A stretch of DNA of 35,800 nt from an uncultured Saprospiraceae bacterium (lineage in GTDB: Bacteria; Bacteroidota; Bacteroidia; Chitinophagales; Saprospiraceae): NCBI GenBank assembly GCA_937921555.1, contig CAKZUV010000311.1, positions 1 through 35,800 of the forward strand, read 5' to 3'. The translations under genes and the position numbers were made by a program. Position 1 is the first letter of the stretch, and every line of letters begins with the position of its first letter. Positions 1-35,800 of the stretch are shown piece after piece. The notes beneath the pieces are model-generated. The model did not search any database. It had not been told where the DNA came from and saw nothing but the letters and a program-made list of their open reading frames with translations.

Positions 1-2
1 TA

Positions 3-2123
3 GGATGCCCATCACTATTTGCAGACCATCAAATAGGCAGCGAGATGTATTACGAATTAATAGGAGAAGGAGCCTATGAAAATTCAAAGCTTTATCAGTT
101 TAATTTCATTGTTTACATGAAATGTTCCCATCCTGATACCACTGATTTACTAATGTTAATCAATAATTCTATTACTCCCTTGGGGGAAGAGCGAAGAATA
201 TTATCTATTGATAGTATCCGAAATTTTGAATATAATTTTGTTACTTGCAATAACAGACCACCTGGGATTTGTTATAATAAATTATTCTACTCTGATACAC
301 TTTCAGTAAGAGAGGATATGCTTCCCATGGATATTTCTTCTAAAATATGTTGTCGTGATGTATTACTGAATAACATCGTTTCTCCAGATACCTTTGGTAC
401 TATAGTGAATGTTGTGATTAACGACTTTGCTTACCAAAATAATAATACTAGTCCTGTTTTTGTAGAAACTAGTTTTCTAAGTTTTTGTGTAAACGAAAAC
501 ATTAATTACGCTTATAATGTTTTTGAGCCTGATGGCGATCAATTGGTTTATAAATTTTGTACACCTCTTGGTGATAATATTCTGATGGGACTCACCCAAA
601 ATCCCCCCTGGCCTACCATCCAGTACTTACTCCCAACTTATGCCACCAATTACCCGCTCGGACAAGGTGGTCTAGCCATCAATCCTACGACAGGACAATT
701 AACTGGAACCCCTCAGATTACTGGAAATTTCGCCGTCGGTATCTGCGTAGAAGAATATCGAAATGGTCAATTTCTAGGAACTATTCGACAAGATATTGCG
801 ATCAATGTCGTTGCTTGCTCTCCGCTCCTCACTGCCGATCTTGAGTCTGAAACTACGGATTATCAAAACCGAGCTGTCTATCAACTCTGTAACGAAAATG
901 CTTTGACGATTCAAAACTTAAGTAGTCCATCCGAGTCTATAACAGACTACGAATGGTTTATAGATTATCCCGATCAGCCGTTGACTAGTAACCTGGAAAC
1001 GCCGACTTTTATTTTTGATCAGACAGGTGTTTTTTATGGACACCTCGTAGTCAACCCAGATAGTATTTGTAATGATACCGCTTTTTTTGTCGTGGAAGTA
1101 TCTTTTTTAGATACAGATTTTTTGATGACTTATGATACTTGTGATGCAGGGCCAGTTGATTTTATCGCCACTCCAGTCAGTAGCGCCGTGATTAATAACT
1201 ATCGTTGGGATTTTGGAGATAGCCTGACCACAAATCAAGTAAGTCCTGCACACCAATATACCGATGCTGGAACCTACCAGGTCCAATTAATCGTCGAAGA
1301 TGAATTTCAATGTTTTGACACCTTATTTAAAAATCTAACCTGGCGACCTGCGCCTGAAATAATTCTGGTCTCACCCGATATAGCAATTGGATGTACACCG
1401 CTTACGACGACCATTCAAAACCGCTCTCGCCCCGTGGATACGACTTATCAACTTTATTGGGAATTTGGTGACGGAGGTACAGATACAGGATTGGCTCCTT
1501 CACATATTTACCGTACTCCTGGAAACTATAGTGTTTACTTATCCATCACTTCTCCGTTTGGATGCTTTGTGGACACAGTATTTGAAGATTTAATCTTTGC
1601 GGATCTTCCGCCAAAGGCTGGCTTTACTTGGAGGCCGTCTATTGATCCTGAAAAATTCACAGAATTTCAATTTATGGATGCCTCCGAGCGAGCTTTGGGT
1701 TGGAATTGGATTTTTGATACCCTTTCGATCCCCGATATTCGTCCGTTTACTAATTATGTTTTTTCTGATACAGGTTATCAGAAGGTTACTTTAATTGTCG
1801 AAGATCAGTATGGCTGTTTTGATACGTTGACTCAAAAGGTTGATGTAATTCCTCCTCAAACTTATTTTTTACCAAATGCTTTTACCCCAAATGGAGATGG
1901 ACTCAATGACGTCTTTATCGGTGTTGGTTTGACGGATTATTTACAAGATTTTAAAATGAATATTTTTGATCGTTGGGGAGGTCTGGTTTTTAGTTCGACG
2001 GATGCGCAGCAGGGCTGGGATGGCGGCAGTGTTCCATCGGGTATGTACGTCTATAAAGTGCAGTACCGAGTGCCACGTGGCGAGTGTACGGAGATGCGAG
2101 GAGAAGTGGTGTTAGTACGATAA
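3..2123 (+). CDS. PKD-repeat surface protein with gliding-motility-type C-terminal domain (5' end outside window)
   Basis: The reading frame is open to the left edge, so the first ATG (45) is internal. The residues ahead of it (SLFADHQIGSEMYYE) look like the end of a signal peptide followed by the start of the mature chain, as in many Bacteroidota proteins that begin IVGGEIYYE. The N-terminal 270 residues carry regularly spaced cysteines. Three PKD-like units follow (WDFGD near residue 390, WEFGDG near 480, a weaker WIFDT unit near 570), each ending in a D/E-xx-x-CFDT strand. The last ~90 residues (FLPNAFTPNGDGLNDVF, IFDRWGG, WDGG, GMYVYKV) are the gliding-motility-associated C-terminal domain (CHU_C type), a type IX secretion signal. 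Expected to be a cell-surface or secreted adhesin-like protein; its ligand cannot be inferred. Visible part about 706 residues. Confidence 0.9.
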   Translation, partial: GCPSLFADHQIGSEMYYELIGEGAYENSKLYQFNFIVYMKCSHPDTTDLLMLINNSITPLGEERRILSIDSIRNFEYNFVTCNNRPPGICYNKLFYSDTLSVREDMLPMDISSKICCRDVLLNNIVSPDTFGTIVNVVINDFAYQNNNTSPVFVETSFLSFCVNENINYAYNVFEPDGDQLVYKFCTPLGDNILMGLTQNPPWPTIQYLLPTYATNYPLGQGGLAINPTTGQLTGTPQITGNFAVGICVEEYRNGQFLGTIRQDIAINVVACSPLLTADLESETTDYQNRAVYQLCNENALTIQNLSSPSESITDYEWFIDYPDQPLTSNLETPTFIFDQTGVFYGHLVVNPDSICNDTAFFVVEVSFLDTDFLMTYDTCDAGPVDFIATPVSSAVINNYRWDFGDSLTTNQVSPAHQYTDAGTYQVQLIVEDEFQCFDTLFKNLTWRPAPEIILVSPDIAIGCTPLTTTIQNRSRPVDTTYQLYWEFGDGGTDTGLAPSHIYRTPGNYSVYLSITSPFGCFVDTVFEDLIFADLPPKAGFTWRPSIDPEKFTEFQFMDASERALGWNWIFDTLSIPDIRPFTNYVFSDTGYQKVTLIVEDQYGCFDTLTQKVDVIPPQTYFLPNAFTPNGDGLNDVFIGVGLTDYLQDFKMNIFDRWGGLVFSSTDAQQGWDGGSVPSGMYVYKVQYRVPRGECTEMRGEVVLVR

Positions 2124-2162
2124 TGGTATGTTAGGAATACATCAGAATAATAATATTACAAT

Positions 2163-2552
2163 ATGAAAATCTTTAAATATCCTTACGGCCTTTTTAATTT
2201 TTCAATAATTATTTTTATTGGAGGAATAGTAATGGAAATTGCGACGATTAGTCAGGTAAAGCATATACCAGTGACGTTTGCTAGCAGCATTCTTAGTTTT
2301 GTGTTATTAATTTTTGGGTTTATCCACTTAGCCATTTATAAAAAGGTTTTAGCAAAAAAGTACTTAGTGAAATTTGCAAAGGTTGTCTATTGGTTCGGTA
2401 CTTTATTGTTTATGTGTGTGCTTTTAAATGCTTTCATGTTTACCATTGATTTAAGAGCCGTATATGAGAAATTATTTTTGCTTTATTTTATCTGCCATCC
2501 AATTTTATTGGTCTGGTTAATAGTAGACTTGATTGTTGGCTTTAGAAGTTAA
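2163..2552 (+). CDS. small four-helix membrane protein, tandem copy 1
   Basis: A 129-residue, very hydrophobic protein with four predicted membrane segments (about residues 10-28, 38-57, 74-95 and 103-125) and short basic loops. I do not recognise a family. It shares its frame with the next gene: an opening K-F-YPY motif, FGF-x-H in the second helix, a basic loop (KKVLAKK), and FTID after the third helix. The two therefore look like tandem paralogs. It starts 39 bases after the PKD gene and may be co-transcribed with it. Base composition is AT-richer than the neighbours, which fits the hydrophobic codon bias. No function is assigned. Confidence 0.7.
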   Translation: MKIFKYPYGLFNFSIIIFIGGIVMEIATISQVKHIPVTFASSILSFVLLIFGFIHLAIYKKVLAKKYLVKFAKVVYWFGTLLFMCVLLNAFMFTIDLRAVYEKLFLLYFICHPILLVWLIVDLIVGFRS

Positions 2553-2637
2553 ATCGAAACAATTATAAATCAAATCCTGTGTTGATGAAATTATGATAAC
2601 CTACGGTTGTCAATTTAAAGATTAAAGTGTTGGCAAT

Positions 2638-3051
2638 ATGAAAAAAGCATTCTATCCTTATGCTTTTTGGTGGTTAGGAACGATTGCACTTATCTCAATG
2701 ATTTGTATAGATTTCTTTTTTTATACAAGATTCTCAGAAATTAGGACGCCCACTCTTTTTATCCTGGTTTTTATGTTATTTATTTTTGGTTTCCCGCACT
2801 GGGAAGTGTCTGTTAGGCATAAGTCGAATAAAAAATTATTCTTTATCTCAGAAGTAATTTTTTATTCAAGTGTATATATCCTGGTTTTTGTGTTTGGTGT
2901 ATTGTTGTTCACTATTGACCCTAACTATCGTCATCATGGAAATGTACTCATTAAGTTAGAAAAAATATCTTTCTTTTTGACAGAAATACTTATTGTGGTA
3001 AATTCAATTTTCGCGATTTTTGTTATTTTCTTACGATTTAAGAAAACGTAA
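2638..3051 (+). CDS. small four-helix membrane protein, tandem copy 2
   Basis: A 137-residue membrane protein with four predicted helices (about residues 9-29, 38-55, 67-92 and 107-131). It resembles the preceding 129-residue gene in the opening (MKKAFYPY vs MKIFKYPY), in FGFPH vs FGFIH at the end of helix 2, in the basic loop after it, and in FTIDPNYR vs FTIDLRAVY after helix 3. It is probably a diverged tandem duplicate. The gap between them is 85 bases. No family is recognised and no catalytic or metal-binding motif is visible. Confidence 0.7.
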   Translation: MKKAFYPYAFWWLGTIALISMICIDFFFYTRFSEIRTPTLFILVFMLFIFGFPHWEVSVRHKSNKKLFFISEVIFYSSVYILVFVFGVLLFTIDPNYRHHGNVLIKLEKISFFLTEILIVVNSIFAIFVIFLRFKKT

Positions 3052-3203
3052 ATCTTCTGAATCCCTCCTCCACTTCCACCAAAGAAGCCATATTTTTGCA
3101 GTGATATAAAATAGAAAATCCAACTCACAAGAAGTTAAAATAACAATAGAAAAGCTGTAATTTAGTTTATGATTTCTTTAATTAAAAATATTTTTCTGAT
3201 GCG

Positions 3204-3217
3204 CATGACCGGTCATG
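3204..3217. repeat. 14-bp perfect palindrome
   Basis: CATGACCGGTCATG is perfectly self-complementary. It lies in the 242-base spacer between the convergent membrane-protein gene and uvrB. It could be a protein-binding site, but with both neighbouring genes ending here rather than starting, a regulatory role is doubtful. Confidence 0.4.
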
Positions 3218-3237
3218 GGGACTGTTCAACAATCTGT

Positions 3238-3270
3238 GTTTTTTTGATACGCTAGCATTGCGTAAAAAAA
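3238..3270. terminator. weak bidirectional terminator between convergent genes
   Basis: TACGC and GCGTA arms (3248-3252, 3260-3264) close a 7-base loop and are flanked by a T tract on the left and an A tract on the right. U runs would therefore follow the hairpin on either strand. It sits 24 bases past the uvrB stop on the minus strand. The stem is short, so confidence is low. Confidence 0.35.
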
Positions 3271-3293
3271 GACCAAAGAATAAAAACCAAAGT

Positions 3294-5306
3294 CTACATT
3301 GCCTTCAACCGTTTTTTAATCGCAAATAATTCGTCTCTGAACTGTGCGGCGGCCATGAAATCCAGTTCTTTCGCGGCAGCTTTCATCTTGGCTTCGGTGA
3401 CGGCTTTCATCTTTTCCAGCTGATCCCGATTCATATATTCCACCACGGGATCGGCAGCCAGGCTCGGTTCGTCGGGTTCTACGTAGGCTTTCTTACCACG
3501 AATATCGAGGATAGATTTTGAATTAATAATTTCTTCGCGGGACTTTGTAACTGTTTTTGGCGTGATGCCGTGCTTTTCGTTGTAAGCCATCTGAATGACC
3601 CGGCGGCGGTTGGTTTCATCGATGGTCATTTCCATAGAATTGGTCATCTTGTCCGCGTAAAATATAACCAATCCATTCGCATTACGGGCAGCCCGCCCGG
3701 CAGTTTGGGTGAGCGAACGGACGTTCCGCAGAAAGCCTTCTTTGTCCGCGTCCAGGATGGCCACCAGTGACACTTCGGGAAGATCCAGTCCCTCCCGCAG
3801 CAGGTTGACCCCAATCAGCACATCAAAAGTTCCCAGCCGGAGGTCTCTTAAAATTTCTACTCGCTCCATCGTGTCTACTTCGGAATGGATATACCGGCAT
3901 TTGACGTTCAGGCTCAGCAAATATTTGGATAACTCTTCGGACATTCTTTTAGTCAGAGTAGTCACCAGCACCCGTTCGTTCTTTTTGATTCGTTCGTCAA
4001 TTTCTTCCAGTAAATCATCAATCTGATTCAGGCTTGGTCGTACTTCAATCGGTGGATCCAAAAGACCGGTCGGCCGGATGAGTTGTTCGACGATCTCTCC
4101 CTGGGTTTGTTCCATTTCGTAGTCGCCCGGCGTGGCACTCACAAAGATCACCTGATTGATCATCCCCTCAAATTCTTCAAAATTCAGCGGGCGATTGTCA
4201 AGGGCCGAAGGTAAACGGAAACCGTGTTCTACCAGATTAAGTTTACGGGCCCGGTCTCCTCCCCACATACCACGCACCTGCGGCACGGTCACGTGACTTT
4301 CATCAATCACCATTAAGTAATCGTCCGGAAAATAATCCAGCAGACAAAACGGCCGGGTGCCCGGTGCACGACCATCAAAGTAGCGGGAATAATTTTCTAC
4401 CCCGTTGCAATAACCCAGTTCTTTCATCATTTCCACGTCAAAGGCGGTTCGCTCTTTGATACGCTTTGCCTCCAGGATTCGGCGTTCTCTCTCAAAATAT
4501 TTTTCCTGAGCGTAAAGTTCATCTTCAATATTACGGACGATTTCATACATCCGGTCTTTGGGAGCAACGTAGAGATTGGCGGGAAAAATAGCCGCCGTAG
4601 ACATCGATTCAATTCTTTTTCCACTTTCAATTTCGATGCGGACGATCTCTTCTATTTCATCTCCAAAAAAGGTAATCCGATAACCGTAATCCACGTATGG
4701 CAGGTTGATATCCACAGTATCTCCGCGCACTCTGAAAGTAGCCCGGCGGAAATCCGTTTCGGTACGGGAATACAAACTTTCTACCAATCGATACAAAAAA
4801 GTGTTCCGGGTGATGGTCATTCCTTTTCCGATTCTGATGATGCCCTCTTTGTAATCTTCGGGATTTCCCATACCATAAATACAGGAAACCGACGCCACGA
4901 GGATGACATCCCTCCGCCCGGAAAGCAGTGACGAAGTAGCCCGCAGACGTAATTTGTCTACCTCCTCATTGATCTGCAAGTCTTTTTCAATAAAAGTATC
5001 AGAAGAAGAAATGTACGCTTCGGGCTGATAATAATCATAGTAAGAAACAAAATACTCTACCGCATTATTAGGAAAAAAATCTCTTAATTCTCCGTATAGC
5101 TGGGCAGTTAATGTTTTATTATGGGTCAGAATAAGGGTTGGCCGGTTGAGTTTTGCAATAACATTAGCCATTGTAAAAGTCTTTCCCGAACCCGTTACAC
5201 CCAATAATACCTGGGCGACATCATTGGCTTCGATACCGTTTACCAGTTTTTTGATCGCCGTCGGCTGGTCACCGGTCGGCTGAAAAGGAGATACTAAGTT
5301 AAACAT
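3294..5306 (-). CDS. uvrB: UvrABC excinuclease subunit B
   Basis: UvrB is the damage-verification helicase-like subunit of nucleotide excision repair; it is loaded by UvrA and recruits UvrC. From the chosen start (MFNLVSPFQPTGDQPTAI) the protein is 670 residues, the usual family length. Walker A GVTGSGKT is at residues 36-43, the tyrosine-rich beta-hairpin YYDYYQPEAY at 89-98, the DESH box in the middle (VIDESHVTVPQ), helicase motifs V/VI in the C-terminal half (GVNLLREGLDLPE, QTAGRAAR), and a UVR motif for UvrC contact at the extreme C-terminus. The frame extends 33 codons upstream to 5405, but that extension is not UvrB-like. The gene diverges from the hydrolase at 5452. Confidence 0.97.
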   Translation of the reverse strand: MFNLVSPFQPTGDQPTAIKKLVNGIEANDVAQVLLGVTGSGKTFTMANVIAKLNRPTLILTHNKTLTAQLYGELRDFFPNNAVEYFVSYYDYYQPEAYISSSDTFIEKDLQINEEVDKLRLRATSSLLSGRRDVILVASVSCIYGMGNPEDYKEGIIRIGKGMTITRNTFLYRLVESLYSRTETDFRRATFRVRGDTVDINLPYVDYGYRITFFGDEIEEIVRIEIESGKRIESMSTAAIFPANLYVAPKDRMYEIVRNIEDELYAQEKYFERERRILEAKRIKERTAFDVEMMKELGYCNGVENYSRYFDGRAPGTRPFCLLDYFPDDYLMVIDESHVTVPQVRGMWGGDRARKLNLVEHGFRLPSALDNRPLNFEEFEGMINQVIFVSATPGDYEMEQTQGEIVEQLIRPTGLLDPPIEVRPSLNQIDDLLEEIDERIKKNERVLVTTLTKRMSEELSKYLLSLNVKCRYIHSEVDTMERVEILRDLRLGTFDVLIGVNLLREGLDLPEVSLVAILDADKEGFLRNVRSLTQTAGRAARNANGLVIFYADKMTNSMEMTIDETNRRRVIQMAYNEKHGITPKTVTKSREEIINSKSILDIRGKKAYVEPDEPSLAADPVVEYMNRDQLEKMKAVTEAKMKAAAKELDFMAAAQFRDELFAIKKRLKAM

Positions 5307-5451
5307 CTGTTTATATTTGTGCGGAATACTACCCAGTCCATCTGTTGGGCAAAAATATAAACAATTCCTTAACGGGATGGTTGTTTGATTATAGTATTTA
5401 TGCAAATCGATGTTTAGGAAGCATATTAGACTTTATAATAAAACATTAGAA

Positions 5452-6234
5452 ATGATTTCACTCAATTTTAAGTCTTACGGTCAGGGCAATCCGGTCATTA
5501 TTTTACATGGACTTTTCGGTACGCTGGATAACTGGCAAACCATTGCCCGGCAGCTATCTGCAAACTATTTAGTTTACCTGGTCGATCAGCGGAATCACGG
5601 CCGATCCCCCCATACGGACGACTTTGACTATTCGCTGTTAGCGGAGGATTTAAAGGATTTTATGGAAAGTGAAGGAATGAGTCAGGCGACCATCATCGGG
5701 CATTCTATGGGTGGTAAAACGGCAATGCAATTTGCGGTCAGCTATCCGGAAATGGTCCGTTCACTAATCGTAGTTGACATTGCGCCAAAAGCGTACGAAG
5801 GCGGTCACCAGGAAATTTTTGACGCATTACTATCCGTTGATTTGACCAAAATAGAAAGCAGAAAAATGGCGGACGAGCAGTTAATGTCCGCTATTCCGGA
5901 TTTTGGCGTTCGCCAATTTTTATTAAAAAATCTAACCCGCGAAAAAGAGGGTGGTTACCGCTGGAAAATGAATCTGCCTGCTATTTATAAAAATTACCAA
6001 CATATTCTGGATAATATTTTACTCGACGAACCATTTAGCGGATCCAGTTTATTTATTCGTGGCGAAAAGTCGGGATATATTAAACAAGAAGACGATTCAC
6101 TCATCAAAAATGTTTTTCCGGAAGCACAAATAGTGACCATTCCCAACGCCGGACATTGGGTGCACGCCGAAGCCCCGAAGGCCCTGTTGTTGGCATTCGA
6201 AAATTTTATGACCGGTGAGACTGCTACCAATTAA
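5452..6234 (+). CDS. alpha/beta-fold hydrolase, YbfF/ABHD11-like
   Basis: A 260-residue alpha/beta hydrolase from the preferred ATG at 5452 (MISLNFKSYGQG); the frame runs back to an ATG at 5410, giving 14 extra, poorly hydrophobic residues. Visible features are the oxyanion strand HGLFGTLDNW, the DQRNHGRSP segment, the nucleophile elbow GHSMGG, the VVDIAP strand and the C-terminal catalytic histidine in AGHWVHAE. The combination HGLFG-x-LDN plus D-x-RNHG plus DIAP is typical of the YbfF/ABHD11 esterase branch. Substrate is unknown; a short-chain or acyl-CoA-type ester is the family expectation. It ends 5 bases before the protease gene at 6240, so the two are probably one transcript. Confidence 0.85.
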   Translation: MISLNFKSYGQGNPVIILHGLFGTLDNWQTIARQLSANYLVYLVDQRNHGRSPHTDDFDYSLLAEDLKDFMESEGMSQATIIGHSMGGKTAMQFAVSYPEMVRSLIVVDIAPKAYEGGHQEIFDALLSVDLTKIESRKMADEQLMSAIPDFGVRQFLLKNLTREKEGGYRWKMNLPAIYKNYQHILDNILLDEPFSGSSLFIRGEKSGYIKQEDDSLIKNVFPEAQIVTIPNAGHWVHAEAPKALLLAFENFMTGETATN

Positions 6235-6239
6235 ATAGA

Positions 6240-7334
6240 ATGCAAGGAGCTTTAAAATTATTTACCCTCGCCAGAATTCCAGTTTATGTACACTGGAGTT
6301 TTTCGCTGCTGGCTTTTTTTCTGCTCTATTACGGCTGGTACGCTCAAATGGACGGGATTAGTTTTCTTATTTTTCTGGTTCTGTTTTTTGCTTTATTCAT
6401 TTCCGTTATTTTACACGAATACGGCCACGCCCTGACCGCCCGGCACTATGGTGTCAAGACGAGAGACATCATCCTATTACCCATTGGAGGTTTGGCCAGA
6501 CTGGAAGAACTTCCTAAAAAACCATTGCAGGAATTTGTGGTTGCAGCGGCAGGGCCTGTCGTTAATTTGCTGATCGCAGGATTACTCGGAATTATTTTAT
6601 GGTTAGAATACAATGGAGAAATAGGTAGAATTTTTTCTAGCCGTGGTACGCTGATTTTGCGTTGGCACCGGGTGATTCCCATGCTTTTTGTGTTAAATCT
6701 TTCGCTGGCGATTATGAATCTTGTTCCGGCTTTTCCGCTGGACGGAGGCCGGATGTTGCGGGCGGCACTGGCGATCAAGTTGGGCAGGTTGAAGGCTACA
6801 CAAATTGCCAGTTATCTGGGGCAGGGATTTTCTGTATTTTTAGTTGGGTATGGAATTTACCGACAGGATTTCATGAGTATGATTCTTGGATTTTTTCTTT
6901 TTTCGATGGCCCGAAAAGAATACCGGTTATTAAAAACAGAAAGCATTCTGACGGGTCAGTTGGTGGGATCAACGATGAAAAGAGCATTTCCTGCCCTTTA
7001 TGCCAACGACTCCCTCACCGATTTTTTAAAATCATTGCCTGCTAAAAACCAGGCAGATTTTTTAGTGCTGAACGAAGCAGATCAGTCGTTTCACGGTATC
7101 TTATCCGCAGGACTTATCACGGAATTAAAAAATAAAAACAATACCGGACTTTCCATTGGAGACGTAGCAGCATCGCACTATCCCGTCCTTTCACCGGAAC
7201 AAAATCTAGCGGACGGACTTTCTGTACTCCGCTCCGTGGAGTTGAATTTTCTGCCCGTTCTAAGAGAGAGCGAATTTGTAGGAGTACTGGATTACGATAG
7301 TATCAACGAAGTATTAAAAGCTAAAACCAATTGA
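6240..7334 (+). CDS. site-2 protease family (M50) membrane metalloprotease with C-terminal CBS-type region
   Basis: Intramembrane zinc metalloprotease of the S2P/M50 family. HEYGH (zinc ligands and catalytic Glu) is at residues 59-63 in the second helix, and the third ligand lies in NLVPAFPLDGGR (160-171). The N-terminal half has about six hydrophobic segments. The last ~125 residues are soluble and look like a CBS pair (DFLVLNEADQSFHGIL, FLPVLRESEFVGVLDYDSI), which in this subfamily may sense adenine nucleotides. The exact substrate cannot be told; relatives cleave anti-sigma factors or clear signal peptides. The 3' end overlaps the convergent barrel gene by 21 bases. Confidence 0.9.
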   Translation: MQGALKLFTLARIPVYVHWSFSLLAFFLLYYGWYAQMDGISFLIFLVLFFALFISVILHEYGHALTARHYGVKTRDIILLPIGGLARLEELPKKPLQEFVVAAAGPVVNLLIAGLLGIILWLEYNGEIGRIFSSRGTLILRWHRVIPMLFVLNLSLAIMNLVPAFPLDGGRMLRAALAIKLGRLKATQIASYLGQGFSVFLVGYGIYRQDFMSMILGFFLFSMARKEYRLLKTESILTGQLVGSTMKRAFPALYANDSLTDFLKSLPAKNQADFLVLNEADQSFHGILSAGLITELKNKNNTGLSIGDVAASHYPVLSPEQNLADGLSVLRSVELNFLPVLRESEFVGVLDYDSINEVLKAKTN

Positions 7335-8252
7335 ACCCATTAATACAAAATTACGATCATTGTCAGATCGTTCTACTCGATCCAAACCTTCCGATTCACT
7401 GAAAGAATACTCAAAATATGGATTGGTAACATCCCTCAAGCCATAACTCGCCGTCAAGCCAACAAACAAACCAGGACTGATATAATAAGAAGCACCGGCG
7501 TTGAGTGTAAAATCCAGTCCCCGGTAAGGCTTATCTTCCAGTACCACTTCCGGTTTTCCATATACGCCACCGAAGACACTTGAATCTGTCCATTGCGCGT
7601 AGCCCGTTTCTTCGGTCAGTAAAATGACCTGCTCACCGTCCACCGTTATTTCCTTGAAAAATTCTTCCTGAAAGCTTAGAATATTTTGGGTAAATTCCAA
7701 TCCGTCTCTACGATAATTGTGATTAATGAGAGAATTTATCTCTACGGGTTCGTTATTGATCCCGGACGTACCCGAAAAAACCAAATCGCCTACCGCTCCT
7801 GTACCAGCTAAAACTGCGATACTGACTCCGGCATTTAATTCAAATTTTCCGTACTTCATATATCCCGTGACGGGTAATGCTATGTACGAATTGATGATCC
7901 GGGTAGACACCGTCCGTGTTCCAACCGCAGTAGCATAATTACCACTACGGGTAGTCGTAAAAATATACGTGGACGGACCTTCGTAACGATAACGGCCTCC
8001 CTTCTGCGTGTACATGATTTCCGCCTTAAATCCGTAATGATCCAGTAATTTAAAAACAACTCCTCCCGCCACGTGGAAACCTGTGTAAGTAGTAAATTCC
8101 TCCAGATCGCTCCCGTCTGCTGCTTTTTCGGAAGGACCTAAAAACCGGGAAGAATTCAGTCCCACTCTAAAAGTAGTACCTATACTCTGGGCCTGACCTG
8201 CCTGATACATATTGCAAACTATAAAAAGGAGAAAATATAGACGTAATTTCAT
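7314..8252 (-). CDS. PorT-like outer-membrane beta-barrel protein
   Basis: A 312-residue exported protein with a signal peptide (about residues 1-21, cut after GQA). It contains alternating amphipathic strands with Gly/aromatic belts (GFHVAGGVVFKLLDHYGFKAEIMYTQKGGRYRYEG, then LNAGASYYISPGLFVGLTASYGL) and ends in a C-terminal aromatic (SIGFSF), all typical of the outer-membrane barrels annotated PorT/OMP_b-brl_2 in Bacteroidota. It is not necessarily the gliding protein PorT itself. An insertion around residues 170-225 is rich in acidic residues and probably forms a surface loop. The gene is convergent with the M50 protease and overlaps its last 21 bases. Confidence 0.8.
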   Translation of the reverse strand: MKLRLYFLLFIVCNMYQAGQAQSIGTTFRVGLNSSRFLGPSEKAADGSDLEEFTTYTGFHVAGGVVFKLLDHYGFKAEIMYTQKGGRYRYEGPSTYIFTTTRSGNYATAVGTRTVSTRIINSYIALPVTGYMKYGKFELNAGVSIAVLAGTGAVGDLVFSGTSGINNEPVEINSLINHNYRRDGLEFTQNILSFQEEFFKEITVDGEQVILLTEETGYAQWTDSSVFGGVYGKPEVVLEDKPYRGLDFTLNAGASYYISPGLFVGLTASYGLRDVTNPYFEYSFSESEGLDRVERSDNDRNFVLMGSIGFSF

Positions 8253-8293
8253 TGTAAAATTGAGTTTTAGTAACCGTCGAATAATTTGATGGG

Positions 8294-8301
8294 CAAATAT
8301 A
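8294..8301 (-). promoter_or_regulatory. candidate -7 element for the barrel gene
   Basis: On the minus strand the octamer TATATTTG fits the Bacteroidota -7 consensus TAnnTTTG and lies about 42 bases before the barrel ATG. A matching TTG at the expected -33 distance is not seen, so support is partial. Confidence 0.35.
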
Positions 8302-8458
8302 GCCAGTAATCGGGAATAAACGACGCATAATTTTTTAAACTTGATTAATCGCTTCTCATACTTAACGTTATCTCATTTTCACTATTTTATCCGGGATAAG
8401 CATTAACTCTGATTTTGATAAAAAAGAGCATCTTTGCAAAAAAAAGGAACTAATTCTT

Positions 8459-9148
8459 ATGTCCGGAAAAAATAAGCTGAAGAAATTTGCTGACCTGAGT
8501 ACTTTTCCCAACGTCTTTCAAAACCATGACGTCCGTCAACCCAAACTGGTGGATCACAACGAGGAACAGGTGGATATGAAAGGAAACTGGAATACCCATT
8601 ATTATAAAAACGATCATCCGCTGATCCTGGAGCTGGCTTGCGGAAAAGGAGAATATACGGTGGGGATGGCCAAAGAAAATCCGGGTATTAATTATCTTGG
8701 AGTCGATATAAAAGGAAATCGAATCTGGAAAGGTGCAACGGATGCGATGGATCAGGATTTAAAAAATGTAGCGTTTCTGCGTACCCGGATCGAACAGATA
8801 GAATTGTTTGTTGCCCCCAACGAGGTAGATGAAATCTGGATTACTTTCGCCGATCCTTTTCTAAAAAAAGGTAAAGCCAACCGGAGACTGACTGCTCCTC
8901 CCTTTCTGGATCGTTACCGAAAAATTTTAAAACCCGGTGGACTGGTGCATCTGAAAACCGATGAAAAACAGCTTTCTGATTTTACGCTGGAGGTACTTGA
9001 GGCAGACCCGGCGACCAATTTGTTGTATTATAAAGAAGATATTTACAGCGAACCACTGGATTTTCCCGAGCTGGAAATTAAAACGTATTATGAGAAAATG
9101 CACCTCGCAAAGGGCAAGGCGATCAAGTATTTGAGGTTTACTATTTAG
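8459..9148 (+). CDS. trmB: tRNA (guanine-N7-)-methyltransferase
   Basis: TrmB forms m7G at position 46 of the tRNA variable loop, using S-adenosylmethionine. The 229-residue protein has the Rossmann-type SAM site (ILELACGKGEYTVGMA), the acidic ribose-binding strand (YLGVDIKGNRIWKGA), the family-typical IWITFADPFLKKGKANRRLTAPPFLDRY stretch (F-x-DPF where many bacteria have FPDPW) and LKPGG-x-(V)HLKTDEKQL near residue 160. The N-terminal basic region (NKLKKFAD) fits tRNA contact. It is a stand-alone gene whose stop overlaps the convergent small ORF at 9141 by 8 bases. Confidence 0.95.
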   Translation: MSGKNKLKKFADLSTFPNVFQNHDVRQPKLVDHNEEQVDMKGNWNTHYYKNDHPLILELACGKGEYTVGMAKENPGINYLGVDIKGNRIWKGATDAMDQDLKNVAFLRTRIEQIELFVAPNEVDEIWITFADPFLKKGKANRRLTAPPFLDRYRKILKPGGLVHLKTDEKQLSDFTLEVLEADPATNLLYYKEDIYSEPLDFPELEIKTYYEKMHLAKGKAIKYLRFTI

Positions 9149-9335
9149 AAATCTGTTCTTTTATTTTTCTGACCATCTTTTGAGTTAATTCCGTCAGGAT
9201 TGCCGTTTCCTGAATGGTCTTACCTTCTTTCAGGCATTTGATGGCGAGTAGTGCCTGATTAAATCCTTGCTCAAACCCTTTTTTAAATCCTCTTCTATAA
9301 AGGGCATCTTTTTCTATGTCGTAAATAATTGGCAT
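9141..9335 (-). CDS. stand-alone C-terminal Rpn fragment (RpnS-like small protein or gene remnant)
   Basis: This 64-residue ORF starts at an ATG (9335) giving MPIIYDIEKDALYRRG. It is closely similar to the last 77 residues of the full-length Rpn nuclease downstream (from its internal Met214, MPITYDVEKDGLYKKG) to the end, including LLAIKCLKEGKTIQETAILTE. The nuclease domain is absent. The last third is identical at the DNA level to the neighbour over 73 bases. The frame also stays open upstream through a TTG at 9407, but that stretch corresponds to a repeat and not to Rpn. It may be a truncated duplicate, or a functional small C-terminal product like the RpnS inhibitors described for E. coli Rpn genes; the sequence alone cannot decide. 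Confidence 0.6.
   Translation of the reverse strand: MPIIYDIEKDALYRRGFKKGFEQGFNQALLAIKCLKEGKTIQETAILTELTQKMVRKIKEQISK
9179..9251. repeat. 73-bp perfect direct repeat, copy 1 (copy 2 at 9552-9624)
   Basis: Identical over 73 bases to 9552-9624, with the offset exactly 373 bases. In both places it encodes the C-terminal helix-turn-helix-like segment of the Rpn protein on the minus strand. The surrounding coding sequence has diverged, which suggests recent gene conversion or duplication of the end only. Confidence 0.9.
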
Positions 9336-9348
9336 ACTGCTTTTGTTT

Positions 9349-9405
9349 GTTAGGAATGGCAAATAAATAAGTGCAGATTCTAGGCGAACTATTTTTGCCT
9401 CAATC
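9349..9405 (-). repeat. diverged inverted copy of the recJ-rpn flanking repeat
   Basis: Read on the minus strand, this 57-base stretch aligns without gaps to 9458-9514 at about 40 of 57 positions. Shared blocks are TGAGGCAAAAA, TAGAATC and TTATTTATTT. It lies immediately upstream of the small Rpn fragment and in opposite orientation to the copy at 9452-9514. Confidence 0.5.
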
Positions 9406-9451
9406 AAAGAGGAAAAATGGGAGTTATGCTGTGTATAATGACCATTTTGTT

Positions 9452-9514
9452 GAGGCAGAGTGAGGCAAAAAGAGGAAGTATAGAATCGTACTTTATTTAT
9501 TTAACATTTCTTAG
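9452..9514 (+). repeat. 63-bp dispersed direct repeat, left copy
   Basis: Matches 12349-12411 at 59 of 63 positions, the last 50 bases with a single mismatch. The right end runs into the stop codon of the Rpn gene (minus strand, 9511-9513). Together the two copies bracket the recJ-rpn pair. Nature unknown. Confidence 0.85.
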
Positions 9515-10383
9515 TCTTTAGTAACCTGCTTTTTTATTTCTCTGACCTTCCTTTGAGTTAATTCCGTCAGGATTGCCGTTTCCTGAATGGTCTTACCTTC
9601 TTTCAGGCATTTGATGGCGAGTAGGATTTGCTCTTGACCTTGTTCAAGACCTTGTTCAAGACCTTGCTCAAGACCTTGCTCAAGACCTTTTACAAGCCCC
9701 TTTTTATAAAGACCATCTTTTTCTACATCATAAGTTATAGGCATATCATCTATTATTTTTTCGGTTATTTTTTCTAAGTTACGAATTCTTGACAAGATTA
9801 ACAATTGTTCCAGATATTTCTTCAGGTCTTTCTCCTGCTTTGCGTACTTTTTGATATTAGTTAAAAGGAACCGTAAGATAGTCTCGGTTTTTTCAACTTC
9901 AAATTTTGTAAGTAGCGCCAGCATAATGACCGAAGGTACTTGAGAAGAAAGAAATTCTTTGGGATCCATATCGTACACACTGATCAAATCAAAACCCCGA
10001 AACAGCTCTTCCTCTCTCATTCGGTTTCTCATCGTCGGCTTTCGCTTTCCCAGATAAATAACGACATGATGAATCGGAAGTTTGTATTTACGGTGGAACA
10101 ACCCATGATATTCCGACATTCGTCTTAACATCTCCGGGTCGTTCTTATTTTGAAACTCAATGTGTAACAAGAATATTTTTCCCTTCTTCGTTTTTACTTT
10201 ATACAAAAAGTCGGCTTCCCGCTCGGTCGTCTTTTGAATTTTCTCCGGTACCGCCTCGTAAGCAATTATTGTAATTCCCAGCTTTTTTTCTACTAATGGC
10301 AAAAACAACTCCCGCGCATTTTCTTTGAAAATCCGGTCATAGATATTTCCCTTCTTTCTGGGATTTGATTTTTTCTTTTTCAT
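9511..10383 (-). CDS. Rpn-family recombination-promoting nuclease / putative transposase (PD-(D/E)XK)
   Basis: A 290-residue member of the Rpn/YhgA-like family of PD-(D/E)XK DNA endonucleases. The N-terminal part has KGNIYDRIFKENA, the metal-site aspartate in EREADFLYKV (about residue 58) and the HIEFQNK motif (Glu76-x-Gln78), followed by RMSEYHGLFHRKY and VVIYLG. A basic linker with four GLEQ repeats (about residues 233-250) precedes a C-terminal helix-turn-helix-like tail (KTIQETAILTELTQRKVREI). Family members promote recombination in vitro and some act as anti-phage toxins. The start ATG overlaps the recJ stop as ATGA, so translation is probably coupled to recJ. Met214 (codon at 9744) could start an internal C-terminal product of 77 residues, as described for RpnS. 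Confidence 0.88.
   Translation of the reverse strand: MKKKKSNPRKKGNIYDRIFKENARELFLPLVEKKLGITIIAYEAVPEKIQKTTEREADFLYKVKTKKGKIFLLHIEFQNKNDPEMLRRMSEYHGLFHRKYKLPIHHVVIYLGKRKPTMRNRMREEELFRGFDLISVYDMDPKEFLSSQVPSVIMLALLTKFEVEKTETILRFLLTNIKKYAKQEKDLKKYLEQLLILSRIRNLEKITEKIIDDMPITYDVEKDGLYKKGLVKGLEQGLEQGLEQGLEQGQEQILLAIKCLKEGKTIQETAILTELTQRKVREIKKQVTKD
9637..9696. repeat. 12-bp tandem repeats inside the Rpn gene
   Basis: Four near-identical 12-base units (ACCTTGTTCAAG or ACCTTGCTCAAG on the plus strand) plus a degenerate fifth encode the GLEQ tetrapeptide repeats on the minus strand. The unit length is a multiple of three, so copy-number change would lengthen or shorten the linker without a frameshift. 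Confidence 0.9.
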
Positions 10384-12092
10384 CGCTTATTATTTTTTCC
10401 CGTTCGTAAATCCTTTACATTCATTTGCACCGTAGATTTTCCCTTCCACGTATTTTTTTCGAGGGTGTAACAGAGGTCCAGATTGCCAGTAGGTAATTCA
10501 AAAAACTGCTCTCCCAGTCCGAATCCAATTCCACTCAGTGCCCGTTCATCGTTTGATGCTTTGACCGATAATTTCAAATGATTATTTTTCAAAAGGTAGG
10601 TTCCTCCCGTGTCCATCAGATTTTTACTAACGAAAACGGGATTCCGATTTCCCGGACCAAACGGCGCCAGCAATTGTATCTGTTTCCAAAAATCTAAACT
10701 GATTTTCTCAGGTGGCAAAATCATTTCCACCGGAATGACCGGAGACTTTTGTAACGGTTGAATGGAACGGCTGACCACTTCTTCAAAAGCCAGTTGAAAC
10801 GCTTTTAGTTTTGTTCTTTTCAGCGTCAATCCGGCAGCAAACTGATGTCCACCAAAATTTTCCAGTAAATGGCTGCACGCCGTAATGCCATCGTGGATAT
10901 GGTAGTTACTTACCGAGCGGGCGGAACCAACTAATTTACCATCCTGCTCCGTCAGCAAAATCACCGGCCGCTGAAACTTTTCAACCATCCTGCTCGCTAC
11001 AATTCCAATCACTCCACGGTGCCAGTCAGGTTCAAATAAAACAATACTATTGTTCGTTAAAAACTCCGGACAAGACGTCCACTTTTCTTGTGCCTCCGCA
11101 AAAATCTGTTGATCCAAAAATTTCCGTTCTTCGTTTTTACAATGCAAAACACCCGCCTTCCGGATCGCTTCGTCCGGATCATTTTCCAGCAACAAGTCCA
11201 CGGCCAGCATCGCATCGTCCAGCCGGCCCGCCGCGTTCAGTACGGGACCAACGCCAAAGACCATATCACTCACCGTAAGATTATTTTCTTTCTTTCGTGT
11301 TTCCAGAATTGCCTTCAATCCGGGCCGTAGCTGCGTATTCATACGCTCCAGTCCGGCTCGTAAAAGAATACGGTTTTCACCTAGTGCCGGAACGATATCA
11401 CAAGCTGTTCCGATGGCGATGAGGTCCAGTAAGGGATACCAAATTTCAGGGTCTTCTTCCCGAAATTGGGTAAAAGCCTGAATTAATTTAAAGCTCACAC
11501 CGGCTCCGCAAAGACAGGTGTCCGGATAGAGACAATCTGATCGCAGCGGATCTAAAACTGCAATAGCTGCGGGCAGCGTGGCACCCGGCAGATGATGGTC
11601 GCAGATAATTACATCTATCTGTTTTTCGTTGGCATACGCAACCTGATCGACGGCTTTGATACCGCAATCCATCGCGATAATCAGATCTGCCTTTTGTTCG
11701 GCGGCGAAGTCAATCCCAGTTTTGGAAATTCCGTATCCTTCGCGGTAACGGTCCGGAATGTAGCAGGTAATTTCATTGGTATAATTTTTTAAAAACTGAT
11801 ACATCATGGCAACCGAGGTCGTTCCGTCTACATCATAGTCACCATAGAGCAGAATATGGTCTCCATTTTGAATCGCAAAATCCAGGCGTTCAACCGCTTC
11901 AGTCATATCTTTCATTCTGAAAGGGTCGTGCAGACGGTCGAGGGTGGGAGAAAGAAAATCTTTGGCTGCCCGCAACGTTCTGATACCACGGTGGGCAAGC
12001 ATACGTCCCAGGTGCGGGTCGATTGCTAAATGTTCTGATAAAGTTTGTCCCAGCAATACCTGGTCAATTTGTTTTTTCCAACGTTTTTTCAT
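10380..12092 (-). CDS. recJ: single-stranded-DNA-specific 5'-3' exonuclease RecJ
   Basis: RecJ degrades single-stranded DNA 5' to 3' in RecFOR recombination, mismatch repair and base excision repair. The 570-residue protein carries the DHH-superfamily motifs in order: GDYDVDGTTSVAMMY (motif I, about residues 81-95), MDCGIKA (motif II), ICDHHLPG (motif III), and D-P(L) with the GAGVSFKLIQAF segment; then the DHHA1 domain with GGHQFAAGLTL, and a C-terminal OB-like region. Length is normal for the family. The stop overlaps the Rpn nuclease start by four bases. Upstream (12093-12491) is a 399-base spacer to the divergent thioredoxin gene. Confidence 0.96.
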   Translation of the reverse strand: MKKRWKKQIDQVLLGQTLSEHLAIDPHLGRMLAHRGIRTLRAAKDFLSPTLDRLHDPFRMKDMTEAVERLDFAIQNGDHILLYGDYDVDGTTSVAMMYQFLKNYTNEITCYIPDRYREGYGISKTGIDFAAEQKADLIIAMDCGIKAVDQVAYANEKQIDVIICDHHLPGATLPAAIAVLDPLRSDCLYPDTCLCGAGVSFKLIQAFTQFREEDPEIWYPLLDLIAIGTACDIVPALGENRILLRAGLERMNTQLRPGLKAILETRKKENNLTVSDMVFGVGPVLNAAGRLDDAMLAVDLLLENDPDEAIRKAGVLHCKNEERKFLDQQIFAEAQEKWTSCPEFLTNNSIVLFEPDWHRGVIGIVASRMVEKFQRPVILLTEQDGKLVGSARSVSNYHIHDGITACSHLLENFGGHQFAAGLTLKRTKLKAFQLAFEEVVSRSIQPLQKSPVIPVEMILPPEKISLDFWKQIQLLAPFGPGNRNPVFVSKNLMDTGGTYLLKNNHLKLSVKASNDERALSGIGFGLGEQFFELPTGNLDLCYTLEKNTWKGKSTVQMNVKDLRTGKNNKR

Positions 12093-12348
12093 CTTTTTTT
12101 CTACTATGATGCCCCAACAGCAGAAATTCCATAAAATAAAATCAACTTTTTTTAGTTTTAAACAACGGTAAGCAGAGAAATCCGGTATTTATAGTATAAT
12201 TCGTGAGGAAAGGGTCTGGCAGAAGTGCTTCACAACTGTTATATTTGTAGAGAGACAAAAGCCTTTGATTATCAAAACTATTTTTCAGAAAATCTGTCAG
12301 CGAATTGGGTTTCCTTTAGAACCCGCTTCACAGAATTGTGGAGACCGA

Positions 12349-12411
12349 GATGCAGCGTGATGCAAAAAGAGGAAGTATAGAATCGTACTTTATTTATTTA
12401 ACATTCCTTAG
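12349..12411 (+). repeat. 63-bp dispersed direct repeat, right copy
   Basis: Second copy of the 9452-9514 repeat (59 of 63 identical), 2897 bases away. It lies in the 399-base spacer between recJ and the TlpA-like gene. An exact TAnnTTTG octamer (TATATTTG, 12240-12247) in the same spacer could belong to a promoter for the plus-strand gene; otherwise nothing is recognised there. Confidence 0.85.
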
Positions 12412-12491
12412 CATTGACACACTTTTTCTTTTTCTGTTACCCCTTTTATTATTTGACCATTACTTAAATCATCCTGGTGATCTTTATTCGT

Positions 12492-13934
12492 ATGAATCGT
12501 ATCTTACTTCTTATTACCGTACTTCTACTTTCCAGTATTTCTTTAACCGGACAAATTACCGATGCCAATACGCTGGTACTTGGCAAAATAAATAATCGGG
12601 TCAGCCTCGAAAAAGAGATTACCATTCAGGTCAATGTTCGTTACATGACGAGTGATACCGAAGAGTATACTTCCAATATTCTGGATGATGGTACTTTCGC
12701 TTTTGGGATCAACGTACGGGAACCTCAGTACGCTACGCTCATTTACAGCCGGGAAAAAAAGTTAATTTATTTAGAACCTAACGATACTTTGGGTATAAAT
12801 ATCAATGGTGGTAGCTATCCTAAAAACGTGTTGTTTGGTGAACGGGGAGGCGGAAATAATAATTTTCTTTCCGAATATTTAAATGAAAATCCGAAAGAAC
12901 TTAATCAGTTTAAAAAAGTACAATTCAGAAAAGAAATTTTCTGGTATTCCACGTTGCCCAAACAGGATAAGGATATGCGGAATACCACACCGGAGACTTT
13001 TAACCAAAAATTACAGACTAAAAAAGACCGGGCTTTCGCCAAAATGGATCTTTACCGTAAAAATAACGCAAATCAACTGACCCCTGATTTTGTCAATTTT
13101 ATGGAAACAGAATTTATGTACGATTATGCTTACAACAAACTCATGTTCGGGCATCTGTACAGAGGACGTTACGATTTGCAGGACAGTTACTTTGAATTTC
13201 TGGATGAAATTCCACTCGTGGGAGGATCTATCGGAAATCATCTTTACCGGGACTACGTCCTTGCGGTAGTTAATTACCGGTACGATAAAGCCGAGGACAA
13301 AGTCGATCCATACGTTAAGCAATATGATTTTGCCACGAATAATTTGATAGGAAATACGCAAGCTTTTGTTCAGTCGGAAATGTTATACAAAGCTTTTTTA
13401 GACAAACAACTGGATAGTGTGCTTGGACGCTATTGGGCTTTTATCGACAATACCGACCATCTGGACTACGAAGCAAAAGTAAATTATGCCTACCAAAAAG
13501 CTACCCGCTACGCAGAAGGTTCTCCGGCTCCGGATTTTAGGTTAAAAGATATTGACGAAAATGAGGTTCAGCTCACGCAGTACGGCGGCAAGGTCGTTTA
13601 CCTGAATTTCTGGGCCAGCTGGTGCCGCCCTTGTATGAAAAAAATGACCAATCTCAAACCATTTATTACTGATATGGAAAATCAGGGTATTGTGATTCTC
13701 AATGTTTCACTGGACCGTAATGCCGATGATTGGCAAAAGACCGTCCGGCAGATGGACTTTGGTGGCGTGCATGTAATGGCGGACGGAGATATTGATTCGG
13801 ATATAGCGCAAAAATATGAAGTTCGAATACTCCCGCAATATTATATCGTCAACAAGAATGGTAGTTTTGCCGAGCGTCCTGTAAAAAATGATCTGACGAG
13901 CATCCGTACTACCCTAATGGAATTGAGCCGATAA
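12492..13934 (+). CDS. TlpA-like thioredoxin-domain exported protein
   Basis: Exported disulfide-reductase-like protein of 480 residues from the preferred ATG at 12492, which gives a clean signal peptide (MNRILLLITVLLLSSISLTGQ); the ATG 15 bases upstream only adds MIFIR. The first ~340 residues form an accessory region with a beta-rich part (LIYLEPNDTLGININGG) like those in Bacteroidota TlpA/DUF4369 proteins, followed by helices rich in Tyr/Asp. The C-terminal thioredoxin fold starts near GSPAPDFRLKD and has WASWCRPC (Cys378/Cys381) and a cis-proline region ILPQYYIV. It probably maintains thiols in the periplasm, for example for cytochrome c maturation or envelope protein folding; the partner is unknown. 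Confidence 0.88.
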   Translation: MNRILLLITVLLLSSISLTGQITDANTLVLGKINNRVSLEKEITIQVNVRYMTSDTEEYTSNILDDGTFAFGINVREPQYATLIYSREKKLIYLEPNDTLGININGGSYPKNVLFGERGGGNNNFLSEYLNENPKELNQFKKVQFRKEIFWYSTLPKQDKDMRNTTPETFNQKLQTKKDRAFAKMDLYRKNNANQLTPDFVNFMETEFMYDYAYNKLMFGHLYRGRYDLQDSYFEFLDEIPLVGGSIGNHLYRDYVLAVVNYRYDKAEDKVDPYVKQYDFATNNLIGNTQAFVQSEMLYKAFLDKQLDSVLGRYWAFIDNTDHLDYEAKVNYAYQKATRYAEGSPAPDFRLKDIDENEVQLTQYGGKVVYLNFWASWCRPCMKKMTNLKPFITDMENQGIVILNVSLDRNADDWQKTVRQMDFGGVHVMADGDIDSDIAQKYEVRILPQYYIVNKNGSFAERPVKNDLTSIRTTLMELSR

Positions 13935-14135
13935 TCTTTGACGATTTCGTTGTTTTTTTCTTAAAACTGATTAAATATATCTTAAAAGCTACCTCGTTCT
14001 GGACTTTGGCGCGGGGTTTGGCTATTTTCTCAGTTAAGTGCACTATAAGCGTCTGACAAAGTTAATCTATGCCTGATGACTGGATTTTTGTCAAAACACT
14101 TAGAGCTTGAATGTACCTTATTCAAACCCAACACA

Positions 14136-14894
14136 ATGATCAGACAAATTACTTTACTTTTATTTTGCTTAAGCTTTTTTTGTTTTCAGCTGGCCGCACA
14201 GTCAGACACCGGGACGGACATAACGACTGCGGAGATGCCTTACTTTTCAGGTTGTGAAAATTATGCTGATTATTCGGATGAAAAAAGAAATTGTTCAAAC
14301 CGGGCCATGATTGATTTTATCTCCCGGAATCTGGTTTACCCCGAGCAGGCACAATCAGACGATATAGAAGGGACTGTATATGTTCGTTTTAAAGTAACAG
14401 CAACCGGAAAAGTTACCGACGCTAAAGTGTTGAATTATATTGGTGGTGGCTGCGACGAAGAAGCGCTCCGGGTTGTGAATATGTTTCCCGACTGGTCTCC
14501 CGCGCAAAGTGATTTAAAACCAGTTGCCGTGGAAATGAATTTACCCATTCTTTTTGCCTTGAAAACGGTAGAACCGATCTTTTCAGAAAGACATACGATT
14601 CACTGGGGCGCGCTGGCCGCAAAAAAAGTCACCAAGGATGAATTGGTAAACAATGTCAGAGAAGCCATTGTCGTCAGAGATGAATTTGGTAATGATTTGG
14701 ATATCAGTAGTCTCGTAATTGCATATCAGCGAAACCGGACCTTTAACGAGGCTGAAAGTACGGGAGCCATCAATAATGATATGATCAAAATTTTGAAAAA
14801 AGCAAAAGCGGGAGGAGAAGTATTACTGACCGCAACGATTGTAGAAGACGGAGAATTTGTGGAGGTGGCCAGATTGTATAAAATATCGGAATAG
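14136..14894 (+). CDS. TonB C-terminal-domain periplasmic protein
   Basis: A 252-residue exported protein from the ATG at 14136, which gives the signal peptide MIRQITLLLFCLSFFCFQLAAQ; the frame extends upstream to 14076 without signal-like character. Residues ~35-140 form a TonB C-terminal domain (NRAMIDFISRNLVYPEQAQ, EGTVYVRFKVTATGKVTDAKVL, GCDEEALRVVNMFPDWSPA, VEMNLPILF). No proline-rich spanning region or N-terminal anchor is visible, so this is not a classical ExbB/ExbD-coupled TonB but one of the many Bacteroidota single-domain versions. The remaining ~110 residues are unassigned. The stop lies 21 bases from that of the convergent acetyltransferase gene. Confidence 0.83.
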   Translation: MIRQITLLLFCLSFFCFQLAAQSDTGTDITTAEMPYFSGCENYADYSDEKRNCSNRAMIDFISRNLVYPEQAQSDDIEGTVYVRFKVTATGKVTDAKVLNYIGGGCDEEALRVVNMFPDWSPAQSDLKPVAVEMNLPILFALKTVEPIFSERHTIHWGALAAKKVTKDELVNNVREAIVVRDEFGNDLDISSLVIAYQRNRTFNEAESTGAINNDMIKILKKAKAGGEVLLTATIVEDGEFVEVARLYKISE

Positions 14895-14915
14895 CTAATG
14901 AGCAGGCTCACCAAG

Positions 14916-15404
14916 CTATAAGTTTCTCAGATAAAAACGATCACATCCACCGTGGCCTGTATTTCCAAGGGCGCATTCCAATGGTAAAAAACCTGCTTTT
15001 TCGTATAGCTTCCTGGCCGCTTCCATGTGCTGTAATGTTTCCAGATAACATTTTTTAAAGCCAGCTTTTTTCGCTTCCAGCAGGGACATTTCGAGCATTT
15101 TTTGTCCCAGCCCTTTTCCTCTGGCTTCCCCCAAAAAGTACATTTTTCTCAATTCGCAGGTATCCGGAGCACCACCTGTCAAGGGAGCAAATCCTCCGCA
15201 TCCCATCACCTTTCCCTCTTTTCCAACCACCACATACATCGCAGCTTGATGTCCCTGATACGCTTCGTACATCTGATCCACTTCGGGGTCTTCTATCGAA
15301 AAACCTTCTCCAACGGCGCCAAAAGAAGTCATGACGGTACGAATAACTTTTGCGACCGCCGCATTGTCTGCTTTACGAATTGTTCGGATTAAAAAATCGG
15401 ACAT
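14916..15404 (-). CDS. GNAT-family N-acetyltransferase
   Basis: A 162-residue GCN5-related acetyltransferase. The acetyl-CoA pyrophosphate loop is seen in EARGKGLGQKMLEMSLLEAKKAG (R-x-x-G-x-G pattern), with the preceding strand CELRKMYFLGEA and the later AARKLYEKAGFLPLE motif B. Length is that of a single GNAT domain. The sequence resembles the PhnO/YhbS-like small acetyltransferases; substrate is unknown. It is preceded on the minus strand by the terminator of the DUF937 gene, so it is likely transcribed from its own promoter. Confidence 0.9.
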   Translation of the reverse strand: MSDFLIRTIRKADNAAVAKVIRTVMTSFGAVGEGFSIEDPEVDQMYEAYQGHQAAMYVVVGKEGKVMGCGGFAPLTGGAPDTCELRKMYFLGEARGKGLGQKMLEMSLLEAKKAGFKKCYLETLQHMEAARKLYEKAGFLPLECALGNTGHGGCDRFYLRNL

Positions 15405-15416
15405 GATAGAAAATTT

Positions 15417-15451
15417 AAAAACCCACTTTTGTCTTTCAACAAAAGCGGGCT
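15417..15451 (-). terminator. rho-independent terminator after the DUF937 gene
   Basis: A 12-base stem with one G-U-type pair (ACCCACTTTTGT at 15421-15432, ACAAAAGCGGGC at 15439-15450) closes a 6-base loop. On the minus strand it is followed by a run of T (complement of the A run at 15417-15420). It lies between the DUF937 stop and the acetyltransferase start. Confidence 0.75.
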
Positions 15452-15488
15452 TTATTCTTCAAAGTTGTTTTACCAACTACAAGGTTGT

Positions 15489-16094
15489 TTATCTCTTTCT
15501 GAATAAGTTACCTAAGGCATTCATACCCATCCCTGCAATATCATCCATAACACTACCGTCACCATCTCGATCCAGTAGTTTACCCAATAGTCCCATCTCC
15601 TGACGCTGGTTAGTTGCAGACTTTACCGAACGGCTTAGCATATCAGATAATCCACTTTGATCCATGTTGTTCTGACGTTTCTGCTTACCTAACATTCCCA
15701 AAACGATGGGCGCTAACATAGTCATCAGATTTCCAGTTTTGTCTCCACTCAATCCGCTCATTTTACTGATCGCATCGATTGCGTTTCCTTGCTTGCCACC
15801 CAATACGTGCTTTAAAATACCCGCACCGTTGGCTGCCCGATTATTATTCATATTACCACCCAAAAGGTCTCCAATATGATCCAGAATACTTCCGTCGTGA
15901 TCATTGTCCAGGGCACTAGCCAGTGAACTTGCACCACTTGGCGAAGCCGCATTTTTGGCCAGCGCCGCAGTCAACATTGAAATAATACCACTGGTGGCTA
16001 CTTCTGTCTTTTCTTTGTCTTCCCCAATCTGATTACTCAGCTGGTCGATAACATTACCAGAAAGCTGGCTTTGTAGTAAATCAATTAAATCCAT
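15489..16094 (-). CDS. DUF937-family protein with two aspartate-rich loops
   Basis: A 201-residue soluble protein without signal peptide. It has the DUF937 pattern of amphipathic helices with Gly/Leu/Met-rich ends (VIDQLSNQIGEDKEKTEVATSGIISMLTAALAKNA, LGGKQGNAIDAISKMSGLSGDKTGNLMTMLAPIVLGML). Two segments, DNDHDGSILDHIGDLLGG (about residue 63) and DRDGDGSVMDDIAGMG (about residue 174), look like short calcium-binding D-x-D-x-D-G loops followed by a helix. Function is unknown. It is a single gene with its own downstream terminator. Confidence 0.85.
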   Translation of the reverse strand: MDLIDLLQSQLSGNVIDQLSNQIGEDKEKTEVATSGIISMLTAALAKNAASPSGASSLASALDNDHDGSILDHIGDLLGGNMNNNRAANGAGILKHVLGGKQGNAIDAISKMSGLSGDKTGNLMTMLAPIVLGMLGKQKRQNNMDQSGLSDMLSRSVKSATNQRQEMGLLGKLLDRDGDGSVMDDIAGMGMNALGNLFRKR

Positions 16095-16315
16095 AATTTG
16101 TTTTTTTTAGTTAATTAAAGCTGAAGAGGAAATCACCGTCAGCTGTATAATGTATAAATAATCAGATCGTTGCAAAAAACTAATTTTCATGTTTCTGCAT
16201 CTCTTTTCTGACTTAAAAATATGCCTCAGGTAACAAATATAACCGAATTATCTCATTTTTAAGGTATTTAAAGGTAGATTGAAGGGATTCTAAGCAGGTA
16301 ATTTCTAAATTTCCT

Positions 16316-16323
16316 TATCTTTG
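16316..16323 (+). promoter_or_regulatory. candidate -7 element for the DUF5706 gene
   Basis: TATCTTTG matches the Bacteroidota TAnnTTTG -7 consensus, 70 bases before the first ATG and 112 before the alternative one. No TTG is found at the expected -33 distance, so this is only a candidate. Confidence 0.35.
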
Positions 16324-16392
16324 AGAACGAACAAGTTTCGCATACTATTTTGAGAAAACAGAAGTTGCTTTTGCAATTTCACGAAAATTATA

Positions 16393-17625
16393 TTGATGAA
16401 ACCAGCTACCCGAGATAACCAACAGGAAGCCACGATGAGCGATATCCTACAAAAAGCGCAGCAGCATGTCCTCGAATTATCCAACCGGATAAACGACAAT
16501 CGCCTTTTGTATCACAACTACCAGCGAACTTCCCAAATCGTAGCGCATATCCAGCAGGTAGCCAACGCAATTGAGGCGGACAGCGAAACAAAAGAGATGG
16601 CTTCGCTCGCCGGCTGGCTGCACGCAACCGGTTACCAAAAAGATTACGACCGGGCAATCAGTAAAAGTATTGAAATCGCAGAAACCTTTTTAAACTCCGT
16701 TAATTATCCGGCAAAAAAAATCAGATCCGTTATTAACAGTATCAATGCTTCTAAAGAAAACAATCGTCCCGATAGCAAAGCGGCGGAATTGTTTCTGGAT
16801 GGACTGCATGGTTTTAATGCCACTAATAACTTTTTTCATCACCGCCCACTCTTAAGACTGGAATGGGAACTGGTGCAGGGCCGGCAACTTCCCGCACTGG
16901 AATGGAATCAGATTCAACTGCAGGAATTATTGCGAACCAGTTTTTATACGCCTTACGGCAAAAATCAGTTTGCTCCGATGGTCGCTCAAAATATTTTGAT
17001 GCAAAAAAGCAGGGTAGAAAAAAATCAACATAACAAACTCCAGCTTATCGACCAGGAAGACGGACAGGTTCGCAAATTTCAGGGTCTGGAAAAAAAGTTG
17101 CCCGGCAGTGCTACGCAAACGTATTTCAGAACCAACTACCGTAATCACATCAACCTGAGTGCGATCGCCGACAACAAAGCAAATATCATGATCAGTGTGA
17201 ATGCGATTTTAATCTCAGTGATCATATCAGTTTTATCTTATCAGAATATTCCGGAAACACAGCCAATGGTTTTATTGCCAGTTGTATTGTTTTTAGTCAC
17301 AGCCCTTACTTCGCTCATCTTTGCAGTGCTTTCTATCCGTCCAAAAGTGACGGCGCACAACGATGGTAAAGCAGATCTGAACGAAGCCCGGAAAAATATT
17401 GTGTTTTTTGGAAATTTCATCAATCTCAGCCTCGAACAGTTCGAAGAAGCCATGGATGCTGTGCTCCGGGACGGAGAATTACTGTACGGAAATATGACGC
17501 GGGATCTTTATTTTCTTGGAAAAGTGCTGGACAAAAAATACCGTTTTCTAACGATGTCTTATAATATTTTTATGGTTGGTTTTGTGGCGACGGTTATTTC
17601 ATTTTTAGCGGTTTTATTTTCGTAG
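16393..17625 (+). CDS. degenerate HD domain plus DUF5706 (Pycsar-effector-type) membrane protein
   Basis: A 410-residue two-part protein. Residues ~20-160 look like an HD phosphohydrolase fold, but the signature positions are changed: YHNYQRT where relatives have YHN-x-x-HT, and GWLHATGY where relatives have AWFHDTGY. The C-terminal ~170 residues match DUF5706, the membrane domain of Pycsar effectors (PycTM): YRNHINLSAIADNKANIMISVNAILISVIISVL (first helix), a second helix pair around VVLFLVTALTSLIFAVLSIRPK, NIVFFGNFINLSLEQFEEAM, and a last hydrophobic helix. In Pycsar this domain responds to cyclic pyrimidine nucleotides and disrupts the membrane; no cyclase gene is present in this window. 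Both 16393 and 16435 (MSDILQKAQQ) are possible starts; the second fits the family better. Stand-alone HD-DUF5706 proteins are common in Bacteroidota. Confidence 0.85.
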   Translation: MMKPATRDNQQEATMSDILQKAQQHVLELSNRINDNRLLYHNYQRTSQIVAHIQQVANAIEADSETKEMASLAGWLHATGYQKDYDRAISKSIEIAETFLNSVNYPAKKIRSVINSINASKENNRPDSKAAELFLDGLHGFNATNNFFHHRPLLRLEWELVQGRQLPALEWNQIQLQELLRTSFYTPYGKNQFAPMVAQNILMQKSRVEKNQHNKLQLIDQEDGQVRKFQGLEKKLPGSATQTYFRTNYRNHINLSAIADNKANIMISVNAILISVIISVLSYQNIPETQPMVLLPVVLFLVTALTSLIFAVLSIRPKVTAHNDGKADLNEARKNIVFFGNFINLSLEQFEEAMDAVLRDGELLYGNMTRDLYFLGKVLDKKYRFLTMSYNIFMVGFVATVISFLAVLFS

Positions 17626-17701
17626 TGGGTTGATAAAATATTTGTTTCATACTGCTGGTAAATGCACTGTGAAGTTGTTTAAAAACTCCGTGCATAAAAA
17701 A

Positions 17702-17733
17702 AACCGCAAACTTTTTTGGTTTGCGGTTTTTTT
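17702..17733 (+). terminator. strong rho-independent terminator
   Basis: A perfect 10-base stem (AACCGCAAAC at 17702-17711, GTTTGCGGTT at 17719-17728) with a 7-base loop is followed by a run of T. An A run precedes the stem, so it could work in both directions. It ends the DUF5706 gene transcript. Confidence 0.9.
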
Positions 17734-17738
17734 ATTTT

Positions 17739-17956
17739 GAAGCTGTTTAAGAATGTTCACAAAAGGTGAGGGTAAGTGCCGGCCGGCCGGCAGGCGGGCT
17801 TGATTGTCAAGACGAAGCAAATTTGCATCCGCTTCCCTTCGGGTTCACTAATTGTCATTAGCTCATGTAGCCAAAGCTATGGTGCCGAAAAATTTGTGAA
17901 GTATTGGCGGTCAATGACTTAGCCGTAACCATTGTGCTTCATTTTTAACCAGCTTC
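17739..17956. repeat. hairpin-type intergenic repeat with inverted ends
   Basis: A 218-base non-coding element. The ends are inverted copies, GAAGCTGTTTAAGAATG (17739-17755) against GAAGCTGGTTAAAAATG on the other strand (17940-17956), with weaker pairing for about 20 more bases inward. It contains a GC-rich GCCGGCCGGCCGG stretch and the core TAGCCAAAGCTATGGTG (17868), which recurs at 20592. It abuts the stop codon of the PfkB gene. It is MITE-like in form but no transposase is nearby. Confidence 0.6.
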
Positions 17957-17957
17957 T

Positions 17958-18872
17958 TTACATCGTAAACTTCGTCAGCTTCTCAAATTCCTTCACCCGT
18001 TTATTCACTTCCGACTGCTTCAGTCTTTTTAAGCGGGCAATACTGAATTCCTCGACACAAAACGATGCCAGGGTAGATCCGTAAATCACCGCACGTTTCA
18101 TATTTTCAAAAGTCGTACTATTGGCTTTGGTCAGATACCCGATAAATCCTCCGGCGAAGGTATCTCCGGCACCTGTAGGATCGTATACTTGTGCCAGTGG
18201 CATGGCAGGTGCGTAGAACATTTTATTGTTGTAAAATAAAAGTGCGCCGTGTTCTCCTTTTTTGATAACCAATACCTTGGGGCCCATTTTGTGGATGGCT
18301 TTGGCCGCGTTGACCAGGCTGTATTCGCCGGAAAGCTGGCGGGCCTCTTCGTCGTTGATGGTGAGCACGTCTACTTTTTTAATCGTTTTTTTCAGCGCCG
18401 GCATCGCAATGTCCATCCAGAAATTCATCGTATCCATCACGATCAGTTTTGGCTTGGATTTCATCTGGCCGATGACCTTGGCCTGAATTTCCGGCGTCAG
18501 ATTTCCGAGCATAACAAATTTAGCGTTGCGGTAACTGGCAGGTAATTTTGGTTTAAAATCAGCCAGCACGTTGAGTTGGGTATCAAGGGTATCCCGACTG
18601 TTCATATTATTGTGGTAGCGTCCGGCCCAGAAAAAAGATTTTTCTCCTTCTTTGACCTGAAGACCGTCGAGGTTGATGCCCCGTTTTTGCAGGTACTTTA
18701 ATTCTTCGTCCGGAAAGTCATCTCCGACGACCGAAACCAATCCCAACTCCTTGGTAAAATAAGAGGCAGCCAGGCTGATGTAAGTGGCAGCTCCTCCCAC
18801 CACGCGCTCGGCTTTGCCGTAAGGTGTTTCGATGGTGTCAAAGGCAACGGTGCCCACGGTAACTAATTTCAT
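17958..18872 (-). CDS. PfkB-family carbohydrate kinase
   Basis: A 304-residue ribokinase-fold kinase. The N-terminal Gly-Gly substrate motif (VVGGAATYISLAASYF) is near residue 24, and the C-terminal PfkB signature DPTGAGDTFAGGFIGYL (about residue 230) contains the catalytic base Asp and the anion hole. The middle (LTINDEEARQLSGEYS, VLVIKKGEHGALLF) is typical of the family. The substrate could be a sugar or a nucleoside; sequence alone does not decide. Monocistronic, divergent from rpmH. Confidence 0.92.
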   Translation of the reverse strand: MKLVTVGTVAFDTIETPYGKAERVVGGAATYISLAASYFTKELGLVSVVGDDFPDEELKYLQKRGINLDGLQVKEGEKSFFWAGRYHNNMNSRDTLDTQLNVLADFKPKLPASYRNAKFVMLGNLTPEIQAKVIGQMKSKPKLIVMDTMNFWMDIAMPALKKTIKKVDVLTINDEEARQLSGEYSLVNAAKAIHKMGPKVLVIKKGEHGALLFYNNKMFYAPAMPLAQVYDPTGAGDTFAGGFIGYLTKANSTTFENMKRAVIYGSTLASFCVEEFSIARLKRLKQSEVNKRVKEFEKLTKFTM

Positions 18873-19023
18873 TTTTATTTTTTTAGATGATCGTATAATA
18901 TTTTTGCAAAACTAAATAGATGGTCGCCGACAGTTCGTGGCGCTTTTGCGGTGCAAAGATGAGATATTCTGGAGTATTTTCCCGTTTTCAGAGAAGTTTT
19001 CCGATAATTATGTGCGATGGTAG

Positions 19024-19054
19024 TTGTGATTTCTTTAAATATAGTGTACTTTTG
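19024..19054 (+). promoter_or_regulatory. Bacteroidota-type promoter of rpmH
   Basis: TTG (19024-19026), a 20-base spacer and TACTTTTG (19047-19054) match the TTG-N19-21-TAnnTTTG consensus exactly. The predicted start of transcription would be about 20 bases before the rpmH ATG. This is the clearest promoter in the window. Confidence 0.75.
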
Positions 19055-19080
19055 TCGGCCAATTAGAAAAATTAATTAAG

Positions 19081-19236
19081 ATGAAAAGGACTTTCCAACC
19101 CTCTAAGCGTAAGCGCGTAAATAAACACGGATTCCGTAGCAAAATGGCTACTAAGAATGGCCGTAAATTATTGGCGCGTCGTCGTGCTAAGGGACGCTAC
19201 AAATTAACGGTATCCGACGAAATGCATAAGAAATAG
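19081..19236 (+). CDS. rpmH: 50S ribosomal protein L34
   Basis: A 51-residue, highly basic protein ([19 protein letters not shown], then [24 protein letters not shown]) that is unmistakably L34. Bacterial L34 is usually 44-52 residues. The start ATG follows an AATTAAG stretch. It lies upstream of rnpA as in most bacteria, with 130 bases between. Confidence 0.98.
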
Positions 19237-19366
19237 ATTTGTGTTGTTTTAATACTAAATTCTATTGACTTCCTCTTTTCGTTCATTTTGATGTTACCCG
19301 TGACCGTCAAGCCCTGTTGCTTGCGGTTATCGTATTTTATACTGCTCTCGAAAATTTCCCATCGTT

Positions 19367-19753
19367 ATGTCGCAGTCGTTCAAATTTAAGAAGGCGGAGC
19401 GGCTGAAAAATCATCATCTGCTGGCAGCACTTTTTACTTCCGGAAAATCCTTTTCGGCTTATCCATTACGGGTGGTTTATATTCCAATCGAGGAAGCAGG
19501 CCCGTTTCCAGCTCAATTTTCGTTGAGTGTTTCCAAAAAGAAATTCCGCCTCGCCGTAGACCGTAACCGCCTGCGCCGTCAAATCCGGGAGGCCTATCGC
19601 TTACACAAGCATCGGTTGTACGAGGATCTAACGAGCAAAGATAAACGGATCGCCCTGATGATACTTTATGTCGCAAAGGAAGAAAAATCCTACAAAGATA
19701 TTGAACAGTCCATGAAACGAATTATCAAAGGGCTGAAAAAAGCCGTAGTTTGA
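19367..19753 (+). CDS. rnpA: ribonuclease P protein component
   Basis: The protein subunit of RNase P, which assists the RNA subunit in 5' processing of tRNA precursors. The 128-residue protein contains FKFKKAERLKNHHLLAALFTSGKSF (N-terminal helix and strand), LSVSKKKFRLAVDRNRLRRQIREAYRLHK (the conserved RNR motif on a basic helix, about residues 60-75) and a C-terminal strand-helix. It is conserved next to rpmH. The usual following genes (yidD, yidC) are absent; an exported protein of unknown family follows. Confidence 0.97.
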   Translation: MSQSFKFKKAERLKNHHLLAALFTSGKSFSAYPLRVVYIPIEEAGPFPAQFSLSVSKKKFRLAVDRNRLRRQIREAYRLHKHRLYEDLTSKDKRIALMILYVAKEEKSYKDIEQSMKRIIKGLKKAVV

Positions 19754-19826
19754 ATTTGATCAGGTAATAACTTCTTCTACCAAACGCTTTCCCGTTTTTT
19801 GACGTCTTATTGAATAAATCCAACTC

Positions 19827-20342
19827 ATGAAACTACCCCTTCTTCTGACTGCCTTTTTTGTTTTTCTTGCTTCTAATTTCATCACTGCCCAAAAGCTTTT
19901 GCAAATCGAAAAGGCCGGTACGCTGAAAACACAACGATACTACATCGGAGACGAAGTAATTTTTCAGTTGTCGGGAGAATTGGAAAATCATTGGTTTCGT
20001 GAACAAATTCTGGACATTATGGTAGATTCAAAATCAATTTTATTTACCAATCGGTTGGTGAAGATTTCGGATATTACAAAAATTCGGAGTTTTAAAAATC
20101 AGGGGTGGTCCAGAGGATTGAGTAATAATGCGTTTGTGGCGGCGGGTAGCTTTACGGGACTATCACTGATCGCGGCGGCTTTTACGGAGTTTATGCTGAG
20201 TCCGGCAACGATTATTATTCCGGGAACAACAATTGTGGCAGCTCTGATCGTACGTTTTATCTTCCGCAGAAAAACGTACCGGATAGGAAAAAAACGAAGA
20301 TTGCGGGTTTTGGATTTGAATTTTTATAAGGTGGGGCCTTGA
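19827..20342 (+). CDS. exported protein of unknown function with C-terminal membrane segments
   Basis: A 171-residue protein with a signal peptide (MKLPLLLTAFFVFLASNFITAQ), an ~80-residue beta-rich part (YYIGDEVIFQLSGELEN, DIMVDSKSILFTNRLVKISDITKI) that resembles the small exported Bacteroidota proteins with a PH-like fold, and two close hydrophobic segments (about residues 107-125 and 130-148) before a very basic tail (FRRKTYRIGKKRRLRVLDLNFYK). I do not recognise a family. It follows rnpA after 73 bases. Confidence 0.7.
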   Translation: MKLPLLLTAFFVFLASNFITAQKLLQIEKAGTLKTQRYYIGDEVIFQLSGELENHWFREQILDIMVDSKSILFTNRLVKISDITKIRSFKNQGWSRGLSNNAFVAAGSFTGLSLIAAAFTEFMLSPATIIIPGTTIVAALIVRFIFRRKTYRIGKKRRLRVLDLNFYKVGP

Positions 20343-20410
20343 GTGGTCAGGGATTAATTGCTATCAATTCTGACGTATTGATTTTTAATCTGCACTTCAA
20401 AAAATAATGA

Positions 20411-20474
20411 GATCCCGCTGGGATCGAACGCGGGCCTCGAATCTCGGCTAACATAATTTGATCCCGCTGGGATC
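20411..20474. repeat. pair of 15-bp REP-like palindromes
   Basis: GATCCCGCTGGGATC occurs twice (20411-20425, 20460-20474). Each is a perfect inverted repeat around GCT. The spacer has a further GC-rich stretch. Such palindromic repeats between genes resemble REP elements. Confidence 0.75.
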
Positions 20475-20514
20475 ATACTAAAAGAAATATTGAAACCTGC
20501 GCTAAAATTTTTTC

Positions 20515-20680
20515 TTTAGTAACGACCAATTAATAAGTCCGTCATCTTGGCTAGGAAGAATTTAAGCTAGACGAGTTAAAAAACGTAGACATAGCCTAGC
20601 TATGGCGAGGCTTTTTTACGAAGTATAGCTTAAATTCTTTTAGCCACAGATGTGGAAGTTATTATTTGATCATTACTTAA
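20515..20680. repeat. long near-palindromic hairpin element
   Basis: Bases 20515-20595 and the complement of 20600-20680 align along nearly their whole length (roughly three quarters identical). The best block is AGAATTTAAGCTA, repeated inverted, and the centre is CATAGC-CTA-GCTATG. The centre also has GGCGAGGC followed by a T tract, shared with the element at 34326. It fills most of the spacer before the nitroreductase gene together with the REP pair. Confidence 0.75.
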
Positions 20681-20699
20681 TTATTTTAAAATATAAAAA

Positions 20700-21332
20700 A
20701 TGCAATTGATTAAAGATTTAAAATGGCGTTACGCCACCAAGAAATTTGATGCCACTAAAAAAGTGTCCGACGAAAATATAGCCACCTTAAAAGAGGCAAT
20801 CCAGCTGGCTGCTTCTTCCTGGGGATTACAACTTTATAAAATCTTAGATATCCGCAATCCGGAAATCCGGCAACAGCTAAGACCGCATTCCTGGGATCAG
20901 TCGCAGATTACCGACGCTTCTCATCTGTTTGTTTTTTGCAGTCATACCTCGGTTTCTGATCAGGATACGGATGATTATATCGCAAAAAAAGCAAAACTGC
21001 AGGGTGTTAGTGTCGAAGATTTAAAAGGCTACGCCGATTTTATGAAAATGAAGATTAACGAAAAGTCGCAGGATGAAATAATTCCATGGACTGAAAAGCA
21101 AACCTATATCGCATTGGGAAATGCACTGATTGCTTGTGCAGAAATGAAAATCGATTCCACTCCGATGGAAGGTTTTGATGCGGGAAAATACAACGAAATT
21201 CTCGGTTTGACCGATAAAGGACTGACTGCCAGTGTGGTATTGGCCGTCGGGTACCGCCACTCTGAAGACAGTACGCAGGATCATCCGAAAATCAGAAAAT
21301 CCATAGATACGCTTTTTGAAACTTACGAATAG
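20700..21332 (+). CDS. NAD(P)H-dependent oxidoreductase, nitroreductase family
   Basis: An FMN-dependent oxidoreductase of the NfsB-like nitroreductase superfamily, 210 residues. Characteristic parts are the opening LKWRYATKKFD with the flavin-phosphate basic residues, LKEAIQLAASSWGLQLYKIL (PSSxGLQ-like flavin segment), QTYIALGNALIACAEMKIDSTPMEGFD (helix and P-M-E-G-F dimer loop), and GLTASVVLAVGYRHSED near the C-terminus. It probably reduces quinones or nitro compounds in the cytoplasm. It is a single gene followed by a strong terminator. Confidence 0.93.
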   Translation: MQLIKDLKWRYATKKFDATKKVSDENIATLKEAIQLAASSWGLQLYKILDIRNPEIRQQLRPHSWDQSQITDASHLFVFCSHTSVSDQDTDDYIAKKAKLQGVSVEDLKGYADFMKMKINEKSQDEIIPWTEKQTYIALGNALIACAEMKIDSTPMEGFDAGKYNEILGLTDKGLTASVVLAVGYRHSEDSTQDHPKIRKSIDTLFETYE

Positions 21333-21361
21333 CGATTTGGTAAATTGAAATAAAATATAAG

Positions 21362-21403
21362 AAAGCATGTACAGATTAATCGTAGTTTGTACATGCTTTT
21401 TTT
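21362..21403 (+). terminator. rho-independent terminator after the nitroreductase gene
   Basis: A perfect 12-base stem (AAAGCATGTACA at 21362-21373, TGTACATGCTTT at 21388-21399) with a 14-base loop is followed by a T run. It separates the nitroreductase from the lipid operon. Confidence 0.9.
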
Positions 21404-21482
21404 ATGGCAGAGACCAATCTGAATACTAATTTCTGGCATCATAAATTTGAAGTAACCTTCCCGCAAATCCCTGAAACTTGTT

Positions 21483-21513
21483 TTGTCTACCTGCCACAGA
21501 TACTGTATATTTA
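21483..21513 (+). promoter_or_regulatory. candidate promoter of the neutral-lipid operon
   Basis: TTG (21483-21485), 20 bases, then TATATTTA (21506-21513) fits the Bacteroidota promoter in spacing, with one mismatch in the -7 octamer. It lies 32 bases before the first gene of the operon and just after the preceding terminator. Confidence 0.5.
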
Positions 21514-21544
21514 CCCAAATCCTTGACGAAAGACAAAATATAAT

Positions 21545-23362
21545 ATGTTCAAAGACCTGTTTAATAAGGTGATCAACGCTCAGATTGAACCAATCTCAGG
21601 CTATGACGCCGCTTTTATCTACTCGGAGACGCCCAAAAGTCCAATGCACATTGCTTCCCTGACCGTGGTGGAAGGCTCTCTGGATTTCGAAGAATTTAAA
21701 ACCGGTGTTGCTAATAAATTACACCTGATGGAGCGCTTCCGGCAACGGTTGGTCAACGTGCCTTTCAACATAGACTATCCCTTTTGGGCGGACGATCCCA
21801 ATTTTGATATCGATCTGCACGTACAGCACATCCGGCTGCCCGAACCCGGAGACTGGAGCACCTTGCGGAAATTAACCGCCTCTCTTTTCAGCGCCCCGCT
21901 TGATCTGCGTCGTCCGCTCTGGTCGATTCATTTTATTGAGGGAATTACCAATATTGACCAGGTACCCAAAAATTCAGTAGCGATTCTGGCCAAGGTGCAC
22001 CACGTGATGATCGACGGTATGTCCGGCGTGGGCGTGATGGGACTGCTTTTTAGTTTTACCCCGGAAACCAAAGAATACGAAGATGAAAAACCGGTACCTT
22101 TTCAGCCTCAGCCACTACCCAATGATATTACTTTGCTGGCTAAAAGTTATATCGGTTTTTTAAAAAATCCACTGCGGGTTCCGCGCATTGCAGGAAAGGC
22201 CATGTTCAATATTATGAAAAGCCGGGCCGCCAAAAAAATGGCCATCGGGAGTGAAGCGATCAACCCTGCTTATCCGGTTCCGCATACGATTTTCAATGGC
22301 CATATTTCTCCCAAAAGATTGTGGGGTACCGCTATTATTTCGCTGGATCGGGTAAAAGTATTGAAGAAAACGATGGAGGTGACCATCAATGATATTTTTC
22401 TCGCCATCTGCTCCGGCGCCATCAGAAAATATTTGCTGGAAAAAGACAAGTTACCCAGTCAGCCACTGGTCGCCAACGTGCCGGTTTCTGTCCGGTCCAA
22501 AGAGGCCGCTAATGATATCAACAATCAGATTTCTAACATGATGATTCCGATTGGGACCCACGTGGAAGATCCCATCGAACGGCTGGAAATCATTCAGGAA
22601 CAAACCATTCAGGGAAAAATCAGACACCAGGCGTTGGGTGCCAATACGCTCGCTGAAATGGCCAACGCCGTACCTTTCGGACTGGCCAACCTGGCCGCCG
22701 GGGTTTACTCGCGCTATAATTTAAACGAATTACATCGTCCTCCTTTTAACGTCACGATTTCGAACGTTCCGGGGCCCCAAATTCCGTTGTATTTAAATGG
22801 CCGGAAGGTAGATTCTATTCTGGGACTGACGCCCGTTGTGGATGGTTTTGGATTGATAATCGCCATTTTTTCTTATAATGGAAAAGTCAGTATTACCGCC
22901 ACATCGGACGCCAAAACGATGCCCGATATCGATGTTTTTGCCCGCTATCTGAGAGAATCTGCCAACGACCTCGAAGCTATTATTCTGGAACGGGGCAAGG
23001 TGAAAAAGAAGGTGGCAAAAAAAATACACCGGACGCATTCTTTTTTTAATAAAATAAAAAAGTATTTCAAAGAGCATCCCCGTTTGCTCAAAAAAAATAA
23101 AGGAATCTATCAGCTGGAAGTCAAGTACCCGCAAAAGACGGAAACCTGGCAAATAGATCTGAGAGAAGCTCCGGCAAAAATCAGTAAACGTCCCGCCAAA
23201 AACTTTCAGGCCAAAATTATGCTGGAAGAAAATTATCTGACTCGTCTCGTAAAAGGAGAACTTTCCTGGGAAGAGGCACAGATTCAGGGGCGCATTAAAC
23301 TCGAAGGAAAACAAAGTAAACAGGAAATATTGTTAAGCTTGTTAAATAAAATAACAAAATAA
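21545..23362 (+). CDS. wax ester synthase / diacylglycerol acyltransferase with SCP2-like C-terminal domain
   Basis: A 605-residue WS/DGAT-family acyltransferase that would join acyl-CoA to a long-chain alcohol or diacylglycerol. Visible motifs are PLW (residues 124-126), the catalytic HHVMIDG (152-158, HHxxxDG), TINDIFLA (280-287, the ND motif), NVPVSVR, and FNVTISNVPGP near residue 400. The acyltransferase ends around residue 475. A lysine-rich linker follows, then ~90 residues (WQIDLREAP, AKIMLEENYLTRLVKGELSWEEAQIQGRIKLEG) that look like an SCP2 sterol-carrier/lipid-binding domain, unusual for the family, which is normally about 450-490 residues. First gene of a six-gene operon; the next ATG follows its stop without a gap. 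Confidence 0.93.
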   Translation: MFKDLFNKVINAQIEPISGYDAAFIYSETPKSPMHIASLTVVEGSLDFEEFKTGVANKLHLMERFRQRLVNVPFNIDYPFWADDPNFDIDLHVQHIRLPEPGDWSTLRKLTASLFSAPLDLRRPLWSIHFIEGITNIDQVPKNSVAILAKVHHVMIDGMSGVGVMGLLFSFTPETKEYEDEKPVPFQPQPLPNDITLLAKSYIGFLKNPLRVPRIAGKAMFNIMKSRAAKKMAIGSEAINPAYPVPHTIFNGHISPKRLWGTAIISLDRVKVLKKTMEVTINDIFLAICSGAIRKYLLEKDKLPSQPLVANVPVSVRSKEAANDINNQISNMMIPIGTHVEDPIERLEIIQEQTIQGKIRHQALGANTLAEMANAVPFGLANLAAGVYSRYNLNELHRPPFNVTISNVPGPQIPLYLNGRKVDSILGLTPVVDGFGLIIAIFSYNGKVSITATSDAKTMPDIDVFARYLRESANDLEAIILERGKVKKKVAKKIHRTHSFFNKIKKYFKEHPRLLKKNKGIYQLEVKYPQKTETWQIDLREAPAKISKRPAKNFQAKIMLEENYLTRLVKGELSWEEAQIQGRIKLEGKQSKQEILLSLLNKITK

Positions 23363-24298
23363 ATGGTAAAATCTGTGAATTTTACGTTTACGGCCAGAGA
23401 TGGTGAAGAAATATTTTATACGCACTGGCCGTTGGGAAAAAAAGAACCCATCCGGGGAGTGGTACAAATCGCACACGGAATCGGGGAACATATCGGCCGC
23501 TACGATGCGGTGGCATTGGCATTGAACAAAGAAGGATTTGTCGTTTATGGAAATGATCACCGGGGCCATGGTCGCACGGCTAATGACGGAAAAACCCTGG
23601 GACAATACACGGGAGAAAGTTTCTGGGAAGATGCCGTAGAGGACATGCACGAAATGACCCAACTCATCAAATCGGAATATCCGGATACTTATTTCATTTT
23701 GCTGGGGCATAGTCTGGGATCTTTGTTGTCGCGTGATTTTATCGCCCGCTATGGAGCGGAGATAGATGCCGTTATAATTTCCGGAACGGCCGGTTATATC
23801 AAAGTACTGGGTCCGGCGGGAGTGGCGATCACCGATTTACTGGTTCGGTTCCGGGGACGGGAGGCTACCAGCCCATTAATTGAATCCTTCTTTTTTGATC
23901 AGTTCAACCGGAAATTTAAGCCGAACCGTACCAAGCTGGACTGGCTCTCCCGCGATCCGCACGAAGTGGATAAATTCAATAAAGACCCGTTGCGCTCAGA
24001 GAAATTTCACGTCGGAATTTTACGGGGAGCGGCACTCGGTGGGAAAATAGCCAATGCGTCCAGTACGCTACAAAGAACTCCCAAAGGTTTACCCATGTAT
24101 ATTTTTTCTGGTGATCAGGATCCGGTCGGGGAGATGGGAGCAGGCGTAAAACGGGTTTATAACGATTATAAAAAAGTGGGTATGAAAAACCTGACATTAA
24201 AATTATATCCCGGAGGCCGCCACGAAATGCTGAACGAAACCAACCGTACGGAGGTAATTAATGATATGATTAACTGGATTAACAAAGTAATTGTATGA
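23363..24298 (+). CDS. alpha/beta hydrolase, monoacylglycerol-lipase-like
   Basis: A 311-residue serine hydrolase of the lysophospholipase/monoacylglycerol lipase branch. The sequence has QIAHGIGEHIGRYDAVA (oxyanion loop), VYGNDHRGHGRT, the nucleophile elbow GHSLGS (about residue 114), FSGDQDPVGEMGAGV (catalytic Asp) and GGRHEMLNE (catalytic His). This HGxGEH, DHRGHG and GHSxGS set is typical of monoacylglycerol lipases. In this operon it probably releases fatty acid from monoacylglycerol during lipid turnover. It starts directly after the WS/DGAT stop and overlaps the next gene by ATGA. Confidence 0.9.
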   Translation: MVKSVNFTFTARDGEEIFYTHWPLGKKEPIRGVVQIAHGIGEHIGRYDAVALALNKEGFVVYGNDHRGHGRTANDGKTLGQYTGESFWEDAVEDMHEMTQLIKSEYPDTYFILLGHSLGSLLSRDFIARYGAEIDAVIISGTAGYIKVLGPAGVAITDLLVRFRGREATSPLIESFFFDQFNRKFKPNRTKLDWLSRDPHEVDKFNKDPLRSEKFHVGILRGAALGGKIANASSTLQRTPKGLPMYIFSGDQDPVGEMGAGVKRVYNDYKKVGMKNLTLKLYPGGRHEMLNETNRTEVINDMINWINKVIV

Positions 24299-25446
24299 TA
24301 AAAAAAGAAAGGCTTTACCGGTATTTTGTAGAATTGATTTTTTCCATTACGGAAGCTTCCCGAAAGGTTGATGACGATGTGATCAAGGAGATTTTTGAAA
24401 AAGTAAAAAGACATCCCTGGGGACATTTGTTGGATTTTAGAAAATCCTACGGGCGGGGAAGTGATAAAGACGTGGAGTACCGTTTCCGGAAATTACTGGC
24501 CGCTTGTGAAAATAAAGGTGCCAACCGGGAGTATGAATTTCTGGTGCAAATACTGGATCAGGTAGCCAACTCCGTACAAACGCCCAAAAAGCACAAAGCG
24601 AAAGCCCATTTGGTCGTCAAGCAGTTTCGGCTCGCCATTTTATTAATTAACGCTCAGGAATCCGAACCACCCGGAATGCTTAATTTTATTCTGGAAGGAC
24701 GCTCTGTTTTTGAATGGGGATCCATGTTTTTTTTACAAAATTTTCTACCCAAAAGAATTGACGGAAATAAAAGCCCTGTTTTATTATTGCCACCGTTGTT
24801 TGGAACAGATTTCTCCACCCGTTTTCTCAGGAATTTTTTACAGGAACAAAATTTCCACGCTTATAAATGGAAATTAGGCATCAACCTCATCCGGGCTTAT
24901 TATCTGCCACAACTGGAAAACAGACTGGTTACGCTATTTGAAAAGCATCAACAAAAAGTTAGTCTCGTCGGCTGGAGTGGGGGAGGAATGCTGGCCAAAG
25001 TTGTCGCCAATCGCCATCCGGATAAAGTGGCTCATCTGGTTACCATCGGTTCTCCCATCTGGGGTATCGACGGTTTACAAACTTACATAAAAGGCTTGTA
25101 CGAATTTTTGCGCGGACAACCGCTTTCCGAGCGAAACGAAGATTTTAATGCCGAAATAGATGCTGTTCCAAAAGTGCCCATCACCTGCATCTATACCAAA
25201 ACGGATGGTGTCGTTCCCTGGCGCAACTGTCTGGAATCCGAAAGCCTTCGTCCCGACGTACAAAATATCGAAGTCTACGGTTCTCACAGTGGTCTGGGCG
25301 CTAATCCCGCTGTCTTGACGGTCGTCGCTTATGCGCTTTCCCAAAGACTAGAAGGAAAAAAGGTAAACAAACTACCTCCGAATATTGAAAAAATGATGTT
25401 TCCCTTATTCTGGCAACAGAAAATGGCCCAATTTAAATCCCGATAG
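24295..25446 (+). CDS. alpha/beta hydrolase (lipase-like) with long N-terminal extension
   Basis: A 383-residue protein. The first ~155 residues are helical with no recognisable motif; from about residue 160 there is an alpha/beta hydrolase: VLLLPPLFGTDFSTRFLRNFL (oxyanion region), LVGWSGGGMLAKVVANRHPDKVAHLVTIGSPIWG (nucleophile elbow GWSGG), CIYTKTDGVVPW (catalytic Asp) and GSHSGLGANP (catalytic His). It is similar in this part to the last gene of the operon (29728). The GxSxG plus T/S-K-x-DG-V-PW plus SH set is typical of esterases of the PGAP1/triacylglycerol-lipase kind. Start overlaps the previous stop by 4 bases. Role in lipid turnover is inferred from context. Confidence 0.85.
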   Translation: MIKKERLYRYFVELIFSITEASRKVDDDVIKEIFEKVKRHPWGHLLDFRKSYGRGSDKDVEYRFRKLLAACENKGANREYEFLVQILDQVANSVQTPKKHKAKAHLVVKQFRLAILLINAQESEPPGMLNFILEGRSVFEWGSMFFLQNFLPKRIDGNKSPVLLLPPLFGTDFSTRFLRNFLQEQNFHAYKWKLGINLIRAYYLPQLENRLVTLFEKHQQKVSLVGWSGGGMLAKVVANRHPDKVAHLVTIGSPIWGIDGLQTYIKGLYEFLRGQPLSERNEDFNAEIDAVPKVPITCIYTKTDGVVPWRNCLESESLRPDVQNIEVYGSHSGLGANPAVLTVVAYALSQRLEGKKVNKLPPNIEKMMFPLFWQQKMAQFKSR

Positions 25447-25449
25447 AAA

Positions 25450-28400
25450 ATGCAGGAAATAATAAAACACCCAGCCTTCCAGAATACCCTGAAAGCCATT
25501 GCCAAGGAAGAAAGTCGTAGTTTCAACGACGTAGAACAGCACGCCATTAAGAGTCTGAAAGAGTTACACACCCAGCAACATCCGGTCTCTAATTTTTTAT
25601 CCATACAAGCCTTCCAGTATTTGATTTCCCGCGCCTACGCTGATAAAATCGACGTTGACAAAAAAGGGATAAAGAAGCTGATGAAATTGATCAGAAAGCA
25701 TCCCGTAGCCTTCATCATGACCCACAAAACCTATCTGGACACCCTCGTACTCGTCACCACGCTGGCCCGCTACGGAATGCCGGTTCCCTTTATGTTTGCT
25801 GGAGATAATATGGCTTTTCCGATCATGAAACAATTGGGAAAATACAGTGGAATGATTTTCATCCGGCGAAATTTCAAAGAGGACTCGGTCTATAAAGCTA
25901 CCCTGCGTCATTTTATCACCACGCTGATTGACAACGGACAACATTTTACGTGGAATATCGAAGGAACCCGTTCCCGGACCGGAAAATTGGTCTGGCCCAA
26001 AATGGGTATTCTCAAATACATCATGGATGGAGAAAAAGACAGCAACCGGGAATTTAAATATATTCCGGTCTCCATTGTGTATGACTTGATTCCGGATGTA
26101 AAAGAGATGACCGAACAGGCAAAAGGGAAAAATAAAAAAGGAGAAAATGTAGGAGCGGCCATTAATTATATTAAAAAATTAGGTGATCAATTTGGGCGGG
26201 CTGCTATCCGTTTTGGTGACCCGGTCGAGTCCGGAGGAATCCATCAGGCCATTATTCCCAATCAGGAAGAAGAAAGCTATCTCGACAAAAATCGCCTGCC
26301 ACGATTTGCCTTTGAGGTAATCCACCGCATTAATATTATCACCCCGGTGACCACCGTTTCGCTGGTTTGTCATATTTTGTTAAATCACTTTTCGTTACCA
26401 AAAAAGAATATTGAATTCCGGGTCGTTAAGTTGATGAAATTTATTGAACAAAGACGCGAGGATGTATTACTGGATCGTGGTAAACCCATCGGAAAAAGTA
26501 TCACCAATGCCCTCAATTTATTGCAGCGGAGTGGCATTGTCCAGAAGGTAAAGTCGGGGATCAAAGCCCAGTACTGCCTCGGACGGGACGAATATTTACC
26601 GGCCAATTATTATGCGAATATGGCCTCCGGTCATTTGTACCAACGAGCCTTTATTGAGTTGGCACTTGTCAAGATCGGAGACGACCACTCCGCCCGTAGA
26701 ATGATCAATTTCTGGAAAGAAATTATGCGTTTGCGGGATACCTTTAAGTTTGAATTTTTCTATTCCAATAAAGCCAGTTTCAGCGACGAGATCGAAGAAG
26801 AACTCCAGCATTTTAATTCGCAATGGCGTAAAATTTTAAAAAATCCAAAAGGAAATATTCGCAAACTACTGGAACAACAAACCTTCTTTGTGGCCGAGTC
26901 GGTGTTACTCAATTATCTGGAAGCCTATAAAGTCGTCTGTCGTACCTTGCTGGAATGGAACACCGAAGACCCTTTTGATGATAATGAATTTATTGAGGCT
27001 TGCTTATTCAAGGGACGGGACCTTCACTGGCAGGGACACATTAGAAGACTGGACAGTGTTACAAAGCCTTTTGTGACCAACGGTCTGAGACTGGCGCGTA
27101 ATTATCAGCTGATTCCCATTGGTAAGGATCATAAAACGGAAGCGCTGGAAAAATGGCAGGATGATTTAGTTGCCATGAGTAACCGGCTTTCGCAATTACA
27201 AAAACTCGAAGCCATTATTGACCGCGATAGTGACCACACGATTCCGCTCGAAATGGAAGTAGTACCCGGTTCAGATTTAACCATCATCACCGAAGAAGTC
27301 ACCAAATCTGAAAAAGGAAAACACATTGCCGTCTTCTTTGATCTGGACCGTACGCTGATTAATGACTTCTCCGCCAAACGGTTTTTACGTTCCCGGATTT
27401 TATCAAAAAAATTAACTACCCGTGAAATTATCTCCCACGTAGCCGTACTCATGATCTACGCCTCGGGTAGCCGGGATTATGCCAATTTTACCCGGTTGTC
27501 CGTACAGGGACTCAAGGGAATGAAAGAAGAAGAATTTCTAAATCTGGGAGAAGAAGTTTACACAAAATATTTAGCCGCGGCCATTTATCCCGAAGCCCGT
27601 GCGCTGGTCGCCTCGCATTTTGCGCAGGGACATAAAGTAGTCATAGTATCCGCCGCTACGCCTTATCAGGTCGCCCCCGTGGCCCGGGATTTGGGCGTAG
27701 ACGACATTTTTTGTACCACGCTGGTCGTGGAAGACGGTAAATTTACGGGAGAGGTAGAGGAGATGTGCTGGAACGAAGGCAAAGCCAAAGCGGCCACCAT
27801 TTTTGCGGAAAAGCACGACATTGATTTGTCGAAGTCTTATTTTTATACCGATAGTTTTGAAGATTATCCATTACTGGAAATTGTCGGAAAACCACAAGCC
27901 GTCAATCCAGACAAAGCGTTGGCGCAGATTGCTTTTGAAAATAACTGGCCGATCCATCAGTTTGAGGAACCACTCGGTATGCCACTCATCAATACGTTGC
28001 GGACCGGACTGGCCATAGGGAGTATTTATCCTTCGGTTGTCAAAGGAATTACGACGGGCGTTTTCCATCTTTCCCAGCGCAAAGGGATCAACGCTACTTA
28101 CGCCATGATGGGAGATTTGGGTTGTCGAATGGCGGCCCTGGATTTGGTGATCAAAGGCAAGGAAAATCTGGAACGTGCCCGGCCAGCCGTTTTCTGTTTT
28201 AATCACCAGAGCAACGCAGATATGTTTATTTTGATGAAATTGCTGCGCCGCGATTTTACGGCAATTGCAAAAAAAGAATTAGCCGTACCACCATTCGGAG
28301 GTATCCTGAAACAACTGGGCGTTGTTTTCGTCGACCGAAAAAACCGGGAGCAGGCCATCGAAGCCATGAAACCCGCCGTAGAATCATTGAAGAATGGCGT

Positions 28401-28689
28401 CTCCATCGCGGTCGCTCCTGAGGGTACGCGCAGCCGGACCACCAAGTTGGGCGCATTTAAAAAAGGACCCTTTCATCTGGCAAAACAGGCCGGGGTTCCC
28501 ATCATTCCGATTGTCATAAAAAATGCGCACCATGCACTTCCAAAAGGGAGTAGTTTTGTGCGGCCCACCACCATTGAGATCGTCGTGCTGGACCCGATAG
28601 ATTTGTCCGGATGGAAACGAAAAGATTTGGATAAAAACATTGAAAAAGTGAGAAATAGTTTTCTTGCGGAACTTAACCAAAACGAATAA
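25450..28689 (+). CDS. three-domain GPAT - HAD phosphatase - LPAAT fusion
   Basis: A 1079-residue fusion. Domain 1 (about 1-580) is a PlsB-type glycerol-3-phosphate acyltransferase: HKTYLD (92-97, HX4D), IFIRR (136-140), EGTRSRTGK (171-179), YIPVSIVYD (204-212), followed by the long C-terminal region of PlsB-type enzymes. Domain 2 (about 622-840) is a SerB-like HAD-IB phosphatase: FFDLDRT (nucleophile Asp631, Asp633), VSAATPYQ, and TDSFEDYPLL. Domain 3 (about 890-1075) is a PlsC-type lysophosphatidate acyltransferase: NHQSNAD (His919/Asp924), VFVDRKNR and PEGTRSRT (990-997), then IIPIVIKN. All catalytic motifs are intact. The HAD part could be a phosphatidate phosphatase giving diacylglycerol for the WS/DGAT; this is inference. 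It lies 3 bases after the previous gene. Confidence 0.93.
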   Translation: MQEIIKHPAFQNTLKAIAKEESRSFNDVEQHAIKSLKELHTQQHPVSNFLSIQAFQYLISRAYADKIDVDKKGIKKLMKLIRKHPVAFIMTHKTYLDTLVLVTTLARYGMPVPFMFAGDNMAFPIMKQLGKYSGMIFIRRNFKEDSVYKATLRHFITTLIDNGQHFTWNIEGTRSRTGKLVWPKMGILKYIMDGEKDSNREFKYIPVSIVYDLIPDVKEMTEQAKGKNKKGENVGAAINYIKKLGDQFGRAAIRFGDPVESGGIHQAIIPNQEEESYLDKNRLPRFAFEVIHRINIITPVTTVSLVCHILLNHFSLPKKNIEFRVVKLMKFIEQRREDVLLDRGKPIGKSITNALNLLQRSGIVQKVKSGIKAQYCLGRDEYLPANYYANMASGHLYQRAFIELALVKIGDDHSARRMINFWKEIMRLRDTFKFEFFYSNKASFSDEIEEELQHFNSQWRKILKNPKGNIRKLLEQQTFFVAESVLLNYLEAYKVVCRTLLEWNTEDPFDDNEFIEACLFKGRDLHWQGHIRRLDSVTKPFVTNGLRLARNYQLIPIGKDHKTEALEKWQDDLVAMSNRLSQLQKLEAIIDRDSDHTIPLEMEVVPGSDLTIITEEVTKSEKGKHIAVFFDLDRTLINDFSAKRFLRSRILSKKLTTREIISHVAVLMIYASGSRDYANFTRLSVQGLKGMKEEEFLNLGEEVYTKYLAAAIYPEARALVASHFAQGHKVVIVSAATPYQVAPVARDLGVDDIFCTTLVVEDGKFTGEVEEMCWNEGKAKAATIFAEKHDIDLSKSYFYTDSFEDYPLLEIVGKPQAVNPDKALAQIAFENNWPIHQFEEPLGMPLINTLRTGLAIGSIYPSVVKGITTGVFHLSQRKGINATYAMMGDLGCRMAALDLVIKGKENLERARPAVFCFNHQSNADMFILMKLLRRDFTAIAKKELAVPPFGGILKQLGVVFVDRKNREQAIEAMKPAVESLKNGVSIAVAPEGTRSRTTKLGAFKKGPFHLAKQAGVPIIPIVIKNAHHALPKGSSFVRPTTIEIVVLDPIDLSGWKRKDLDKNIEKVRNSFLAELNQNE

Positions 28690-28692
28690 ATT

Positions 28693-29697
28693 ATGCAGCA
28701 GTTAAAAGTAGGATTATTGGGAGGAGGCTCGTGGGGAACAACGGTCGCCTCGCTCACGGCCCGGAATTGTCCCACTTTGATCTGGGCGCGTAATCAGGAT
28801 ACGGTGAATGAGATCAACCAAAAACACCGGAACGAAAAATATTTGCCGGGCGCTGTCCTGCCTGCTTCGCTGACTGCCTGTAACACCATTGAGGAAACGG
28901 TGAAAAATGCCGACGTGGTGGTGATGGGTATTCCCGCCCAGCATTTCCGGAAAGTACTCTGCGAAGCCCGGCCCCACATCCGCCCCTGGGTGCCGATTAT
29001 CAGTCTGGCAAAAGGACTGGAACTGGATACCAAAATGCGGATGACCGAAGTGATCGAAACGGAGATGCCCGGACATCCGGCGGGCGTACTGACGGGACCC
29101 AACCTGGCCAAAGAAATTGCCGCCGGACAAGCTGCTGCCAGTGTGATCGCGATGGTCGATGATACGATTGCGATTCGGTTACAAACAATTTTCAGCACCG
29201 GATTATTTCGGGTGTACACCAACGAAGATGTAGTAGGCTGTGAATTGGGCGGTGCCCTCAAAAATATCATTGCCATCGCAACGGGGATGGGAGACGGCGC
29301 CGATGCCGGTGACAATACCCGCGCCGCGATTATTACCCGAGGACTGGCGGAGCTGACCCGTCTGGGTGTCGCCATGGGCGGACAGCCACAGACCTTCGCG
29401 GGCCTCGCCGGAATGGGCGACCTCGTGGCGACCTGCAGCAGTACCAAAAGCCGGAATCATTACGTGGGTTTTAATCTGGGCCGTGGCCGGAAAATAGAAG
29501 ATATTATTTCAGAAATGGCCGAAGTAGCCGAAGGCGTTAAAACGGCTAAAGTAGTCATGGAACTGGCGCAGGCCTACAAAATTGAAATGCCCATTGCTAC
29601 GGAAGTTTACAAGGTGCTGTACGAAGGTGGTTCTGCACAGACAGCGTTCCGGGGACTCCTGCGCCGGGACGTTGGATCAGAAGCTGAACCAGGATAG
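28693..29697 (+). CDS. gpsA: NAD(P)-dependent glycerol-3-phosphate dehydrogenase
   Basis: GpsA reduces dihydroxyacetone phosphate to sn-glycerol-3-phosphate, the backbone of phospholipids and triacylglycerol. The 334-residue protein has the dinucleotide fold GLLGGGSWGTTVAS, VMGIPAQHFRKVL, SLAKGLE, TGPNLAKEIAAG, the catalytic lysine in GGALKNIIAIATGMGDG, NTRAAIITRGLAELTRLG and GLAGMGDLVATC. Length and motifs are normal. It is 3 bases after the GPAT-HAD-LPAAT gene, so it is co-expressed with enzymes that consume its product. It may be the only gpsA of the genome; the window cannot show this. Confidence 0.97.
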   Translation: MQQLKVGLLGGGSWGTTVASLTARNCPTLIWARNQDTVNEINQKHRNEKYLPGAVLPASLTACNTIEETVKNADVVVMGIPAQHFRKVLCEARPHIRPWVPIISLAKGLELDTKMRMTEVIETEMPGHPAGVLTGPNLAKEIAAGQAAASVIAMVDDTIAIRLQTIFSTGLFRVYTNEDVVGCELGGALKNIIAIATGMGDGADAGDNTRAAIITRGLAELTRLGVAMGGQPQTFAGLAGMGDLVATCSSTKSRNHYVGFNLGRGRKIEDIISEMAEVAEGVKTAKVVMELAQAYKIEMPIATEVYKVLYEGGSAQTAFRGLLRRDVGSEAEPG

Positions 29698-29727
29698 TTT
29701 TATCTTGTTTATAAGTCAAATCAACTA

Positions 29728-30447
29728 ATGCAGCCGGAAGATTTTAAAGCATCCGAGGAGATAAAACAACCCTCGATATTTTTATTTATGATCGAATTTG
29801 TTCGGTCGTGGCTGGAGCGGATTATGTCCTGGTCTTTCCGGCGGAATTACGAGCCGGCCCGTTTCGGAGATGGTCATCCGGTACTGGTGATTCCGGGCAT
29901 TATTGCCCACGATTTTCAGATGGAGCCGATGCGTCGTATGCTGGACCGGCTGGGATATCAGACGCACGCCTGGGAGCTGGGCTTTAATCTGGCGGATCTG
30001 GAAGAAGTAGATGTTTTAGAAAAAAAAGTCGTAAAATTGTACCGGGAGACGGGACAAAAAGTGTCCGTTATCGGTTGGAGTCTGGGAGGTATTTACGCAC
30101 GGGATCTGGCGCGCCGTCATCCGGACAAAATCCGGCAGATATTTACGCTGGGATCGCCCTTTCGGGGAATTACCAAACCGACCAGAGCGAGTTGGGTGGT
30201 CCACGCGCTGAAGGGAAATCCGGAAGATTTTATTGATGTGGAATGGATCAGGGAACTCGAAAATCCAACCAAGATTTTGACGACCGCGATTTACAGCAAG
30301 TCGGACGGCGTATTACCGTGGCCGTATTGTCTGGACGTGGTCGAAGACGAACTGCATCGCAACCGGGAAGTCGTGAGTAGTCATCTGGGATTTCCGCACA
30401 ACCGGGAGGTACTGAAAATTATTGCGGATTATTTACCGGATAGCTAG
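29728..30447 (+). CDS. alpha/beta hydrolase (lipase-like), last gene of the lipid operon
   Basis: A 239-residue alpha/beta hydrolase with VLVIPGIIAHDFQMEPMRRML (oxyanion region), VSVIGWSLGGIYARDLARRHPDKIRQIFTLGSPFRG (nucleophile GWSLG), AIYSKSDGVLPWPYCLD (catalytic Asp) and SSHLGFPHN (catalytic His). It is the paralog of the C-terminal ~220 residues of 24295-25446, with shared GWS-GG, RRHPDK, TLGSP, SKSDGV-PW and the SH-LG spacing, but has no N-terminal extension. It follows gpsA by 30 bases. Probably a lipase or esterase of the same pathway; the substrate is unknown. Confidence 0.87.
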   Translation: MQPEDFKASEEIKQPSIFLFMIEFVRSWLERIMSWSFRRNYEPARFGDGHPVLVIPGIIAHDFQMEPMRRMLDRLGYQTHAWELGFNLADLEEVDVLEKKVVKLYRETGQKVSVIGWSLGGIYARDLARRHPDKIRQIFTLGSPFRGITKPTRASWVVHALKGNPEDFIDVEWIRELENPTKILTTAIYSKSDGVLPWPYCLDVVEDELHRNREVVSSHLGFPHNREVLKIIADYLPDS

Positions 30448-30525
30448 CGGGCTTTTGGTCCTTTTTCGGTTGCGTGACAGATGGGCGTTTCAGGTGTTAA
30501 GTCAATGAATGAAACTTGGATAGAA

Positions 30526-30566
30526 TGAATATTGAAAAAAAATGAATATCCGATATTCAATATTGA
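30526..30566 (+). terminator. AT-rich hairpin after the lipid operon
   Basis: Nested inverted repeats (AATATTGA with TCAATATT, and TGAATAT with ATATTCA around CCG) form an AT-rich hairpin about 80 bases past the last lipid gene. It lacks a clear downstream T run, so a terminator role is uncertain. Confidence 0.3.
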
Positions 30567-30708
30567 ATCAGGAAGTTGTGTGCTTAGCGTAAATAACATT
30601 TTTAAACCATACCGTATCCGTCTCATACAACCGTTTTTTCTGTTTGTGACGAATTAATTTCTGCAATTTAATTTTAATAAAATAATTTTTAACGAAAAAT
30701 AAAACAAT

Positions 30709-31185
30709 ATGCGTTCATTATTAATATTTGTATTGTCAGCAATGATTTTTATCGGAACCGCTTGTTCCGGTGATCAACCTTCGGAAAAAAAGCCACGTAG
30801 TGCAAAAGCCGATCCGGCTTCTTACAATCGTACTTCGCCGGACAGTGAAAAAGAGGAAGAAGCGCCCGAAGAAGAGGAAGTACGTACGGTTCCACCGGAG
30901 CAACTGGCAAAAGCCAAAGCTATCCTGGCCGCTGCGACGGAGGATCAGATTGCGGAAGTAGATGCGAAAGGTAAATATAAAATGTTCTGTGCGGCCTGTC
31001 ATGGTTTTGACGGTGCACTGGGCGTAAATCAGGCAAAGGACTTGAGTGCTTCCAAATTATCACTGGAGGAAAGTGTCGCTCAGGTTTATTTTGGTAAAGG
31101 CCTGATGACGCCGTTTAAAGGTTTACTGAAAGATCACGAAATTGTGGCGGTCTCAAAATATATTGAGAAGGAGTTGCGGAAGTGA
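30709..31185 (+). CDS. lipoprotein c-type cytochrome (mono-heme)
   Basis: A 158-residue protein. The N-terminal signal with lipobox (IGTAC, lipid-modified Cys19) is followed by a Pro/Glu-rich tether (EKEEEAPEEEE) and a class I cytochrome c fold from about residue 75. The heme site is CAACH (94-98) and the distal ligand probably Met133 (GLMTPFKG). The fold ends with the conserved C-terminal helix (VAVSKYIEKEL). It is expected to be anchored on the periplasmic side of a membrane, carrying electrons to an oxidase or reductase that is not in the window. Confidence 0.93.
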   Translation: MRSLLIFVLSAMIFIGTACSGDQPSEKKPRSAKADPASYNRTSPDSEKEEEAPEEEEVRTVPPEQLAKAKAILAAATEDQIAEVDAKGKYKMFCAACHGFDGALGVNQAKDLSASKLSLEESVAQVYFGKGLMTPFKGLLKDHEIVAVSKYIEKELRK

Positions 31186-31279
31186 TTTCGCTCAGTGAAT
31201 GTGACAATTGCTTATTATTATGTATCTTCATGCACTGTAAATAAAGTCTACTACTTAAGTTTCTTAAAAAATAAATATT

Positions 31280-34156
31280 TTGAAAAAAAAGAGCATTTCA
31301 ATACGGCTTATCTGCGGTCTGATATTGATCGCTATTTGCTGCGGTCTTTACTTCTTCCCATACAGCACTGCGACTTCTGAGAAACCGTATCCAGCTCCTA
31401 CCAGGGGTGAAACAGAAATTTTTGCCGGTCAGGAAGAAGGTGGAAACGCGAGAGAGGAATGGCAGAAATTAATTCACAGAGCGGCACCGGGTACAGACTG
31501 GGAGACGATTGAAAGCGAAAACAGAAAAGAAATTTTTAGGAAAAGAAATGCAAATGTTGCTGCCCAGCGTTCTGCCGAAACATTTGCCAATGGTTTGTTA
31601 TCAGGAAGCTGGCAGGAACTGGGAAGTAACGATCAGGCAGGAAATCTGACGACGGTCAGGTACGCAAAAGAGGAAGATAAAATATATGGTATCTCTGGTG
31701 GGGGAACCCTGTGGAGGGGTAATCTGGATGGCTCCAGCTGGACGGAGTTAAACCGGAGTACTGTATTTCGAAGCAATATTCTGGAAATAGTAGAAGGTAG
31801 CAACGGAAGCAATACAATAGTAGCTGCCATTGATAAGGATTTATATTACTCAACTGATAATGGTGCAAGCTGGACAGCGTCTGTCATGGATATTAATACC
31901 GTGCAAAACTGGGGGGAACCAACCGAATTGGTTTCGTTGCCTGACAACTCTCTGATTTATTTACGCCGGGCCTGGGACCCGGCTCCGTGGGCACCCAGAA
32001 TGTGGATCTACCGGTCTACCGATCTGGGACAAAATTTTACCCGTATCGGAGTACTTGATCCCGTTGGAACAGGATGGGTCAGTTCCAGTGAGACGCAACT
32101 TTGGGTACAACCAGGTGCTTCAACCGTTTACGTACTACACCAGGGGGAGGAATTGTATTCCGTCAACGGAGCCACGGTAATGTTAGAAACTACCAACAAT
32201 GATCTTCCAACCGGGAATTCGTTGGATTTAGATGGGAATACCAACGGAGGAATCACAACTTTATATGCCCTGATAAATCAAAATACGCTTTATCAATCCA
32301 ACAATTTAGGGGCTACCTGGAGTCAGGTATCGGGCTTGCCGGTAAGTTCCTGGAGCGTGGGAATTGCCGTTTCCCCGAACGATCCTGATTTTATTGCTTA
32401 CGGAGAAGTGGAACTTTATCGCACTGCCAATGGAGGAGGAAACTGGTCGAAAGTAAACACCTGGCAATCCTACTATTCGGACTGGGACAAAGTGCACGCG
32501 GACATCATGGATATTCAGTTTTTTGAAAAAAACGATGGAACAGACTTCATTCTGGTGGCCAACCACGGAGGCTTGCACGTATCGTATGATAATCTGGTGA
32601 CCACTACCAACATCGGTACGTCCGGTTTAAATATCGGACAATTTTACGACGTCCGGACCGATCCGCTAAATTCAAATTATGTTTACGGTGGTACCCAGGA
32701 TCAGGGACACCAGCGTACTTCCGTCGCCGCTGGTGCGACGGGACCAGTCAATTTTGATCAGGTCATCTCGGGCGATTATGGGCACATGGCATTTTCACGA
32801 AATAACCAGAGCTTGTGGACCGTCTATCCTGGAGGATGGACTACCTATTATCACAATCCACAAACTTCCGGATATAATGCTGCTTACGACGTCCCGGGGA
32901 ATCATCCTCCGGTGACAAACTGGATTTTTCCAACGGCGGAAACAACCGACCCTGATGATAATAAAATTTATATAGCTGGTGGGAATGTGAATGGTGGCAA
33001 CGGGTCTTACCTGGTCACGCTTTCCGCCCAGACTTCTGCCCCTTACAGTATTTCGGCTTCGCAATTTAATTATGACTTCCGGGCTAATTCCAGCAGCGGA
33101 ACGGCAACTATATCTGCCATAGAAGCATCAACCATAGAACCGGATAACCTGTATGTAGCTACCAGCGACGGGACTTTTTTCTATTCTGATGATTTAGGTG
33201 CTACCTGGAACAAAACCACAAATTTTGGTGGTCCCACGGAACACTGGTTGTACGGTTCAACTATTTTTGCCTCTCAGCTAACTGCCGGGTTGGTGTGGTA
33301 CGCAGGAAGTGGTTACAGCAATCCTTCGGTGTATCAATCTACCGACGGGGGACAGACTTTTACAAATATCAGTAATGGAATGCCCGCTACGCTGGTGCAC
33401 GAAATCGTTGCGAACACAGACGAAACTTTGTTATTTGCGGCCACGGAAGCAGGACCGTTTGTATATGTTATTTCAGAGCAAACCTGGTATCAAATGTTGG
33501 GAACGATTGCTCCCGTCCAGAATTTTTATTCCGCAGAATATGTAGTTAGTGACAATTTGGTGCGCTTCGGTACGTATGGCCGTGGGATTTGGGATTTTAA
33601 AATTACTTCCCAGTCTTTACCCGTGGAATTGGCCTCCTTCGAAGCAAAGAATATAGATAATAAGCAGGTCAGACTAGATTGGATAACCTTGAGTGAAACC
33701 AATAATCAGCGCTTTGATGTACAAAAAAGTGCGGACGGCCGATCATTCGAAACCATTAAAACCGTAAACGGACAAGGAACTTCTTCTACCGAAAAAGTTT
33801 ACACCGCAATGGATGCCGAGCCACTGCCCGGAATAAATTACTATCGTTTACAACAGGTCGATTTCAATGGACAATCCGAATACTCAGAAATTCGTTCTGT
33901 TAAACTCGAAAATTCAAATCCGGAGATAATTGTTTATCCTAACCCCATAAATGCAGGAGATGAATTTACCGTGCTTAATTTTAATGAAAATATGATGATA
34001 AGCATCTTTGATGTGAACGGGAAAGTATTATTACAACAAAGACCTGATAACGGTAGTATCTCAACTGCAAATTTACCCGTAGGACACTATTATTATCAAA
34101 TTAGCAATATTCAGAATAGTGAACCCCTAAAAGTTGGGCAACTAATAGTGCAATAG
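31280..34156 (+). CDS. Asp-box (sialidase/VPS10-like) propeller protein with type IX secretion sorting tail
   Basis: A 958-residue secreted protein. The start codon is TTG (31280), since an in-frame stop lies five codons upstream and no ATG is near; it gives a good signal sequence (MKKKSISIRLICGLILIAICC). The body has at least six Asp-box motifs of the S-x-D-x-G-x-T/S-W/F kind (STDNGASWT, STDLGQNFT, SNNLGATWS, TANGGGNWS, SDDLGATWN, STDGGQTFT), so it is a beta-propeller like BNR/VPS10 proteins. The tail has a domain starting LPVELASFEAKN, common before type IX signals, and the sorting motif IIVYPNPINAGDEFTV ending in KVGQLIVQ. No sialidase catalytic arginine triad was identified, so enzyme activity is doubtful. 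Probably exported to the cell surface. Confidence 0.9.
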   Translation: MKKKSISIRLICGLILIAICCGLYFFPYSTATSEKPYPAPTRGETEIFAGQEEGGNAREEWQKLIHRAAPGTDWETIESENRKEIFRKRNANVAAQRSAETFANGLLSGSWQELGSNDQAGNLTTVRYAKEEDKIYGISGGGTLWRGNLDGSSWTELNRSTVFRSNILEIVEGSNGSNTIVAAIDKDLYYSTDNGASWTASVMDINTVQNWGEPTELVSLPDNSLIYLRRAWDPAPWAPRMWIYRSTDLGQNFTRIGVLDPVGTGWVSSSETQLWVQPGASTVYVLHQGEELYSVNGATVMLETTNNDLPTGNSLDLDGNTNGGITTLYALINQNTLYQSNNLGATWSQVSGLPVSSWSVGIAVSPNDPDFIAYGEVELYRTANGGGNWSKVNTWQSYYSDWDKVHADIMDIQFFEKNDGTDFILVANHGGLHVSYDNLVTTTNIGTSGLNIGQFYDVRTDPLNSNYVYGGTQDQGHQRTSVAAGATGPVNFDQVISGDYGHMAFSRNNQSLWTVYPGGWTTYYHNPQTSGYNAAYDVPGNHPPVTNWIFPTAETTDPDDNKIYIAGGNVNGGNGSYLVTLSAQTSAPYSISASQFNYDFRANSSSGTATISAIEASTIEPDNLYVATSDGTFFYSDDLGATWNKTTNFGGPTEHWLYGSTIFASQLTAGLVWYAGSGYSNPSVYQSTDGGQTFTNISNGMPATLVHEIVANTDETLLFAATEAGPFVYVISEQTWYQMLGTIAPVQNFYSAEYVVSDNLVRFGTYGRGIWDFKITSQSLPVELASFEAKNIDNKQVRLDWITLSETNNQRFDVQKSADGRSFETIKTVNGQGTSSTEKVYTAMDAEPLPGINYYRLQQVDFNGQSEYSEIRSVKLENSNPEIIVYPNPINAGDEFTVLNFNENMMISIFDVNGKVLLQQRPDNGSISTANLPVGHYYYQISNIQNSEPLKVGQLIVQ

Positions 34157-34325
34157 GCAATAGAAATTTAAATATGCTCTTTTAAGTTGCTTAAAAAAGT
34201 ACCAAGAATACAAATTTTTGTGTGCTATTGGCAATTAGTTCTTTTTTGTTTGCTAGGCAACAAAGACCGCAGATACATGTTATGCGTTTTAGCTAGTAAA
34301 TTTTTTACTTCGGATAATCTAATTA

Positions 34326-34512
34326 AGAGCTTGTCTAAACTTCCATTAATTGGCTACAATTGGCAAATTTTATTCTGAATGTCGCCTGCCTGCCGACGCA
34401 GGAAGGCAGGTTAAAAAGCCTCGCCGATGCTATGGCATCGCCTGTGTTTTTTGCCTCATTCAAAACAAAATTTTCTCAATTTCGCACAATTATGAAAATT
34501 TGGACAAGCTCT
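34326..34512. repeat. 187-bp hairpin-type repeat element with 56-bp inverted ends
   Basis: Left arm 34326-34381 and right arm 34457-34512 are gapless inverted copies (41 of 56 positions). Both ends begin AGAGCTTGTC when read inward. The middle has CCTGCC-type inverted repeats (34385-34410), an A tract, GCCTCGCC and the stem CGATGC-TATG-GCATCG, and a T tract. TAATT occurs on both sides (34320-34324, 34512-34516), a possible target duplication. It has no coding capacity. It lies in the 375-base spacer upstream of folP. Confidence 0.7.
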
Positions 34513-34531
34513 AATTGCACATTAACAACCA

Positions 34532-35386
34532 ATGCTATACCAACATACCACCCTCAACTGTCAAGGCCGGATAATGGACCTTACCCGACCCAAAATAATG
34601 GGTATTCTTAACCTGACCCCGGATTCTTTTTTTGACGGCGGTCGTTACCAAACCGAAAAAGCGTTGCTTACGCAAGTAGAAAAAATGCTTTCCGAAGGAG
34701 CGGATATTATCGACATTGGTGGGATGTCCTCGCGGCCCGGTGCCAAACTTATTCCTGTCGAAGAAGAATTAAACCGGGTACTGCCCGCTATCCGGACGAT
34801 CCTGAAAGAACATCCGGGGACGGTTATTTCCATCGATACGGTCCGGTCGGAAGTTGCCCGTCAGACCATCGGAGCCGGAGCGGCCATCATCAACGATATT
34901 TCCGCCGGAACCATTGATCCCGGAATGTTCAAAACGGTAGGTGAAATCAACTGTCCCTACATCCTGATGCATATACAGGGAATTCCTGAGAATATGCAAA
35001 AATCCGTACAGTACAACGGCCACGTTGTTACGACGGTAATGGATTTTCTGATTGAAAAAATGGGACAGTTGCGGGCCCTGGATGTTAAAGATATTATTAT
35101 CGATCCGGGTTTTGGTTTTGGAAAAACGGTCGATCATAATTATGAATTGCTGAAAAATTTATCCTCCTTCAGAATTCTGGAAGTACCGATTATGGTGGGG
35201 CTTTCCCGAAAATCTATGATCCATAAATTACTGGACGTAACGCCCGAAACGGCACTGAATGGTACCACGGCGCTACACTTTGCAGCGCTTGAAAACAATG
35301 CTAAAATTTTGCGGGTACACGATGTTTTAGAAGCGAAAGAAACATTGACCCTTTGGGAAAAACTGAAAGATACGCCATTATTATAA
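34532..35386 (+). CDS. folP: dihydropteroate synthase
   Basis: FolP joins 7,8-dihydropterin pyrophosphate and p-aminobenzoate in folate synthesis and is the sulfonamide target. The 284-residue protein has the full set of motifs: IMGILNLTPDSFFDGG (about 22-37), DIIDIGGMSSRPGA (pyrophosphate-binding), VISIDTVRSEVA, IINDISAG, IIIDPGFGFGKTVDHNYELL, MVGLSRKSMI and RVHDV near the C-terminus. The start ATG at 34532 keeps the TTLNCQGRIMDLTRPK lead that is typical for Bacteroidota FolP. The hairpin element ends 19 bases before the start codon. Confidence 0.97.
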   Translation: MLYQHTTLNCQGRIMDLTRPKIMGILNLTPDSFFDGGRYQTEKALLTQVEKMLSEGADIIDIGGMSSRPGAKLIPVEEELNRVLPAIRTILKEHPGTVISIDTVRSEVARQTIGAGAAIINDISAGTIDPGMFKTVGEINCPYILMHIQGIPENMQKSVQYNGHVVTTVMDFLIEKMGQLRALDVKDIIIDPGFGFGKTVDHNYELLKNLSSFRILEVPIMVGLSRKSMIHKLLDVTPETALNGTTALHFAALENNAKILRVHDVLEAKETLTLWEKLKDTPLL

Positions 35387-35664
35387 AATCATCTCCTCAC
35401 GCATCAGGTACGTCAGCAGCCTGAATTTTTATTCCTGTATTTATCGAATTGAATGCTTTCCGAACGTATTTTCATTGCGGAAATCGGCACGCCTTTTCTT
35501 TTTAAATGAAACCCTTGAAGTGATTTTCGTGTAAAAAAATTTGGATTAAATGTTAATTTAATGTAAATTTACGGTAAATCAAATGTAAACTGTTTATTTT
35601 TTCCCGATAACGGTCGTAAAAACGAGCACAATTTTTTATTAGTAAAATTTAAATATCCTGCGTT

Positions 35665-35800
35665 ATGGCAAAAACATTATTTAAAGAAAAACAGCAATTC
35701 AAACGAGTAGAAGTAATTGGGCTTATCGTATTTTTTATGCTGGGAATTGCCTATAAAATGATCTCCGAATTGATACAGCCTTCTAATGATTTTTCATTGG
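35665..35800 (+). CDS. small membrane protein, 3' end outside window
   Basis: The first 45 codons of an open frame that runs off the right edge: MAKTLFKEKQQFKRVEVIG, then a hydrophobic helix (LIVFFMLGIAYKMI) and SELIQPSNDFSL. One membrane segment is visible. The 278 bases between folP and this ATG are AT-rich (TTAATTTAATGTAAATTTAC) and contain no gene I can support. Confidence 0.6.
   Translation, partial: MAKTLFKEKQQFKRVEVIGLIVFFMLGIAYKMISELIQPSNDFSL

Follow-up and report, generated by a model that had tools for sequence, protein, structure and literature searches.

Do six co-directional genes carried by a 35,800-nucleotide stretch of DNA from an uncultured Saprospiraceae bacterium (the window, meaning the whole of that stretch) make and mobilize storage fat, as the initial annotation had it, or do they serve another branch of lipid metabolism? 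The open reading frames called in the window match the six proposed genes exactly, both in position and in the gaps between them (0, −4, 3, 3 and 30 bases), and the enzyme identities then proposed are backed by Pfam and NCBIfam profile matches (Table 1). What emerges appears to be a real, conserved and chemically familiar fat-metabolism operon, which probably makes and recycles triacylglycerol.

Table 1. Positions of the genes, predicted domains and flanking signals in the window.
Feature	Position	Strand	Basis
Terminator-like hairpin with T run, between upstream nitroreductase gene and operon	21361-21404	+	sequence, fold
Bacteroidota-type promoter-like site, TTTG-N20-TATATTTA	21482-21513	+	conserved upstream block
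Gene 1, WS/DGAT acyltransferase, 605 aa	21545-23362	+	TIGR02946
SCP2 lipid-transfer domain, C-terminus of WS/DGAT, residues 501-588	23045-23308	+	PF02036
Gene 2, monoacylglycerol-lipase-like alpha/beta hydrolase (Hydrolase_4), 311 aa	23363-24298	+	PF12146
Gene 3, alpha/beta hydrolase (putative lipase), 383 aa	24295-25446	+	Abhydrolase_1, PGAP1
Gene 4, GPAT-HAD-LPAAT fusion, 1079 aa	25450-28689	+	Pfam, NCBIfam
GPAT region of fusion, residues ~1-590	25450-27219	+	GPAT_C
HAD-IB phosphatase-like domain of fusion, residues 627-823	27328-27918	+	TIGR01490
LPAAT/PlsC region of fusion, residues 870-1075	28057-28674	+	TIGR00530
Gene 5, GpsA-type glycerol-3-phosphate dehydrogenase	28693-29697	+	PRK12439
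Gene 6, second lipase-like alpha/beta hydrolase, 239 aa	29728-30447	+	PGAP1, kinship to gene 3
Weak terminator-like hairpin 3' of last gene	30449-30461	+	fold

The product of gene 1 is predicted to be a DGAT or WS acyltransferase. It scores 420 bits against TIGR02946 (NCBIfam cut-off 310), 179 against PF03007 and 104.7 against PF06974 (Pfam cut-offs 23.6 and 20.7), and HHxxxDG, which we take to be the catalytic motif of WS/DGAT, is intact in all 60 WS/DGAT sequences of at least 450 residues, that of the window included. In structural comparison the AF2 model of the protein gives Z 38.3 with 6chj and Z 35.2 with 7nxg, its top matches being the WS/DGAT of Marinobacter and the wax synthase of Acinetobacter. 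The SCP2 domain at its C-terminus (27.9 bits, Pfam cut-off 21.3) had been overlooked in the initial annotation; it is found at E 0.01 in 58 of the 60 sequences, again including the window, and would bind or hand over lipid substrate.

Most of the predicted steps towards diacylglycerol are gathered in the fusion protein, whose relatives are single open reading frames with a median of 1081 residues (88 proteins). Its GPAT region reaches 183 bits against GPAT_C (Pfam cut-off 25) and 461 bits over residues 2-587 against NF002886/PRK03355, below the equivalog cut-off of 721: judged by profile score, it is related to PRK03355 and lies outside that equivalog. The central domain matches TIGR01490 (173.5 bits, NCBIfam cut-off 98.3) and the structure 3fvv (TMt up to 0.87), along with histidinol-phosphatase models (122 bits, cut-off 280) and, in the structure search, phosphoserine phosphatases. 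The LPAAT region matches TIGR00530 (139.9 bits, NCBIfam cut-off 103) and Thermotoga PlsC (5kym, TMt 0.71), and Foldseek gave human GPAT1 (8e4y) as the best match of the GPAT region, so that the three predicted folds resemble GPAT1, a HAD protein and PlsC. The HxYxD-type motif of GPAT, DxDxT of HAD and NH[QR]Sxx[DE] of LPAAT are each intact in 87 of 87 fusion sequences, motif counts being made on proteins above set length limits. Residues D631, D633, T635, S734, K778, D801 and D805 of the HAD domain are invariant in an alignment of 49 of the 84 fusion sequences of at least 1040 residues, window included.

Gene 5 scores 498 bits against NF009098/PRK12439 (equivalog cut-off 436). It is the second gpsA copy of the genome; the other copy is 34% identical to it and scores 230 bits on PRK12439. 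As for the hydrolases, gene 2 (168 bits against PF12146, Pfam cut-off 27) finds monoacylglycerol lipases among its PDB matches, a bacterial one at E 2.7e-23, outscored by three alpha/beta hydrolase sequences that bear no lipase name. By its kinship to solved monoacylglycerol lipases and its GxSxG motif, intact in 40 of 40 sequences, its product is a putative monoacylglycerol lipase. Gene 3 passes the Pfam cut-offs of Abhydrolase_1 (32.8 bits against 25.8) and PGAP1 (24.9 against 24.3), with no Pfam match in its N-terminal 120 residues or so, and keeps GxSxG in 45 of 45 sequences. Gene 6 is 35% identical to gene 3 over 231 columns and scores 24.8 bits against PGAP1 (cut-off 24.3). GxSxG is kept in every hydrolase counted.

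Taken together, these genes outline a plausible cycle. GpsA would supply glycerol-3-phosphate, which the GPAT domain of the fusion would acylate; its LPAAT domain would add the second acyl group and the central HAD domain strip the phosphate, leaving diacylglycerol. WS/DGAT would then attach the third acyl group, and the monoacylglycerol-lipase-type and lipase-like hydrolases could free fatty acids on demand. The activities assigned to the operon products, like lipid storage as their presumed purpose, are predicted. The earlier proposal of a co-directional Kennedy-pathway operon with hydrolases is supported by families over cut-off, by gene order and by intact motifs. Its further claim, that all enzymes except fatty-acid activation are present, holds only if phosphatidate phosphatase activity belongs to the HAD domain. 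Such a role has been suggested in print: the authors working on Rhodococcus jostii proposed a HAD domain fused to PlsC as phosphatase (PMC4850399). This would be our assignment too; nevertheless, four PAP2 proteins score over cut-off elsewhere in the genome, so that this step does not necessarily fall to the HAD domain.

How far do the six genes form one unit? The gaps of 0, −4, 3 and 3 bases are only suggestive of a single transcript, which is not certain because the gap before gene 4, 3 bases in the window, is 28 and 208 in two close Saprospiraceae relatives (L040 and L044, respectively). The six-gene operon first proposed stands as a conserved core of five, gene 6 being loosely linked: the gap before it is 30 bases in the window, 602 in L040 and 122 in L044, and no copy turned up in the flavobacterial sequence examined around fusion loci. 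A terminator ahead of the operon had been claimed, and a strong hairpin with a T run is indeed there (−21.2 kcal/mol for 21361-21402); the hairpin 3' of gene 6 folds at −4.9 kcal/mol (30445-30470). The proposed promoter fares less evenly. TTTG-N20-TATATTTA, a Bacteroidota-type promoter consensus, falls here within the best-conserved block 5' of gene 1 when the window, L040 and L044 are compared, but it turns up in the window no less often than random sequence predicts: three matches on the forward strand and one on the reverse, where Markov sequences average 1.3 per strand with a maximum of 5. It has no match within 300 bases 5' of seven flavobacterial operons. TANNTTTG alone occurs 49 times, scattered across the window, against 35.7 expected, and the sigma-70-like sites of the promoter scan (26 against 17.6 expected, sd 4.2) are uninformative.

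The same gene order had been suggested as a search among relatives, and the five-gene core was recovered both in L040 and L044 and in Flavobacteriaceae. Neighbourhood counts rest on the best 80 of 411 confirmed relatives together with seven loci from the search of the order; L033 and L096, which are one contig, are both included, and L032 is counted as one of the 41 'other' loci though its fusion is nearer the window type (57%). The best 80 include 39 flavobacterial loci; in 35 of these, genes 1 to 5 have the same order and strand, and contig ends interrupt the remaining four. The cluster is therefore more than a chance arrangement. The core is not universal: in L042 gene 2 is absent, and in L041 none of the other five genes was found beside the fusion within the 10 kb examined on each side. 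Across 149 genomes of the order, the fusion is present in 8, WS/DGAT in 18 and both in 7 (Fisher P 8.5e-7, indicative only as the genomes are related); G076 carries the fusion with no WS/DGAT match. In Flavobacteriaceae the operon adjoins an apolipoprotein/phasin-like protein with a lysine-rich, often helix-hairpin-helix tail, of the type encoded at 16291-17127 of locus L045. A SARP-like gene of the flavobacterial loci was considered as a linked regulator and rejected: it was not found in the window's own genome and is present in just 2 of the 149 genomes at E 1e-10, both carrying the fusion.

Among other readings, a housekeeping supply of glycerolipids survives best. The fusion would mainly feed membranes with phosphatidate or diacylglycerol, WS/DGAT and the hydrolases acting as a valve for overflow or remodelling. 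PlsY has no match in the window's own genome, as this reading would have it, and in the closest studied operon, atf9-plsB-plsC of R. jostii RHA1, which is transcribed as one unit and has PlsC fused to HAD, the genes are expressed when nitrogen is in excess and repressed when it is limiting, the condition under which fat accumulates; its authors used the term 'house-keeping' for the operon (PMC4850399). Yet PlsY is also without a match in all 18 of the family's other sampled genomes, and these lack a near full-length fusion as well; another glycerol-3-phosphate acyltransferase therefore presumably serves membranes there. The window's own genome has six Acyltransferase-family matches besides the fusion, and the fusion keeps company with WS/DGAT in seven of its eight genomes. 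We thus regard membrane supply as rather unlikely to be the main role. Compensation for PlsY loss was likewise rejected as the main cause of the operon's presence, PlsY being found in 0 of 19 family genomes and the fusion in just one.

The initial annotation had spoken of triacylglycerol or wax ester, and wax ester is the half that finds no support. WS/DGAT enzymes are in general capable of both reactions, and the structural matches to Marinobacter and Acinetobacter proteins would suit an enzyme that chiefly esterifies fatty alcohols, with hydrolases cleaving wax esters. Such a cycle, however, needs no GpsA, GPAT or LPAAT, whose presence in the operon points to triacylglycerol by a Kennedy-type route, and the operon holds no fatty-acyl reductase. 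The genome has nine PF07993 matches, all in frames of at most 377 residues, with a model so unspecific that it matches in all 14 control genomes; long fatty-acyl-CoA reductases exceed that length, and short Acr1-type reductases exist that would escape this check by length. A wax-ester cycle is accordingly quite improbable. Just as doubtful is a monoacylglycerol route on the model of plant GPAT4/6/8 proteins, which bear a HAD-like domain and act on lysophosphatidate: the HAD domain does sit between GPAT and LPAAT, and the monoacylglycerol-lipase-type hydrolase, there a brake, does belong to the five conserved genes, but the protein's own LPAAT domain would be a competitor for lysophosphatidate.

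The triacylglycerol reading has precedents. As had been noticed at the outset for M. tuberculosis, the gene content is similar to that of the mycobacterial and rhodococcal clusters of plsB, plsC with HAD, WS/DGAT and an esterase (PMC10699116, PMC4850399). Compared through published descriptions rather than alignment, Rhodococcus atf9-plsB-plsC and Mycobacterium tuberculosis Rv2482c-Rv2485c, the latter with its esterase nearby (PMC10699116), share the clustering of WS/DGAT, GPAT and HAD-LPAAT functions, on one strand here. By contrast, GPAT, HAD and LPAAT form one protein in the window where plsB and HAD-plsC are separate in Actinobacteria, WS/DGAT carries SCP2, and GpsA, a monoacylglycerol-lipase-type hydrolase and another hydrolase belong to the operon. 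Closer in phylum, Galvan et al. (2023) reported Bacteroidota WS/DGAT with PF02036 beside an acyltransferase/hydrolase, the same type and neighbourhood, in partly the same genera (Polaribacter, Ulvibacter, Dokdonia, Winogradskyella, Tenacibaculum, Muricauda); for Bacteroidota, the available text of that article does not describe the triple GPAT fusion, the five-gene order, GpsA or the hydrolases (PMC10351704). Its gammaproteobacterial scaffolds, from another phylum and compared by description, likewise place a Kennedy set (GPAT, acyltransferase) beside WS/DGAT and a hydrolase, one scaffold also having a glycerol-3-phosphate dehydrogenase, with no triple fusion in what is described (PMC10351704). 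The accessible part of PMC7572474 yielded nothing on the operon's genes. The atf9-plsB-plsC operon and SCP2-type WS/DGAT beside an acyltransferase/hydrolase in Bacteroidota are thus already published. Three features seem to be new: the fusion of GPAT, HAD and LPAAT, the conservation of an operon that includes a GpsA and hydrolases of its own, and, in Flavobacteriaceae, the adjoining apolipoprotein-like protein.

If the triacylglycerol reading is right, many Flavobacteriaceae and some Saprospiraceae own a compact gene set for storage fat. Lipid droplets are reportedly present in gut bacteria, which may bear on Bacteroidota, and Rhodococcus MLDS tethers such droplets to the nucleoid. More tentatively, one may picture a triacylglycerol machine in which the fusion carries glycerol-3-phosphate to diacylglycerol, the SCP2-bearing WS/DGAT finishes the molecule, the hydrolases recycle it and, in Flavobacteriaceae, the apolipoprotein-like neighbour tethers droplets to the nucleoid, a possible scheme rather than a probable one. 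Cultured carriers of the operon, among the matches listed, include Polaribacter glomeratus, Ulvibacter antarcticus, Bizionia arctica and Winogradskyella, so that lipid storage is directly testable, and the triple fusion offers a clean test case for the suggestion that HAD domains fused to PlsC dephosphorylate phosphatidate when bacteria make fat.

Mis-binning of the contig was rejected as a source of the patchy distribution: its UvrB is 72-81% identical to those of 18 same-family genomes, which rank above other matches. Quick, unrooted trees differ from gene to gene. For the fusion (2 of 88 proteins, shorter than 1000 residues, left out), the flavobacterial rows, those of the window type and four nearby Saprospiraceae rows lie on one side of the tree and the remaining 40 on the other; for GpsA, window-type rows join other Saprospiraceae-type rows against Flavobacteriaceae; for WS/DGAT, flavobacterial rows are set off from all others, in a tree flagged for long branches. 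Recent transfer from Flavobacteriaceae was considered and is not claimed, vertical descent with many losses fitting these sequences equally well. The GC content of the operon is 0.466, against 0.414 for the remainder of the window, a weak hint of transfer.

The operon is well supported as a conserved unit, and the function proposed for it moderately so. The six open reading frames share one strand with gaps of 0, -4, 3, 3 and 30 bases, exactly as the initial annotation had it. A scan of named genomes confirmed at least 411 relatives of the gene 4 fusion, and among the best 80 of these, 35 of the 39 flavobacterial loci carry genes 1 to 5 (WS/DGAT, MGL-type hydrolase, lipase-like hydrolase, GPAT-HAD-LPAAT fusion and GpsA), all on the same strand and ordered as in the window; most gaps are below 50 bases. 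The other four (L055, L067, L080, L083) are ended by contig ends, and the 35 include L061, despite its split WS/DGAT frame. In Saprospiraceae, all six genes occur in two window-type loci, L040 and L044. Gene 4 is preceded there by gaps of 28 and 208 bases, respectively, and gene 6 by gaps of 602 and 122. L039, also of the window type, is a 3.3-kb contig with the fusion plus one end of gene 3. Among the matches listed, the operon was not seen in the four next-nearest Saprospiraceae: the fusion is the sole operon gene seen in the 23 kb of L041, genes 1, 3 and 4 are present in L042, in L082 a relative of gene 3 lies at a distance of 8.7 kb, and L043 is a short contig. Of the remaining 41 listed loci, 21 have WS/DGAT near the fusion, 22 a gene-3/6-type hydrolase and 11 GpsA, in sets that are frequently rearranged or convergent. 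The stretches concerned are in many cases short, and two of them, L033 and L096, are one contig. Our inference is that the five-gene order either is old or was passed between these lineages, and that the sixth gene, annotated as a full member, is rather an addition in the window's lineage.

Upstream of the operon, the annotated terminator corresponds to a strong hairpin (-21.2 kcal/mol) with a T run. The promoter-like site matches the Bacteroidota-type consensus; its motif is not rarer than chance, and is absent from the upstream regions of seven flavobacterial operons scanned.

Coordinates of the promoter-like site and of the neighbours of the flavobacterial operon
Feature	Coordinates	Remark
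Promoter-like site, Bacteroidota-type	21482-21513	In the best-conserved block upstream of gene 1 (window, L040, L044)
Five neighbour genes of the flavobacterial operon	L045:14263-19545	Families assigned from the L045 copies

Gene 4 is a fusion of GPAT, HAD-IB and LPAAT parts (1079 aa; Pfam, NCBIfam); its best NCBIfam GPAT model, PRK03355, scores below cut-off. Its structural model (mean pLDDT 81.4) matches human GPAT1 (TMt 0.71), the HAD protein 3fvv (at most 0.87) and Thermotoga PlsC (0.71). Motifs were counted, after length limits, in the window's sequences together with those of up to 87 loci (the best 80 of at least 411 relatives plus seven from the order search). The HxYxD-type motif of GPAT, the DxDxT of HAD and the NH[QR]Sxx[DE] of LPAAT are each present in 87/87, EGTRSRTG in 86 (exception L106) and F.RR.F in 85 (exceptions L093 and L111). 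The final HAD motif reads DSxxD in 83/87 and DAIDD in the other four, which thus keep both aspartates; D631, D633, T635, S734, K778, D801 and D805 are invariant in a 49-row alignment. Gene 5 is GpsA, above the PRK12439 cut-off; the genome's other GpsA (G000:C173) is 34% identical to the operon copy (28693-29697) and reaches 230 bits against that cut-off of 436. Gene 1 scores above the curated WS/DGAT cut-off, and the best alignments to its AlphaFold model (mean pLDDT 75.8) are those of the enzymes from Marinobacter (6chj, Z 38.3) and Acinetobacter (7nxg, Z 35.2), the next row reaching 27.2. After length limits, HHxxxDG is found in 60/60 sequences from the window and listed loci, and a C-terminal SCP2 domain in 58/60, the window's included. 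Gene 2 is an MGL-type hydrolase by its Pfam profile and PDB sequence matches. Genes 3 and 6, 35% identical, are alpha/beta hydrolases; 'lipase' is a name at fold level, because gene 3 exceeds the cut-offs of both Abhydrolase_1 and PGAP1, and gene 6 that of PGAP1 only, narrowly. GxSxG is kept in 40/40, 45/45 and 24/24 hydrolases of genes 2, 3 and 6 (after length limits). In L061 (768-2575), from a Maribacter MAG, the WS/DGAT match lies in two pieces, through assembly error or decay.

The complete triacylglycerol/wax ester cycle initially proposed survives in part. If the HAD domain is the phosphatidate phosphatase, GpsA, the fusion and WS/DGAT would span the route from glycerol-3-phosphate to triacylglycerol, and the hydrolases would account for breakdown. 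Acylation of glycerol-3-phosphate has been demonstrated for PlsB2, the mycobacterial GPAT of a related cluster (PMC10593935). That the HAD domain acts as a phosphatase is the authors' suggestion for a related R. jostii operon (PMC4850399). PMC10351704 states that what such AGPAT-HAD proteins do has yet to be clarified. Four PAP2 proteins above cut-off elsewhere in the genome count against the need for this step. The supply of a glycerol backbone by the operon favours triacylglycerol over wax ester, as does a profile search of the genome, with an unspecific model, that revealed no long fatty-acyl reductase. Storage is a possible purpose; the R. jostii operon is repressed during accumulation (PMC4850399). 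PlsY (PF02660) has no match in any of the 19 own-family genomes of the order draw, the window's included, and is present in 42/149 of the order; the 18 other family genomes lack both PlsY and the fusion, so the fusion does not simply make up for a missing membrane enzyme.

Near full-length fusions are found in 8/149 genomes of the order: the window's own, whose contig UvrB places in its family, six in family f12 and one in f2; the 18 other own-family genomes in the draw have none. WS/DGAT occurs in 18/149 and accompanies the fusion in seven (Fisher P 8.5e-7, n=149, indicative only because the genomes are related), G076 being the sole carrier among the eight with no WS/DGAT match in the profile search. 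G041, an order relative, has two WS/DGAT genes (C145 and C31), in frames 593 and 629 aa long, and one of these genes is on a different contig from the fusion. In the phylum draw WS/DGAT is found in 21/395 genomes, about 5%; PMC10351704 gives 3% of Bacteroidota genomes. By title, the best 80 of the at least 411 relatives are Saprospiraceae, Flavobacteriaceae, a few other Bacteroidota and one record labelled Chloroflexi MAG-182 (L114:5208-8576), which contains a Bacteroidota-type fusion gene and is probably mis-binned.

Among the matches listed, the 39 flavobacterial loci share further neighbours: a SARP/BTAD-type regulator (36/39), a family-less protein of about 170-180 aa (36/39), an apolipoprotein/phasin-like protein (31/39), an ABC1 kinase (25/39) and a TetR_C_23 regulator (24/39). 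Scanning the 31 apolipoprotein-like proteins at E 0.01 matched HHH_5 in 22, Apolipoprotein in 16 and Phasin in 6; in the first member all three fall below curated cut-offs, and the best NCBIfam model, phasin PhaH, gives 50 bits against 250. A helix-hairpin-helix-like motif is present in 31 of the 44 loci with an apolipoprotein-like relative, among matches listed. The tail of this protein is rich in lysine and often of the helix-hairpin-helix kind. The apolipoprotein/phasin reading is a lead, since lysine/alanine-rich proteins yield biased matches. MLDS, a Rhodococcus lipid-droplet protein, combines an apolipoprotein motif with a lysine-rich DNA-binding tail (PMC5504291), a layout that the flavobacterial protein resembles; the neighbours may form a droplet-coat and DNA-tether module. 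The window, L040 and L044 showed no relatives of these neighbours, and a search of the window's own genome gave no SARP-type gene.

The Actinobacterial operon, the AGPAT-HAD fusion with its suggested role, and Bacteroidota WS/DGAT with SCP2 and an acyltransferase/hydrolase neighbour are already known. In the literature searched, as far as its texts were available, there was no description of the triple fusion or of a conserved five-gene operon that includes GpsA and hydrolases, nor a report of neutral lipid demonstrated in a carrier.

A tRNA search of the window found none. GC content is 0.466 in the operon (21545-30447) against 0.414 in the rest, third-position GC peaking, among 14 genes computed, in gpsA and the sixth gene. 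A 171-aa frame with no Pfam or NCBIfam match (19827-20342) directly follows the ribonuclease P protein gene, and a 410-aa protein (16393-17625) ends in a PycTM (Pycsar effector) domain at 102.6 bits.
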